From NCBI GenBank assembly GCA_902623395.1, contig CACNTN010000001.1, positions 1 to 64,000 on the forward strand: a stretch of DNA of 64,000 bases, written 5' to 3'. Source of the stretch: an uncultured Pelagibacteraceae bacterium. GTDB lineage: Bacteria > Pseudomonadota > Alphaproteobacteria > Pelagibacterales > Pelagibacteraceae. The notes beneath the pieces are model-generated. The model was not told the DNA's origin. It was given only the letters and a program-made list of their open reading frames with translations, and made no database searches. A program made the position numbers and the translations under genes. This document shows positions 1 to 64,000 of this stretch, one piece after another (position 1 is the stretch's first letter; each line of letters opens with the position of its first letter).

Positions 1-750
1 TTTATGAATCAAATACTAAGAAAATATCCTAATATTTTTTTCTCTCTATATTTTTCTATTGATGGACATGAAGAAGTACATGACCAAATTAGAGGAGAAA
101 ATTCATATAAAAGAGTAAAAGAAACTTACTTTAAATTAAAAAAACTCCAGAAATACTATAAAAATTTTAATTTAAACATAGTTACAGTTATAAATGATAA
201 AAATTATAAAAATTCAGAAAATTTTATAGAAAATATTAATAATGAATTTAAACCTAATACAATAGGCATAAATTTATTTAGATACCACTCTCTTAAACAC
301 CCTAAACTTCCTGACCATTTGATCGACTCTTATATAAAAGCTACTGATAAATATTTTAACTTGTTAGATGAGAAAAAAGTTCCTGGGCTAAAGAGTATAT
401 TTAGCAAAGTACTTTTGCTTAAAGACAAAATACAAAAATTAATAATTACGAAAGTAGCTAAATATGATGAGTTTGTTACTCCATGCACAGCTGGTAATTT
501 AAGTTATGTAATAATGGAGGACGGTAAAATAAAACCATGTGAAATTCTTGATGATGGTATTGGAAATGTAATTAATGATAATAATATTTCAGCCATTTTT
601 ACATCAAACAAAGCTAAAAAATTAAGAAAAGAAATTACTGATAGTAAGTGTAAATGCACCTATGAATGTGCAATGTCCACAAATGCGTTATTTTCTTGGC
701 CTATGACAAAAAAGTATTTTGGTCTAATTTTAGGTAAAAACAAAATATAA
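1..750 (+). CDS. Radical SAM / SPASM-domain protein, C-terminal part (cut by window edge)
   Basis: The reading frame is open from base 1, so the gene begins outside the window; the first internal ATG is at 4. What remains (about 249 residues) lacks the CxxxCxxC radical-SAM cluster motif, which would lie upstream. It begins inside a TIM-barrel-like part (FSLYFSIDGHEEVHDQIRG, typical of the strand that follows the cluster loop). It ends with a SPASM-like cysteine set: CTAG near residue 159, KPCEIL near 177, then a KCKCTYEC group near 216-221. Such cysteines bind auxiliary iron-sulfur clusters in enzymes that modify peptides or cofactors. The substrate cannot be told from this fragment. It converges on rpoD with 40 bases between. 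Radical SAM/SPASM is fairly secure; the exact role is unknown. Confidence 0.75.
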   Translation, partial: FMNQILRKYPNIFFSLYFSIDGHEEVHDQIRGENSYKRVKETYFKLKKLQKYYKNFNLNIVTVINDKNYKNSENFIENINNEFKPNTIGINLFRYHSLKHPKLPDHLIDSYIKATDKYFNLLDEKKVPGLKSIFSKVLLLKDKIQKLIITKVAKYDEFVTPCTAGNLSYVIMEDGKIKPCEILDDGIGNVINDNNISAIFTSNKAKKLRKEITDSKCKCTYECAMSTNALFSWPMTKKYFGLILGKNKI

Positions 751-790
751 GATTATCATTCTTAATATAACTAACCATTATTATAATTGA

Positions 791-2656
791 TTATTTTTCT
801 AGGAAGCTTTTTAGCTGTTTAGATCTACTTGGGTGTTTTAATTTCCTTAGAGCTTTTGCTTCAATTTGTCTAATACGTTCCCTAGTAACAGAAAATTGTA
901 ACCCAACTTCTTCTAATGTGTGATCAGTATTCATCCCTATTCCAAAACGCATTCTTAAAACTCTTTCCTCTCTAGGAGTTAAAGATGCCAAAATTTTCGT
1001 AGTTGACTCACTTAAATTAGATTGAATAGCTGTATCAAGCGGTTGTAATGCATTTTTGTCTTCTATAAAATCTCCCAGACTACTGTCTTCCTCGTCACCC
1101 ACAGGTGTTTCAAGAGAAACTGGTTCTTTTGCAATTTTGAGAACTTTTCTTACTTTTTCTAAAGGCATAGCTAATTTTTTTGCAAGCTCCTCAGGTGTTG
1201 GTTCTCTACCAAACTCACTCATAATTTGACGTTGTGTTCTCACAATTTTATTGATTGTTTCAATCATATGAACTGGTATTCTTATTGTTCTTGCTTGATC
1301 TGCAATAGATCTTGTTATTGCCTGTCTGATCCACCAGGTTGCGTAAGTTGAAAATTTGTAGCCTCTCCTATATTCAAATTTATCTACAGCCTTCATCAGG
1401 CCAATGTTTCCTTCCTGAATTAAATCTAAGAATTGAAGACCTCTATTAGTATATTTTTTTGCTATTGATATTACTAATCTTAAATTAGCTTCTACCATTT
1501 CTTTTTTTGCTATTCTTGACTCTCTCTCACCTTTTTGAATTCTACTTACTAATTTTTTAAATTCTCCAACAGATAAACCAATTTTTTTACTAAATTCAAT
1601 TAATCTATCTTTTATTTCCGTAAAATCCTTTTTAAATTTTTTAAAAAAAGCTTTCCATGTTGGATTTTCTTTTAAAAAGGACTCGAATTTTGGATTGATT
1701 TCATTACCTACATAGTATTTTAAAAATTCTTCTCTAGATATTTTGTTATCCACTGCTAATCTTAATAAAACACCCTCTAAAGAAACAATTTTTTTGTTTT
1801 CTTTATAGTGAGCTTGAACTAATTCTTCTACAACGTGAGGGGCTAATTGTAGGTTTTTAAAATTATCAACAAGAATTTCTTGAATTTTTTTAAAATTTTT
1901 ATTTTTAGAAATAGACAATTCTTTTGAAGCTAATAAGCACTCAAGTTTTTCAACTTGGTACTTTTGAAGTTTTGAGTAATTTTTATTTAATGAATCTAAA
2001 ATATTTAATATTTTTGGTTTAATCTCCTCTTCCATTTTGGCAAGCGAAACATTAAATTCGTCATCTTCGTTAGGAGAGGTCTCTTCCTTCTTATCTTGAT
2101 CATCTATTTTTTCTTTATCATTTTTAGATTTAGACTTTTTATTTATTTTTAAATCATCATCATCATCTAAAGATTCGAAGTCCTCATAAGTTGAGTCTAT
2201 ATCTATGATGTCTCGAACTAACATTTGCTGCTTTTCAATCTGATCCTTCCATTCAAATATTTTTTTTCCGACAATCGGACTTTGAGTTAAAGCATTTATC
2301 ATTACATCTTTTCCAGCTTCAATTCTTTTAGCTATAGCAATCTCTCCTTCTCTAGATAAAAGCTCGACACCACCCATTTCTCTGAGATACATTCTAATCG
2401 GATCATCGCTCTTATCAGAAGTTTTTTCTTCAGTTTGAGTCGTCGCCTCTTTTTTCTTATTCGATTGATATTGTGATTTTTTTTCTACTAAAGTAATTTT
2501 TTCGTCTACAAGTATTAAAAATGCACGCTCTATATTTTCATTAGTGCTATTTCTTTTTCCTAATGATTTCCCAAGTTCTTCATAAGTTATAAAACCTCTA
2601 TGCTTTCCTTTATCTAGAAGTCTTTCAAAAGATTTGGTTATGAGTTTTTCAGCCAT
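791..2656 (-). CDS. rpoD: RNA polymerase primary sigma factor (sigma-70)
   Basis: This is the housekeeping sigma factor that directs RNA polymerase to -35/-10 promoters. At 621 residues it has the full primary-sigma layout. An N-terminal region 1.1 covers about 1-75. Region 1.2 starts at [11 protein letters not shown] (about 85). A charged non-conserved insert follows (about 160-200, rich in D, E and K). Regions 2.1-2.4 include [19 protein letters not shown] and the [14 protein letters not shown] segment. Region 3 follows, then region 4 with the helix-turn-helix [20 protein letters not shown] near the C-terminus. It lies downstream of dnaG, 52 bases apart, as in the classic macromolecular-synthesis arrangement. 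The call is secure. Confidence 0.97.
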
Positions 2657-2708
2657 ATTAGATTAGTGAAATATATATAATGACTAAGTCCAAAAAATCT
2701 ATACCTTT

Positions 2709-4496
2709 TTAATCCCTATTTAACTGACTTTTGAGCTTAATTAATTCAGAATATGAGTTTTCATCTAAGTTATTAATTAATTTTTGCTCTAGAGATTCTA
2801 TTTTTCTTAAATTACTTTGCTCTTTATGGTCTTTAAGCAATTCATCGAGCAAATTTAATACCTCATCATCATTTTTATTTTTTATAATCATTTGAATGTT
2901 TGAATTTTCATTAATTTCTTTAATAATTTTATCATAATTATTGTTTATTTTTTTGTTAATAGCCTCTTTGTCATTTCCCTCAATTATGTTGTCGGAAATC
3001 TCTTTTTTTAAACTTTCGTTTTTTTCAGATAAAAATTCGATCTCAGATAAATCTTCTAGTTTTTTTGAAGCTATATCTAAATAATTTAAAATTATGAATA
3101 GAATAGAAAATTCAATTATTTGAATTCTAGACAAATCTTTTCTTTTTTGGTGCAAAAGCTTTGTTTCTTTAAGAATTTGATAATCTTTTTTCTTTTTATA
3201 TGAGGAATAATTATAATCTTTCCTTGATGATTGAATCGGAGTTAATTTTTTTATTTTTTCTAGAAAATCTTCTAAAACATATTTTTTAAGTGTTTCATCC
3301 TGTATGGAATATGACAAACTTTTAATTTCTTTTTCAAATTTTGAAATTTCGTAAGGATTGTTCTGATCTATTTTGTTTAGGTGATAACTCCAGATAAAAG
3401 ATTGAATTATTTCTTTCTCTTTTAATAGATTTAGCAATCCTTCCTTACCTTTCTGTTTAATATAATCATCTGGATCTGTTCCATCAGGCATAATAGAAAA
3501 ATAAATTTTATTTTTTTCGTTTATCAATGGAAATAATTTTTCTGCAATTCTTAAAGCAGCTTTTTGCCCACTTTCATCACCATCTAAGCAAATGACAGGA
3601 TTAGAAAAAAATTTCCATATCAGACTTATTTGTCTCTCTGTAAGAGCGGTACCTGAGTTTGCAATCACATTTTTTATTCCTGAGGCGTAAACACTAACAA
3701 CATCCATATAACCTTCTACAATCAAAACTTCATCTGTTTCTGATCTTGTATCTTTTGCTTTATCTAAATTAAAAATCATGTTGCCTTTCTTGTAAAATTC
3801 AGTCTCAGGGGAATTTATATATTTAGCTAATTTACTTTCGCGTATGATTCTCCCCCCAAAAGCAATTGTATCACCAGTAATATTGTTAACGGGAAATATT
3901 ATTCTTGAATTAAACCTGTCTATAAATTTGCCAGTTTTATCATTTTTATAATATAGGCCCGTTAAGTTTACTTCTTCCTCAGAATATTTTTTTAGTAGTT
4001 CTTCATGGAAGTTATTTTTCCAAGGCACGTAACCTAATTGAAACTCCTCAATAATTTTTTTATCTAAACCCCTATTTAAAAGATACTCTTTTGCTTCTTT
4101 ATTATCTGAATTAAATAATTGCTGGTGAAAATAATATGAGTAATCTTTAAAAATACTTTTATAAGTTTGAAATCTTAAATCTTTCTTTTTATCAAAATTT
4201 GAAAACCTATAGGGTTGCATTCCTGCTTCAGCAGCTAAGGATCTTACAGCCTCTCCAAATCCAATCGATTTTGTTTTCATTAAAAAATCAAAAATGTTTC
4301 CATGTTCACCACTACTAAAACAGTGATAAAATTCTTTTTCATCATTAACAGTAAATGAAGGACTTTTTTCATTTTTAAAAGGTGAAAGTCCAATAAATTC
4401 TTTTCCTCTTTTTTTTAACTGGACTGTTTTTCCTACAACTTGAGAAACCTTTAATCTTAATTTTATTTCATCAAGATATTCTTTTGGATATTTCAT
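2709..4496 (-). CDS. dnaG: DNA primase
   Basis: DnaG synthesises the RNA primers used by the replisome. The 595-residue protein has an N-terminal primase zinc-binding-like domain (1-100), a primase core and a TOPRIM domain. The TOPRIM motifs are LIVEGYMDVV and CLDGDESGQKA, which supply the acidic metal-binding residues. A lysine-rich C-terminal helicase-interaction part follows. The usual CPFH...CFGC zinc ligands are mostly gone: the aligned residues are Ser38, Lys41, Cys59 and Ser62, so zinc is probably not bound. The stop lies directly before rpoD's leader. The start directly abuts the yqeY stop, so the order of transcription is yqeY-dnaG-rpoD. Confidence 0.96.
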   Translation of the reverse strand: MKYPKEYLDEIKLRLKVSQVVGKTVQLKKRGKEFIGLSPFKNEKSPSFTVNDEKEFYHCFSSGEHGNIFDFLMKTKSIGFGEAVRSLAAEAGMQPYRFSNFDKKKDLRFQTYKSIFKDYSYYFHQQLFNSDNKEAKEYLLNRGLDKKIIEEFQLGYVPWKNNFHEELLKKYSEEEVNLTGLYYKNDKTGKFIDRFNSRIIFPVNNITGDTIAFGGRIIRESKLAKYINSPETEFYKKGNMIFNLDKAKDTRSETDEVLIVEGYMDVVSVYASGIKNVIANSGTALTERQISLIWKFFSNPVICLDGDESGQKAALRIAEKLFPLINEKNKIYFSIMPDGTDPDDYIKQKGKEGLLNLLKEKEIIQSFIWSYHLNKIDQNNPYEISKFEKEIKSLSYSIQDETLKKYVLEDFLEKIKKLTPIQSSRKDYNYSSYKKKKDYQILKETKLLHQKRKDLSRIQIIEFSILFIILNYLDIASKKLEDLSEIEFLSEKNESLKKEISDNIIEGNDKEAINKKINNNYDKIIKEINENSNIQMIIKNKNDDEVLNLLDELLKDHKEQSNLRKIESLEQKLINNLDENSYSELIKLKSQLNRD

Positions 4497-4952
4497 TTAA
4501 TTCAAAAGTTCTTTAATAATTGAGCTGACTTTTGAAAAATCAAGAGTGTCCGCATTTTTTGATTTTAATATTCCCATGACTTTTCCCATGTCTTTCATGG
4601 AAGATGCTCCAGAAGATTTTATTGCTTCCTGACATAACTTTTTAGTCTCTTCTTCACTTAGTTGTTTAGGCAAAAAATTACTTATTACCTCAATTTCTTT
4701 CGTTTCATTTTCTAGAAGCTCGTTACGACCAGCTTTTTTGTATACTTCACAAGATTCATTTCTTTGTTTAATCATTTTTTTTAAAATCACTATTATATCG
4801 CTATCGGCCATTTCCTTTTGACCTTTGGTTCTAGCGGCAATCTCAGCATCTTTTATGGCTGACACTACAAGCCTAAGGGTTGGGTACGTGCTCTTGTCCT
4901 TTGCTTTTAGTGCTTGATTAAGTTTTTCGTCAATTTGCTTTTTTAAAGACAT
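4497..4952 (-). CDS. yqeY: GatB/YqeY domain protein
   Basis: This 151-residue protein belongs to the YqeY family, which resembles the C-terminal tRNA-binding domain of GatB, the amidotransferase that makes Gln-tRNA and Asn-tRNA. The start MSLKKQIDEKLNQALKAKD and the central KKMIKQRNESCEVYKKAGR segment are typical, as is the final FSKVSSIIKELLN. The exact biochemical role of stand-alone YqeY is not settled. It is the first gene of the yqeY-dnaG-rpoD run, its stop directly abutting the dnaG start, and it is divergent from carA across 122 bases. Family assignment is firm; function is inferred only from the domain. Confidence 0.92.
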   Translation of the reverse strand: MSLKKQIDEKLNQALKAKDKSTYPTLRLVVSAIKDAEIAARTKGQKEMADSDIIVILKKMIKQRNESCEVYKKAGRNELLENETKEIEVISNFLPKQLSEEETKKLCQEAIKSSGASSMKDMGKVMGILKSKNADTLDFSKVSSIIKELLN

Positions 4953-5003
4953 GTTTAAAAATTATTTTAATCACAATTCTTATCTAAAATAAAAAGAACT
5001 TTC

Positions 5004-5032
5004 TTGACGATTTTATTACTATTTCATATGTT
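5004..5032 (+). promoter_or_regulatory. Candidate sigma-70 promoter for carAB
   Basis: A -35-like TTGACG (5004-5009) and a -10-like TATGTT (5027-5032) are separated by exactly 17 bases. They lie in the longest intergenic gap of the window, between the divergent yqeY and carA genes. An 8-base palindrome TTGCGCAA (5031-5038) overlaps the end of the -10 box. Transcription would start near 5039, about 35 bases before the proposed carA start. The call is by eye against the consensus. Confidence 0.5.
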
Positions 5033-5074
5033 GCGCAAAATCATGTTTATAAGTATTTTACTTTAACTCATGAG

Positions 5075-6283
5075 TTGTATTTGAAACCTTTTATTCAAAA
5101 TATAAACTCAATTAAAAATCTTAAAAAGATCAATTCCACTGCTATTTTAATTCTACAAAACGGTAAATTTTTTAGAGGCCAAGGATTAGGTTATCAAGGC
5201 ACCGCTACAGGTGAAGTTTGTTTTAATACCTCTATTACTGGATACCAAGAAATTATATCAGACCCATCTTACGCTGAACAAATAATAAATTTCACATTCC
5301 CACACGTTGGAAATGTAGGGACTAATCTGGAAGATCATGAGTCTGAAAAAATCTGGACAAAGGGAGTTGTTATAAACTCTGAGATAACAAGTCCTTCTAA
5401 CTATAGAGCTCTTAAACACCTAGATGATTGGTTAAAGAAAAATAAAATTGTGGGCATTACTGGCATCGACACAAGAAATCTTACAAATTTTATAAGAGAT
5501 AAAGGAGCCCCTAAAGGAACCATATCATTCTCAAAAAATAATAAACCAAATATTAAAAAACTTCTTAGACAAACGCAAAAATGGAGCGGGCTTAAAAATT
5601 TAGATTTAGCTCAAAAAGTTTCTACGAAAAAAAATTATACTTGGAAAGGTTTTAAAACATGGAAAAAAGGAGTTGGTTTTGTAAAAAATAATAAAAAAAA
5701 CTTTCACGTTGTTGCAATTGATTATGGAGTTAAAAAAAACATTTTAAGATATTTTTCAGATTTTAATTGTCAAGTTACAGTAGTTTCATGCAAAACATTA
5801 GCTTCTGATATAATTAAATTAAAACCAAACGGAATTTTTCTATCTAATGGACCAGGTGATCCAGCTGCAACAGGAAAATATGCAATACCAATAATAAAAG
5901 AATTAATCAAAAACAATTTACCCATATTCGGTATTTGTCTAGGCCATCAAATTCTTGCTTTAGCTTTGGGTGCAAAAACAAAAAAAATGAGTCTTGGTCA
6001 TAGAGGTGCAAATCATCCAGTTAAAAATTTAATTAATGGAAACGTAGAAATTACAAGTCAAAATCATGGGTTTGAAGTAGTGAAAAGTAGTTTAAAAAAA
6101 AACATACAAATTACTCATCAATCTCTTTTTGATAACAGTATTGAGGGAATAAAATTGAAAAATAAACCTGTTAGTTCTGTGCAGTACCATCCTGAGTCTA
6201 ACCCAGGCCCACAGGATAGTGTTTATTTATTTAAAGAATTTATAAATAGTATGAAAAAATATGCCAAAAAGAAAAGATATTAA
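5075..6283 (+). CDS. carA: Carbamoyl-phosphate synthase, small (glutaminase) subunit
   Basis: CarA hydrolyses glutamine and passes ammonia to CarB to make carbamoyl phosphate for pyrimidines and arginine. The 402-residue product has the CarA-specific N-terminal domain ([19 protein letters not shown]) and a class-I glutamine amidotransferase domain. The nucleophile elbow is [13 protein letters not shown], and the His/Glu pair sits in [11 protein letters not shown]. The start is uncertain: the frame opens with TTG at 5075, a second TTG is at 5081, and no ATG lies before the conserved block that begins around residue 20. It overlaps carB by 23 bases, which suggests translational coupling. Confidence 0.96.
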
Positions 6284-9200
6284 AAAGATTTTAGTTGTTG
6301 GAGCAGGTCCAATCATCATCGGCCAAGCTTGTGAATTTGATTACTCAGGAACTCAAGCGTGTAAAGCATTAAAAGATGAAGGATTCAAAGTAATTTTAGT
6401 TAACTCTAATCCAGCAACCATAATGACTGATCCAAATATTGCTGATAAAACTTACATCGAGCCTATTACAATAGAAATTCTAGAGAAAATTCTTATTAAA
6501 GAAAAACCCGATGCAATTTTACCGACCATGGGAGGTCAAACTGCATTGAATTTAGCAATGGAGGCTGAAAAAAAAGGAATTCTTAAAAAATATAAAATTG
6601 AACTAATAGGTGCTAATTCAAAAGCAATATCTAATGCTGAGGATAGAAAAAAGTTTAGAAAAAACATGATCGAGATCGGTTTAGATCTTCCTAAATCAAA
6701 AATTGTAAATAATTTTAATCAGTCCACCCAAGCATTAAAACAGATTGGATTACCTGCAATCATTAGACCAGCTTTCACTCTTGGTGGGTTAGGCGGTGGT
6801 ATTGCTAAAAATAAAAAAGAGTTTTTTAAAATAATAAAAAATGGACTACATGAGTCGCCTGTAAATCAAGTTTTAGTAGAGGAGTGTCTAGAAGGTTGGA
6901 AGGAATTTGAGATGGAAGTTGTAAGAGATAAAAATGATAATTGCATTATTATCTGTTCAATAGAAAATGTAGATCCTATGGGCATACATACTGGTGACTC
7001 CGTTACTATTGCACCTGCACTTACTTTAACCGATAAAGAGTACCAAGTAATGAGAAATGCTTCTATAGCCTGCTTAAGAAAAATTGGAGTAGAAACAGGT
7101 GGATCTAATGTTCAATTTGCGATCAATCCAAAAAATGGAAGGATGGTAATTATTGAGATGAACCCAAGAGTTTCAAGGTCATCTGCTTTAGCTTCTAAAG
7201 CAACTGGGTTTCCAATAGCAAAAGTAGCTGCAAAGCTAGCGGTTGGATATACTTTAGATGAATTAAAAAATGAAATCACCAAAGTAACTCCTGCCTCCTT
7301 TGAGCCTACAATAGATTATGTAGTAACAAAAATTCCAAGATTTACCTTTGAAAAATTTTCAACTTCTGCTGCAGTTTTAGGTACGTCAATGAAGTCTGTA
7401 GGTGAGGCTATGGCAATAGGCAGAAACTTTAAAGAGTCTTTACAAAAAGCTTTGGTCTCCTTGGAGACAGGTTTCTCGGGTTTAGATCAAATATTTAATC
7501 TAAGTAAAGAAAAAATAGAAACGAAACTAAAAGAAAATATTCCTAATAAAATTTTACTCGTTGCAGATGCAATAAGAAAAAAAATCAATTTAAATAAAAT
7601 ACATAAACTCTCAAAAATAGACCCTTGGTTTATAAGCCAAATTAAAGAAATCATAGATAATGAAATCAAAATAAAGAGGAAAGGACTTCCAAAAAATTTC
7701 AATGAATTCAATTATATTAAATCAATAGGATTTTCTGATAAAAAATTATCGGAACTCACTAATACCTCGGAGTCATTAATTAGAAAAAAAAGAACTGCGT
7801 TAAAAGTTTTACCAGTTTATAAAAAAGTAGATACTTGTGCTGCAGAATTTAAATCTTTTACTCCATACATGTATTCTACTTATCAAAGACATTTCTCATC
7901 TTATGTAGAATGTGAGTCTGATCCCTCTAGTAAAAATAAAATTATAATACTTGGTGGAGGTCCAAATAGGATTGGCCAAGGAATTGAGTTTGATTATTGC
8001 TGTTGCCAAGCTAGTTTTGCTTTAAAAGAGGCTGAGTATGAAACTATTATGGTCAATTGTAATCCAGAGACCGTATCAACAGATTACGATACAAGTGATA
8101 GATTATATTTTGAACCCTTAATAGATGAATATGTTTTTAACATTATAAAAAAAGAAAAATCAAAAGGTAATGTGAAAGGAGTAATTGCTCAATTTGGGGG
8201 TCAAACACCTATAAAACTTGCAAAATTCTTACACGAAAATAAACTTCCAATTTTAGGCACACAATATACATCGATTGATCTTGCCGAAGATAGAGATAGA
8301 TTTAGAAATCTTTTAAAAAAGTTAAATTTAAATCAAGCTGAGAGCGATATTGCAAAAACTTTTCCTCAAGCAATTAAAATAGCTGATAAAATAGGTTTGC
8401 CTTTAATGGTAAGACCATCATATGTGCTAGGTGGAAGAGCCATGGAAATAGTTCATGAAAAAAGTCAACTTAAAAAATTTGTAAAAGAGGCATTTAAAGT
8501 TGCTGAGAAAAATCCTATCTTAATCGATAAGTTCATTGATAATGCAATGGAAGTTGATGTTGACGCAATCTCAGATGGAAAAAATGTTTTCGTTGCTGGA
8601 ATTATGCAACATATAGAGGAAGCTGGAATTCACTCAGGTGACTCTGCGTGTAGTCTGCCTCCAGTATCAATAAAATCATTTTTAATAAAAGAAATTGAAA
8701 GTCAAACAAAAAAATTAGCACTAGCACTCAAAGTCAAAGGTTTCATGAATGTTCAATATGCTATCAAAAATGATAAAATTTATGTGATAGAGGTAAATCC
8801 AAGAGCCAGTAGAACTGTTCCATTTGTTTCAAAAGCAAAAAATTTACCACTTGCTAAAATAGCTTCAAGAGTGATGGCAGGAGAAAAATTGACCAAGTTC
8901 AATTTGAAAAGTAAAACAAAGGGTATGTTTGCAGTTAAAGAAGCAGTATTTCCATTTAATAAATTTCCAAACAGTGATCTATTATTGGGCCCAGAAATGA
9001 AGTCAACAGGTGAAGTTATGGGTTTTGATAAAAACTTCGGAATGGCATTTGCTAAAAGTCAAATTGCTGCATCAAACTCTCTTCCTAAAAAAGGTTTAGC
9101 ATTTATCTCTCTAAAAAATAGCCATAAGGAGGAAGGAGTACAATTGGCAAAACAATTAATTAAATTAAATTTTAAGCTTTGTGGAACTGGAGGCACTGCA

Positions 9201-9485
9201 AACTATATGAGTCTGCAAGGAATAAAGTGTAGAAAAATAAATAAGGTGAACCAAGGTTCTCCTCATATTGTTGATATACTAAACTCAAAAAAAATTGCTT
9301 TAGTAATCAATACTGGTGGTGGTAATAGCGAAAAACAACTTAATGACGCACTCGCATTAAGAAGAGCAACTTTAGCTAATAAAGTCCCTTATTGTACCAA
9401 TATGTCGACAGCGAAAGTCTGCATTGAGGGAATTAAATCTTTAAAAAAAATAGATATTAAAGTAACTTCGTTACAAGAAATTTAA
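6261..9485 (+). CDS. carB: Carbamoyl-phosphate synthase, large subunit
   Basis: CarB uses two ATP, bicarbonate and ammonia tunnelled from CarA to make carbamoyl phosphate. At 1074 residues it is full length. It shows the two homologous ATP-grasp halves: the first begins [21 protein letters not shown], shown here in part only, and the second [20 protein letters not shown] near 565. Each half has its own EVNPR/EMNPR metal-binding motif. A C-terminal MGS-like allosteric domain follows (about 940-1074, with [11 protein letters not shown]). The ATG at 6261 lies inside carA, an overlap of 23 bases. There is no sign of truncation. Confidence 0.97.
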
Positions 9486-9507
9486 CAAATTTTAAAATAT
9501 CTGATTT

Positions 9508-11664
9508 ATGAAAACTTTAATAAAGTTAGCCATAATTTATTTTTGTTTTATTCAAGCTTTAAAAGCTGAAACAAAAACTTTTTCATACACAGGGGCAGTT
9601 CAAACTTTTACAGTTCCCACAGGAACAACATCAATAACTGTTGATGGTTATGGTGGTATGGGAGGCCATGGAGCAAGTGACTTAAATAGCCGTGGAGGAT
9701 TAGGTGGAAGAGTTCAAACTACTATCAGTGTAACGCCTGGCACTACACTAAACATATATGTCGGAGGTGCAGGTGGTGACACCACAGTAAATCCTGGAAC
9801 AGGTTACGAACCAAGTTTTAATCCATATTCGAGCGGAAACGGCGCAGGAGGTTTTAATGGTGGAGCTCAAGGCGGTCAAACCAGTGCAGGCGCAGGAGGC
9901 GGAGCTACAGATATAAGATTTGGTGGTACCGCATTATCTAATAGAATTTATGTTGCCGGTGGTGGTGGTGGTGGTGGAAATCAAAGAAGGAAGTCACAAC
10001 CCGGCGGAGATGGCGGTCATGGTGGAGGTACTACTGGTGGAGCTGGATCAAAAGGTGGAGCTGGTGGAACCAATCAATCAAGTTCAGATTTAACTAGAGG
10101 CCCTAATGCTACAGGAGGCGGAGCTGGAGGTGGAGGTGGTACTTCATCGGCTGGTGGAGCTGGAGGCTCTGTGTCAGGTTCAAATGGAACACTTGGTACC
10201 GGTGGTCAAGGCGGTAACTCTGGTAGACACGGCGGTGGTGGTGGCGGTGGCTATTACGGAGGCGGCGGTGGGGGTCATAAAAATGGAAGTGACGCTGGCG
10301 GTGGTGGTGGCGGAGGATCATCTTACTGTGATCCAACTTATTGTTCATCTACTACGCACACACAAGGTTACACAACAGCTACTGGTAACGGATCTTTAAC
10401 CTTTACATACACCGTAGTAACTCGAAGTGGATATACTGTAAGAATTACTGCTTCTTCAATGCAAGATATTTTAACAGTATTGGAACAAATTAATACTGAT
10501 AGTAAAAATACTACATTAACATCAGCTTTAGATGATTTAAATGATGCTCAATTAAAAATAGCTGCAAAACAAATTAAAGGTTTGACAATAAATAGAGTCA
10601 AGTTACAGAGCATTAAAAGTAATAATAATTTTAAACAAGCTATGAATAGCGCAATTTCTGGACCTAGCTTCAATCAAATGGTCAGAAATAATTTTGCTAA
10701 TTTAACATCTGCTGAGGTCAATAATTTTTATAATCCCTCTTTGGAAAATATAAACATAACTAATAATTTTACAATAAGTGACATAGCAAAAATTTACTCA
10801 AAGAAAAATTTACTAAATATAGGCTCAACTGATAGTTCTTTATATTTAAGAACTTTTGGAGGTATTACAGATCAAGAGTCTTTTGGAGATGAAACTGGTT
10901 ACTCTTCTAATACCGCTGGGTTTGTATTCGGCAGTCAATCTAGCTTTGAAAATTTAAAAGCTGGTTGGGGATTAGGATTTTCTACAACAGGGCTGGATTA
11001 TGAAGATAGTTATGGATTAAATAATAATTATACCCTTCATTCAAATTTTTTTGCGAATAAGGAATATGATAAATATAAAACGAATTTAAATCTTGGAACT
11101 TTTATTTCAAAAAATAGTACTACAAGAAATGTGACTGAAGGACATACACAGACTTTAAAATCAAATCAATATGATTTAGGATTTGATCTTTCTGCAGGTA
11201 TTTCGAAAAAGATTGAGTTTTTAAATGGTTGGATGATAGATCCTTCTTTTAATTTAACTGCTAATTATGTTTTTCAAGATGATATAGATGAAAACGGTGG
11301 TGATTTAGCTTTAAATATTAAAACTGATAATCTTTTACAGGTAAGGCCAGAATTAGGCTTCAACTTGGCTAAAGAACTATCTAATAATCAGGACAAATCT
11401 AAAGGTTTTAATTTCTCTTTTTTTATAAGTGAAGAGAATAAACTAGATGGATATGACTCGGATGCGACTATTAAAGATACAGGAAGTGGTTATAAAATAA
11501 CTGATAGTCGTAAAACTGATCAATTATTAACTGCTGGTCTTGGTTACACATCTTCTAATATAAAAAATAATAGTCAATTTATAATAAGTGCTTTTGGAAC
11601 TGAAAATAAATACGGAGATTTAAACTCTACTTTACTCTCATTTAATTTTAATAAAAAATTTTAA
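9508..11664 (+). CDS. Secreted glycine-rich protein with C-terminal autotransporter-like beta-barrel
   Basis: I do not recognise a named gene. The 718-residue product has a signal peptide (about 1-20, ending IQALKA). A short beta-rich start follows (FSYTGAVQTFTVPTGTTSI), then a long glycine-rich region (about 45-285, many GG, GGG and GGGG runs). This resembles the Gly-rich domain seen in ALK-like and many bacterial surface proteins. A Thr/Ser/Asn linker and a helical part (about 310-420) lead to a C-terminal stretch of alternating polar/hydrophobic strands with aromatic girdles. The final residue is Phe, as in outer-membrane barrels. I infer a self-secreting surface protein. It starts 22 bases after carB, and the GGN codons make the region locally GC-richer. 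Confidence 0.7.
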   Translation: MKTLIKLAIIYFCFIQALKAETKTFSYTGAVQTFTVPTGTTSITVDGYGGMGGHGASDLNSRGGLGGRVQTTISVTPGTTLNIYVGGAGGDTTVNPGTGYEPSFNPYSSGNGAGGFNGGAQGGQTSAGAGGGATDIRFGGTALSNRIYVAGGGGGGGNQRRKSQPGGDGGHGGGTTGGAGSKGGAGGTNQSSSDLTRGPNATGGGAGGGGGTSSAGGAGGSVSGSNGTLGTGGQGGNSGRHGGGGGGGYYGGGGGGHKNGSDAGGGGGGGSSYCDPTYCSSTTHTQGYTTATGNGSLTFTYTVVTRSGYTVRITASSMQDILTVLEQINTDSKNTTLTSALDDLNDAQLKIAAKQIKGLTINRVKLQSIKSNNNFKQAMNSAISGPSFNQMVRNNFANLTSAEVNNFYNPSLENINITNNFTISDIAKIYSKKNLLNIGSTDSSLYLRTFGGITDQESFGDETGYSSNTAGFVFGSQSSFENLKAGWGLGFSTTGLDYEDSYGLNNNYTLHSNFFANKEYDKYKTNLNLGTFISKNSTTRNVTEGHTQTLKSNQYDLGFDLSAGISKKIEFLNGWMIDPSFNLTANYVFQDDIDENGGDLALNIKTDNLLQVRPELGFNLAKELSNNQDKSKGFNFSFFISEENKLDGYDSDATIKDTGSGYKITDSRKTDQLLTAGLGYTSSNIKNNSQFIISAFGTENKYGDLNSTLLSFNFNKKF

Positions 11665-11672
11665 TTATAAAT

Positions 11673-12335
11673 TTACTTTACTTTCCAATCAGTTTCAAAA
11701 GTGACATAGTTTATTTGGATACATCTTCTCTCTTTTTTAATTTCTTTTTTTTCCATTCCATGCCAAGTGTTTGGTCCACTTGTGAAAAAATATCCATAAT
11801 TATGTTTGTAAGGAACTGTTTTAACTTTATTTAATTTTGCGTCGTAGAAATCGGTTCCTAGATTTTCTGACTCGTTATGTAAATTGACAAAAACTATTGA
11901 AGACATTAATTTTTCCTCAATATCACAATGAGGTTTTAACCAAAAACCCTCTCGGTCACAAATTACCTCTAGCCTTACAAATGAATTAGTTAAATCTTTT
12001 CCAATTAATGATCCAATCTTTTTATAAACATCAGGTGATCTTAATTCTTCTATAAATTTTGTTAAATTTGGAAATAGATTAGAGTTTTCTTTAGTAACAT
12101 AACATCGAAGTTTTTTTGCTTTACCACCATCTTTAATTCCAGCTCGAAAGGCTCCTTCGCCTCCATCTAAAGCTCTAGTGCCATCATAATTTAAATTTTG
12201 TTTTCTCGGATCAGCTATCTCTGCGTTACAAATTTCATCGATAGCACTTTGTGTCAAAGGTTCGTTGATTTCAAAATGTTTAAAAGGATCGCTAAATAAC
12301 TTTGTTCTTTTTTCTAATGACTTAAATAATTCCAT
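11673..12335 (-). CDS. 2-oxoglutarate/Fe(II)-dependent oxygenase-like protein
   Basis: The 220-residue protein shows the facial-triad pattern of 2OG-Fe(II) dioxygenases. An HxD lies in WLKPHCDIEEK, a distal His in GPNTWHGMEKK, and a 2OG-binding Arg about ten residues further in KKERRCIQINY. The rest is the expected jelly-roll of short strands. The substrate is unknown; family members hydroxylate proteins, small molecules or lipids. Its start lies inside the end of the upstream ELM1-like gene (14-base overlap), so the two are probably translated together. That pairing hints at a cell-surface or glycan substrate, but this is inference only. Confidence 0.75.
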   Translation of the reverse strand: MELFKSLEKRTKLFSDPFKHFEINEPLTQSAIDEICNAEIADPRKQNLNYDGTRALDGGEGAFRAGIKDGGKAKKLRCYVTKENSNLFPNLTKFIEELRSPDVYKKIGSLIGKDLTNSFVRLEVICDREGFWLKPHCDIEEKLMSSIVFVNLHNESENLGTDFYDAKLNKVKTVPYKHNYGYFFTSGPNTWHGMEKKEIKKERRCIQINYVTFETDWKVK

Positions 12336-13275
12336 TTTTTTTCAATTTTGCTTTTACAGTCGGAGCAATTCTATTTACTTCATTTAAACTACTATAACTC
12401 CAACTTTCAACTCTATCCTCCAATTCTCTTGTTATACCTAAATCTTTCAATTGTGAATAAAATTTTTTAAATCTGCCAGTTGGCTTTAAAGACTTCATCA
12501 TGGCAATATAAACAGGTTTCCCGGTCATAGCAGCCTCTGAAATCATTGACGTGGAGTCGCATGTTACAACTATATAATTTGAGATTGCTAGCGCAGAAAG
12601 ATAAGCTTTTTTATCAATGGTTTTAATTACGTGATGATTAAAACTAAAAGTATTAAAAGCTATTTTAAGAATATTTTCAGGCGTCCTATAAGATGGGATA
12701 ACAACAATCTTAAATTTATCCGGAGTGAATAATGTCTTTACTTTGTTAAAAAGTTCATGAATTTGTTTTTCTGAATAACTATAATACTTATTCGGTCCTC
12801 CAATTATAAACGCTACAAGTTCTTTTTTTTTATCTTTTTCTATTCCAAGATATTTTGAATTATCATTTATTTCTTTTTTAGTTAAGTAGTGAATAGCTCC
12901 CGTGGTACTGATTATATTTTCACCTTTTAAATTATCGTGTTCTGGGCTTACTATTAGATCAAAATGTTTAAAAGAAACTTTTGGATCTTGTATATGAATG
13001 GTAAAAATTTCATTACCTAATCTCTTTTTTAAAGCTATCGATGGTATTACACTTTTTCTTCCACAAGATATAATAACTTTACAATCACACACGAATTTAT
13101 TTTTTACCAAATTTTCTGATATTGGGCTGATTTTTGGAGGTATCAGATTCCAAATAGGTTTTAATTCAATTTTTTGATGTTTATAACTTAGACCCAAAGC
13201 TTTAGCTAATCCCTCTACTTGACTAACCATTCCATGCATACCTTGCGTTAAAAGAAGTGCTTTTAATTCTAACAT
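12322..13275 (-). CDS. ELM1/GtrOC1-family putative glycosyltransferase
   Basis: The 317-residue protein matches the ELM1 family (formerly DUF1022) in its start (LLLTQGMHGMVSQVEGLAKALG). Other matches are the ISCGRKSVIPSIALKK motif, the IHIQDPKVSFKHFDLIVSPEHD block, and a C-terminal TCDSTSMISEAAMTGKPVYI motif that resembles the nucleotide-sugar pocket of GT-B glycosyltransferases. Bacterial relatives are annotated as glycosyltransferases; the plant homologue affects mitochondrial fission. The true substrate is unknown. It is divergent from trxB with only 23 bases between starts, so its promoter must lie partly in trxB. Confidence 0.75.
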   Translation of the reverse strand: MLELKALLLTQGMHGMVSQVEGLAKALGLSYKHQKIELKPIWNLIPPKISPISENLVKNKFVCDCKVIISCGRKSVIPSIALKKRLGNEIFTIHIQDPKVSFKHFDLIVSPEHDNLKGENIISTTGAIHYLTKKEINDNSKYLGIEKDKKKELVAFIIGGPNKYYSYSEKQIHELFNKVKTLFTPDKFKIVVIPSYRTPENILKIAFNTFSFNHHVIKTIDKKAYLSALAISNYIVVTCDSTSMISEAAMTGKPVYIAMMKSLKPTGRFKKFYSQLKDLGITRELEDRVESWSYSSLNEVNRIAPTVKAKLKKNGII

Positions 13276-13298
13276 TAGTTATTATATACCTCTAAATA

Positions 13299-15435
<2,137 letters not shown>

Positions 15436-15467
15436 TTATAATAATTTATAAATACTATTAACATATA

Positions 15468-17639
15468 ATGCAAAATACTTATCAAGAAAAATTTGCTGAC
15501 CTAGAGGTTAATAACTCTAAAAAAATAAAGAAGTTAGAAGGAGGTATTAATTTTAAAATCAAGAGCGATTTTCAACCTAGCGGTGACCAACCTGAAGCAA
15601 TTAAACAAATTTTAAAAAATTTAAAAGACAATAAACAAGAGCAAGTGCTTTTAGGGGTCACAGGTTCAGGCAAGACTTTCACTATGGCTAAAGTTATTGA
15701 AAAAGCTAATAGACCAGCTTTAATTCTCGCTCCAAATAAAACTCTTGCTGCTCAATTATACGGTGAGTTTAAAAGTTTTTTCCCAGACAACGCCGTTGAG
15801 TATTTCGTTTCATATTATGACTATTACACCCCAGAAGCGTACGTGCCGAGATCAGACACTTATATAGAAAAAGAGGCTTCAATTAATGAGCAAATAGATC
15901 GTATGAGGCACTCAGCGACTAGATCGTTGTTAGAAAGAGACGATGTAATTATTGTAGCAAGCGTATCATGTATTTATGGTTTAGGTTCTGTAGAGGCTTA
16001 CTCAAAAATGACAATTACTTTGAAAAAAAATTACGAGTATGAACGAGATGATTTAATTAGAGCTTTTATAAATTTACAGTACAAAAGAAATGATCAAAAT
16101 TTTTTTAGAGGTACTTTTAGGGTAAGAGGAGAAAATTTAGAAATTTTTCCATCCCATTTAGAGGATAGAGCCTGGAGAATAAGTTTTAATTTTAATAAAC
16201 TGGAAAAAATTGAGGAATTTGATCCACTTACTGGTGATAAAACAAATGATTATTCTATTATTAAAATTTATGCTAATAGCCACTACATAACTCCTAAGCC
16301 AACTATCGAGCAAGCTATAAGACAAATAAAATCTGAATTAGCTGAAACTTTAAAAAAACATAGAGAAAATAATAAGCTTTTAGAGGAGCAACGACTAAGG
16401 GAAAGAACTAAATTTGATTTAGAAATGATTGAAGCGACTGGAACGTGTGCAGGCATCGAAAATTATTCAAGATTTTTGTCTGGAAGAAAAGCTGGGGAAC
16501 CTCCACCTACTCTATTTGAATATTTTCCAGATAATGCAATAATCTTTGTAGATGAAAGTCATGTAACTGTTCCTCAATTGAATGGGATGTACAAAGGAGA
16601 CCGAACACGAAAGAGCACATTAGCTGAGTATGGATTTAGACTTCCATCCTGCATGGATAACAGACCTTTAAAGTTTGAAGAGTGGGATTTAATGAGAACA
16701 CAAACTGTATTTGTGTCTGCCACTCCAGGACCGTGGGAACTTAAACAAACCGACAATACACACATTGACCAAATTATTAGGCCAACTGGTTTAATAGATC
16801 CGCCAGTAGAAATAAGACCAGCTAAAACTCAGGTGGACGATCTTATGCATGAAGCAAAAGAAATTGTAAAAAAAGGTTACAGGGTTCTTGCTACAACACT
16901 CACTAAAAAGATGGCAGAAGATCTTACCGAGTACCTTCACGAAAATGGTCTTAAAGTAAGATACATGCACTCCGATATAGACACTTTAGAGAGAATTGAA
17001 ATTATAAGAGACTTGAGAATGGGAGTGTTTGACATTCTAGTAGGAATAAATTTGTTGAGAGAAGGATTAGATATTCCTGAGTGCGCTTTGGTTGCAATAT
17101 TAGATGCAGATAAAGAAGGTTTTTTAAGATCAGAAACTTCTTTAATACAAACTATCGGAAGAGCTGCACGTAATATAGACGGAAAAGTAATTTTATATGC
17201 TGATAAAGTCACAAAAAGTATTGATAAAGCCATAAAGGAGACAGAGAGAAGAAGAAATAAACAGTTAGAATATAACAAAAAAAATGGAATCACTGCAGAG
17301 TCGGTAAAAAAAGAAATAAGCGATATTTTAGAGTCTGTTTACGAAAAAGATTACGTAAAAATTAGCGAAGGTTCAAATGTAGGTGGAAACTTAAAAAAAC
17401 ATCTAAAAGCATTAAATAGAAAAATGAAAGAGGCTGCTTCTAACCTAGAGTTTGAGGAAGCCGCAAAATTGAGAGATGAAATGAGAAAGTTGGAAGCAAG
17501 TGAACTTGAAATAACTTTAAATCCAAAAATTTCTCAATATAATTTAAAAAGTAAAGTTTACCCTAAAGGGAGATCTACGATGGGTATGCCGGGTACGAAA
17601 CCTAAAAAAGCGATTAAAAAATGGAAGCCAAAAAAATAA
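15468..17639 (+). CDS. uvrB: Excinuclease ABC subunit B
   Basis: UvrB is the damage-verifying helicase-like subunit of nucleotide-excision repair. At 723 residues it is slightly longer than usual because of an N-terminal lead of about 25 residues. It shows Walker A ([13 protein letters not shown]), the beta-hairpin region ([21 protein letters not shown]), helicase motif II (FVDESHVT), motif VI (QTIGRAARN) and a C-terminal UvrC-binding UVR domain ([20 protein letters not shown]). Its end overlaps the next gene by 19 bases, starting a coupled chain that leads to uvrC. Confidence 0.97.
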
Positions 17640-18376
17640 TTATTACTGGTGGAGCTACAAGGATAGGAGCTGCAATTGCAAAGAGTTTGGTAAGTTATGA
17701 TACGAAAATGGTTATTCATTTCAATAAATCTAAAGGTAGTGCTTTAAAATTAAAAAAAGAACTAGAAGAACTTGGCGCTGAAACTTATCTATTAAAAGCA
17801 GATTTAAATAATTTTAAACAAACCAATAATTTAATTAATTCTGCGCATAAAATGATGAAAGGCTTAGATTGTTTAATTAATAACGCTTCTATTTTTGAAA
17901 ATGATAATCTTGAAAATTTCTCTGAAAAATCGTTTACAAGGCATATAAATGTCAACTTAAAAGCACCTGCTATATTGACTCAAAACTTTAATAAATTATT
18001 GAAAAATAAAGAGGGATGTATTGTCAATGTAATTGATCAACGAGTTGAGAAATTAACTCCATTTTTTTTCTCATACACTTTAAGCAAATCATCTTTAGCA
18101 GTTTTAACAAAAACGTCAGCTATGAAACTGGCTCCCAATATAAGAGTGAATGGTATCTCACCCGGTCCTACTTTAAAAAATAAAAGACAATCTGAAAGAC
18201 ATTTTAAGAAACAGTGGAAGTCAATAATATTAAAAAAAAAAGTAGATTTAGAAAATATCTGTAATGGAGTAAAATTTCTTATTGAAAGCAAAAGTATAAC
18301 TGGAGAAATAATTAATATTGATGGTGGACAAAGGCTAGCATGGCAAACACCCGATATAATCAATGCAAAAGAATGA
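17621..18376 (+). CDS. Pteridine reductase-type short-chain dehydrogenase (FolM-like)
   Basis: This 251-residue SDR probably reduces a dihydropterin or dihydrofolate with NADPH. It has TGGATRIG at 9-16, the TGxxxRxG variant that marks pteridine reductases, in place of the usual TGxxxGxG. Its catalytic residues appear to be Asp139-Tyr152-Lys156; the 13- and 4-residue spacings match Leishmania PTR1, where Asp replaces the usual SDR Ser. LINNAS (85-90) and the late NGISPGPTL loop also fit. It overlaps uvrB by 19 bases and folB by 4. The folB neighbour supports a pterin/folate role, perhaps FolM itself. Confidence 0.8.
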
Positions 18377-18768
18377 AAATAATTAAATTTAAAAATAAGG
18401 AAAAATTTAAATATGAAAGGAAAGTTCTTATTAAAGAACTTATTTTAAAAATTTCAGTTGGGATACATAACTTTGAAAAAATAAAAAAACAAAGGGTAAA
18501 ATTTAATATTGAAATTTTGACAGATCCTAATGTATCCCCAAGTGGTAAAGATTTAAATTCAATTTTAAATTATGAAGATGTTGTATTGAAAATCGAAAAA
18601 CTTACTGAGTCAAAACATCATGAATTACTTGAAGATTTAGCAGAGAACATTTTTTCTAAAATATTTAAAAACAAACTTGTTAAAAAAGTAAATTTAAAAA
18701 TAGAAAAGTTAGATATATTAAAAAAAACAAAATCAGTTGGTATTGAAATATCAAAGACTAAAATATGA
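18373..18768 (+). CDS. folB: Dihydroneopterin aldolase
   Basis: FolB cleaves 7,8-dihydroneopterin to the hydroxymethyl-dihydropterin used in folate synthesis. The product has about 131 residues from the chosen ATG at 18373, which forms an ATGA overlap with the preceding stop. A longer frame opens at 18340 but adds only unconserved residues inside the upstream gene. Visible features are the [20 protein letters not shown] segment (family: G-hydrophobic-x-E...R-hydrophobic), the [10 protein letters not shown] tyrosine region, and a [14 protein letters not shown] helix. The start of uvrC overlaps the stop in another ATGA. Confidence 0.85.
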
Positions 18769-20603
18769 TGAACAGTTTAGAGCTAGGAAAAAAAGTAATT
18801 AGAGATAAAATTCCATTAATTCCTAAAAATCCTGGGGTATATAAAATGTTAAACTCTGCAGGTGAAATTCTTTATATTGGTAAAGCAAAAAATATCCCAA
18901 ACAGGTTAAAAAGTTACGTTACAGACTCAAACCTCCCTATAAGAACTGAGAGAATGTTATCACTTACACATAACCTAGAAACGACTACTACAAGTAATGA
19001 AAGTGAGGCTTTATTACTTGAGGCAAATTTAATTAAAAAACATAAACCTCGGTACAACATTTTATTAAGAGACGATAAATCTTTTCCATACATATACATT
19101 GGCAATAAAGATAAATGGCCTCAGCTTACTAAGTTGAGAGGAAAAAAATCAAAAACAGGTTACTATTTTGGTCCATTTGCATCAATAGGTTCAGCCAACT
19201 GGACAATTAAAATTCTTCAAAAGATTTTTCAATTAAGAGTTTGTGACGATACAGTTTTCAAAAATAGAGATCGTCCATGCATTCTTTATCAAATTAAAAG
19301 ATGCTCTGGCCCTTGTGTTGGTCATATTAGTGAAAAAGATTATCTATCCACCGTAAACGACTCGATTGATTTTATTTCAGGTAGATCAAGAAGGATTCAA
19401 AAAAACTTATCTAAAGAGATGGAAGAAGCCAGTAAAGAACTTGATTATGAGAAAGCAGCTATCGCGCGAGATAGAATTAAAGCCTTAACTCAAATACAAA
19501 CCTCACAAAAAATAAACCAAACGAATTTAAATGAAGCAGATGTTATAAGTATCTATAAAGAAACTGGAAAAACTTGTATTCAGGTTTTCTTCTTTAGGTC
19601 TAAACAAAATTGGGGTAATCAGGCATTTTACCCAAAACATGACACGGATGATACGGTTGAGGAAATTCTTTCATCTTTTTTACCTCAATTTTATGAAAAT
19701 AAATCTATCCCCGCTTTAATCCTCACAAATATAGAGGCAAAAGAAAAAAGGCTTCTTGAGAAAACATTCTCTACAAAAGAAAACAAACAGATAATAATTA
19801 AAAAAGCTAAAGCGAAAAATGAATTATCAATTTCAAAACTTGCTGAAAAAAATGCAAAGCAGGCTTTAAAACAAAAACTTATTCAATCTGACACAAATAA
19901 TAATCTAATTGAGTCTCTAGCAGCTAAATTTAAACTAAATAGCACTATAGATCTCATAGAAGTTTACGATAACAGCCACATTCAAGGAACTGACTCCATT
20001 GGAGCTCTTATATGCTTTAGTAATGAGGGTTTTGTAAAAAAAAGATACAGAAAATTTAATATAAGGGATGAGAAAGTAAAAAACGATGATTATGGGATGA
20101 TGAAAGAGGTTTTATTTAGAAGATTCTCTAAAGCAGTGAAAGAGAAATCTGGATCTTTATCACTTCCAGATTTGATTTTGATTGATGGAGGTAAAGGACA
20201 GTATTCAGTAAGTAGGGAAGTTTTAAATGAACTTGGCTTACACGATTTGCCAATTTTAGCTGTTGCAAAAGGTAAAAAAAGAAATGCCGGTGAAGAAAAA
20301 ATTTACCACGAAAACAAAGAGTTCATCTTGAACAAAAATGACCCTCTCCTATTTTTTATTCAAAGGCTAAGAGATGAGGCTCATAGATTTGCAATAAGCA
20401 CTCATAGAGCAAAAAGAAAGAAAAATTTGAGTAAATCTCTGTTAGATCAAATACAAGGTATTGGAAAACAAAGAAAGAGAGCTTTGCTAAACCATTTTGG
20501 TTCAGCGAGAGCTGTGGAGTCAGCAAGTCTTGAAGATTTAAAAGCTATTGAAGGAATAGAAGACAGCATAGCAAATAAAATATATAATTATTTTCACGAA
20601 TAA
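18765..20603 (+). CDS. uvrC: Excinuclease ABC subunit C
   Basis: UvrC makes both incisions beside UvrB-bound DNA damage. The 612-residue protein has the N-terminal GIY-YIG nuclease ([21 protein letters not shown]), the Cys-rich middle ([11 protein letters not shown]), a UVR domain ([19 protein letters not shown]), the RNase H-like C-terminal nuclease ([18 protein letters not shown] and [10 protein letters not shown]) and terminal helix-hairpin-helix motifs. It is coupled to folB by a 4-base overlap and precedes pgsA by 6 bases; uvrC-pgsA adjacency is common in Proteobacteria. Confidence 0.97.
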
Positions 20604-20609
20604 AAAAGT

Positions 20610-21194
20610 ATGAAACTTAAAATACCGAATATTTTAACTATTGGTCGTATAATTATTGTTCCAATCTTCGTTCTAACTTTTTTTATCCCAGGATTTTTTG
20701 GAGATTTAATTCCATTCTTTCTTTTCGCTTTAGCTAGTTTTACTGACTATCTAGATGGCTTATTAGCAAGAATGTTTAAAGAAGAGTCAAAATTAGGAGA
20801 ACTTTTGGATCCTATTGCAGATAAAATTCTTGTTGCTGCTGCTTTAATACTTCTTGTAATGAATGGAACTATAAAAAACTACGAAGTTATTGCAGCAATA
20901 ATAATTCTTACAAGAGAGATTTTGGTCTCGGGTTTGAGAGAATTTTTGGCTAAAGGTCAGATTACAATGGAAGTAACTGGTTTATCTAAATTAAAAACTT
21001 TCATTCAAATGGTTTCTATAGCAATACTTCTTACTGGAGAAAGCGGTAATAAAATAATTAATTTTCAAGATTATAACGCTCAAACAATAGGAATTATTCT
21101 TTTGTGGCTTTCCGCTTTTTTAACACTTTATACAGGATACGATTATTTAAGAAGAGGAATTGACCACGCAATTAATGAAGATAACAAAGACTAA
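20610..21194 (+). CDS. pgsA: CDP-diacylglycerol--glycerol-3-phosphate 3-phosphatidyltransferase
   Basis: PgsA makes phosphatidylglycerol phosphate, the committed step to phosphatidylglycerol and cardiolipin, in the inner membrane. The 194-residue protein starts with KIPNILTIGRIIIVPIF. It contains the CDP-alcohol phosphatidyltransferase signature D-Y-L-D-G-x2-A-R followed by GELLDPIADK (residues about 47-73), and it has four to six hydrophobic segments. It is the last gene of the uvrB-uvrC chain and converges on ilvE; the two stops interlock in a shared CTAA. Confidence 0.94.
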   Translation: MKLKIPNILTIGRIIIVPIFVLTFFIPGFFGDLIPFFLFALASFTDYLDGLLARMFKEESKLGELLDPIADKILVAAALILLVMNGTIKNYEVIAAIIILTREILVSGLREFLAKGQITMEVTGLSKLKTFIQMVSIAILLTGESGNKIINFQDYNAQTIGIILLWLSAFLTLYTGYDYLRRGIDHAINEDNKD

Positions 21195-22081
21195 GCCGCA
21201 GATTTTTTTCTAACCAAACTTTGATAAGATTCATTAAGATCTTTAATTAAATCACAAACCTTAAACTTATATTCAGATATTTGTGAAACTGGTGTTACTT
21301 CAGCAGCGGTCCCCGTTAAAAAACAACCCACAAATTTACTCATCTCCTCTGGGCTAATTTTTCTTTCTATAACTTTTATTCCTTTTGATTTAGCTATTTT
21401 AATTACTTCTCTTCTCGTAATTCCATCTAAGAAAGAGTCTGGAATTGGAGTGTGAAGTTCACCTAGCTTGTTTTTAAAAAATATATTTGCTCCTGTTGCT
21501 TCTGCTACGTTGCCTTCGTGATCAAGCATAAGAGAATCAGTAAAACCTTTGGCTTCTGCTTCATGTTTAGATAACGTGCAAATCATGTATAGGCCAGCTG
21601 CTTTTGTATCCCAAGGAATTGTATTCGGCGCAGGTCTTCTCCAGTTAGAAATATTCAATTTAATTCCATTTAACTTCAGCTTAGGGTCAAAATATGATCC
21701 CCATTCCCAAGTTGCGATTGCTACGTGTATTTTATTTTTTTGTGCTGATATTGCCATCATTTCACTTCCTCTCCAAATTAAAGGTCTCACATATCCGTTT
21801 AATACTTTTTGAATATTAACAATATTTTTACAGGCATCATTAATTTCGGTCTGAGAGTACGGCACAGAAATACCCATTCTTTTGGCGGAATGAAAAAGTC
21901 TTTCAGTGTGTTCTTCTAATTTGAATATCTCACCATCATAAACTCTTTCTCCCTCAAATACGCAACTAGCGTAATGTAGCCCATGATTAAGAATATGAAT
22001 ATTTGCATCAGCCCAATCAACGGTTTTACCGTTAAACCAAATTTTTCCTGAGCGTTTATCGTAAGGTATGCTTTCCATCAA
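21191..22081 (-). CDS. ilvE: Branched-chain amino-acid aminotransferase
   Basis: IlvE carries out the last step of valine, leucine and isoleucine synthesis (fold-type IV PLP enzyme). The 296-residue protein shows VDWADANIHILNHGLHYASCVFEG at the N-terminus in part, the PLP-lysine context PWDTKAAGLYM, the EATGANIFF loop and LDGITRREVIKIAKSKGI, all typical of the family. The last block ends CFLTGTAAEVTPV. It is divergent from a MarR-family regulator across 73 bases, and its stop interlocks with pgsA's stop. Confidence 0.93.
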   Translation of the reverse strand: MMESIPYDKRSGKIWFNGKTVDWADANIHILNHGLHYASCVFEGERVYDGEIFKLEEHTERLFHSAKRMGISVPYSQTEINDACKNIVNIQKVLNGYVRPLIWRGSEMMAISAQKNKIHVAIATWEWGSYFDPKLKLNGIKLNISNWRRPAPNTIPWDTKAAGLYMICTLSKHEAEAKGFTDSLMLDHEGNVAEATGANIFFKNKLGELHTPIPDSFLDGITRREVIKIAKSKGIKVIERKISPEEMSKFVGCFLTGTAAEVTPVSQISEYKFKVCDLIKDLNESYQSLVRKKSAA

Positions 22082-22129
22082 TAGTAAATATATAGATTTT
22101 TTTTCTTTAAAAAAGTATATTCATCATTA

Positions 22130-22151
22130 GGATAAGTCAATATAACTTACC
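22130..22151. promoter_or_regulatory. Imperfect inverted repeat before the marR-type gene, possible operator
   Basis: The stretch reads GGaTAAGT, seven bases, ACTTACC. The inner arms TAAGT (22133-22137) and ACTTA (22145-22149) are perfect, and the flanking GG/CC continue the symmetry with one extra A. It ends 3 bases before the ATG at 22155. MarR regulators often bind such sites at their own promoter, so an autoregulatory operator is plausible; short arms like this also arise by chance. Confidence 0.3.
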
Positions 22152-22154
22152 ATT

Positions 22155-22595
22155 ATGAAAGATTTACTTTATCTTAAAGATGAACAAATAAAAGAGTTTA
22201 TTCAATTACTTTATTACGCTTACAGAGAAACATTTTCTGATCCCAAAGAAGTTTTATCAAAAAAATTCTTTGGACCAGCTCACTTAAGAGCATTAAATCT
22301 TATTGAAAGAAATCCTGGCATTAATCTGGGAGAACTTATATTTAGATTAAAGGTTACAAAACAAAGCTTAAATAGAGTTTTAAGAGATTTAATAAGATCT
22401 AAAATGATCAAACAGGTTCAAGATGAGACTGATACTAGAAAAAAAAACCTATTTTTAGATAGAGAAGGAAAAATATTTTTTGAAACAGTTTATAACACCC
22501 AAAAAAAAAGAATATTTAATGCTTTAAAAAATTCAAGTTCTGACTCAGTTATCAAATTTAAAGGTGTATTAAAAAAAATAATAGATGGAAAATAA
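22155..22595 (+). CDS. MarR-family transcriptional regulator (PetP-like position)
   Basis: The 146-residue protein has a MarR winged helix-turn-helix. LRALNLIERNPGINLGELIFRLKVTKQSLNRVLRDLIRSKMI contains the recognition helix (quoted in part: VTKQSLNRVLRDLIRS), and the wing reads DETDTRKKNLFLDREG. It overlaps the response-regulator gene by 11 bases. A MarR protein directly before an OmpR-type regulator is the arrangement known as petP-petR in Rhodobacter capsulatus, where both affect bc1 expression. The petABC genes here lie about 7 kb away, so that link is only suggestive. Ligand and targets are unknown. Confidence 0.85.
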   Translation: MKDLLYLKDEQIKEFIQLLYYAYRETFSDPKEVLSKKFFGPAHLRALNLIERNPGINLGELIFRLKVTKQSLNRVLRDLIRSKMIKQVQDETDTRKKNLFLDREGKIFFETVYNTQKKRIFNALKNSSSDSVIKFKGVLKKIIDGK

Positions 22596-23262
22596 TAAAA
22601 ATCATATTCTAATAGTTGATGATGATGATAGGATACGTAATCTTTTGAAAGATTATCTCACTGATAATAATTATATTGTTTCAACTTCAGAGAATGCTAT
22701 TCAAGCTAAAGAAAAATTACAGTATATTAAGTTTGATATAATAATCTTAGATGTGATGATGCCTGGTCAAAATGGATATGATCTAACAAAAGAAATAAAA
22801 AAACAAATCAAAGTTCCCGTTATACTACTTACTGCAAAAGGTGAAGTTGAAAATAGAATTAAAGGTCTAGAACTTGGAGCAGACGATTATATTGGTAAAC
22901 CTTTTGAACCAAAAGAACTATTATTAAGAATTAAAAATATCATTAATAAAAATAATAAAATTGACTTAGATTTTAAACATAATGTTGGAGAAGCTGAAAT
23001 TGATTTAAATAAAATGACGATTAATTTGAGCAAAAAATCTAAAAAAATTAATAATTCAGAAAAAAAAGTGTTAATTGAAATGTTATCAAACCCAGGAAAA
23101 ACTTTTTCAAGAGAGGAAATTGGTAAAATTGCTAATATAAGTCAAGAACGATCTATTGATGTAATGATTACTAGATTGAGACAAAAATTAGAAATAAATC
23201 CAAAAAATCCTAAATATCTTCAAACAATAAGGGGCTCTGGTTATGTTCTCTGGATTGAATAA
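22585..23262 (+). CDS. ompR: OmpR-family response regulator
   Basis: The 225-residue protein has a receiver domain (1-120) with the acidic pocket at DDDD 12-15, phospho-acceptor Asp56 in IIILDVMMPG, and the conserved Thr/Lys in LLTAKG and IGKPFEP. A winged-helix DNA-binding domain (about 130-225) ends RQKLEINPKNPKYLQTIRGSGY. It is translated from within the MarR gene and overlaps the sensor kinase by 20 bases, so the three form one unit. In SAR11-like genomes this pair is usually called OmpR/EnvZ; the signal is not known from sequence. Confidence 0.9.
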   Translation: MENNKNHILIVDDDDRIRNLLKDYLTDNNYIVSTSENAIQAKEKLQYIKFDIIILDVMMPGQNGYDLTKEIKKQIKVPVILLTAKGEVENRIKGLELGADDYIGKPFEPKELLLRIKNIINKNNKIDLDFKHNVGEAEIDLNKMTINLSKKSKKINNSEKKVLIEMLSNPGKTFSREEIGKIANISQERSIDVMITRLRQKLEINPKNPKYLQTIRGSGYVLWIE

Positions 23263-24562
23263 TTTTATAAAATATATTCTACCGAAAAGACTTTTTTACA
23301 GAGCTCTAATAATCGTTGCAGCTCCAACTATTATTTTACAAATAATAATTACAATTGTTTTCTATGACAGTATTTGGATTAAGGCGAACAAAAATATAAC
23401 TAGATCACTTGTAGCTCAATTAAAAGCTATAGAAGAAGTGTATCAAAACGATAAGAGTAATTTAGATTTTTTTACAGATAGTTATAAAAATAATTTTAAT
23501 TTTGAAATTGGTATAAACCAAGAAATTTTCCCTAAAAATAGTGGCGAAAGAAAATTTAGTCCAATGGATAGATCTTTAAGAAGAGAATTAAAATCTACTT
23601 TTGGAAGTAATAATTACTGGTTTAATACTTCTAAATTTAAAAATGCTGTAGAAATAAAAATACGTTCTGGCGATGATGTAATAGAATTTTTAGTGCCAAA
23701 AGAAATGGTTTCTACTTCTTCTGTTAGATTGTTTGTTTTATGGACTACGCTACCATCATTACTCTTAATTATTATTGCATTAATCTTTTTAAAAAATCAA
23801 ACTAAACCTCTTGTAAAATTAGCTAAAGCAGCTGAAAGATTTGGAAAAGGTGACTACGTTAACGACTTTAGAGCATCAGGATCACAAGAGATAAGAAAAG
23901 CAGCTTTTGAATTTGATCGGATGGCTAAGAGAATTAATCGTCATCTAAATCAAAGAGCAGAAATGTTATCTGGTATAAGTCATGATTTAAGAACGCCCTT
24001 GACGCGGCTTAAGCTTCAGCTTGCAATGCTAAATCAGCAAGATGTTTCAAAAAAAATGTCAAAAGATATTGATGAAATGGAAAAAATGTTAAATGATTAT
24101 TTACATTTTGCTAAGACCCAAGCACAAGAAAATACATCAGAAATAAATCTTAATGAACTTTTTAATTCCTTAATATTAGGCTTTAACAATGACAAGATTT
24201 CATTAATAGTAGATAAGGAAATAATAAGATTAAAAGGTAGACCAATCGCCTTAAAAAGGTCTTTTGAAAATATAATACAAAACGGTTTAATATATGGAAA
24301 TAGAGTTATAATTCATATTCAAAGGGGAAATAAAAGAGTATTAGTTACAATTGAAGACGACGGACCAGGTATTCCAGAAGATCAATACAAAAATGTATTT
24401 AAACCATTTTTTAGATTAGATAAAAGCAGAAGTTTAAATCAATCTGGTGTGGGATTGGGGCTGGCAATTGTAGAAGATATTATAAACTCCCACGGTGGTA
24501 ATATTCAACTAGGTAGAGGTAAAAGTAATGGTTTACTAGTTAAGATTTCTTTGCCTTTTTAG
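23243..24562 (+). CDS. envZ: EnvZ-type sensor histidine kinase
   Basis: This membrane sensor of 439 residues probably phosphorylates the adjacent OmpR-like regulator. It has TM1 (about 20-41), a periplasmic loop of about 120 residues, TM2 (162-184), HAMP (185-237) and a HisKA domain with phospho-acceptor His247 in SGISHDLRTPLTRL. The HATPase domain shows an N-box (NIIQNGLIYG), DDGPGIPE and GVGLGLAIVEDI. The start overlaps the regulator by 20 bases. The C-terminal 23 bases overlap the convergent ubiK gene, so its 3' end doubles as antisense to ubiK. Confidence 0.9.
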   Translation: MFSGLNNFIKYILPKRLFYRALIIVAAPTIILQIIITIVFYDSIWIKANKNITRSLVAQLKAIEEVYQNDKSNLDFFTDSYKNNFNFEIGINQEIFPKNSGERKFSPMDRSLRRELKSTFGSNNYWFNTSKFKNAVEIKIRSGDDVIEFLVPKEMVSTSSVRLFVLWTTLPSLLLIIIALIFLKNQTKPLVKLAKAAERFGKGDYVNDFRASGSQEIRKAAFEFDRMAKRINRHLNQRAEMLSGISHDLRTPLTRLKLQLAMLNQQDVSKKMSKDIDEMEKMLNDYLHFAKTQAQENTSEINLNELFNSLILGFNNDKISLIVDKEIIRLKGRPIALKRSFENIIQNGLIYGNRVIIHIQRGNKRVLVTIEDDGPGIPEDQYKNVFKPFFRLDKSRSLNQSGVGLGLAIVEDIINSHGGNIQLGRGKSNGLLVKISLPF

Positions 24563-24782
24563 TTTTATTTTTTGTTAATTTTTTAATTATCGCCTCTTGT
24601 TTTTGGACAATCTTTTTTAAAACCTCAAACTCTTCTCTGGACACAAGCTCAAGTTTATTAATTAACTTATCTTTTTTAAATTTTAAATCTGTAGATATTT
24701 CTTTTTTAATGTCTTTGGAGGTTAAAATACCATTTTCAATTAAACTAGATAAAGATTTTAAAATTTTTTCCGAATTATTCAT
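24540..24782 (-). CDS. ubiK: Accessory factor UbiK-family small protein (BMFP)
   Basis: This 80-residue protein matches the UbiK/YqiC (BMFP) family. It has a helical N-terminal part followed by the conserved VSREEFEVLKKIVQKQEAIIKKL coiled coil (quoted in part: SREEFEVLKKIV) and a lysine-rich tail. UbiK family members trimerise, bind membranes and assist aerobic ubiquinone synthesis in gamma-proteobacteria. It lies head-to-head with lgt (51 bases), an arrangement I recognise from other Alphaproteobacteria. It overlaps the convergent kinase gene by 23 bases. It is short, but the motif and context make it a real gene. Confidence 0.8.
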   Translation of the reverse strand: MNNSEKILKSLSSLIENGILTSKDIKKEISTDLKFKKDKLINKLELVSREEFEVLKKIVQKQEAIIKKLTKNKTKKAKKS

Positions 24783-24794
24783 ATCTTATCTTAT

Positions 24795-24823
24795 TTGATG
24801 AACATCTTAATTTCAAATATGAT
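24795..24823 (+). promoter_or_regulatory. Candidate sigma-70 promoter for lgt
   Basis: TTGATG (24795-24800) and TATGAT (24818-24823) are exactly 17 bases apart in the 51-base gap between ubiK and lgt. Initiation about 7 bases after the -10 would fall near 24830, only a few bases before the lgt ATG at 24834. The transcript would therefore be leaderless or nearly so. Confidence 0.55.
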
Positions 24824-24833
24824 ATAAGAAATT

Positions 24834-25628
24834 ATGTATACCCACAATTTAGACCCTGTTTTAATGAATTTTGGGTTTTTATCTATAAGATGGTATTCAC
24901 TAGCTTATATCTTTGGGATAATAATAGGTTGGTTCGTAGGAAAAAAAATAATCACTCATATTTTAAAAAATATAGATCTTAAATTTGATATAAAAGAATT
25001 TGACGATTTAATTACTTATATCATTATATCTTTAATTATTGGAGGGCGCCTTGGTTACGTAATTTTTTATAACTTAGGTTATTATATTTCAAATCCATTG
25101 GATATTATTAAAGTTTGGGAGGGAGGAATGTCTTTTCATGGTGCTCTCATTGGAATAATCTTCGGAACATATTTATTTTCTTTAAAAAGGAATATACCAT
25201 CTTTTTTTTTACTAGATACAATAGCTTGTGTATCACCGATAGGTATTTTTTTAGGTCGTATAGCAAATTTTATCAATGGTGAACTAGTTGGGAAAGTAAC
25301 TTCTGTTCCATGGGGAGTGATTTTCCCAGCTGTTGACATGCTGCCTAGACATCCTTCTCAATTATATGAGGCTATGCTCGAGGGTATATTTTTGTTTTTA
25401 ATATTAAACACTTTAATTCTCACGAGAGCATACAAAATGGGAACTTGCTCATATTTATTTTTAATTTTTTATGGAGTTTTTAGAATAATCTCTGAATTTT
25501 TTAGGGAACCTGACAAACAAATTGGTTACTTTCTTAATTTATTTAGCATGGGAACTATTTTAAGTCTTTTGATGATTTTATCAGGTTTAGTTATTATGAA
25601 CATCTTACGAAAAGAAAATGAAAAATAA
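24834..25628 (+). CDS. lgt: Prolipoprotein diacylglyceryl transferase
   Basis: Lgt transfers diacylglycerol from phosphatidylglycerol to the lipobox Cys of prolipoproteins in the inner membrane. The 264-residue protein has about seven hydrophobic segments. It carries the Lgt signature region GRIANFINGELVGKVT with the essential Arg/Asn/Glu, plus SFHGALIG (with the conserved His) and RHPSQLYEAMLEG. The start at 24834 fits the short Lgt N-terminus. It overlaps the following methyltransferase gene by 11 bases. Confidence 0.95.
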   Translation: MYTHNLDPVLMNFGFLSIRWYSLAYIFGIIIGWFVGKKIITHILKNIDLKFDIKEFDDLITYIIISLIIGGRLGYVIFYNLGYYISNPLDIIKVWEGGMSFHGALIGIIFGTYLFSLKRNIPSFFLLDTIACVSPIGIFLGRIANFINGELVGKVTSVPWGVIFPAVDMLPRHPSQLYEAMLEGIFLFLILNTLILTRAYKMGTCSYLFLIFYGVFRIISEFFREPDKQIGYFLNLFSMGTILSLLMILSGLVIMNILRKENEK

Positions 25629-26682
25629 TAAAATTTTTTTTAAAAAATCAAAAGTACTTCCAGTAGATAATTTTTTTAGAAATGTACTTTATGATAGTAA
25701 ATATGGATACTACAATTCTAAAATTCCATTTGGAATAAAAGGTGATTTTATTACGTCACCAAAGATAACAAATCTATTTTCGGAAATAATTGCTATTTGG
25801 ATAATTGCTTGTTGGGAGTCGTTTGGTAAACCAAAAAATTTTAATATAGTGGAATTGGGTCCAGGAGATGGAAGTTTAACAAACATTCTTTTAAAGACTT
25901 TTAGTAAATTTCCAAAATTTGATTCTATTAAAAAGATATTTTTATTTGAGGAGAGTAATTATTTAAAAAAAATTCAAAAAAAAAGAATTTTAAATAAAGA
26001 TGTAAAATGGATAGATAATTTTAATATAATAAAAGAAGGGCCAGTGATATTTTTTGGAAATGAGTTTTTTGATGCAATACCAATTAAACAATTTAAAAAA
26101 ATAAATAATTCATTATTTGAAAAAAATTATACATTGGATAAAAATTACAATGTTGTAGAGATTTTCAAAAAAGCTTCACAAAAAAATATAAAAATTATTG
26201 AATCTTATAAATCTTTAAGAAAATTAAAATTTATTGAATTTCCTAAATTAGGCTTCAAAAATTTGGAAAAAATAGTAAAAAAAATTGATAGATTAAAAGG
26301 GTGTATTTTAATGATAGATTATGGATATTTGAAACCTAAAAACCAAAATACACTACAATCAGTAATGAAGCATGAAAAAAATAAACTTCTTAAAAATTTA
26401 GGTAAAGCTGATATCACCGCTCATGTTAACTTTACTTTATTAAATGAATTTTTTTTAAAAAAAGGCTTAAAAATTAAAAAAATTATTTCACAAGGAGATT
26501 TTTTAGAAACAATGGGTATTCTCGAGAGAGCTAAAATATTAGCAGAAAAAATGAAATTTACTGAACAATCTGATCTATACCTAAGACTTCAAAGATTAAT
26601 AAGTCCTAGATTTATGGGAGATTTATTTAAGGTAATTTTAGCCTATAAATTTAAAAAAAATAATTTTGCTGGATTTAAGTAA
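25618..26682 (+). CDS. MidA/NDUFAF7-family SAM-dependent methyltransferase
   Basis: The 354-residue protein has a class-I methyltransferase fold with the SAM-binding ELGPGDGSLTNILL motif near 80. FGNEFFDAIPIKQF is the highly conserved MidA motif, and LMIDYGYLKP and GKADITAHVNFTLL also match the family. The mitochondrial homologue methylates a complex I subunit (NDUFS2). A similar role here is plausible but not shown; no complex I genes are in the window. It is sandwiched by overlaps between lgt and pgeF, which is the usual alphaproteobacterial order. Confidence 0.85.
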   Translation: MKNNKIFFKKSKVLPVDNFFRNVLYDSKYGYYNSKIPFGIKGDFITSPKITNLFSEIIAIWIIACWESFGKPKNFNIVELGPGDGSLTNILLKTFSKFPKFDSIKKIFLFEESNYLKKIQKKRILNKDVKWIDNFNIIKEGPVIFFGNEFFDAIPIKQFKKINNSLFEKNYTLDKNYNVVEIFKKASQKNIKIIESYKSLRKLKFIEFPKLGFKNLEKIVKKIDRLKGCILMIDYGYLKPKNQNTLQSVMKHEKNKLLKNLGKADITAHVNFTLLNEFFLKKGLKIKKIISQGDFLETMGILERAKILAEKMKFTEQSDLYLRLQRLISPRFMGDLFKVILAYKFKKNNFAGFK

Positions 26683-27434
26683 TGTTTTATTCAAAGAAGC
26701 TTAAAAAAATAAAACAGATAAAACATTGTTTTTTTTCAAAAAAAAATGGTTTTTCAAAAGGTATCTATGAAGGTCTTAATTGTGGAAAAGGTTCCAAAGA
26801 TAATAAAAAAAATGTTTTTAAAAACTTAAATCATGTTGCTAAAAAAATGTCAGTAAAGATTAATAAGTTAATACTGATGCATCAAACTCATAGCAACAAA
26901 GTAGTTGAAATAAATAATTCCAATTACAAAAAAAAAATTTTCGCAGATGCTATGATAACTAAAATGAGGGGTGTTGCGCTCGGTGTTCTGACAGCAGACT
27001 GTGTTCCTATAATTATTTATGAAAAAAAAAATAATATTATTGGCTGCATACACGCTGGTTGGAAAGGTGCTTATTCAGATATAATTAAGAACACTATTAC
27101 TAAAATAAAAAAGAAAAATTCTAATAGTTTAATCTATGCTAGTATCGGCCCCTGTATAAGTAAAAAAAACTATGAAGTTGATAATAATTTTTATAGAAAA
27201 TTTTTAACAAAATCAAAATACAATAAGATTTATTTTTCACAAAAGAATAAAGCAAAAAAGATCTTTGATTTGAGAAAGTTTGTTACTGATAAACTCTTGA
27301 AATTGAACGTTAAGGTTGATCAAGTTAATAAAGACACATTTGCTGAAAAAACTTATTTTTTTAGTTACAGAAGATCGAGTAAATTAAAGCAAAAAGATTA
27401 CGGTAGATGTATATCTACAGTTCGCTTACTTTAA
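26682..27434 (+). CDS. pgeF: Polyphenol oxidase / YfiH-family purine nucleoside phosphorylase
   Basis: The 250-residue protein belongs to the Cu-oxidase_4 (YfiH/PgeF) family. Members act on purine nucleosides and, in E. coli, correct mis-incorporated L-Ser in peptidoglycan precursors. It shows the conserved metal/active-site residues: LMHQTHSNKVV (His), GVLTADCVPIII (Asp-Cys) and GCIHAGWKGA (His). The C-terminal FFSYRRSSK...YGRCIS motif is also present. It is one base overlapped with midA. The exact substrate cannot be chosen from the sequence. Confidence 0.88.
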   Translation: MFYSKKLKKIKQIKHCFFSKKNGFSKGIYEGLNCGKGSKDNKKNVFKNLNHVAKKMSVKINKLILMHQTHSNKVVEINNSNYKKKIFADAMITKMRGVALGVLTADCVPIIIYEKKNNIIGCIHAGWKGAYSDIIKNTITKIKKKNSNSLIYASIGPCISKKNYEVDNNFYRKFLTKSKYNKIYFSQKNKAKKIFDLRKFVTDKLLKLNVKVDQVNKDTFAEKTYFFSYRRSSKLKQKDYGRCISTVRLL

Positions 27435-27444
27435 CTTTATTAAT

Positions 27445-27472
27445 TTGAAAAGATATAGAAATAAGGTATAAA
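27445..27472 (+). promoter_or_regulatory. Candidate sigma-70 promoter for prsA
   Basis: TTGAAA (27445-27450) and TATAAA (27467-27472) are 16 bases apart in the 50-base gap after pgeF. Initiation would fall near 27479, about 6 bases before the ATG at 27485, so the leader would be very short. Confidence 0.5.
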
Positions 27473-27484
27473 TAGTTACATTTC

Positions 27485-28417
27485 ATGAAGATTTTATCTG
27501 GAACAAGCAACTTAAAATTAAGTAAAAATATTGCTAAAAATCTTAAATTAAAACTTATAAATACAAATATTAGAAGGTTTGCTGACGGAGAAATATATAT
27601 AGAAATTAATGAAAATATTAGGGGAAACAGTGTATTTGTAATTCAGTCAACATCTAATCCGGCAAATGATAATCTAATGGAATTACTTCTGGTAATTGAT
27701 GCTCTTAAAAGATCCTCTGCTAAAACTATAACAGCTGTGATTCCATATTTTGGTTATGCAAGGCAAGATAGAAAAGTTGCTCCAAGAACTTCTATTTCTG
27801 CCAAAGTTGTTGCAAATTTATTAACAAACGCTGGAGCAAATAGAATAGTAACAGTTGATTTGCATGCTGGACAAATTCAAGGATTTTTTGATATGCCTGT
27901 AGACAACTTATTTACAACTCCTCTATTTTCAAAATTTATAAAAAAAAAGATAAATACAAAAAATTTAAGTTGTGTTTCTCCAGATATGGGTGGTGTTGCT
28001 AGAACAAGAGCTTTAGCTACAAGACTAAAAGCAGACCTTGCAATTATAGATAAAAGAAGACCAGCGCCAGGAAGATCAGAGGTTATGAATATAATTGGAG
28101 ATGTAAAAAATAAAACATGTATTATAGTTGATGATATAATCGATAGCGGTGGAACAATAATAAATGCTGTCGATGCATTAAAAAAAAAGGGTGCTAAAGA
28201 GGTTTATGTATTTATTACCCATGCAGTCCTAAGTGGTGAAGCGGCAAAAAAAATAAAAAGTTCTAAAATCAAGAAACTAATTATTACCGACTCGATCGAT
28301 AATTCAAATAAAATTAAAAATAACAATAAAATTGAGGTCTTATCTATCTCATCCTTGATGTCAGAAGCTATTAAAAGAATAGCGAATTCAAATTCTGTAT
28401 CCGATTTATTTAATTAA
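27485..28417 (+). CDS. prsA: Ribose-phosphate pyrophosphokinase
   Basis: PRPP synthetase transfers pyrophosphate from ATP to ribose-5-phosphate, feeding purine, pyrimidine, histidine and tryptophan synthesis. The 310-residue protein shows the RRFADGEIYIEI start region, PYFGYARQDRK, VDLHAGQIQGFFD, SPDMGGVARTRALA and the PRPP-binding loop CIIVDDIIDSGGTI. Length and motifs are those of the standard bacterial form. It has its own candidate promoter and is followed by rplY after 51 bases. Confidence 0.97.
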   Translation: MKILSGTSNLKLSKNIAKNLKLKLINTNIRRFADGEIYIEINENIRGNSVFVIQSTSNPANDNLMELLLVIDALKRSSAKTITAVIPYFGYARQDRKVAPRTSISAKVVANLLTNAGANRIVTVDLHAGQIQGFFDMPVDNLFTTPLFSKFIKKKINTKNLSCVSPDMGGVARTRALATRLKADLAIIDKRRPAPGRSEVMNIIGDVKNKTCIIVDDIIDSGGTIINAVDALKKKGAKEVYVFITHAVLSGEAAKKIKSSKIKKLIITDSIDNSNKIKNNNKIEVLSISSLMSEAIKRIANSNSVSDLFN

Positions 28418-28421
28418 CCAC

Positions 28422-28450
28422 TTGTTTTGGTATTAATCTTAGGTTATATA
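28422..28450 (+). promoter_or_regulatory. Candidate promoter for rplY
   Basis: TTGTTT (28422-28427) and TATATA (28445-28450) are 17 bases apart. They sit between prsA and the ATG at 28469. A TTG at 28427 that would lengthen rplY lies inside this element, which argues for the downstream ATG as the true start. Confidence 0.4.
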
Positions 28451-28468
28451 CCCTTCTTCAACAATATT

Positions 28469-29218
28469 ATGAGTAATTTAAAGGCAATAAAAAGAAATAG
28501 CACTTCCTCAGGATCAAATAATAAATTAAGATCAGAGGGTTTAGTTCCAGCTATATTGTATGGCGGTAAAGATGCTAATAAAAATATTTCTGTAGAAATA
28601 AAAGATATTGAAACTTTAGTTAAGTCAGATACTTTTTTATCAAGAGTTTTAGAATTAGATATTGACGGAAAAAAGGAAAAAGTAATTCCAAGAGATGTTG
28701 CTTTTAATGTTGTATCTGAAGAACCTATTCACATTGATTTTATGAGAATAGTAGCTGGAAAAAAAATTATTTTAGAAATACCTGTAAAATTTATAAATCA
28801 CCCAGATTCTCCAGGTTTAAAAAGAGGCGGAGTTTTAAATATCGTAAGGAGAAAAGTTGAATTAAAGTGTCCAGCTGAAAATATCCCAGATGAAATAATT
28901 GTTGATCTTACAGGTACAGATATTGGTACTAGTATAAAAATTTCCTCAGTAAAATTAGAGGCTAATGTTTTTCCAACTATTACTGATCGTGATTTCGTTA
29001 TTGCAACTGTTGCATCGCCTACAGTAATAAAAGAGCCTGAGAAACCTGCAGAGGAGGAAGCTGCAGCTGATGGTGCTGAAGGAGAAACTCCTGCAGAAGG
29101 TGCTGAAGCAGCCAAAGATGGAGATGGTGCAAAAAAAGATGATAAGTCTAAAGATGGTGCTGAAAAAAAACCTGACGAAAAAAAATCTGCTGAAAAAAAA
29201 CCTGCTGAAAAGAAATAA
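28469..29218 (+). CDS. rplY: 50S ribosomal protein L25 (general stress protein Ctc type)
   Basis: L25 of the TL5/Ctc type binds 5S rRNA. The product is about 249 residues from ATG 28469, beginning MSNLKAIKRNSTSSGSNNKLR; an in-frame TTG at 28427 is unlikely to be used. The N-terminal L25 domain (LRSEGLVPAILYGGKD) and the C-terminal TL5 domain (DFMRIVAGKKIILEIPVKF, then GGVLNIVRRKVELKCPAENIP in part) are clear. The last 55 or so residues form a low-complexity Ala/Glu/Asp/Lys tail with repeated EKKP/EKKS units. pth follows after 5 bases. Confidence 0.94.
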   Translation: MSNLKAIKRNSTSSGSNNKLRSEGLVPAILYGGKDANKNISVEIKDIETLVKSDTFLSRVLELDIDGKKEKVIPRDVAFNVVSEEPIHIDFMRIVAGKKIILEIPVKFINHPDSPGLKRGGVLNIVRRKVELKCPAENIPDEIIVDLTGTDIGTSIKISSVKLEANVFPTITDRDFVIATVASPTVIKEPEKPAEEEAAADGAEGETPAEGAEAAKDGDGAKKDDKSKDGAEKKPDEKKSAEKKPAEKK

Positions 29219-29223
29219 TTAAT

Positions 29224-29796
29224 ATGCTCTTACTCGTCGGATTAGGAAATCCTGGATCCACTTATACTAATACCAGACACAACATTGGCTTCAAAATAAT
29301 TGACGCTATAAATTCTCATTTTAAACTTTCAAAACAGAAACCTAAATTTAAAGGACTTTTGACTACAGGGAATATAGAGGAGAAAAAAATTTACGCGATC
29401 AAACCTCTGACTTTTATGAATAACTCTGGAACAGCAATAAAAGAGTTAATAGATTACTTCAAAATAGATGCTAAAGATGTTTTTGTTTTTCACGATGATA
29501 TGGATATTGATTTTGGAAAAATTAAAGCAAAATTTGGTGGAAGTAGTGCTGGACATAATGGAATAGAATCTATCGACAAGTTTATTGGTAAAGATTATTC
29601 AAGAGTTCGAATAGGTATAGGTCATCCAAAACAAAAGAAAAAAGTGAACAATCATGTGTTGGAGGATTTTAAGGAAGACGAAGAGGAAAAAATTAATGAG
29701 ATTACGGAAAATATTGTAAAACAATTACCAACATTAATAGAAAAAAAAATAGACCTTTTTTCAAGTAAAGTTAATCAAGACCTTAATGGGATTTAA
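29224..29796 (+). CDS. pth: Peptidyl-tRNA hydrolase
   Basis: Pth releases peptides from peptidyl-tRNAs that fall off the ribosome. The 190-residue protein has GLGNPGSTYTNTRHNIGF with the catalytic His, PLTFMNNSGTAI, FVFHDDMDIDFGK with the key Asp and FGGSSAGHNGIESI. It is preceded by rplY and followed by ychF, the common rplY-pth-ychF order. The ychF ATG lies 11 bases before its stop. Confidence 0.96.
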   Translation: MLLLVGLGNPGSTYTNTRHNIGFKIIDAINSHFKLSKQKPKFKGLLTTGNIEEKKIYAIKPLTFMNNSGTAIKELIDYFKIDAKDVFVFHDDMDIDFGKIKAKFGGSSAGHNGIESIDKFIGKDYSRVRIGIGHPKQKKKVNNHVLEDFKEDEEEKINEITENIVKQLPTLIEKKIDLFSSKVNQDLNGI

Positions 29797-30856
29797 ATGC
29801 GGTATAGTAGGACTTCCTAACGTCGGAAAGTCGACTTTATTTAATGCGCTGACAGCATCGAAAAATGCAGAGGCCGCAAATTTTCCTTTTTGTACAATCG
29901 ACCCAAATATTGGAATTGTGGATGTCGTTGATGAAAGATTAGATAAATTAACAAAATTATCAAATTCTAAAAAGAAAATATACACCAATATTACATTCGT
30001 AGACATTGCTGGACTTGTTAAAGGAGCTTCAAAAGGAGAAGGGTTAGGAAATAAATTTCTTTCTCATATTAGAGAAGTCGATGCAATTGTTCACTTAGTA
30101 AGATGCTTTGAATCTGAAAAAATTACCCACGTTAATTCAAAAATTAATCCAATTGAAGACCTTGAAACTATCAAAACTGAAATAATACTTTCTGATCTAG
30201 ATATCGTTCAAAAAAAACTTGAAAAAGGTAAAAAAAAATTACTTCAAGAAAAAGAGGTAAAAATTCTAGAGGAAAAATTAAAACAATTAAATGAGGGGAA
30301 GGAAGCAATCTTTAATGATGAATTTGAGAAAAAGTTTTTAACTACACTAGGTTTATTAAGTATCAAACCTAAAATTATAGTTTGTAATGTTGATGAAGAA
30401 AGTTTAGCAACAGGTAATGCTTTTACGGAAGATGTAAAAAGAAAATATCCTGATGAGAAAATAGTAACTATTTGCGCAGATATCGAAGATCAGATCATGG
30501 GATTAGACAATAATGAAAGGGAGACTTTCATGAAAGAAATAGGTTTAAATAAAACTGGTTTAAATCAGTTAATTAAAGAAGGTTATGATCTTTTAAACCT
30601 GGACACATTTTTTACATCTGGGCCAGAAGAGAGTAGAGCTTGGACAGTTGAAAAAAATACTCTAGCGCCACAAGCGGCGAGTGTAATTCATACTGATTTT
30701 GAAAAAAATTTTATTAGAGCAGAGGCTGTGAAATGTGAAGATTTTATTAAATATGGCAGCGCAGAGAAATGCAAGGAAAATGGAAAACTACGAATTGAAG
30801 GTAAAGATTATATTGTAAAAGATGGAGACGTATTATACTTCCGTGTCAACCCGTGA
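29786..30856 (+). CDS. ychF: Redox-regulated ATPase YchF (OBG family)
   Basis: YchF is a ribosome-associated OBG-family P-loop protein that prefers ATP. The 356 residues include the P-loop GLPNVGKSTLFNALT (about 7-21), G3 DIAGLVKGASKGEGLGNKFL, the NxxE-type G4 variant VCNVDEES and a C-terminal TGS domain (TFFTSGPEESRAWTVEKNTLAPQAA begins it). The start overlaps pth by 11 bases. The last 24 bases overlap the convergent cytochrome c1 gene. Confidence 0.96.
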   Translation: MGFKCGIVGLPNVGKSTLFNALTASKNAEAANFPFCTIDPNIGIVDVVDERLDKLTKLSNSKKKIYTNITFVDIAGLVKGASKGEGLGNKFLSHIREVDAIVHLVRCFESEKITHVNSKINPIEDLETIKTEIILSDLDIVQKKLEKGKKKLLQEKEVKILEEKLKQLNEGKEAIFNDEFEKKFLTTLGLLSIKPKIIVCNVDEESLATGNAFTEDVKRKYPDEKIVTICADIEDQIMGLDNNERETFMKEIGLNKTGLNQLIKEGYDLLNLDTFFTSGPEESRAWTVEKNTLAPQAASVIHTDFEKNFIRAEAVKCEDFIKYGSAEKCKENGKLRIEGKDYIVKDGDVLYFRVNP

Positions 30857-31615
30857 CCAGATTTTTTTCATGCTTAAATAAACTAAAGTAGTCAAAAGGA
30901 TTAAATAGATAATTACTTTTACACCTGTTCTGTGTCTTTCTTCTAATTCAGGCTCAGCAGCCCAAGCTAAAAAAGTTGTAACATCTTTAGCCATTTGATC
31001 AACAGAGGACTCGGTTCCATCTGCATATTCAACTAGGCCATCCATTAAATTATTCGGCATTTTAATCTTATTGCCGGCCATATATTTATTGTAATAAACA
31101 CCGTCATCAAGAGTCACTCCTGGAGGAGGGTCTTCGTAACCGACAAGAACTGAATAAATGTAATTAGCTCCTCCTTTTCTTGCTTTAACTAAAACTGACA
31201 TATCAGGCGGGTATGCCCCACCATTAGCAGCTGTTGCCGCCTGAACATTAGGGTAAGGGCTCTTAAATTTATCTGAAGGTTTTCCTGGTCGAGTAAACAT
31301 TTCTCCCTGAGAGTCTGGGCCATCTTCTATTTCGAAGCTAGCAGCAATAGCTTTTACTTCTTGTTCTGAAAACTCAGGTCCGCCAGGCTCTCCTAGATTT
31401 CTATAGCTAAGATATTGCATTGAGTGGCAAGAAGCGCAGACTTCTTTGTAAACTTGAAAGCCTCTTTGAAGTGATGCTCTATCAAAAGTTCCTGTTAAAC
31501 CTTTGAAACTCCAATCCACTTTTATTGGATCAACCATTTCAGCGCTTTGTAACGGTCTAAGTGAGATAAGTAATAAAAAAGATAAAACGAGTAGTTTTAT
31601 ATTAAACTTTATCAT
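30833..31615 (-). CDS. petC: Cytochrome c1 subunit of the bc1 complex
   Basis: Cytochrome c1 passes electrons from the Rieske centre to soluble cytochrome c. The 260-residue protein has a signal peptide (about 1-24), the heme c motif Cys60-Ala-Ser-Cys63-His64, a late axial Met region (KMPNNLMD) and a C-terminal membrane anchor ([16 protein letters not shown]). It is the last gene of petABC and overlaps petB by 14 bases. Its 3' end overlaps ychF on the other strand by 24 bases. Confidence 0.96.
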
Positions 31616-32861
31616 TAACCTTCCTAGCCAAAGATGGTTCTGCTCCTCCGGTTAATACTGGCTCGGAGATGCTCATAGGAATCGGATCTGTTTTCTCTAA
31701 CAATCCGACTACTGGCATTACAATTATAAAATGAGCAAAATAGTAAATAGTTCCCACTCTAGCTAACACTAAGTAAATTCCCTCAGCTGGCATCGCACCA
31801 ACATAACCAAGCATTAAAACGTCTAAAACAAATATCCAATAAAATTGTCTGTAAATTGGTCTGAATATTGCTGATCTTACTTTAGAAGTATCCAGCCAAG
31901 GTAATACAAATAAAATAAAGATTGCTCCAAACATAAGAATCACACCGCCTAATTTATCTGGAACAGATCTTAAGATTGCATAGAAAGGTAATAAATACCA
32001 TTCTGGCACAATATGTGCTGGTGTTACCAACGGATTAGCTGGAATATAATTATCTGAATGACCCAAAACATTAGGAGTGAAGAATACAAATCCAGCAAAT
32101 ATGATCATAAATACTAAAAGCGCGAAAGCATCTTTAATTGTTATATAAGGATGGAATGGCACTGTATCTTTAGATGGTTTCTTTATATCAATTCCTACAG
32201 GGTTATTATTTCCTGGAACATGTAAAGCCCAAATATGTAAAACTACTAATCCTAAAATTAAAAACGGTATTAAATAATGTAAGCTAAAGAATCTGTTTAG
32301 TGTTGGATTATCTACAGAATATGCTCCCCATAACCAAGTTGTTATACTATCTCCAACTAATGGTATCGCACTAAATAAGTTAGTTATTACTGTAGCGCCC
32401 CAGAAACTCATCTGGCCCCAAGGCAAAACGTAACCCATGAAAGCTGCTGCCATCATTAATAAATAAATCATAAGACCAATTATCCAAATTACTTCTCTTG
32501 GTGATTTATATGACCCATAAAATAAAGATCTAAAAATGTGTATGTAAACTGCTAAGAAAAACATAGATGCGCCATTGCTATGGATATATCTTATTAACCA
32601 ACCATAATTTACATCTCTCATTATGTGTTCCACACTTGCAAAAGCTAAATCTGCATGAGCGACGTAATGCATTGCTAAAACAATTCCTGTAACTATTTGA
32701 GTGATCAAACAAAAAGTTAAAATTCCTCCAAAGGTCCACCAATAATTTAAATTTTTAGGAGTTGGGTAATCTGTTAGATGCGCTCCAAGCGTGAGTAAAG
32801 GTAAACGATCATTGAACCATTTTCCTGCTTTAGATTTTGGTACGTATTCGTGCTCACTCAT
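31602..32861 (-). CDS. petB: Cytochrome b subunit of the bc1 complex
   Basis: Cytochrome b is the membrane core of ubiquinol:cytochrome c reductase and carries both b hemes. At 419 residues it is a full-length bacterial form with eight hydrophobic helices. Heme-ligand His pairs lie in [12 protein letters not shown]...[15 protein letters not shown] and in [21 protein letters not shown] (quoted in parts). The Qo-site PEWY motif occurs in [17 protein letters not shown]. It follows petA by 6 bases and overlaps petC by 14. Confidence 0.97.
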
Positions 32862-32867
32862 AATTAT

Positions 32868-33389
32868 TTATCCAATTTTAATTGTATTGCTATCAACAAA
32901 TTCAAACTTTGGTATTTCCATATTCGTTGGAGCTGGTCCTTTTCTTATTCTGCCTGATACATCGTAATGTGAACCATGGCAAGGACAAAACCAACCGTTG
33001 AAGTCACCTTTATCTTTTAAAGGCACGCATCCAAGATGTGTACAAACTCCTAACATTACTAACCATTCATCTTTTCCATCTTTTACTCTATCCTCATCTT
33101 TTTGAGGATCAGGCAAATCGTCCAATTTCACAGCCCTGGCCTCAGCTATTTCCTCTGATGTTCTTTTTTTTATAAATATTGGTTTTCCTCTCCATAAAAC
33201 AGTAATTGATTTGCCAGGTTCTATACTACTAATGTCAACTTCTGTAGTTGCTAGAGCTTGTTGAGCTTTATCTGGATTCATTTGGTCTATCATTGGCCAA
33301 ATTACTGCTCCAACTCCTACTGCTCCAATAGTGTAACTAGCTGTAAATAAAAAATCTCTACGATTTACTTTCTTTTCTTCTTTGCTCAT
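32868..33389 (-). CDS. petA: Rieske iron-sulfur subunit of the bc1 complex
   Basis: The Rieske protein holds the [2Fe-2S] cluster of the bc1 complex on the periplasmic side. The 173-residue protein starts with a twin-arginine motif (NRRDFLFTASY, Arg10-Arg11) followed by a hydrophobic anchor. The cluster ligands are Cys116/His118 in CTHLGC and Cys135/His138 in CPCHGSHYD, with the disulfide pair Cys121/Cys137. It is the first gene of petABC. An A/T-rich 89-base gap separates it from the divergent trmL gene and holds a TATAAA close to its start. Confidence 0.97.
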   Translation of the reverse strand: MSKEEKKVNRRDFLFTASYTIGAVGVGAVIWPMIDQMNPDKAQQALATTEVDISSIEPGKSITVLWRGKPIFIKKRTSEEIAEARAVKLDDLPDPQKDEDRVKDGKDEWLVMLGVCTHLGCVPLKDKGDFNGWFCPCHGSHYDVSGRIRKGPAPTNMEIPKFEFVDSNTIKIG

Positions 33390-33478
33390 TAATGTTTGTG
33401 TTTATAATGTATATATTTATTAAAACTATATTTTTAAATGTTCTAGGGTCAGAATGACACATAAATTAAGCAATAATA

Positions 33479-33928
33479 ATGCACATAGCTCTTTATAAAC
33501 CCGATATACCTCAAAATACAGCGGCGATAATAAGATTAGGCGCGTGTTTAAAACTTAAAATTCATATAATTGAGCCCTGTGGTTTTGACTTAAATGACCC
33601 AAGATTTAAACGAGTGGTGATGGATTATCTGGGATTTAGTAAGATAATTAGGTACGAGGATTATGAAAAATTCTTGTTTATGAATAAAAAAAAAAGAATA
33701 ATACTTATGACGACCAAAGCTAAAAAAAACTATCATAGATTTATTTTTAAAAAAAATGATATTCTGTTATTTGGAAGAGAGAGCGCGGGAGTGCCTCAAA
33801 GTCTTCATAAAACTATTAAAAATAAAGTGAAAGTCCCAATGAATAAAAAAGCTAGATCACTTAATGTGGCTATGAGTGTAGCTATTATTTCTGCTGAGGC
33901 TCTTAGACAAAACAACTTATTAAAATAA
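33479..33928 (+). CDS. trmL: tRNA (cytidine/uridine-34 2'-O)-methyltransferase
   Basis: TrmL methylates the wobble base of certain leucine tRNAs. The 149-residue length is right for a minimal SPOUT enzyme. Motifs seen are ALYKPDIPQNTAAIIRLGA, LLFGRESAGVPQSLH (knot glycine-rich loop) and VKVPMNKKARSLNVAMSVAI (quoted in part: ARSLNVAMSVAI). It opens a coupled run with hemF (1-base overlap) and greA, and is divergent from petA. Confidence 0.93.
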   Translation: MHIALYKPDIPQNTAAIIRLGACLKLKIHIIEPCGFDLNDPRFKRVVMDYLGFSKIIRYEDYEKFLFMNKKKRIILMTTKAKKNYHRFIFKKNDILLFGRESAGVPQSLHKTIKNKVKVPMNKKARSLNVAMSVAIISAEALRQNNLLK

Positions 33929-34752
33929 TGATTTCAACTGATTATAGAAAAAAAATGGCTGATAGTTGGTTCTCATACTTACAAGCCCAGATATGCAAAT
34001 CTTTTGAGAACTTAGAAAATAAAAAATTTAAATTTTCTAAAAGAGATTGGTATAAAAAAAATGTTAAAGAGGGCGGTGGAACTTCTTATTTATTATCTAA
34101 TGGAAAAATTTTTGATAAAGTTGGAGTAAATAAATCAACTGTCTCAGGGACATTTCCAAAGAAATTTCGATCTAATATATTTGGCGCTGAAAAAAAAGGT
34201 AAATATTGGGCGTCAGGAATTTCTGTAGTAGCGCACATGAAAAACCCAAAAATCCCTGCGATTCACTTTAATACAAGGTTTATTGTAACATCCAAAGAAT
34301 GGTTTGGCGGTGGAATGGATGTCACCCCAAGTCATGAAGATAAAAAAGAAAGTCAAATTATACATAATGATCTTAAAAAAATTTGCTTACAAAATAAAAA
34401 AAATTATAAGAAATATAAAAAATGGTGTGATAAATATTTTTATCTACCACATAGAAAAGAAGTTAGAGGTATAGGTGGAATTTTTTTTGATTATGAAACG
34501 AAAGATTGGATTAAAAATTTTAAATTTGTTAGAGAACTCGGGTTAGCTTTTATTGAAATCTCAAATAAAGTAATCAATAAAAAGAAAAAATTAAGATATA
34601 CGAAAGAAGATAAGGAAAAACAATTATTTAAACGTGGGAGATATGTTGAGTTTAATCTTTTATACGATAGGGGTACGAAATTTGGGTTAAACTCTGGAGG
34701 GAATACCGACTCTATTCTAATGTCTTTACCTCCCGAAGCTAAGTGGAGATAA
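33928..34752 (+). CDS. hemF: Oxygen-dependent coproporphyrinogen III oxidase
   Basis: HemF decarboxylates coproporphyrinogen III with O2 in heme synthesis. The 274-residue protein has the signature SVVAHMKNPKIPAIHFNTR and WFGGGMDVTPSHE, followed by YLPHRKEVRGIGGIFFDY and a late RGRYVEFNLLYDRGTKFGL. Location next to the bc1 genes suits demand for heme, but it is transcribed away from them. It overlaps trmL by one base and runs to within 2 bases of the greA start. Confidence 0.96.
   Translation: MISTDYRKKMADSWFSYLQAQICKSFENLENKKFKFSKRDWYKKNVKEGGGTSYLLSNGKIFDKVGVNKSTVSGTFPKKFRSNIFGAEKKGKYWASGISVVAHMKNPKIPAIHFNTRFIVTSKEWFGGGMDVTPSHEDKKESQIIHNDLKKICLQNKKNYKKYKKWCDKYFYLPHRKEVRGIGGIFFDYETKDWIKNFKFVRELGLAFIEISNKVINKKKKLRYTKEDKEKQLFKRGRYVEFNLLYDRGTKFGLNSGGNTDSILMSLPPEAKWR
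34745..34748 (+). promoter_or_regulatory. Ribosome binding site that decides the greA start
   Basis: GGAG at 34745-34748 lies 6 bases before ATG 34755 and inside the end of hemF. It favours ATG 34755 over the in-frame GTG at 34743. Confidence 0.55.
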
Positions 34753-34754
34753 TA

Positions 34755-35231
34755 ATGGATAAAGAACCTATTACAGTAAACGGTCTTAAAAATTTGAAAA
34801 TAGAATTGGAAGATTTGAAAAATGTTCAAAGACCTAAAGTTGTCGAAGCAATAGCTGAGGCCAGATCCCATGGAGATTTAAAAGAAAATGCTGAGTATCA
34901 TGCAGCAAAAGAACAACAAGCTTTAATTGAAAGTAGAGTAATAGCGATAAATGATTTAATTGCTAGAGCTAATGTAATAGATGTTACTAAAATCGAAAAT
35001 GATGGAAAAGTCATTTTTGGTTCTACCGTAAAACTCAAAGAACTTGAGACGGATAAACTAATTACTTATAAATTAGTTGGACAAGATGAAGCGGATATTA
35101 AAAAAAATTTAATATTTTTTAAAAGCCCAATAGGAAAAGCTCTGATAGGAAAAGATAAAGATGAGATGGTAACAGTAATTACACCCTCAGGTGAAAAAAG
35201 TTTTGAGATATTAGATGTACAATACGTTTAA
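34755..35231 (+). CDS. greA: Transcription elongation factor GreA
   Basis: GreA rescues backtracked RNA polymerase by stimulating transcript cleavage. From ATG 34755 the product has 158 residues, the usual GreA length; a GTG at 34743 would add four. The N-terminal coiled coil carries the acidic tip (SHGDLKENAEYHAAKEQQ), and the C-terminal FKBP-like domain ends SPIGKALIGKDKDEMVTVITPSG (quoted in part: ALIGKDKDEMV). It converges on cca; the two stops interlock in a shared TTAA. Confidence 0.96.
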   Translation: MDKEPITVNGLKNLKIELEDLKNVQRPKVVEAIAEARSHGDLKENAEYHAAKEQQALIESRVIAINDLIARANVIDVTKIENDGKVIFGSTVKLKELETDKLITYKLVGQDEADIKKNLIFFKSPIGKALIGKDKDEMVTVITPSGEKSFEILDVQYV

Positions 35232-36490
35232 TTTGAGTGTGAACGAATTATTTCTTTAACTCGTTTTTTGGTAATTTGAAAATTATTTTTTATCCATTCA
35301 TCTTCAATTTCTCTTAAGACCTTGCCAATCAATGATCCTTGGTGCATACCATTTTCTATTAAATATTTTCCATCAATATTAAACTTATGAGTTTTAGATT
35401 TTAGTATTTTGTTAAAAATCTCTGAAAAATCGCGTAATTTAAAATTAGAGTTAATTGCAAAATTAAGAATAAGTAAATCAATTAAAGTATGTTTATCGTG
35501 TAAATAAATATTTTTTTCTAAGTCTTTATTAAAAAAACCTTTATTTTCTCTTATTAATTTTAATTTTTTTGCTAAAAAATTAAGATTATCTCTAATATCA
35601 TTGGAAGTGTTGTATTTGTGACCAAAATATTCATGTGTATCTTGATCATCTATAAGAAGAACTCCCAATAACAAATTTTTACTTACTTGAGAAAAGTCAC
35701 AAATTTTGATTAATCTCTCTAGCCGCTTAAGATTTTTAAATTCAGGAAAGATTAGAGTAAAAATTTCTTTTAATTCTGTGCTCTCATTTAAATTCATAAA
35801 ATTTTTTAAATCTAAAATTTTATATAGCTCTACTAAGATTCTTTCTTTTGAAATCTTTTTAATTCCATTGAGGTTTAGTTTGATTGCTTCTAAGGTAGTT
35901 GTTTCAACTTTAAAGTTGTACATAATTTTAAAACGAATAAATCGTATTATACGTAAGTAATCTTCCTCAATTCTTTTTTGAGGATCACCGATAAATTTTA
36001 CAATTTTATTTTTTAGATCTATTTTTCCATTTTGAGGATCAAAAGTATTCCCGTCTATATCAAGATAAATTGCATTGATAGTAAAGTCCCTTCTTTCAGA
36101 GTCGAGCTGCCAATTATCAATGTATTCTACTTCGGCATGCCTTCCATCTGTTTCTAAATCTCTTCTTAATGTTGTGAGTTCAAGTTTTAAATTGTCAGAT
36201 ATTAAAGTAATAGTCCCGTGTTTAATACCAGTATCAATAATTTTAAAATTGGTATTATCAAATTTTTCTTTAATTTCATCAGAACTTAATATGGTTGCAA
36301 TATCAATATCATCAACTTCATCATTAGATAAGTGCTTCCTAACACAACCTCCTACAAACCTTGCTGCAACTTTATCTTTCGGAATGCCTTCTTGAAGTTT
36401 GGTAAAAACAAATTTTAATTCCTTATTTTTATAAAAAGGGAATAAGTTTCGTTTGATTTTTTTTATAAAATTGAAACTTAGATCAAACAT
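35228..36490 (-). CDS. cca: CCA tRNA nucleotidyltransferase / poly(A)-polymerase family
   Basis: This class-II nucleotidyltransferase adds or repairs the tRNA 3' CCA or, less likely, polyadenylates RNA. The 420-residue protein has RFVGGCVRKHLSNDEVDDIDIAT with the catalytic Asp pair (quoted: VDDIDIAT), RRDFTINAIYLD, and EEDYLRIIRFIRF with the NTP-selecting arginines. A long lysine-rich helical C-terminus follows. It lies directly downstream of a tRNA gene that already encodes CCA, so a repair role is enough. CCA activity is preferred because no second family member is seen in the window. Confidence 0.88.
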   Translation of the reverse strand: MFDLSFNFIKKIKRNLFPFYKNKELKFVFTKLQEGIPKDKVAARFVGGCVRKHLSNDEVDDIDIATILSSDEIKEKFDNTNFKIIDTGIKHGTITLISDNLKLELTTLRRDLETDGRHAEVEYIDNWQLDSERRDFTINAIYLDIDGNTFDPQNGKIDLKNKIVKFIGDPQKRIEEDYLRIIRFIRFKIMYNFKVETTTLEAIKLNLNGIKKISKERILVELYKILDLKNFMNLNESTELKEIFTLIFPEFKNLKRLERLIKICDFSQVSKNLLLGVLLIDDQDTHEYFGHKYNTSNDIRDNLNFLAKKLKLIRENKGFFNKDLEKNIYLHDKHTLIDLLILNFAINSNFKLRDFSEIFNKILKSKTHKFNIDGKYLIENGMHQGSLIGKVLREIEDEWIKNNFQITKKRVKEIIRSHSN

Positions 36491-36497
36491 ATAATCG

Positions 36498-36571
36498 TGG
36501 CTGGGGCACTAGGATTCGAACCTAGGATGGCGGTATCAAAAACCGCTGCCTTACCGCTTGGCTATGCCCCA
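36498..36571 (-). tRNA. tRNA-Gln (anticodon TTG)
   Basis: On the minus strand a full cloverleaf can be drawn. The acceptor stem TGGGGCA pairs with TGCCCCA. The D-arm contains AGCCAAGCGGTAAGGC, the anticodon arm is GCGGT-TTTTGAT-ACCGC with anticodon TTG (reads CAA), and the T-arm is CTAGG-TTCGAAT-CCTAG. The discriminator is G and CCA is encoded at 36500-36498. It is 74 bases with CCA. It sits between ispE and cca on the same strand and is the only tRNA in the window. Confidence 0.96.
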
Positions 36572-36607
36572 ATATTAAGAAGTCTGGTATATCATAAATC
36601 ATAAAAA

Positions 36608-37444
36608 TTAAACAGTTTTCGCAAGTGATACCCAAAACTTAGGATATTTAATTCGTAAATTATTTAAGGCTTTTTTCGCAAATATTTGATTTTTAAACAA
36701 ACCGTAACAAACTGACCCAGAGCCTGTCATTCTTGAAAAATAACATCCCTTCTCATTTTTAATATTTGTTATTAATTGTTTTATGGATGGGAATTTTTTT
36801 TCAACAACTGATTGTAAGTCATTACCTTCCCTCTTTAACTGGTTAATATACTTATTTCTTGAAACCATTGCATAACTAATAAATTTTCTTTTTTTAGAAT
36901 ATTTTTTTACTTTTGAGTAGATTTCCTTGGTTGAACATTTGACCTTAGGTTGTACTAAGACAAAAAATAGCTTTTGTTTTTTCCTTAAATTGATAATTGA
37001 CCCTAAGTTTTTCAAAAAACCTTGTTTGTAAAAAAAAAGTTTTAAATCTGTCCCAATTTTTTTTTCGACTTTATTCAATAGAGTTTTACTTATTTCATTT
37101 TTTAAAAGAAATTTTAGAATAAAAGCTGCGTTTCCAGTGCCTCCTCCTAATCCAGCAAAAACTGGGATCTTTTTTGTAATTATCACAGAGTAAAAACTTG
37201 ATATTAGTTTAAGTTTTCTTAGTAATTTGAGAGTATTAAGGACAGAGTTATCTTTTATACTAATTGTTTTTGAAAATGATCCTATGAATTTAATCTTGTC
37301 ACTTCCTCCTTTTATACTTTTTATTTTTATTTTGTCAGCTAGATCTATCAAACAAAAGTGTGATTGAATTTCGTGTAAACCATCATTTCTTTTAAAATTT
37401 ACATTTAATGATAAATTAATTTTAGCGTAAGATCTTATGACCAT
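36608..37444 (-). CDS. ispE: 4-diphosphocytidyl-2-C-methyl-D-erythritol kinase
   Basis: IspE is the GHMP-family kinase of the MEP isoprenoid pathway. The 278-residue protein has RSYAKINLSLNV at the start, the ATP-binding PVFAGLGGGTGNAAF motif and a late RMTGSGSVCYGLF motif. With ispH elsewhere in the window this supplies isoprenoid precursors for quinones and carotenoids. It follows the TPR gene by 3 bases and precedes tRNA-Gln. Confidence 0.93.
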   Translation of the reverse strand: MVIRSYAKINLSLNVNFKRNDGLHEIQSHFCLIDLADKIKIKSIKGGSDKIKFIGSFSKTISIKDNSVLNTLKLLRKLKLISSFYSVIITKKIPVFAGLGGGTGNAAFILKFLLKNEISKTLLNKVEKKIGTDLKLFFYKQGFLKNLGSIINLRKKQKLFFVLVQPKVKCSTKEIYSKVKKYSKKRKFISYAMVSRNKYINQLKREGNDLQSVVEKKFPSIKQLITNIKNEKGCYFSRMTGSGSVCYGLFKNQIFAKKALNNLRIKYPKFWVSLAKTV

Positions 37445-37447
37445 AAT

Positions 37448-39142
37448 TTATAGGCCTTTTATTAGTTTCTCTTCAATATTTTTTTTTAGATCTTCTTTGG
37501 TATTTTTAAGGTTCAGCACATACTCCCAATAGTATCTTGCTTGAATTTTGTTACCGTTTTTCCATAGAACATCTCCATAGTGATCATTAACTATAGGATC
37601 TCCCGGCATTAGTCTTACTGCTGTTTGAAGATAGTCTTTTGACTCTTTATATCTTTTAAGTTTAAACAAAGCCCATCCTAAGGAATCTATTATATACGGA
37701 TCATTTGATTTTAATTCATTCGCTTTTTCCAGCATGCTTAGTGACTTTTCGATTTTAATTCCTTGTTCTATCCAAGAGTAAGCTAAATAATTAATAACAT
37801 AAGCTTGATCTGGATCAGCTTTCAAAGATGCTAATAAATCTTTCTCTGCTTTATCCCATTCTCCTGTCCGCTCATATGCAACTCCTCTGCCATCTGTAAC
37901 TTCAGCATATAATGGATGATCTTTTTTTATTATCTTAATAATTTTGCTATAATATAAAATTGACTCTTTAAATTTTTCATTATTTTTTAGAAATTCAGCG
38001 TAATCAAAGTCATCATAAATATTTTTATTTATAAATCCTTTATAAGTATCACTTACAACTTTTATAGCTTTATCTTGATTTTCCTCTTTTAAGTAAATTT
38101 TTGCTAATTGTTTTGACGTATACCATTTAAAAGCCTCTCCCTCTTTACTCAAATGATAATAGATTTTTTTAGCTTCTTCAAAATTTTCTGTCTTGAAATA
38201 ATTTTCTGCTAGGAGAGTGTCATAAGATACTAATTCTTCATTAAGAAACTTTGATAAGTTTAAGTAGAAATTAGATAATGAGTAAATTAATTGTGAAGAT
38301 AAAGCATTTGAGGTAATATATAAAATCTCAGCAATGACATGCTGTTCTTTTTTGCAATCAAATTTAATAACGTTTTTCTTATCTTTTAAATCTAAATTAT
38401 ATTGATTAAGCAAAAGATTTCTTGGATAAGTCACTAGTGCGGATTTTACATGATTTTTTGCTTCTCCTAATTTACCTAATGAAGACAAATAGGACGCATA
38501 AAAAAAGTTATATCTTGAAAAGTCAGTTCTTTTATCATTGGTTATTTGCATGAAAAGATTTTCTGTATTTGATGTATTAAAAAAACAATTTAAAAAAATA
38601 TTTTGTATTTTTTTAAAATTCTTAAATCTTTCATCTAATTTTTTTAACTCTGTATTTGATTGATCAAAATCCAAGTTCCTTAAATTAGACCAATTTAGCA
38701 GAGAGTCTGATATGTAGTTATTTAATATTGATCCAGTAGATCTATTTTTTGCTTTTAGAAAATATTTTTGAGCTAACTTTAAATTAGAATTTTTTAAGTA
38801 ATATATTCCTGCGATTAGATGGCTTTCGAAACTATCAAGATTTTGTTTTTCAAGTTTTATGGAATATCTAAAAGCGTAATTAAAATTACCAGAATTAATT
38901 AAAGAATATAAATATTTAACAGAATAATTTGTGTGACTTTTTTCTAAACCATTTAATTTTTTAAAATATTTAGATGATTCATCATATTGGTTATCATTCA
39001 AATGTAAAATTCCTGAAAAATAGTCGGATATAAGGTCTGCTTTGTCAAACTTATCCAAAGATTTAACATTAGATGTGGACAAAATTATAATGACAAACAA
39101 AATCTGTACTATAATCTTCTTGTTAAAATTAAATATTTTCAT
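37448..39142 (-). CDS. Tetratricopeptide-repeat protein, exported
   Basis: The product has about 564 residues from the chosen ATG at 39142; an upstream ATG at 39163 would add seven and is less likely. It begins with a basic then hydrophobic segment (KIIVQILFVIIILSTS) that is a signal peptide or anchor. Degenerate TPR helices follow; the clearest are near the C-terminus (GEWDKAEKDLLASLKADPDQ, then ALFKLKRYKESKDYLQTAVRL). A TPR protein next to ispE is usual in Alphaproteobacteria, but its job is not known. Its start codon is one base away from the divergent glycosylase gene's ATG at 39144. Confidence 0.8.
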   Translation of the reverse strand: MKIFNFNKKIIVQILFVIIILSTSNVKSLDKFDKADLISDYFSGILHLNDNQYDESSKYFKKLNGLEKSHTNYSVKYLYSLINSGNFNYAFRYSIKLEKQNLDSFESHLIAGIYYLKNSNLKLAQKYFLKAKNRSTGSILNNYISDSLLNWSNLRNLDFDQSNTELKKLDERFKNFKKIQNIFLNCFFNTSNTENLFMQITNDKRTDFSRYNFFYASYLSSLGKLGEAKNHVKSALVTYPRNLLLNQYNLDLKDKKNVIKFDCKKEQHVIAEILYITSNALSSQLIYSLSNFYLNLSKFLNEELVSYDTLLAENYFKTENFEEAKKIYYHLSKEGEAFKWYTSKQLAKIYLKEENQDKAIKVVSDTYKGFINKNIYDDFDYAEFLKNNEKFKESILYYSKIIKIIKKDHPLYAEVTDGRGVAYERTGEWDKAEKDLLASLKADPDQAYVINYLAYSWIEQGIKIEKSLSMLEKANELKSNDPYIIDSLGWALFKLKRYKESKDYLQTAVRLMPGDPIVNDHYGDVLWKNGNKIQARYYWEYVLNLKNTKEDLKKNIEEKLIKGL

Positions 39143-39143
39143 A

Positions 39144-39836
39144 ATGAATGATAAAAAAAACATTATAGACCCTGTTAAATTAATTAAATATTATAAACTT
39201 ATTAATCATAATTTAATTTACAATAATAAGGCAATCAATAGGTATAAAAAGGATAGTTTTGAAATTTCTGCAGATAAATTAGATAACTTAGATAAACTTA
39301 AAAAGGCAATTCATAACATAAGAAACTGTAGTCTTAAAGATAACGCTAAAAATATGGTATTTAGCGATGGTAATCCAAGATCAAAGATAATGCTTATAGG
39401 TGAGGCTCCTGGAGCTAATGAAGATGAAGAAGGTTTGCCTTTTGTTGGCCGAGCTGGAGCTTTACTTGATAAAATGCTTTCTGCAATAAATTTAGATAGA
39501 AAAAAAGTATATATATCAAACATAATAAATTATAGACCTCCCGAAAATAGAAGGCCCACAGATGAAGAAATTAGAAGATATTTGCCTTTCATTACCAAAC
39601 ACATAGAAATTATAAATCCAAAAATTCTTGTTTTGCTTGGAAGTACGGCAATGAATTCTTTAATAGGAGATGAAGTTGTAATATCCAAAATGAGGGGTAA
39701 ATGGATTGAAAAAAATTTTGGTAATTGTAAGACATCAGTTATTATCACATTTCATCCTGCTTTTTTAATGAGGCAACCAGCACAGAAAAAAATGGCTTGG
39801 ATCGACTTAAAAATGATAAGAGATAAAAAAATTTAA
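39144..39836 (+). CDS. Uracil-DNA glycosylase, family 4-like
   Basis: This protein would remove uracil from DNA. From ATG 39144 it has 230 residues; a longer frame from 39042 lies antisense to the TPR gene and is rejected. The family-4 motifs are clear: GEAPGANEDEEGLPFVGRAG (from Gly86), YRPPENRRPT and HPAFLMRQP (204-212). Only Cys62 and Cys195 are present. The other three cysteines that hold the 4Fe-4S cluster in classic family-4 enzymes are replaced (Tyr130 and Tyr146 lie at two of those places), so a cluster is unlikely. rnhB starts 5 bases downstream. Confidence 0.88.
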   Translation: MNDKKNIIDPVKLIKYYKLINHNLIYNNKAINRYKKDSFEISADKLDNLDKLKKAIHNIRNCSLKDNAKNMVFSDGNPRSKIMLIGEAPGANEDEEGLPFVGRAGALLDKMLSAINLDRKKVYISNIINYRPPENRRPTDEEIRRYLPFITKHIEIINPKILVLLGSTAMNSLIGDEVVISKMRGKWIEKNFGNCKTSVIITFHPAFLMRQPAQKKMAWIDLKMIRDKKI

Positions 39837-39841
39837 TTAAA

Positions 39842-40414
39842 TTGAAAAAAAAAATTATTATTGCTGGAGTTGATGAAGTTGGAAGGGGATGTTTAGCTGG
39901 TCCAGTGGTTTCAGCAGCTGTAGTGCTAAAAGAGGGTATAAATCTTAAACTTCTTAAAGATTCCAAAAAAATAAGCTTTAAAAAAAGATTAGAAATCGCA
40001 AATCATATAAAATTTCATTCACATTATGCTATCGGTCTAGCATCAGTAGATGAAATTTTAGATTTAAATATTTTACAAGCATCACTGCTATCGATGAAAA
40101 GAGCTTTGGATCAGCTGACCGTAAAACCAGATTTAACACTGGTAGATGGGAATTTTGCTCCACCGGGATTAAAAAATTATAAAACTATAATAAATGGAGA
40201 TGAAAAAATAAAAGTTATTAGTGCAGCTTCTATTATTGCTAAAGTTTTTAGAGACAACCTCATGATTAAACTTGCTAAAGATTTTTCTAATTATGCTTGG
40301 GAGAGTAATTTTGGTTATGGGACAAAAGCTCATTTAGATGGGTTAAAAAAGTTTGGCATTACCTCTCATCACAGAAAAGGTTTTAAACCCATACACAAGA
40401 TATTGTCTAACTAA
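39842..40414 (+). CDS. rnhB: Ribonuclease HII
   Basis: RNase HII cuts the RNA strand of RNA-DNA hybrids and single ribonucleotides in DNA. The 190-residue frame opens with TTG at 39842. It has the AGVDEVGRGCLAGPV motif with two of the catalytic acids, TLVDGNFAPPG, a KVISAASIIAKVFRDNLM region and the final SNFGYGTKAHLDGL. All catalytic Asp/Glu positions look intact. It precedes ccrM by 77 bases, a pairing also seen in other Alphaproteobacteria. Confidence 0.94.
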   Translation: MKKKIIIAGVDEVGRGCLAGPVVSAAVVLKEGINLKLLKDSKKISFKKRLEIANHIKFHSHYAIGLASVDEILDLNILQASLLSMKRALDQLTVKPDLTLVDGNFAPPGLKNYKTIINGDEKIKVISAASIIAKVFRDNLMIKLAKDFSNYAWESNFGYGTKAHLDGLKKFGITSHHRKGFKPIHKILSN

Positions 40415-40456
40415 GAATCTTAAGCACAAGAAGACTCGTTTTTTCATTAAAAAGAT

Positions 40457-40485
40457 TTGACCCTGGATTCAATTTAAGGTTGAAT
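40457..40485 (+). promoter_or_regulatory. Candidate ccrM promoter overlapping GANTC sites
   Basis: TTGACC (40457-40462) and TTGAAT (40480-40485) are 17 bases apart. One GANTC lies in the spacer and the other overlaps the -10-like box. Initiation would fall at or near the ATG at 40492, giving a leaderless message. The -10 match is only four of six, so this is tentative. Confidence 0.4.
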
Positions 40486-40486
40486 C
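40466..40486. repeat. Perfect 7-base inverted repeat carrying two GANTC sites
   Basis: GATTCAA (40466-40472) and TTGAATC (40480-40486) are exact reverse complements with a 7-base spacer. Each arm holds one GANTC site, and the right arm ends 5 bases before the ccrM ATG. It could be a protein-binding dyad, a weak hairpin or a methylation switch. Confidence 0.6.
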
Positions 40487-40491
40487 TTGAA

Positions 40492-41565
40492 ATGTTTAAA
40501 TTTTCCAACCAGATCGTTAATGGAGATTGCTTAAAGGAAATAAAAAAAATTCCTGATAAGTCCTTTGATTTAGTTTTTGCTGATCCTCCCTACAATATGC
40601 AGATTGGTGAAAAATTAACTCGACCTGACGCTAGCAAAGTGAATGGAGTAAATGATGAGTGGGATCAGTTTAATAGTTTCAAACATTACGATGAATTCTG
40701 CATTGCTTGGCTTAATGAATGTAAAAGAATTCTAAAAGATAATGGAAGTATTTGGGTAATAGGATCTTATCATAATATTTTTCGTCTAGGTTATCACTTA
40801 CAAAATTTAGATTACTGGTTGCTTAACGATGTTATCTGGAGAAAAAATAATCCTATGCCAAATTTTAGAGGAACTAGATTTACTAATGCACATGAAACTC
40901 TTATCTGGGCTTCAAAAAATAAAAAATCAAAATATACGTTTAATTATCAATCATTAAAATGCTTAAATGATGACTTACAGATGAGATCAGACTGGATATT
41001 ACCTATTTGCAACGGAAAAGAAAGACTAAAGAAAAACGGAAAAAAAATTCATTCTACCCAAAAACCAGAGGCTCTTTTACATAGAATTATTTTAGCTACT
41101 ACAAATAAAGATGATGCCATCTTTGATCCATTTTTAGGTACTGGAACAACAGCAGTTGTGGCTAAAAAATTAGGAAGAAGATACTTTGGTATAGAAAAAG
41201 ACAAAAAGTATTTTAAAGCTGCTAGTGAAAGAATAAAAAAAACTAAGGTAATTGAGGATGAATATTTGGATACTGTTGAAAACAATAAATCAAAACCAAG
41301 AATTCCTTTTGGTTCTCTTGTGGAGCTAGGAATATTAAAGCCTGGCACTACCCTATTTGATCCAAAGAGGAAGATTAATGCTAAAATTATGGCTGATGGA
41401 AGTATTAAATATAAACAGTCAGAAGGTTCTATACATAAAGTGGCAGCAACAATTATGGGAGCTGAAAGCTGTAATGGTTGGACTTATTGGCATTGTAATA
41501 TTAATGGATCCACTGTTGTAATTGATAGTTTAAGGCAAAAATTTATTGCTGAGACTAAGGCCTAA
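40492..41565 (+). CDS. ccrM: CcrM-type adenine-N6 DNA methyltransferase (GANTC)
   Basis: CcrM methylates adenine in GANTC and marks replication state in Alphaproteobacteria. From ATG 40492 it has 357 residues; an in-frame TTG at 40480 lies in the inverted repeat and is not preferred. DPPY is at 31-34 and the SAM-binding DPFLGTGTT near 211-219, the beta-class order. The CcrM-specific C-terminal DNA-recognition domain follows (IPFGSLVELGILKPGTTLF and the late SCNGWTYWHC). There is no restriction endonuclease nearby, which fits an orphan regulatory methylase. Its stop interlocks with the convergent monooxygenase stop. Confidence 0.95.
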   Translation: MFKFSNQIVNGDCLKEIKKIPDKSFDLVFADPPYNMQIGEKLTRPDASKVNGVNDEWDQFNSFKHYDEFCIAWLNECKRILKDNGSIWVIGSYHNIFRLGYHLQNLDYWLLNDVIWRKNNPMPNFRGTRFTNAHETLIWASKNKKSKYTFNYQSLKCLNDDLQMRSDWILPICNGKERLKKNGKKIHSTQKPEALLHRIILATTNKDDAIFDPFLGTGTTAVVAKKLGRRYFGIEKDKKYFKAASERIKKTKVIEDEYLDTVENNKSKPRIPFGSLVELGILKPGTTLFDPKRKINAKIMADGSIKYKQSEGSIHKVAATIMGAESCNGWTYWHCNINGSTVVIDSLRQKFIAETKA

Positions 41566-42695
41566 TTCTTATAAACTTTACCTAAGTATCTTTTTACGAA
41601 AAATCTACGTTTTAACAAAAACTTCAAAAATAGATTTCTTATATTTTGCATAATTTTGCTTGAAAAGTGGAATGCAAAGAAATTAAAATTTGATCTGCTT
41701 CTAATAATTTTTGCCCTTTTTGATCTAATTTCAAAATAGTTATTTTCTTTATCAAGCTTATCTTTTGTCAATAGATTAAATATTTCAAAAGCACTTTCTA
41801 TAGACTGTCCAGCACCTTGTGCGAGTGTTGGCAAAAACCCATTAAAAGCATCTCCAATATAAAATACCTTTTTATTAGAAGAAGGAATAATTTTTGGAGT
41901 AAAATACAAAGGCCATGTTTTTATTTCATCCTCAAATATATTCTTTAATTTTGGGTTTTGTTTTAAAACTACTTCTTGAACCAATTGTTTGATATTATCA
42001 GGTTCATATTTTTTACATCTCATTATGCAAACCATATTAAGTTCTTTTTTCTTATTTATTGGATAAAGAACAATATGGCTATTACTTCCAAGCATTAAAC
42101 TTAGATTTTCATCGTTTATATCGAATTCAGATTTAGAATTTAATATTACTCTTGCTGCAATTGCTTTTTTAAATCTTGGTTCATTTTTTTTCATTTCAAA
42201 AAATGACCTGGTGTTTGAAAATATTCCATCAGCAGCAATAACAAAATCTACTAGGTCATTTGTATTGTCATCAAATTTGATAAGAATTTTGTCTTTAAGT
42301 TCGGAGACTTCTTTCATTTTTTTTCCAAATCTTAAATGCTGTGTGTAAATATCTTCTTTCAAAAATTCGATTAAAGTAGATCTTTGAAGAGTTGTGTACT
42401 TAGCTTCAGGGCTATTAAACTTAGATAAATTTAAATCACATATTTTTTCATTTTGCATATTGTAAAAATCTATTGTCCTTGGGTGAAAAATTTTTTCGTT
42501 GTTAATTTTATCAAAACTGATTTGATTTAAAATTTTTATACTGTTTGTTGCTAATTGAATACCGTAGCCCTCCTCAAGAGACAAACTTTCTTCTCTCTCA
42601 TAAACCATAAATTCATGATCTGTATATTTTTTAACTAAATTTGCTAAAGTTAATCCTGCTATGCCAGCGCCAATTATTGCAATTTTCTTTTTCAT
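41562..42695 (-). CDS. FAD-dependent monooxygenase (UbiH/PHBH-like)
   Basis: The 377-residue flavoprotein hydroxylase has the N-terminal FAD motif IAIIGAGIAGLTLANL, the middle VDFVIAADGIFSNTRSFF (DG motif) and the late YIGDAFNGFLPTLAQGAGQSIESA (quoted in part: GDAFNGFLP), where GD binds FAD ribityl. It resembles salicylate-hydroxylase and ubiquinone-hydroxylase enzymes; the substrate cannot be decided. A quinone role is possible, and ubiK lies elsewhere in the window. It overlaps mutY by one base and interlocks with the ccrM stop. Confidence 0.8.
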   Translation of the reverse strand: MKKKIAIIGAGIAGLTLANLVKKYTDHEFMVYEREESLSLEEGYGIQLATNSIKILNQISFDKINNEKIFHPRTIDFYNMQNEKICDLNLSKFNSPEAKYTTLQRSTLIEFLKEDIYTQHLRFGKKMKEVSELKDKILIKFDDNTNDLVDFVIAADGIFSNTRSFFEMKKNEPRFKKAIAARVILNSKSEFDINDENLSLMLGSNSHIVLYPINKKKELNMVCIMRCKKYEPDNIKQLVQEVVLKQNPKLKNIFEDEIKTWPLYFTPKIIPSSNKKVFYIGDAFNGFLPTLAQGAGQSIESAFEIFNLLTKDKLDKENNYFEIRSKRAKIIRSRSNFNFFAFHFSSKIMQNIRNLFLKFLLKRRFFVKRYLGKVYKN

Positions 42696-43696
42696 TAGAA
42701 TAAAGATGAAACTTGATTAAATATTCTTTTCGTGAAACTAGGAATAAATTCTTTATTTTTTTCTAAAGAGTACCAATTATATGATTTTGGAATCTTGTTT
42801 GAAAATTTATAGTACAAATTAATATTAAGACTTAAATTTGAAATAGAATTTTTATAATTTTTTAAAAATTTCCAATTTTTATCTACCGAATTATTTTCCA
42901 CTTCTTTTATTAATGGTAAATTAAAATTTTTGAGAAATTTTATTTCATTCTCTTTAGTCAAAGCTATTTGTTTTTTTTTACTAACGTAACAAAAAATATT
43001 GTAGTTCATAACTTTTATTTTTTTTCTTTTATTATCTTTAATCTTATTTGATGATTTAAAATAACTGCAACTTTTATTCAAACAACATTGACTACATTTT
43101 GGGTCTTTTGGCTTACAAATTAAAGCTCCGAATTCCATTAACGCTTCAACAAAATCGGAGTTTCTGTTCGTAATAAAAAGATTTTTTTTATTAGAATCAA
43201 TTAACTGATCAAAATCTATCTTGGACTCCTTTTTATTAAGATATCTTGTGAATACTCTTTTTACATTTCCATCTAAAGCTATTGTTGGGTAATTATGAAT
43301 AAAACCCATCAGCGCGTTAGCAGTATAATCTCCTACTCCTGGTAATTTTTTTATTTCTTTTAAAGTATTTGGTAAATTAGAATTAAGTTCTTTTACTAAT
43401 AATTTAACAGATGCTAACAAATTTCTAGCCCTTCTGTAATAACCCAAACCTTCCCACATTTTTAGAATTTGAGTTTCATTAGCTTTAGATAAAGACTCTA
43501 GTGTCTTATATTTTCTCGTAAATTTTTTAAAATAAGGAATAACTGTTTTTACTTGTGTTTGTTGCAACATAAATTCACTCAAAAGTCTGTAATAAAGCTT
43601 TTTTGGTGATTTTTTGCTAACACGCCATGGCAAATTACGCCTGCTATTATCATACCAAGCAAGAATTTTTTTTGATAAAGTTGGATTTAAATGCAT
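42695..43696 (-). CDS. mutY: A/G-specific adenine DNA glycosylase
   Basis: MutY removes adenine mispaired with 8-oxoguanine. From the ATG at 43696 it has about 333 residues; an ATG at 43732 would run into the divergent gene. Catalytic Glu41 (SEFMLQQTQV), helix-hairpin-helix LPGVGDYTA (118-126) and Asp142 (LDGNV) are present. The 4Fe-4S set CKPKDPKCSQCCLNKSC (C-x6-C-x2-C-x5-C) follows. A divergent NUDIX-like C-terminal domain should follow and is lysine- and asparagine-rich here. Its first codons share the ATGCAT palindrome with the next gene. Confidence 0.94.
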   Translation of the reverse strand: MHLNPTLSKKILAWYDNSRRNLPWRVSKKSPKKLYYRLLSEFMLQQTQVKTVIPYFKKFTRKYKTLESLSKANETQILKMWEGLGYYRRARNLLASVKLLVKELNSNLPNTLKEIKKLPGVGDYTANALMGFIHNYPTIALDGNVKRVFTRYLNKKESKIDFDQLIDSNKKNLFITNRNSDFVEALMEFGALICKPKDPKCSQCCLNKSCSYFKSSNKIKDNKRKKIKVMNYNIFCYVSKKKQIALTKENEIKFLKNFNLPLIKEVENNSVDKNWKFLKNYKNSISNLSLNINLYYKFSNKIPKSYNWYSLEKNKEFIPSFTKRIFNQVSSLF

Positions 43697-44176
43697 AATA
43701 AAAATAATAATAAAACTCAAACTTTCATACAAGGGCTAAGACCTTTTGCAAGCTCAATTCCTAAAACTTTAAAAAAACATCTCAGAAAAGGTGGATATAA
43801 TTATTCTAATATCGTGGATAATTGGACAAGGATTGTTAACAAAAATATTTCAGATGCATGCTATCCCATTACGGTAAAAATGAGTAAAGAAATGAGGAAT
43901 GGCACTTTAGTACTTAACGTAGTTCATGGAAAAGAAATGGAAGTTGAGTACATGAAAAAAGAGATAATTGATAAAATAAACAGCTTTTTTGGCTACAATT
44001 GTATCAAACAAGTATCATTGAAAATTGTTCAAGATACAATAAAATCAAAAAATAAAGTTTTTCCTAAGATTAAAAACTTGCCTAAAATTGAAGAAAAAAT
44101 GGATAAAATTAAAGATAATCATCTTAAAAACTCTTTAAAAATTTTTTTGAAAGTATTTAATGAGAGAAATAAATAA
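43691..44176 (+). CDS. DUF721 / DciA-like protein
   Basis: The 161-residue protein has a DUF721 domain. IVDNWTRIVNKNISDACYPITVKM, quoted in part, matches the W..hvG..ia....P..l pattern, and GTLVLNVVHGKEMEVEYMKKEIIDKIN completes the KH-like fold. DUF721 proteins include DciA, the ancestral loader/operator of the replicative helicase. The position between mutY and dsbA-smc is typical in Alphaproteobacteria. Its ATG at 43691 overlaps that of mutY on the other strand. dsbA starts 17 bases before its stop. Confidence 0.78.
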   Translation: MHNKNNNKTQTFIQGLRPFASSIPKTLKKHLRKGGYNYSNIVDNWTRIVNKNISDACYPITVKMSKEMRNGTLVLNVVHGKEMEVEYMKKEIIDKINSFFGYNCIKQVSLKIVQDTIKSKNKVFPKIKNLPKIEEKMDKIKDNHLKNSLKIFLKVFNERNK

Positions 44177-44750
44177 ATTTTTTTATATTACTGTAATTAC
44201 TTTTTTCACCTGCATCGCGCCAGTTCAAAGTAAAATATTAAGCATAGGAAGTCCAGAAGCAAAAGTAATAGTAAAAGTTTTTTCTTCATTAACGTGTCCT
44301 CATTGCGCTAACTTTCATGGCGCAATTTTTAATAATCTTAAGAGAGATTATATTGATAAAGGTTTAGTTAAATTTGAACATCATCCCTTTCCGCTTGATT
44401 TAGCGGCGCTTAACGCTGAAGTTGTTGTCAATTGTCAAACTAACAATAATAAGAAATTTGAATTGTTAGAAGAAATTTATAAAAAGCAAAAATTTTGGGC
44501 AGTGGGCTCTGACATAAATAAAATAAACGATTTAATTAAAGAAGTTGGTTTAAACTTCGATTTATCAAAAGAAAAAATGGATACGTGTCTTAAAGATAGC
44601 GACGCCCAAGATAAAATACTGCAGCTAAGAATTGATGCTCAAAAAAAGTATAAAATTGAATCTACCCCAACAATAATTGTAAATGAAAAAAAATATAACA
44701 ATAAAATAGACTATAAGTCCTTTAAAAAAATAATTGAAAAAAATTTATAG
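44160..44750 (+). CDS. Periplasmic DsbA-family thiol:disulfide protein
   Basis: The 196-residue protein has a signal peptide (about 1-24, ending APVQS) and a thioredoxin fold with an inserted helical domain. The active site is Cys46-Pro-His-Cys49 in SSLTCPHCANFH, and the cis-Pro loop is ESTPTIIV. The CPHC dipeptide is that of oxidising DsbA-type enzymes. It would introduce disulfides into exported proteins, such as cytochrome or surface proteins. It overlaps the DUF721 gene and is followed directly by smc. No partner DsbB is in the window. Confidence 0.9.
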   Translation: MREINKFFYITVITFFTCIAPVQSKILSIGSPEAKVIVKVFSSLTCPHCANFHGAIFNNLKRDYIDKGLVKFEHHPFPLDLAALNAEVVVNCQTNNNKKFELLEEIYKKQKFWAVGSDINKINDLIKEVGLNFDLSKEKMDTCLKDSDAQDKILQLRIDAQKKYKIESTPTIIVNEKKYNNKIDYKSFKKIIEKNL

Positions 44751-47195
44751 ATGAAATTTAAACAATTAGATATTACAGGTTTTAAATCATTTTCTGATAA
44801 GACAACTTTTTTAATTGAAGATGGGTTGACCGGTATAGTTGGTCCAAATGGGTGTGGTAAATCCAATGTTGTGGAGTCTTTAAGATGGTGTATGGGAGAA
44901 AGCTCTGCAAAAAGTATGAGGGGAAGTGGGATGGAAGATGTAATTTTTTCTGGAACTTCAAATCGACCATCTAAAAATATTTCAGAGGTATCTTTATTGC
45001 TTGATAATCAGAATAAAGAAGGTCCAGTCCAATTTAAAGAATTTGATGAAATTGTTATAAGGAGAAAAATTGAAAGAGATAAAGGCTCTAAATATTTCAT
45101 TAATGATAGAGAAGTCAGAGCAAGGGACGTACAAACTTTGTTTGCAGACTTGTCGACCGGAGCTCATTCTCCGTCACTTATTAGTCAAGGGAGAATTGGA
45201 CAACTTGTAACTTCTAAGCCAATAGAAAGAAAGTCTATTCTTGAAGAAGCTGCAGGAATATCAGGAATACACGCTAGAAGACAAGAAGCAGAAACAAGAT
45301 TAAATGCAGCTGAAAATAATTTAAAGAGAGCTGATGAACTCAAAAAACAACAACAAAAGCAATTAGATAATTTAAAGAAACAAGCTGAAGAAGCGACAAG
45401 ATACAAAGAAATCTCGAGAGAGATCAAGAGAGCGGAAGCAGGCTTATATTATTTAAAGATCAGAGAAATAGAAAAAGATAAAAAAAAAATAGTAGAAAAA
45501 CTTAGTGAGCTTGAGGATGAGATTAGTGCAATAAATATCGATTATAATCATAACAACACACTTTTAGAGGAAGAAAATAAAAAATTAGCGCCTCTTAGAG
45601 ATAAAAAGATGGAAAGTGCTGCAAGCTTACAAAAAATTAATTTGGAAATGGCTAGTCTGGATGAGGAAGAAGCAAGGGTAAAATCATTACAAGAAAAACT
45701 CGAAAAGTCTATTAAAACAGTAGAATCAGACCTAGAACGAGAGAAAAGTATTTCTCTAGATGCAGATCTAAATGAGAAAAGAATTTCTAAAGAAAAAGAA
45801 GAGTTGCTAAAAACTGAAGGTCAGTTATCAAAAGTAGAATCTAATTCTTCAAAAGAACTTAAGGAATCTAAATCCCAATTATATAGTTTACAAATTCAAT
45901 TAGACGATATGCTAGATAAAATTGAGAAATATATTAAAGGAAGCAAAAAGCTTACTATGGAAATATTTTCAGAGCTAAAAAAATTGGTAAAAAAAATTAC
46001 TTCTTCACAAGAAGAATACGCTGAAAAATATGGAAAAGATAAGTCAATTCAAAGCGACTCAATTAAAAGGAAAGAAAGAATTAAAAATATTGACTTAGAA
46101 TTAGAGAATTGGAGAAATTTGAAATCTAATTCAGAAAGAATGATATTTGAATTAAGTGACAGAAAAAATAAACTTCAGGCTGAGTTAACTGATAATCAAA
46201 AAAATCCTGAAAGAATTGCAACATCAAAAGGGCAAAATCTTCAAAATTTAGAAAATACCAAAAAAAGAAATGAAGAGATTGAAAATGAATTGATCGAGGC
46301 AGAAAAAAAATATAACTCTATCAATCAAAATATTAGAGAAATTCAATCCAAACTTTCTGAATTAAAAGAAAATAAAGCTAGAAATGAAGCAACTGTGGAG
46401 GGAATCGAGAACAGAAAAAAAGATTTATTATTTTCTGTAAAAAGCGAATTAAATATTGAAAATGAAGATGAGTTACTACCTCGTTCGGATTTGAACCAAG
46501 TTTCACCGGATAATCTCCCATCATTGAAGGAACAATCCCAAAAGACAGAAAAAATTAAAAAACAAAGGGAGTCCTTGGGCTCGGTAAATCTTAGAGCAGA
46601 TGAGGAAACTAAAAAGTTTGAAACAGATATAAAAAAAATGGAAGATGATAGAGCTGATCTCTACTCAGCAATAGTAAAATTAAAAACTAGTATTGATGAG
46701 TTAAATCAAAAAGGTAGAGAGCGATTATTGGATGCTTTCACAAAAGTTAATAGAAAATTTAATGAGGTATATACAAAACTATTTAGCGGAGGTACTGCAA
46801 AAATAGAATTAGTAGACTCGGATGATCCTCTTGAAGCAGGACTGGAAATGTATGTTTCGCCTCCAGGAAAAAGATTGCAATCTATTACATTGTTATCAGG
46901 AGGTGAACAAGCTTTAACAGCTTTATCATTAGTATTTGCAGTATTTTTAGTGAATCCATCTCCAATTTGTGTTTTAGACGAAGTTGATGCTCCATTAGAT
47001 GATGCTAATGTTACCAGATTTTGTAGCTTATTAGATGAACTTACAAAGATAACAAAAACAAAATTTATAATTATTACTCACCATGCTTTAACAATGTCTA
47101 GGATGCATAGATTGTATGGAGTCACAATGGCAGAGCAAGGGGTTAGCCAACTTGTTTCGGTAGACTTACAAAAAGCAGAGGAATTGGTTGCTTAG
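44751..47195 (+). CDS. smc: SMC chromosome-segregation ATPase, short form without a hinge
   Basis: SMC proteins compact chromosomes as head-to-head ATPases with long coiled-coil arms. The head motifs are intact: Walker A GPNGCGKS (31-38), the Q-loop region SLISQGRIGQL, the SMC-specific ESLGSVNLRA (about 607-616), signature LLSGGEQ (714-720) and Walker B ICVLDEVDAPLDD (739-751). The protein has only 814 residues against about 1150 for relatives. Residues 165-605 are continuous charged coiled coil with no globular hinge and no Cys for a zinc hook. It directly abuts dsbA and precedes atpI by 9 bases. Confidence 0.93.
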   Translation: MKFKQLDITGFKSFSDKTTFLIEDGLTGIVGPNGCGKSNVVESLRWCMGESSAKSMRGSGMEDVIFSGTSNRPSKNISEVSLLLDNQNKEGPVQFKEFDEIVIRRKIERDKGSKYFINDREVRARDVQTLFADLSTGAHSPSLISQGRIGQLVTSKPIERKSILEEAAGISGIHARRQEAETRLNAAENNLKRADELKKQQQKQLDNLKKQAEEATRYKEISREIKRAEAGLYYLKIREIEKDKKKIVEKLSELEDEISAINIDYNHNNTLLEEENKKLAPLRDKKMESAASLQKINLEMASLDEEEARVKSLQEKLEKSIKTVESDLEREKSISLDADLNEKRISKEKEELLKTEGQLSKVESNSSKELKESKSQLYSLQIQLDDMLDKIEKYIKGSKKLTMEIFSELKKLVKKITSSQEEYAEKYGKDKSIQSDSIKRKERIKNIDLELENWRNLKSNSERMIFELSDRKNKLQAELTDNQKNPERIATSKGQNLQNLENTKKRNEEIENELIEAEKKYNSINQNIREIQSKLSELKENKARNEATVEGIENRKKDLLFSVKSELNIENEDELLPRSDLNQVSPDNLPSLKEQSQKTEKIKKQRESLGSVNLRADEETKKFETDIKKMEDDRADLYSAIVKLKTSIDELNQKGRERLLDAFTKVNRKFNEVYTKLFSGGTAKIELVDSDDPLEAGLEMYVSPPGKRLQSITLLSGGEQALTALSLVFAVFLVNPSPICVLDEVDAPLDDANVTRFCSLLDELTKITKTKFIIITHHALTMSRMHRLYGVTMAEQGVSQLVSVDLQKAEELVA

Positions 47196-47204
47196 ATAAT
47201 ATCA

Positions 47205-47489
47205 ATGACAATTCCTGAGGACTTTAAAACTCGCCTAAAAATTGCAAAAAAAAAATTAAAAAAACAGATTAATAGCGATGATGTAAAAAAAGGCTCTTTT
47301 ATGGGAGGTGCTTTCAAAATAGGTACAGAACTTGTAGCTGCAGTAGCTGTTGGGACAATAATTGGGTTTATTTTAGATAGTTGGTTTGATACTAAACCTT
47401 GGTTAATAATAATTTTCTTTTTTTTAGGTACGGCAGCAGGCATACTAAACGTGATACGCACTGCTAACCGAATGCAAAAAGAGGAATAA
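47205..47489 (+). CDS. atpI: ATP synthase subunit I (AtpI/AtpZ-like)
   Basis: The 94-residue protein has a charged N-terminus and two hydrophobic segments: LVAAVAVGTIIGFILDSWFDTKPW (in part) and LIIIFFFLGTAAGILNV. This is the AtpI-type layout. AtpI helps assemble the c-ring or supply Mg2+ in some species. Its place directly before atpB supports the call. It lies 9 bases after smc, so it may be read through from the smc message. Confidence 0.85.
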   Translation: MTIPEDFKTRLKIAKKKLKKQINSDDVKKGSFMGGAFKIGTELVAAVAVGTIIGFILDSWFDTKPWLIIIFFFLGTAAGILNVIRTANRMQKEE

Positions 47490-47501
47490 TATAAGGAATT
47501 T

Positions 47502-48236
47502 ATGGCAAGTAATCCAATGCAACAATTTAATGTTCATAAAATTGGACCTGAAATTAAAATTGCAGGAGTAGATTTATCTTTTACAAACTCAAGCCTGTTC
47601 ATGGTAATTAGTGCATCAGTTATATTGTTATTTTTATTCCTTGGAACCAGAGAGAAAAAAATTGTTCCAGATAAAATTCAACTAATTGCTGAAATGTTTT
47701 ATACATTTGTTGCAAAAATGATAAGTGACACAGCGGGTTCTAAGGCCAAACCTTATTTTCCTTTTATATTTAGTTTATTTATGTTTGTTCTATTTTGTAA
47801 TATGGTGGGAATGTTACCATACTCATTCACTGTAACTAGCCATATTATAGTTACTTTAATTATGGCACTTTTCATTTTTATTGCAGTTACCATCATTGGA
47901 TTTGTTAAACATGGTTTTAAATATTTAAATATTTTTGTGCCAAGTGGAGTACCAGTGGTACTATTACCATTAATCACAGTTATTGAAATTATTTCATATT
48001 TAAGTAGGCCAGTCAGTTTATCTGTAAGATTATTTGCAAATATGATGGCAGGGCATACTATGTTAAAAGTTTTTGGAGGATTTGTAATAAGTTTAGGATT
48101 ACTTGGCGGGTGGTTGCCGCTAGGTTTTTCAGTAGCATTAACTGGCTTGGAAATATTAGTAGCTTTTCTTCAAGCTTATGTTTTTGCAATATTAACCTGC
48201 ATCTATTTAAATGATGCATTAAATTTACATCATTAA
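47502..48236 (+). CDS. atpB: F0F1 ATP synthase subunit a
   Basis: Subunit a forms the proton half-channels against the c-ring. The 244-residue protein has five to six hydrophobic helices. The essential Arg lies in SRPVSLSVRLFANMMAGH, CNMVGMLPYSF fits the family, and a C-terminal helix ends AYVFAILTCIYLNDAL. It follows atpI by 12 bases and precedes atpE by 17. Confidence 0.97.
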   Translation: MASNPMQQFNVHKIGPEIKIAGVDLSFTNSSLFMVISASVILLFLFLGTREKKIVPDKIQLIAEMFYTFVAKMISDTAGSKAKPYFPFIFSLFMFVLFCNMVGMLPYSFTVTSHIIVTLIMALFIFIAVTIIGFVKHGFKYLNIFVPSGVPVVLLPLITVIEIISYLSRPVSLSVRLFANMMAGHTMLKVFGGFVISLGLLGGWLPLGFSVALTGLEILVAFLQAYVFAILTCIYLNDALNLHH

Positions 48237-48242
48237 TTAAAA

Positions 48243-48249
48243 AAGGAGG
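48243..48249 (+). promoter_or_regulatory. Strong Shine-Dalgarno before atpE
   Basis: AAGGAGG, a complete match to the anti-SD core, lies 4 bases before ATG 48254. Most genes here show no such site. It fits the need for many c subunits per enzyme. Confidence 0.75.
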
Positions 48250-48253
48250 AAAC

Positions 48254-48481
48254 ATGGAGTTAGAAGCGGCAAAAATGATTGGAGCAGGTCTTGCTGCAAT
48301 CGCGTTAGCAGGAGCTGGTGTAGGTATCGGAATTATTTTTGGTAACTACCTCTCTGGTGCAATGAGGAATCCATCTGCAGCTCAGAAACAATTCCCTAAT
48401 TTACTTTTGGGATTTGCTTTGGCAGAGGCGACTGGACTTTTCGGCCTTGTAGTAGCTTTGATTATTTTATTTGCTTTTTAA
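48254..48481 (+). CDS. atpE: F0F1 ATP synthase subunit c
   Basis: Subunit c forms the rotor ring. The 75-residue hairpin has a Gly-rich TM1 (ALAGAGVGIGIIFG), the polar loop RNPSA and TM2 with the ion-carrying Glu in GFALAEATGLFG. No extra Gln/Ser Na+-binding signature is evident, so it is likely proton-coupled. It has the strongest ribosome binding site in the operon. Confidence 0.97.
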   Translation: MELEAAKMIGAGLAAIALAGAGVGIGIIFGNYLSGAMRNPSAAQKQFPNLLLGFALAEATGLFGLVVALIILFAF

Positions 48482-48491
48482 ATAAATAATC

Positions 48492-49067
48492 ATGAAAAGA
48501 TACTTTGGTTTTATTTTAGCTTTATTAGCTATACAAAATGATTTATTTGCGGCTGAGGCAGGAATGCCTCAGCTAGATCCAAAGTATTGGGCTTCACAAG
48601 CCTTTTGGTTAATTTTAGTTTTTACGATTTTATATATCTCAATAGCAAAATTTTACCTTCCAAAAATTAAAAATAATTTAGATAATCGTGAAAATAAAAT
48701 TAAGGATGACTTAGATGATGCAAATAAATTCAAAGAGTTGTCTGAGTCAAAACTTAAAGAATATGAAAAAATTTTGGAAGATGCCAAAAAAGAGATAATC
48801 AAAATTCACATAGATTCAAAAAACATACTAAACAAGGATATTCAAACGAAGAAAGAGGCTGTTGAAAAGGATATAGAAAAAGAAATTGTAAAAGCTCAAA
48901 AAGAAATAATTGATCTTAAAAAAAACTCTGTCTCCGATATTCAAAAAATATCAGAAGATATTGCATCAAATATAATTGAAAAAATTTCTGGTGACAAACT
49001 TAATGAAAGTAGCATTAAAGCGGCGGTAGAAGAAACTTCTAAAAAAAACCTAGGTAAATATTTATGA
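48492..49067 (+). CDS. atpG: F0F1 ATP synthase subunit b' (with signal-like N-terminus)
   Basis: b and b' form the peripheral stalk in Alphaproteobacteria. The 191-residue protein has MPQLDPKYWASQAFWLILVF (25-44), a start typical of b', then a TM (about 36-55) and a long charged coiled coil that binds F1/delta. The first 22 or so residues add a signal-peptide-like segment (MKRYFGFILALLAIQNDLFAA), which is unusual for the family. It precedes atpF with a 4-base overlap. Confidence 0.92.
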   Translation: MKRYFGFILALLAIQNDLFAAEAGMPQLDPKYWASQAFWLILVFTILYISIAKFYLPKIKNNLDNRENKIKDDLDDANKFKELSESKLKEYEKILEDAKKEIIKIHIDSKNILNKDIQTKKEAVEKDIEKEIVKAQKEIIDLKKNSVSDIQKISEDIASNIIEKISGDKLNESSIKAAVEETSKKNLGKYL

Positions 49068-49561
49068 CGATTGATGCAACTTTTTGGGTAATGATATCCT
49101 TCTTTGCTTTTATAGGATTGCTTATTTATTTTAAAATTCCTCAAAAAATAAAAGCAGTTTTAGATGAAAATATTAATAATATCAAAAAACAGATTGATGA
49201 TGCTGATAGACTTAAAGAAGATGCCAAAAATATCCTTACAGAATATGAGAAAAAGATTAGTAATTCCAAAGATGAGGTAAAACAAATGATAGGTACAGCA
49301 AGTGAGAATGCTGAAAAAAATGTTATTAAAACAAATCAAGATTTTTATAATTTAATGGAGGCACGAAAGAAAAATGCAGAAGAAAGAATTAAACAACTCA
49401 AGAATCAAGCTTTAAAAGATATTAAAAACGCCTCTGTAAAAATTGCTATAGAAGCAGTTGAAAAGCTAATGAAAAACTCTCTAGATAAAAGCAAATTAGA
49501 TAAAATTTATAGCTCTAGTATTGAGGAAACAAAATTAGCACTTAAGAAAAAATCTAGTTAG
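49064..49561 (+). CDS. atpF: F0F1 ATP synthase subunit b
   Basis: The 165-residue second stalk subunit has a short periplasmic start, one TM (ATFWVMISFFAFIGLLIYF) and a long coiled coil with LDENINNIKKQIDDADRLKEDA, the usual heptad entry. It is the last F0 gene; F1 genes are not in the window, which matches the split atp operons of Alphaproteobacteria. crtI starts just 15 bases downstream on the same strand. Confidence 0.93.
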   Translation: MTIDATFWVMISFFAFIGLLIYFKIPQKIKAVLDENINNIKKQIDDADRLKEDAKNILTEYEKKISNSKDEVKQMIGTASENAEKNVIKTNQDFYNLMEARKKNAEERIKQLKNQALKDIKNASVKIAIEAVEKLMKNSLDKSKLDKIYSSSIEETKLALKKKSS

Positions 49562-49576
49562 AATAGCCATAAATAT

Positions 49577-51043
49577 ATGGCAAAAAAAATTACTGTTATT
49601 GGATCAGGTTTTGGAGGTTTGGCTGCAGCGCTAAGATTAAAAGCCAAAGGCCATAAAGTTACTTTATTAGAGAAACATCCTGATCTAGGTGGTCGAGCAA
49701 GAGTTTTTAAAAAAGGACAGTTTATTTACGACGGTGGTCCAACGGTAATAACTGCTCCATATCTTTTTGAAGAATTATTTTCATTATTTAACAAAAATAT
49801 TTCTGACTACGTCGAGATAGTGCCTTTAGATTTATGGTACCGGTTTGTTTTCAGTAATGGAGATACATTTGACTACAATGGAAATGATAAATCAATGGAA
49901 GAACAAGTTAAAAAGTTTAACCCTTCTGATTATGATGGATATAAAGATTTAGTAAATTTTACTGAAAAAATCTTCGACAAAGGTTTTACAGATTTATCTG
50001 ATAAGCCCTTTAATAATCTGGTTTTTATGATGAAACAAATTCCATCTTTATTAAAATTAAAAAGTTATAAGTCAGTCTACAGTTTAGTTTCAAACTATAT
50101 ATCTAATGAAAAATTAAGGAGAGTGTTTAGTATGCACCCTCTTTTAGTAGGTGGAAACCCATTCAGCACTACGTCGATATATACATTAATTTTATTTTTA
50201 GAAAAAAAATGGGGCATTCACTACTCTATGGGAGGAACGGGAAGTGTAGTCAAGGCTTTAGAAAAACTAATGATCGAAGAAAATATCAAAATTATTAAAG
50301 ATGCTGAAGTAACAGAAATACTCACAGAAAATAAAAAAGTCAAAGGTGTTAAAATTAATAATTCAAAAATAATTAATAGTGACTATGTGATTTGTAACTC
50401 TGACCCTCCTAATGTTTATAATAATCTAATTAAATCAAAGGGAGATTATGATTTTTTATTTAAACAAAAAATGAAAAGAATGGATTATTCAATGGGATTA
50501 TTTGTTTATTATTTTGGTTCTAAAAAAAAATATCCCGATGTTGCGCATCATACAATTTATTTTGGGGAGTCTTACGAAAAACATCTCGATAAAATCTTTG
50601 AAAAGAAAATACTTTCTGAAGACATAAGTTATTATTTACATCGACCGTCTGCAACAGATCCTAGTATGGCTCCAGAAGGCCAAGATGCTTTTTATGTATT
50701 GGTTCCAGTTCCAAACAATTTATCTAAAGTTAAATGGATCGAGGAAGGTGATAAATTTAAAGATTTAGTTTTAGATAAAATGGATAAAACTGTTCTGCCT
50801 GGCATTAAAGAAAATGTGGTAAGTGATTTTTATTTAACACCTGATTACTTTGAAATCGATCTAGCAACTCTTTATGGATCTGGATTTTCAATTCAGCCAA
50901 AATTTTCTCAATCAGCTTATTTTAGATTTCATAATCAATCTGAAATATATAAAAACTTATTCTTTGTGGGTGCCGGTACACACCCAGGAGCTGGAATGCC
51001 TGGTGTTCTTTCATCGGCAAAAGTTTTAGACAAATTATTTTAA
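49577..51043 (+). CDS. crtI: Phytoene desaturase
   Basis: CrtI converts phytoene to lycopene. The 488-residue flavoprotein has the N-terminal FAD motif VIGSGFGGLAAALRLKAKGH, GGRARVFKKGQFIYDGGPTVI (in part) and the C-terminal bacterial carotenoid-desaturase signature NLFFVGAGTHPGAGMPGVLSSAK (in part). It begins the retinal cluster crtI-crtB-crtY-blh, with a 1-base overlap to crtB. No crtE is in the window, so geranylgeranyl diphosphate must come from elsewhere. Confidence 0.95.
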   Translation: MAKKITVIGSGFGGLAAALRLKAKGHKVTLLEKHPDLGGRARVFKKGQFIYDGGPTVITAPYLFEELFSLFNKNISDYVEIVPLDLWYRFVFSNGDTFDYNGNDKSMEEQVKKFNPSDYDGYKDLVNFTEKIFDKGFTDLSDKPFNNLVFMMKQIPSLLKLKSYKSVYSLVSNYISNEKLRRVFSMHPLLVGGNPFSTTSIYTLILFLEKKWGIHYSMGGTGSVVKALEKLMIEENIKIIKDAEVTEILTENKKVKGVKINNSKIINSDYVICNSDPPNVYNNLIKSKGDYDFLFKQKMKRMDYSMGLFVYYFGSKKKYPDVAHHTIYFGESYEKHLDKIFEKKILSEDISYYLHRPSATDPSMAPEGQDAFYVLVPVPNNLSKVKWIEEGDKFKDLVLDKMDKTVLPGIKENVVSDFYLTPDYFEIDLATLYGSGFSIQPKFSQSAYFRFHNQSEIYKNLFFVGAGTHPGAGMPGVLSSAKVLDKLF

Positions 51044-51891
51044 TGAAAAGCAATTTATTAAAAAAACATGCTAAATCTTTTTATTGGGCAAGTTTTTTCC
51101 TGCCGAGAAATACTTTGGATAAATGTTCATCTTTATATAATTTCTGTAGGACCTTAGATGATATAGTTGATGATAATAACAAGCTCAGTATAAAGAAAGA
51201 AATTTTTATAAAATTTAAAAATGATTTTGAGACTAAAAATCCAAATAATAAAATTATAAAAGACATGTGGTCGATTATTGATAGTGAAAGTATTTCTAAA
51301 CAAATAGTAATAGATTTATTTGATGGAGTTGAAACAGACTTAGAGGAAAAAGTAGTTATTAATTCGAAAAAAGATTTACTTGTTTATTCTTATAGAGTTG
51401 CTGGAACAGTTGGATTAATGATGTCAAAAATACTTAAAGTTAGAAATAAGGAGGCTTGTAAAGGTGCGATTGATCTTGGTATAGCTATGCAGCTTACAAA
51501 TATTGCTCGGGATGTTTGTGAGGATAAAGCGCGTAATAGACAGTATATTGAACACAATTTTTCCTCAATTAAGGAAATAATTAAAGAGTCTGAAATGTTT
51601 TATAAAAATTCATTCAACTCTATTAGATATATACCTATTAGATCAAGATTTTCAGTTGTTGTTGCGAGACGAGTTTACAGAAAAATAAGTGACTACATAC
51701 TTAAACAAAAAAATATAGATAATTACAATAAAGCTGGCAAAATCTATGTTCCTATGTTCGAGAAAGTAATACAGACCTTTTTATCTATTTTTGATTTTGT
51801 TAAATTATTGTTCATTAAAAATTTAAATTACAATAATCAAACAAATCATAATATTTTAGAGCAAGAAATTAATTTAAATGAAAGAATTTGA
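51043..51891 (+). CDS. crtB: Phytoene synthase
   Basis: CrtB condenses two geranylgeranyl diphosphates to phytoene. The 282-residue protein has the two Asp-rich prenyl-binding motifs: NFCRTLDDIVDDN (35-48 area) and LTNIARDVCEDKARNRQYI. There is also SYRVAGTVGLMMSKIL between them. It overlaps crtI by one base and crtY by 14, so the whole cluster is probably translationally coupled. Confidence 0.94.
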   Translation: MKSNLLKKHAKSFYWASFFLPRNTLDKCSSLYNFCRTLDDIVDDNNKLSIKKEIFIKFKNDFETKNPNNKIIKDMWSIIDSESISKQIVIDLFDGVETDLEEKVVINSKKDLLVYSYRVAGTVGLMMSKILKVRNKEACKGAIDLGIAMQLTNIARDVCEDKARNRQYIEHNFSSIKEIIKESEMFYKNSFNSIRYIPIRSRFSVVVARRVYRKISDYILKQKNIDNYNKAGKIYVPMFEKVIQTFLSIFDFVKLLFIKNLNYNNQTNHNILEQEINLNERI

Positions 51892-52945
51892 TTACATAAT
51901 TATTGGTGGTGGATGCGCGGGCTTATCTTTGGCTTATGAGCTTGAAATTAATGATAAGTTAAAAGAGAAAACTTTAGCAATTATTGAAACTCGTGAGGAA
52001 TATAAAAGAGACAAAACGTGGTCTTTTTGGAAAGTTTTTAATCATAACTTTGATGATTGTGTAATTAAAAGTTGGAACAACTTTACCATAAATTCTCCGG
52101 ATAGTTCACATGAATTAACTAATAAAAAATTTCCCTATCAAAGCATCGATAGTGGTAAATTTTATAAAAAAATAAATTCTAAGCTATCTACAAATTCCAA
52201 TATAAGTTTTTTTAAAAACCTAAGTGAAATCAACTCAGAAAATTCCATAATTTTTAATAGTGTTTTTGAAAAAGAATTAGATAAATCTAAATTGTGGCAA
52301 CACTTTCAAGGTATCGAGATAGAAACGCCTAAAAATATTTTTGATGAGGAAATAATAAATTTAATGGATTTTAATTGTGATCAGAGAAATGATGTTCACT
52401 TTTTTTACACATTGCCATTTAGTAAAAATAAAGCTTTAATTGAAACAACATGGCTTTCAGATTTAGAAGATCAAAGCTTAATGGATTACGATCTTCAATT
52501 AGAAAATTACATAAAATATAATCTTGGTATAAAAGACTATAAAATAAATTTTACTGAAAAAGGAGCTATACCATTATTCCATCCATTAAATAAAAATAAT
52601 GAGAAAACTGTTTATATTGGATCTGCTGGCGGAATGACAAGGTTAAGCACAGGGTATACTTTTTTAAATATCCAAGAGCATAGTAAATATATTGTCGAAA
52701 ATATTGATAAAATTGAAAAAATAAAAATGTACAATATAGGAAAGAAATATCAGTTTTTGGATGAAATATTTTTGAGAGTTTTAAAAAATAACCCAGATAA
52801 AATGCCAAAAATATTTTTCGAAATGTTTAAAGCTTCATCAAACTGTGTAATAAAATTTTTATCTAATAAAAGTAATATCTTTGAAGATATTAATATTATA
52901 GGAAGAATGCCGAAATTAATTTTTATGAGGGCTCTATTTCAATAA
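51878..52945 (+). CDS. crtY: Lycopene beta-cyclase
   Basis: CrtY makes beta-carotene from lycopene. The 355-residue flavoprotein has the NAD(P)/FAD motif YIIIGGGCAGLSLAYEL, RDKTWSFWKVF, the active-site-like PFSKNKALIETTWLS and the late SAGGMTRLSTGYTFLNIQEHS (in part), all characteristic of the CrtY type. It overlaps both neighbours. The beta-carotene product is the substrate of the next enzyme. Confidence 0.93.
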   Translation: MKEFDYIIIGGGCAGLSLAYELEINDKLKEKTLAIIETREEYKRDKTWSFWKVFNHNFDDCVIKSWNNFTINSPDSSHELTNKKFPYQSIDSGKFYKKINSKLSTNSNISFFKNLSEINSENSIIFNSVFEKELDKSKLWQHFQGIEIETPKNIFDEEIINLMDFNCDQRNDVHFFYTLPFSKNKALIETTWLSDLEDQSLMDYDLQLENYIKYNLGIKDYKINFTEKGAIPLFHPLNKNNEKTVYIGSAGGMTRLSTGYTFLNIQEHSKYIVENIDKIEKIKMYNIGKKYQFLDEIFLRVLKNNPDKMPKIFFEMFKASSNCVIKFLSNKSNIFEDINIIGRMPKLIFMRALFQ

Positions 52946-53850
52946 TGGAAAAGATAAATTTTAAACACTCACTTATATTTTTCAATTTTTGTATTTTGAT
53001 TAGCCCATTTTACTTTATGGTAAATTATGAGCCAATAATATTTTGTTTAATCTTAATATTAATTTTAGGAATTTCGCATGGAGCATTAGATAATTTAAAA
53101 GGAAAAAAACTTTTATATTTATTTGGTTATAGATCTCTTTTTACTTTTTATTTTATATATATTTTAATCTCTATCTTAATAATTTTTTTGTGGGTATTTT
53201 TTCCTAATACTGTTTTATTATTATTTCTTGTTGTAGCAGCTTATCACTTTGGTAAGGAGGATACGGTATTCTCATTTAAAGAAAAATTTCTAATATCTGA
53301 GTTTTTGTACTTTTTAAAAGGATCGGCAGTAATTTTTGCTCCGTTATTGTTTCAGAGAGAGAAAACAAACGAAATATTTGAAATTTTAAACTTTAATGTT
53401 TTTGAGTCTCAATTATTCACTAATCAATTCTTAATAATTTTTTTGTGTTTAAGCTTTTTATCATCTCTAATTATCTCTAATAAGAAAAAGGCTGACTTTA
53501 AAGCATTGATGATAATGGATTTTTTTTCGTTAATAATATTAAATCTCTTTTTAACTCCTGTTTTGGCTTTCACAATTTATTTTTGCTTTCTTCATTCTAT
53601 AAGGCATTCAATTACATTAATCTTCGAACTAGATAAGTCTTTTAGATCAGGACTAAAGAAATTTATTAACAAAGCTATTCCATTAACTTTTGTAACTGGT
53701 GTGATGTTTTTAATAGCGGTATATTTTCTTAATAGCTCCTATAAGCTCGACGAGGCTATTTATAAAGTAATATTTATTGGTTTGGCGTCTCTGACTTTTC
53801 CGCATATATTGCTCGAATACTTGTTAGAAAAGAATGAAAAAAGAACTTAA
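52945..53850 (+). CDS. blh: Brp/Blh-family beta-carotene 15,15'-dioxygenase
   Basis: Blh splits beta-carotene into two retinals. The 301-residue membrane protein has about eight hydrophobic helices and the conserved histidines expected to bind iron: GISHGALDN near 47, AAYHFGKED near 99, and FLHSIRHS near 218. In marine bacteria it supplies retinal for proteorhodopsin. No rhodopsin gene is in this window, but the cluster strongly implies one. It overlaps ispH by 17 bases. Confidence 0.92.
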   Translation: MEKINFKHSLIFFNFCILISPFYFMVNYEPIIFCLILILILGISHGALDNLKGKKLLYLFGYRSLFTFYFIYILISILIIFLWVFFPNTVLLLFLVVAAYHFGKEDTVFSFKEKFLISEFLYFLKGSAVIFAPLLFQREKTNEIFEILNFNVFESQLFTNQFLIIFLCLSFLSSLIISNKKKADFKALMIMDFFSLIILNLFLTPVLAFTIYFCFLHSIRHSITLIFELDKSFRSGLKKFINKAIPLTFVTGVMFLIAVYFLNSSYKLDEAIYKVIFIGLASLTFPHILLEYLLEKNEKRT

Positions 53851-54778
53851 AATTTATTTAGCTTCACCCAGAGGGTTTTGTGCTGGTGTTAAAAGAGCTA
53901 TTGAAATTGTCGAAAAGGCAATAAATAAATATGGAGCTCCTGTATATGTAAGACATGAAATTGTTCATAATAAACAAGTTGTTGATGAACTAAGAGAAAA
54001 AGGGGCAATATTTGTAGACGAGCTTTCTGAAGTAAAAGATAATAGTAGACCTGTGATTTTTTCTGCACATGGAGTTCCTAAATCAGTTCCTGACGAAGCA
54101 AAGTTTAAAAATTTATCTTATGTGGATGCAACTTGCCCTTTGGTTTCGAAGGTTCATAGAGAGTCTGAACAGTTACATAAAAAAGGATACGAAATATTTT
54201 TGATTGGGCACAAAAATCATCCTGAGGTTATTGGCACAATGGGTCAGCTGCCGTTAGGATCAATTAAATTGATAGAAACTAAAAGTGATGTTGAAAATCT
54301 TCAGGCTAATAATTTTAAAAAACCTTTGGCTTATATAACTCAGACAACCCTCTCAGTAGATGATACGGCAGAAATAATTAATGCTCTTAAAAACAAATTT
54401 CCTAAAATCAAGGGGCCGATCAAGGAAGATATTTGTTACGCTACAACTAATCGTCAATCAGCTGTGAAAGAAATAGCATCTAAGTGTGATTTATTTTTTG
54501 TAGTTGGAAGTCGAAATTCATCTAATTCGGTAAGGCTAGTTGAGGTTGCAAAAAAAGCTGGATGTGTAAACTCTCAATTAATGCATTCAGAAAAGGAAAT
54601 ACCTTTTCACGAAATAGAGAATTCTAATACTATTGGAATTTCCTCTGGCGCTTCAGCGCCGGAAAAATTAGTACAAGCGTTGCTGAATAATATAAAAAAA
54701 GATAGGAAGGTCTCTGTTGAGGAAGTGATAGTTGCAGAAGAAAAGGTTGTTTTTAAATTGCCGAAAGAACTCAATTAA
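53834..54778 (+). CDS. ispH: 4-hydroxy-3-methylbut-2-enyl diphosphate reductase
   Basis: IspH (LytB) makes IPP and DMAPP, the final step of the MEP pathway, using a 4Fe-4S cluster. The 314-residue protein has Cys16 in SPRGFCAGVKRA, the second Cys in DATCPLVSKVH and the third in EDICYATTNRQ, with VGSRNSSNSVRL. Placement after blh ties precursor supply to carotenoid synthesis. It overlaps thrB by one base. Confidence 0.97.
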   Translation: MKKELKIYLASPRGFCAGVKRAIEIVEKAINKYGAPVYVRHEIVHNKQVVDELREKGAIFVDELSEVKDNSRPVIFSAHGVPKSVPDEAKFKNLSYVDATCPLVSKVHRESEQLHKKGYEIFLIGHKNHPEVIGTMGQLPLGSIKLIETKSDVENLQANNFKKPLAYITQTTLSVDDTAEIINALKNKFPKIKGPIKEDICYATTNRQSAVKEIASKCDLFFVVGSRNSSNSVRLVEVAKKAGCVNSQLMHSEKEIPFHEIENSNTIGISSGASAPEKLVQALLNNIKKDRKVSVEEVIVAEEKVVFKLPKELN

Positions 54779-55746
54779 TGGCTGTCTATACAAAGTTAAA
54801 TCAAAATAAAATTGAAAAAATCTTATCTAATTATAAATTAGGTAAGCTAGACTCATTCAAAGGAATTGAAGAAGGTATAGAAAATACAAACTATTTTTTA
54901 TCGGTTAATAAAAAAAAATTTATATTAACTATTTACGAAAAAAGAGTTAAGTCTTCAGATCTTCCTTTTTTTTCAGATTTGATGTCATCTTTAAATAAAG
55001 CTCACTTTAAATGCCCTGCTCCTATCTCTAATATTAATAATGAAACTATTACAAATTTTGAAGGGAAAAAATTGATGATTGTGTCATTTCTTGAGGGAAA
55101 GGCAAAACAAAATTTATCTCCAGCCAATTGTAAATCAATTGGGTCTGAAATAGCTAAAATGCATGAGCTCACAACGAGTCTTAAACTTAATCGACAAAAT
55201 GATCTCTCGGTCAATTCCTGGAGAAAGTTGTTTAATTCAGTTAAAGATAAATGTGAAAATATACATAAAGATCTTCCAAGATTAATTGAGGAAAATCTTG
55301 ATGATGTTGAAAAAAGTTGGCCAAAAAATTTGCCTAGAGGAATAATTCATGCAGATTTATTTCAAGATAATATTTTTTTTATTCAAGATAAATTTAGTGG
55401 CCTAATCGACTTTTATTTTTCATGTGAAGATTTTTTTGCATTTGAAATTGCTATTTGCTTTAATGCATTATGTTTTGATGGATTAAAAAATAATTTAAGC
55501 TTCAATGTAACTAAAGCTAAAAATTTTATAGATGGGTATACGTCCGTAAGGAAATTATCAGATGAAGAATTAAATAGTATTAAAGTATTATCTCAAGGAG
55601 CTGCTTTGAGATTCTTGTTAACCCGAGTATTCGATGCATTAAATAAGGTAGAAGGAGCAATTGTTAAAATAAAAGATCCAATGGAGTATTTAAAAAGATT
55701 AGAATTTCACAAGAATGCAAAAAATTATGAGGATTATTTTTTTTAA
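54778..55746 (+). CDS. thrB: Homoserine kinase (APH-fold type)
   Basis: This kinase phosphorylates homoserine in threonine synthesis. The 322-residue protein is of the aminoglycoside-phosphotransferase fold used in Alphaproteobacteria. GIEEGIENTNYFLSV fits the start of the family, LPRGIIHADLFQDNIFF has the catalytic Asp, and LIDFYFSCEDFFAFEIA is the metal motif. The partner thrC is nearby on the other strand. It is coupled by one-base overlaps on both sides. Confidence 0.92.
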   Translation: MAVYTKLNQNKIEKILSNYKLGKLDSFKGIEEGIENTNYFLSVNKKKFILTIYEKRVKSSDLPFFSDLMSSLNKAHFKCPAPISNINNETITNFEGKKLMIVSFLEGKAKQNLSPANCKSIGSEIAKMHELTTSLKLNRQNDLSVNSWRKLFNSVKDKCENIHKDLPRLIEENLDDVEKSWPKNLPRGIIHADLFQDNIFFIQDKFSGLIDFYFSCEDFFAFEIAICFNALCFDGLKNNLSFNVTKAKNFIDGYTSVRKLSDEELNSIKVLSQGAALRFLLTRVFDALNKVEGAIVKIKDPMEYLKRLEFHKNAKNYEDYFF

Positions 55747-56168
55747 TGAAATTAAAGATTTATACTGATGGCGCTTGCTCTGGAAATCCTGGGAAAGGAG
55801 GTTGGGCAGCAATCATATTAAATGACTCTAATCAATCTAATATTTCTGGAAGTGAAAATAATACAACTAATAATAGGATGGAATTAATGGCTCCAATTAT
55901 GGCATTAAAAAAAATAAAAAAAAAATCAGAGATTACAATTTTTACTGACTCGAAATATGTGAAAGATGGAATAACTGATTGGATTAAAAAGTGGAAAGTT
56001 AATAATTGGAAAAGTTCAAACAAGAAACCAGTTAAAAATAAAGATCTTTGGATTAAATTGGATAATGTTTGCCTAAAACATAAAGTTACTTGGAAATGGG
56101 TTAAGGCGCACGCTGGCAACAAATATAATAATCTTGTTGATGAATTGGCGGTTTCGAAAACTAAATAG
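55746..56168 (+). CDS. rnhA: Ribonuclease HI
   Basis: RNase HI degrades RNA in RNA-DNA hybrids. The 140-residue protein has all four catalytic acids: Asp in IYTDGACSGNPGKGG, Glu in NNRMELMA, Asp in IFTDSKYVKDG and Asp in NNLVDELA. thrB-rnhA adjacency is common in Alphaproteobacteria. It ends the long co-directional run and overlaps the convergent peroxiredoxin gene by 8 bases. Confidence 0.96.
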   Translation: MKLKIYTDGACSGNPGKGGWAAIILNDSNQSNISGSENNTTNNRMELMAPIMALKKIKKKSEITIFTDSKYVKDGITDWIKKWKVNNWKSSNKKPVKNKDLWIKLDNVCLKHKVTWKWVKAHAGNKYNNLVDELAVSKTK

Positions 56169-56646
56169 ATTTTAAAAAGCTTTCAGCTGAAGATAATTCA
56201 CAAATAGCTGTTTCTTTTTCTTCCTCTACTTTTTTAACTTCGCCTTTCTCCACAAGCATAGTGTATCTATTTGATCTAATTCCTAATCCTTTTTCGGATT
56301 TATCTACTTCTGCTCCAATAGCTTTTGTAAATTTAAGAAAGGGATCGCCAGCCATAAAAATTTTACTGCCAGCATTTTGGTTTTCACCCCAAGCTTTCAT
56401 AACATTGGGATCATTTACAGCGATGCATATAATTTTTGTAATTCCTTTTTGAGTAGCTAAGTCGTAATTTTTTATATACCCAGGAAGATGAAGAGCCGAA
56501 CAAGTTTTTGTAAAAGCTCCAGGCATACCTAAAATAATAGTCTTGCCTTTACAAAGATCTAAAATATCAATTTTTTTAACATCATTATTTTGGTCAAGAT
56601 AAAATAACTCCGAGTCAGGTAGTTTGTCTCCTATTTTTATTCTCAT
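56161..56646 (-). CDS. Peroxiredoxin, Prx5 type
   Basis: This thiol peroxidase removes hydrogen peroxide and organic peroxides. The 161-residue protein has the Prx5 active site GMPGAFTKTCSALHLPGY with peroxidatic Cys49 and supporting Thr46, and a conserved Arg in GLGIRSNRYTMLV. A C-terminal Cys (ATAICELSS) could be the resolving residue. It is the last gene of the oxidase run, overlapping thrC by 4 bases, a reasonable place for an oxidative-stress gene. Confidence 0.9.
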   Translation of the reverse strand: MRIKIGDKLPDSELFYLDQNNDVKKIDILDLCKGKTIILGMPGAFTKTCSALHLPGYIKNYDLATQKGITKIICIAVNDPNVMKAWGENQNAGSKIFMAGDPFLKFTKAIGAEVDKSEKGLGIRSNRYTMLVEKGEVKKVEEEKETAICELSSAESFLKSI

Positions 56647-58019
56647 TGAATTTTGCCCAAAATATAATTTTTTACTTCTGAATTTGAATTCCTGATAATA
56701 TCAAATGTTTCCTTTTTATCTATATTCAATTTTAAATGTTTAGGTGAGTCTAAATTTTTTCCTATAGCTTTTTTAATAGTATCGTTAAACTTGTAAGGAT
56801 GGGCTGTACCAAGAACAACTATATCTCCTAAATTTTTAAAACTTTTTGCTGCTCCTACTCCAGTAGCAGTATGAGGATCAATTATAAATTGATGCTCTTT
56901 ATAAATTTCATTTATTATAGATACTGTCTCTTCATCTGTAACTTTTACTGCTTCAAAATCCTTTTTAATTTTATCGATTTCTTTTTTGTCTAAATTAAAT
57001 AAACTTTTTGATGATAGATCGTTCATTAATGACCCTACCTTACTATCGTTCTCGTTTAATATATAATAAAGCAGCCTCTCAAAATTACTAGCAACTTGGA
57101 TATCCATACTAGGTGTGATAGTTGCTTTTACGGTATCAGGTTTATATTCACCTGTATTAATAACTCTTTGTAAAATGTCATTTTTATTAGTAGCAACAAT
57201 AAGTTTATTAATTGGTAGACCCATTTTTTTCGCCACATATCCAGCATAGATATCTCCAAAATTACCAGTCGGTACAGAAAAGCTAATATTGTTTTTTTTT
57301 AATTTAAAGAAAGAATAAAAATAATAAACAATTTGACAAACAATTCTTGCCCAATTGATAGAATTTACGCCAGACATGTTTATTTTTGATCTAAAACTAT
57401 CTTCATTAAAGAGCTCTTTTACAATTTTTTGACAATCATCAAATGAACCCTCAATAGCAATATTATAAATATTTGCACCACCAATTGTTGTCATTATTTT
57501 TCTTTGAATATTAGAAATTTTATTATGTGGATGCAGAACAAAAAGATTTATATTTTTTCTATTACTTAATGCTGCAATAGCTGCTGAACCAGTATCTCCT
57601 GATGTAGCTACTACGATATTTACAGTTTTATCTTTAGCGACTTCTAAGTGGTCATATAAATTGCCAATTACCTGCATTGCAATATCTTTAAAAGCTAAAG
57701 TAGGCCCATGATAAAGCTCGAGAAGATCTATATCTCCAATCTTTTTTAAATTTACTACTTCTTTATCTTTAAACCTACTATAAGATTTTTTTATCAATGA
57801 GTTAAGTTCTTCCTTTTTAATTTCACCTGAACAGAAATTAAAGATAATTTCTGTAGCAAGTTCGTTATAATTTAGTTGACTTAAATTATTAAGTTCTTCT
57901 TGATTATACCTCTTAATTTCAGCAGGTAAAAATAACCCTCCGCCTGGTGCAAGTCCCCTTAAGAAAATATCTTTAAAACTAAATTTTAAAGATTTGTCCC
58001 TAGTGCTAAAATAATTCAT
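56643..58019 (-). CDS. thrC: Threonine synthase
   Basis: ThrC converts phosphohomoserine to threonine. The 458-residue PLP enzyme starts MNYFSTRDKSLKFSFKD. It has the PLP-lysine motif YHGPTLAFKDIAMQ, the glycine loop VATSGDTGSAA, FSVPTGNFGDIYAGYVAKKMG (in part) and IDPHTATGVGA, the longer proteobacterial form. It is joined by 4-base overlaps to surf1 upstream and the peroxiredoxin downstream. Confidence 0.95.
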   Translation of the reverse strand: MNYFSTRDKSLKFSFKDIFLRGLAPGGGLFLPAEIKRYNQEELNNLSQLNYNELATEIIFNFCSGEIKKEELNSLIKKSYSRFKDKEVVNLKKIGDIDLLELYHGPTLAFKDIAMQVIGNLYDHLEVAKDKTVNIVVATSGDTGSAAIAALSNRKNINLFVLHPHNKISNIQRKIMTTIGGANIYNIAIEGSFDDCQKIVKELFNEDSFRSKINMSGVNSINWARIVCQIVYYFYSFFKLKKNNISFSVPTGNFGDIYAGYVAKKMGLPINKLIVATNKNDILQRVINTGEYKPDTVKATITPSMDIQVASNFERLLYYILNENDSKVGSLMNDLSSKSLFNLDKKEIDKIKKDFEAVKVTDEETVSIINEIYKEHQFIIDPHTATGVGAAKSFKNLGDIVVLGTAHPYKFNDTIKKAIGKNLDSPKHLKLNIDKKETFDIIRNSNSEVKNYILGKIQ

Positions 58020-58714
58020 TTTTTTCTTCTAAAATATAAATAATAAAAAATTATAGAAATTGATATTGCATACCATGTTATAGCATATTTGAGGTGATTG
58101 TTTGGCACATCAATGCTGATCTTTTTAGGAATTGGTGACTTAACTTGGTTATCTTCCAAAAAAATTACAAACTCATTAAATTGTTCTCCTGTAGCCTCCT
58201 TCAGATCTTCTAAATTTATTGAAAACCAAATATTATTTTTAATATCATTATCTGGTTTAAACATATTTGGTTTGTATATTTCTCTCAGAAGACCGACAAT
58301 TTTTTGCTCGGCTGATGTGTTAAGATTTATCTTAGCGTTACCTTTAAGTTCTTTATTTATCCACCCTCTATTAACTAGCACATTCTCATTTTTATTTGTT
58401 CTAAATGGAGTTACTACATCATATCCTGGTTTTCCTTTTTCATTCAAACTATAAAGGTAGATTTGTTTATCAAAATCAAATTTTCCTTTAGCGTTAATTC
58501 TTTGATAGTTTTTTTTTATAGAACTTGAGTATTCTATTGGTTGAGAATCTAATCCAAAGGTTATTTCGCTAATTAATTCTAATTTCCATTGAAGTCTGTA
58601 AAGTTGCCAAGTGCCTAGTGCACAAAATAATGTTATGAAAAAAATAACAAATAATTGAAATAAGAATGCTTTTTTCAATTTGAGTTTAACTTCCCCAAAT
58701 ATAAATTGCAGCAA
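58016..58714 (-). CDS. SURF1-family cytochrome oxidase biogenesis protein
   Basis: SURF1 proteins help insert heme a into cytochrome oxidase subunit I. The 232-residue protein has the two-TM hairpin layout: TM1 near 15-37 (LFVIFFITLFCALGTWQLYRLQWK, in part) and TM2 at the end (YAITWYAISISIIFYYLYF). The periplasmic domain has GYDVVTPFRT and VNRGWINKE, all typical. The N-terminus overlaps ctaE by 29 bases. Confidence 0.92.
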   Translation of the reverse strand: MLQFIFGEVKLKLKKAFLFQLFVIFFITLFCALGTWQLYRLQWKLELISEITFGLDSQPIEYSSSIKKNYQRINAKGKFDFDKQIYLYSLNEKGKPGYDVVTPFRTNKNENVLVNRGWINKELKGNAKINLNTSAEQKIVGLLREIYKPNMFKPDNDIKNNIWFSINLEDLKEATGEQFNEFVIFLEDNQVKSPIPKKISIDVPNNHLKYAITWYAISISIIFYYLYFRRKK

Positions 58715-59477
58715 AAAGGAACAACCAAACTACATCGACAAAGTGCCAGTACCAGGCAGCTGCTTCAAAACCAAAATGATGAGTTGGTGTTGAATGACCT
58801 TTCATTGATCTAAATAGACACACTGCTAAGAAGATTGTTCCAATGATCACATGAAAGCCATGAAAGCCTGTAGCCATATAAAATGTGGAACCATAAATAT
58901 TTCCGTCTAAAGTAAAAGTGGCATGATGATATTCGTAGGCTTGAAAGCATGAAAATATAAATCCTAAAAATACAGTTGCAATCAATCCATTCACCAATCC
59001 TTTTCTATCATTTTCTAACATTGCATGGTGAGCCCAAGTTACTGTTGTTCCAGATAATAGTAAAATAAGAGTATTAATTAATGGTATATCCCATGGATCA
59101 AATGTCTTTATGTCAGGTGGCGGCCAGGTTCCTCCGATAGACTCAGTTGGAAATAAACTCGCATTAAAATAAGCCCAGAACCATGCAACAAAAAACATAA
59201 CCTCAGAAGCAATAAAAAGTGTCATTCCATATCGATGACCAATTTGTACTACTAATGTATGATGACCTTGATGTTCTGCTTCTTCAATAACATCTCTCCA
59301 CCACATGAAAGCTCCATAAATTACTAAAGCAAAACCAATTAATAAAAGCCAAAGAGCTTTGGAATGAAAATAATAAACTGCCCCAATTGCTAATACTAAA
59401 GTTGCAAAAGATACATAAATTGGCCAAGGACTTGGATCTACTAAATGAAAATCATGTTTCTTTTTTTCAGATGACAT
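58686..59477 (-). CDS. ctaE: Cytochrome c oxidase subunit III
   Basis: Subunit III stabilises the aa3 oxidase. The 263-residue protein has seven hydrophobic helices with HDFHLVDPSPWP at the start, SEVMFFVAWFWAYFNASLFP, the TWAHHAMLEND loop and GFHGFHVIIGTIFL. It is one base overlapped with ctaG. The end carries the surf1 start. Confidence 0.96.
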   Translation of the reverse strand: MSSEKKKHDFHLVDPSPWPIYVSFATLVLAIGAVYYFHSKALWLLLIGFALVIYGAFMWWRDVIEEAEHQGHHTLVVQIGHRYGMTLFIASEVMFFVAWFWAYFNASLFPTESIGGTWPPPDIKTFDPWDIPLINTLILLLSGTTVTWAHHAMLENDRKGLVNGLIATVFLGFIFSCFQAYEYHHATFTLDGNIYGSTFYMATGFHGFHVIIGTIFLAVCLFRSMKGHSTPTHHFGFEAAAWYWHFVDVVWLFLFAAIYIWGS

Positions 59478-60028
59478 TAAGTTTTTTCCTTTTCATAAAA
59501 TTCTGACGCAAAGAATGTAAAAGATAGTGTTACATCAGAAATATTCTTTGTTTTATTATCATCAACCACTTTGGGATCCAAGAAAAATGTTAAAACAAAT
59601 TCTTGTTTTTCATTAGGTTTTAATGTTTGTTTTTCGAAGCAGAAGCAGCCAATCTTATTCAAATATTTGCCAAATGATGATGGGGAAACATTAAATGAAG
59701 CTGAACCTGATGATGTTTGGTTACTTGGATTTTCCACATTAAATTTGACTGTGTGAACTTGGCCTGGTTTTAAATCTAAAGTATTTTTTTCAGGATAAAA
59801 CTTCCAATCTGAAGTGCTATGAACATTAGTATCAAACCTCATCTTATAATCTTGATTGACAATTATTTTTGGAATTTCTTTATTCGAAGCATTTTGTGTT
59901 GTTCCGCCAAAGCCAGTCACCCTACAGAATAAATCATACAAAGGTACGGCTGCAAAAGATAAAGCCAGCATCAATAAAAATATAGAAACTAAGGCTATTG
60001 GCGTTAAATTTTTTTTATTAATAGTCAT
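59477..60028 (-). CDS. ctaG: Cytochrome c oxidase assembly protein CtaG/Cox11
   Basis: Cox11-type CtaG delivers copper to the CuB site. The 183-residue protein has one N-terminal TM followed by FAAVPLYDLFCRVTGFGGTTQ (in part) and the copper-binding IGCFCFEKQTLKPNE motif (CxC). Its ATG overlaps the stop of the tiny upstream ORF (TAATG), which shows coupling. Confidence 0.95.
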   Translation of the reverse strand: MTINKKNLTPIALVSIFLLMLALSFAAVPLYDLFCRVTGFGGTTQNASNKEIPKIIVNQDYKMRFDTNVHSTSDWKFYPEKNTLDLKPGQVHTVKFNVENPSNQTSSGSASFNVSPSSFGKYLNKIGCFCFEKQTLKPNEKQEFVLTFFLDPKVVDDNKTKNISDVTLSFTFFASEFYEKEKT

Positions 60029-60138
60029 TAAATTTCTCTATTATAAATTCCAATATTGTAGAAAGTAAGTGCAAATAAAAAAATCATAAATAGCACTAAT
60101 AAAATTGCAGTTATTAAGTTTTTCTTTTTTTTATTCAT
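60028..60138 (-). CDS. Small single-TM protein between ctaB and ctaG (CoxF-like)
   Basis: A 36-residue frame fills the gap between ctaB and ctaG exactly. Its ATG overlaps the ctaB stop (TAATG) and its own stop overlaps the ctaG ATG (TAATG). The product has a basic start (MNKKKKN), one hydrophobic helix (about 8-25) and a short polar tail (NIGIYNREI). Small, poorly conserved single-TM proteins called CoxF occur at this place in other alphaproteobacterial oxidase operons. Perfect tiling and the TM support a real gene; the name is inference. Confidence 0.7.
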   Translation of the reverse strand: MNKKKKNLITAILLVLFMIFLFALTFYNIGIYNREI

Positions 60139-61058
60139 TAAAAAAGGATCCTCACATTATCAATAAGTAGAATTAGATAAATGAAAAATAGATAAAAGAT
60201 TGAGTAGATGAATATTTTTCTTGCAATTTTATTTGATGTTTTTGTAACCTTTGCTTTGAATAATTCTAAACATAAATAATTATAATATAATGTCATAGCT
60301 GATACTGTGATTAAGTATAATAAGCTTGCAAACTCAAAATAATATGGAGCTATTACAATCGGTAACATTGCAAATGAATAAAATAATATATTTGTTTTTG
60401 TAGTTTTCGTTCCAGATATAACTGGTAACATAGGTATCTTAGCTTTCTTATAATCTTCTGATTTGTACAAACTTAGAGCCCAGAAATGAGATGGCGTCCA
60501 AATAAAAATAATTAAGAAAAGTATTATTGGTTCAATCGTTATGGATCCCGTAGATATTGTCCACCCAATGACTGGCGGTAAAGCTCCAGCAGCACCACCA
60601 ATGACAATATTTTGTGAAGTTTTTCTCTTAAGCCAAATTGTGTAAATAAAAAAATAAAAACTGATTGTTGATGCTAATAATATTGCTGAAATAAGATTTG
60701 CGGAATAATAAAGCATAGTAATAGATACGAATGATAAAATAATCCCAAAATATAAAGCCTGGTTTTTTTTTACTTTTCCTGCGGGTATTGGTCTTAAACA
60801 AGTTCTGCTCATTAAAGCATCAACATCAGACTCGTACCACATATTTAAAGCTCCAGCTGCACCAGAACCGATCGCTACGGCTATTAATGAAATCAAAGAA
60901 GTTTTTAAATCAACACTGTAAGGTGCAATCAATAAGCCAACCATGCAAGTAAATAAAACAAGAGACATTACTCTTGGCTTCATCAAATTAAAAAATGAAT
61001 TAAGATCTAAGGCTAAACCAAGTTTAGAGTTTCTCGTTTTTGAAAGTGTTTGGCTCAA
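60138..61058 (-). CDS. ctaB: Protoheme IX farnesyltransferase
   Basis: CtaB converts heme b to heme o, the precursor of heme a. The 306-residue UbiA-family protein has about nine hydrophobic helices. The first prenyl-diphosphate motif lies in NMWYESDVDALMSRTCLRPIP, with LKRKTSQNIVIGGAAGALPPVIGW (in part) and SHFWALSLYKSEDY. It lies one base after ctaD. No ctaA is in the window. Confidence 0.95.
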   Translation of the reverse strand: MSQTLSKTRNSKLGLALDLNSFFNLMKPRVMSLVLFTCMVGLLIAPYSVDLKTSLISLIAVAIGSGAAGALNMWYESDVDALMSRTCLRPIPAGKVKKNQALYFGIILSFVSITMLYYSANLISAILLASTISFYFFIYTIWLKRKTSQNIVIGGAAGALPPVIGWTISTGSITIEPIILFLIIFIWTPSHFWALSLYKSEDYKKAKIPMLPVISGTKTTKTNILFYSFAMLPIVIAPYYFEFASLLYLITVSAMTLYYNYLCLELFKAKVTKTSNKIARKIFIYSIFYLFFIYLILLIDNVRILF

Positions 61059-61059
61059 T

Positions 61060-63488
<2,429 letters not shown>

Positions 63489-63539
63489 GAGTTTTTATAC
63501 AGTTTTTAGACAATTTCACAATTTCAATTAATGCGACAA

Positions 63540-64000
63540 TTAATGAAAGTTATTGATAAAATTCACTAATGAAATAGCGCTTATTACAGCAGTATCTGAC
63601 CTTAAAATGTTTCTAGAAATTGAAAATGGCACAACGTTAGGGTTTCCACGAATAAGTTCTATTTCTGAGGGTGAAAAATCCCCTTCTGGACCTATAAGAA
63701 CGGATAAAGATTTAGCTTCACTTAAAACTTCTTTTTTTAAGTTATCTTTAGAATTTACATCAGCAAATAATAATTTTGTAGTTCCATCTAAATTATTTAA
63801 AAAATCTTTAAGCTTTTTTACTCGGGAAATTTCTGGTGGAATTAATTGATTGGATTGTTCTGTAGCTTCAATGACTATTTTTTTTGCTCTTTCAAAATTT
63901 AATTCTTTAACCTCTGTTCTTTCAGATACAATCGGTGTGATTTTAGTAACACCAAGCTCTGTGGCTTTTTGTAAAATGGTGTCCATTGGACTTTTCTTTA
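63540..64000 (-). CDS. rsmE: 16S rRNA (uracil-1498 N3)-methyltransferase, C-terminal part (cut by window edge)
   Basis: RsmE methylates U1498 of 16S rRNA. The frame is open to base 64000, so the N-terminal PUA-like domain is outside the window; about 153 residues remain. The SPOUT part shows MDTILQKATELGVTKITPI, SERTEVKE, EQSNQLIPPEI and the knot motifs VLIGPEGDFSPSEIELI and SRNILRSDTAVISAISL. It lies upstream of ctaC on the same strand, 51 bases away. Confidence 0.93.
   Translation of the reverse strand, partial: KKSPMDTILQKATELGVTKITPIVSERTEVKELNFERAKKIVIEATEQSNQLIPPEISRVKKLKDFLNNLDGTTKLLFADVNSKDNLKKEVLSEAKSLSVLIGPEGDFSPSEIELIRGNPNVVPFSISRNILRSDTAVISAISLVNFINNFH

Follow-up and report, generated by a model that had tools for sequence, protein, structure and literature searches.

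The smc gene of the window (the whole 64,000-nucleotide stretch analysed here) encodes an orthologue of bacterial Smc that departs from the canonical five-domain architecture, and profile searches confirm, at the level of sequence, that the hinge has been lost from the Smc of SAR11 (Pelagibacterales). The frame at 44751-47195 runs without interruption for 814 residues, with the ATPase head split between its two ends.

44751 to 47195, forward strand: smc, encoding an 814-aa hinge-less Smc (ATG at 44751, stop at 47193-47195; TIGR02168)
44751 to 45245, forward strand: N-terminal half of the ATPase head (residues 1-165; PF02463, phmmer to Smc heads)
44841 to 44864, forward strand: Walker A motif GPNGCGKS (residues 31-38), read from the sequence
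46656 to 47192, forward strand: C-terminal half of the ATPase head (residues 636-814; sequence, phmmer)
46890 to 46910, forward strand: LLSGGEQ motif (residues 714-720), read from the sequence
46965 to 47003, forward strand: Walker B motif ICVLDEVDAPLDD (residues 739-751), read from the sequence

The first-pass annotation had called the head complete on the strength of Walker A at 31-38, LLSGGEQ at 714-720 and Walker B at 739-751, and this is borne out by the sequence and by the Pfam match to PF02463. Using phmmer, we found that both ends of the protein match Smc head structures, that of B. subtilis among them. The NCBIfam model TIGR02168 (SMC_prok_B) scores 692.6 bits against an equivalog cut-off of 567.35; its 1181 positions are covered at 2-435 and 793-1181, while 357 positions are absent, the hinge included. 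Together with the head motifs, the gene order and the tree described below, this score identifies the window protein as an Smc orthologue by descent. The SAR11 protein shares with the canonical bacterial Smc described by TIGR02168 the head, the neck, the arm sequence from both ends, the gene order and the partners ScpA, ScpB and ParB.

Hinge-less hairpins on SMC-like heads are also found in repair proteins. RecN is a short one that resembles SAR11 Smc in outline, and Rad50/SbcC likewise combines an SMC-like head and a coiled-coil hairpin with the lack of an Smc hinge. The protein might thus have left condensin work to become a repair ATPase in the manner of RecN or Rad50, and cross-matches to NCBIfam models of both do exist. 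We consider this very unlikely. The RecN model TIGR00634 gives 34.8 bits against a cut-off of 407.85, and the Rad50 models also fall far below their cut-offs, whereas the Smc score lies above its own. Rad50/SbcC carries a zinc-hook CxxC; all four cysteines of the window protein (35, 47, 740 and 758) lie inside the head, so that there is no zinc-hook CxxC, as the first-pass annotation had also concluded. The retention of scpA and scpB likewise speaks against a move to repair, and so does the outcome of searching the window's genome with the protein: it retrieves its own gene as the sole match at E <= 0.001, leaving no other Smc for condensin work. TIGR02168 gives three matches in that genome, namely the two halves of smc and one further, unlisted match. 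With E allowed up to 10, the MukB N-terminal model PF04310 reaches three of 42 aligned members, the best at E 0.096; at E <= 0.001 it reaches none.

The search with the Pfam hinge model PF06470 (SMC_hinge) that had been suggested at the outset gives no match in the window protein, none at E <= 0.001 among 42 aligned relatives (window protein included) and none in 61 genomes, the window's own among them. We rejected PF06470 as a lone hinge test, since it is too insensitive in alphaproteobacteria and misses about half of their Smcs. It finds a hinge in 50 of 144 sampled alphaproteobacterial genomes, of which about 106, by our count, hold an Smc-like sequence that TIGR02168 matches at better than 1e-20, and it gives no match in the Caulobacter control; several Smcs in this class sample are split over contigs, and hinge presence was left out for these. 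A separate observation from the same sample is that in 38 of the 144 genomes, by our own count, TIGR02168 detects nothing Smc-like at better than 1e-20; alphaproteobacteria may often have lost Smc completely, unless assembly gaps explain the result.

Because of this insensitivity we built our own hinge profile from 39 full-length alphaproteobacterial Smcs, a set that includes cut or near-identical copies of one gene. These 39 score at least 93 bits, partly by construction, and the independent tests are three held-out divergent Smcs (60, 117 and 120 bits) and two short-armed outgroup Smcs from outside the profile (L125 and L126; 82 and 97 bits). None of 137 Pelagibacterales proteins (120 distinct) scores above 6.1 bits (E 0.14). 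Enriching the profile with the outgroup hinges raises the best score to 8.3 bits (E 0.029), and its two best matches fall on arm residues 285-326, away from the tip. No significant match was thus obtained with the sensitive profile in the central region, where the first-pass annotation had placed any hinge it might have overlooked, and its description of an 814-residue SMC protein without a hinge stands.

The search was widened to whole genomes, in which a hinge might be encoded as a separate gene. A similar profile found all five hinge-bearing controls at E below 1e-38, four of which are rows of the profile and only one of which (G163) is independent, and in 14 Pelagibacterales genomes, with E allowed up to 10, it found nothing. 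A scan of 398 Pelagibacterales genomes, each at least 70% complete, yielded no credible hinge; we discarded the lone match (G754, E 0.038) as chance, as its frame contains three stops. The idea of a hinge encoded as a separate gene was dropped, no credible homologue having been found in either the 14 or the 398 genomes. The alphaproteobacterial hinge itself is a divergent form that ends in WRWDG, and the best match of its profile to a solved Smc chain is a non-significant one to 5h69 (E 0.057).

These searches address hinge homologues, so a non-homologous protein lies outside their reach. A separate SAR11 protein of this kind could cap both tips and supply dimerisation, which we judge unlikely: the 14 genomes lack any hinge homologue under conditions in which every control was recovered, and the tip varies strongly in sequence and length, unlike a conserved docking site.

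The region between the head halves was examined by structure prediction and by comparison among relatives.

45246 to 45938, forward strand: N-terminal arm (residues 166-396; AlphaFold helices 171-211 and 215-396)
45957 to 46655, forward strand: C-terminal arm (residues 403-635; AlphaFold helices 403-567, 592-607 and 616-677)
45939 to 45956, forward strand: six-residue turn GSKKLT (residues 397-402) linking the arm helices (DSSP on the AlphaFold model, block pLDDT 81-83)
45813 to 46016, forward strand: variable-length tip segment (residues 355-422) at the hinge position (55-141 residues in 33 Pelagibacterales rows)
45726 to 45815, forward strand: sub-tip collar, N-side (residues 326-355; conservation 0.74 against an arm mean of 0.63 in 27 f1 rows)
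46032 to 46130, forward strand: sub-tip collar, C-side (residues 428-460; top-conserved 30-residue arm windows outside the head-proximal part)

In the AlphaFold monomer model, which was built on a shallow alignment of 42 sequences, helices 215-396 and 403-567 are joined at the turn 397-402. The arms are accordingly modelled as two long antiparallel coiled-coil helices, a hairpin about 232 residues long. Confidence is higher in the arms (block pLDDT 81-92 at 321-480 and 71-92 over 221-600) than in the poorly modelled heads, where pLDDT drops under 50 in parts (pTM 0.32). In a scan of the hairpin for hydrophobic register, sums such as 793, 800 and 803 score well, but the model's own sum of 799 comes out at or below zero in the three ranges tried, which lends its exact register no support. 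For a longer relative of 859 residues (L069), the model adds helices 397-419 and 423-445 to the tip (block pLDDT 64-80, pTM 0.31), with no strand or hinge fold in that tip.

Across 27 proteins of family f1, the segment corresponding to residues 166-354 is 189 residues long in every case and that corresponding to 423-635 is 209-213, and the tip between them ranges from 55 to 141 residues. Six proteins of the sister family f2 have arm segments of 194-195 and 219 residues and a tip of 104. These fixed segment lengths, set against the range of the tip, indicate that the arm is nearly constant and the tip free. The f2 tip carries YDDxxxW in 8/8 rows listed (L176-L183), a motif not seen in the f1 rows, and the two families thus fill the hinge position differently.

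Beyond the hinge, the distal part of both arms is also lost. Counted from head to turn, the arms of the window Smc measure 231 and 233 residues; in L108, a full-length Smc from alphaproteobacteria with its hinge core at 511-615, those from head to hinge measure about 345 and 357. The missing 357 model positions are thus reflected in arms of about 231-233 residues without a hinge, as against about 345-357 residues with one in the canonical alphaproteobacterial protein.

Within these shortened arms, and leaving aside the head-proximal part, conservation over 30 residues peaks in windows that begin at 427-436 (0.76-0.77, against an arm mean of 0.63); in the f1 rows it is lowest at the tip. The matching stretches in 29 full-length alphaproteobacterial Smcs score about 0.5, near much of their arms, in a set that differs in depth from the SAR11 one. 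A coiled coil rises 0.15 nm per residue. The collar would then sit roughly 4-10 nm below the tip, and it appears to have gained importance after hinge loss; its conservation may instead be a legacy of arm structure, or serve the binding of DNA or a partner.

The short form is widespread. In a scan of named genomes, the best 80 of 148 loci were kept, all labelled Pelagibacteraceae or Pelagibacter (the basis for calling the order Pelagibacterales here), and their proteins are 811-859 aa long except at three loci: two copies cut by contig ends (L053 and L063) and one with an internal deletion (L079). In a sample taken across the order, 185 of 198 genomes have an Smc match, one of them (G292) only a weak one (E 5.2e-4). 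Complete frames among the matches listed are 798-864 aa long, and two shorter frames of 519 and 533 aa are also listed, one of which begins at base 4 of its contig; the lack of a match in the other 13 genomes is tentatively attributed to incompleteness. Smc is 880-881 aa long in the deeper f1 lineages and 863-864 aa in f2, and the hinge is absent in both. The comparison of lengths in relatives that the first-pass annotation had proposed therefore turned out in its favour: Pelagibacterales as a whole keep the short form, and no Smc of about 1150 residues occurs among the lengths listed. In a phylum-wide sample of 397 genomes, a single end-to-end match was seen only in the two Pelagibacterales genomes, among the matches listed. 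One relative's smc (L135, G021:C2:149616-152057) contains a single in-frame TAG, possibly a sequencing error.

A deletion or misassembly of a normal Smc, or its decay, could also yield such a protein, and one relative does look artefactual: L079 (4001-6283) has lost about 53 residues within its head and neck, probably through an amplification or assembly artefact. The same short form recurs in many independent genomes, including single-contig genomes of 99-100% completeness, and whole-gene dN/dS between the window smc and 13 relatives is 0.028-0.060, values that are rough because dS exceeds 1 in 12 of the 13 comparisons and is saturated in some segments. On these two grounds decay or misassembly is hardly credible, as the first-pass annotation had anticipated for decay. 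SAR11 smc is under purifying selection, and the tip is its most relaxed segment (dN/dS up to 0.27).

Gene order supports the orthology of the gene. The neighbours of smc, with names assigned by Pfam, are as follows.

43691 to 44176, forward strand: dciA-like gene (DUF721), conserved upstream neighbour (PF05258; synteny)
44160 to 44750, forward strand: DsbA-like thioredoxin-fold gene, conserved upstream neighbour (PF13462, PF01323; synteny)
47205 to 48236, forward strand: atpI-like gene and atpB, conserved downstream neighbours (PF09527, PF00119; synteny)

The string mutY (reverse strand), dciA, dsbA, smc, atpI, atpB is kept in order and orientation in 62/62 SAR11 loci tested, bearing out the earlier remark that the uninterrupted frame lies in a conserved gene order. 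Among 30 hinge-bearing loci with 1.5-kb flanks, dsbA-smc-atpI-atpB is present in 23, three of which have the whole string, and two loci have none of the smc neighbours. SAR11 smc is thus the inherited Smc gene, from which the middle was excised at the original locus. Between 42000 and 50000, an RNA scan returned nothing at gathering thresholds. After the ATP synthase Fo genes, the stretch 49577-53850 carries genes of a retinal pathway: an amine-oxidase-family (phytoene desaturase-like) gene and genes for phytoene synthase, lycopene cyclase and beta-carotene dioxygenase.

In a midpoint-rooted tree of the heads, the 15 Pelagibacterales rows from families f1 and f2 form one clade (100/99), which makes a single hinge loss on the Pelagibacterales stem the simplest inference. 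The pair L125 and L126, whose genomes (G085 and G195) we take to be HIMB59-like, falls outside this clade, with L125 on a long branch. Their Smcs are 864 and 880 aa long; they resemble SAR11 in gene neighbours and in arm segment lengths (188-189 and 209-211 residues), but the 123-129 residues between these segments hold an alphaproteobacterial hinge, scoring 82-97 bits. We therefore rejected a hinge loss common to SAR11 and the HIMB59-like genomes. The shortening of the arms of L125 and L126 to the same length class may be independent.

The partners of a condensin are present as well. The search for scpA and scpB that had been called for found both on contig C3 of the window's genome (G000), side by side (scpA at C3:138405-139052, scpB at C3:137867-138331), showing that the kleisin ScpA and the kite ScpB are kept alongside the hinge-less Smc. 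Of 15 Pelagibacterales genomes tested, counting that of the window, 14 have scpA and 14 have scpB, and both genes occur in all three outgroups; the lone miss (G247) lacks both. ParB is encoded in 8/8 Pelagibacterales and 2/2 outgroup genomes tested.

With moderate confidence, we propose that these proteins form a working Smc-ScpAB complex in which a coiled-coil hairpin has replaced the hinge and which dimerises via distal arms, heads and kleisin. The protein would be the vertically inherited Smc subunit of the SAR11 condensin. On the Pelagibacterales stem, hinge and distal arms would have been lost and the arm helices directly connected, so that each monomer would consist of a head and, as in the monomer model, an antiparallel hairpin of about 232 residues. 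The distal arms of two monomers probably pack laterally around the collar (326-355 and 428-460) and so hold the dimer together, in a manner that we liken to the rod state of a normal Smc; ATP-driven head engagement and a bridge formed by ScpA would add to this hold. The tip would be a permissive and possibly openable gate, not a tight hinge dimer. From the retained ScpA, ScpB and ParB and from the selection on the gene, we infer that the complex probably continues to be loaded at ParB sites and to organise the chromosome.

Published work offers precedents for this proposal. In B. subtilis, a Rad50 zinc hook in place of the hinge allows normal growth, and Smcs with arms of 253-267 aa support growth (PMC5344682). 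The same source gives modes of 238, 341 and 515 aa for natural prokaryotic Smc arm lengths; the mean of about 232 found here is near the 238 mode and outside the 253-267 window that works in B. subtilis. According to PMC5526789, which cites Minnen et al. 2016, arm-arm contacts help hinge-less Smc to dimerise.

Each of the three options named in the first-pass annotation (another mode of dimerisation, an open rod or a partner) is compatible with our data. The chief rival to arm-mediated dimerisation is an open clamp, in which no stable dimer forms at the tip and the two Smcs are joined only at the ATP-bound heads and through ScpAB; the resulting V or U would never close at its tip and would act as a clamp or pump, not as a closed ring. 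A tip that is the least conserved part of the arm and varies from 55 to 141 residues is unlike a conserved interface, the window Smc tip is modelled as a bare six-residue turn, and no hinge homologue was found in trans, all of which fit the clamp. However, the best-conserved distal segment of the arm is the collar just below the tip, which an idle distal arm would not need, and the arm segments hardly vary in length; it has moreover been argued that the heads are controlled by hinge dimerisation and by arm contacts (PMC5526789). We consider the clamp less likely than arm-mediated dimerisation. We give the same, fairly low probability to its wider form, that a whole order of the most abundant bacteria in the ocean folds its chromosome with Smc-ScpAB lacking a dimerising hinge, the ring being tip-open throughout the cycle; if this is true, heads, kleisin and arm zipping would suffice for loop extrusion or DNA clamping.

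SAR11 Smc can be set beside two systems known from the literature. The engineered Mini-Smc and Smc(Zh) of B. subtilis share with SAR11 Smc a shortened arm in a permitted length class, and they too indicate that the hinge fold is non-essential; however, they keep a dimerisation domain, hinge or zinc hook, which is swapped and not removed, whereas SAR11 Smc has none that is recognisable (PMC5344682). Hinge-less Smcs were reported in 2025 from marine Actinobacteria (PMC12153180). As in SAR11, these combine an Smc head and an antiparallel coiled coil with the absence of a hinge or CxxC, and they occur in an abundant marine host with no regular Smc alongside; the hosts belong to different phyla, and the likeness considered here is one of architecture (PMC12153180). 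In the accessible portion of that article, SAR11 and Pelagibacter have no occurrence (PMC12153180). Our literature search, whose scope excluded most subscription journals, gave among the papers listed no report of a hinge-less or short Smc in SAR11, Pelagibacter or Pelagibacterales.

The hinge is regarded as a part that defines SMC rings and dimerises them, and here a natural condensin across the sampled Pelagibacterales, under purifying selection, does without it and retains ScpA, ScpB and ParB. It has been proposed in print that arm length matters and the hinge fold does not; arms of near-constant length next to a tip that is free to vary agree with this. The role of the hinge (dimerisation, DNA entry or nothing essential) has long been debated, and a natural protein of about 814 residues makes it directly testable. 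Together with the 2025 report on marine Actinobacteria (PMC12153180), our results suggest recurrent hinge loss in abundant marine bacteria.
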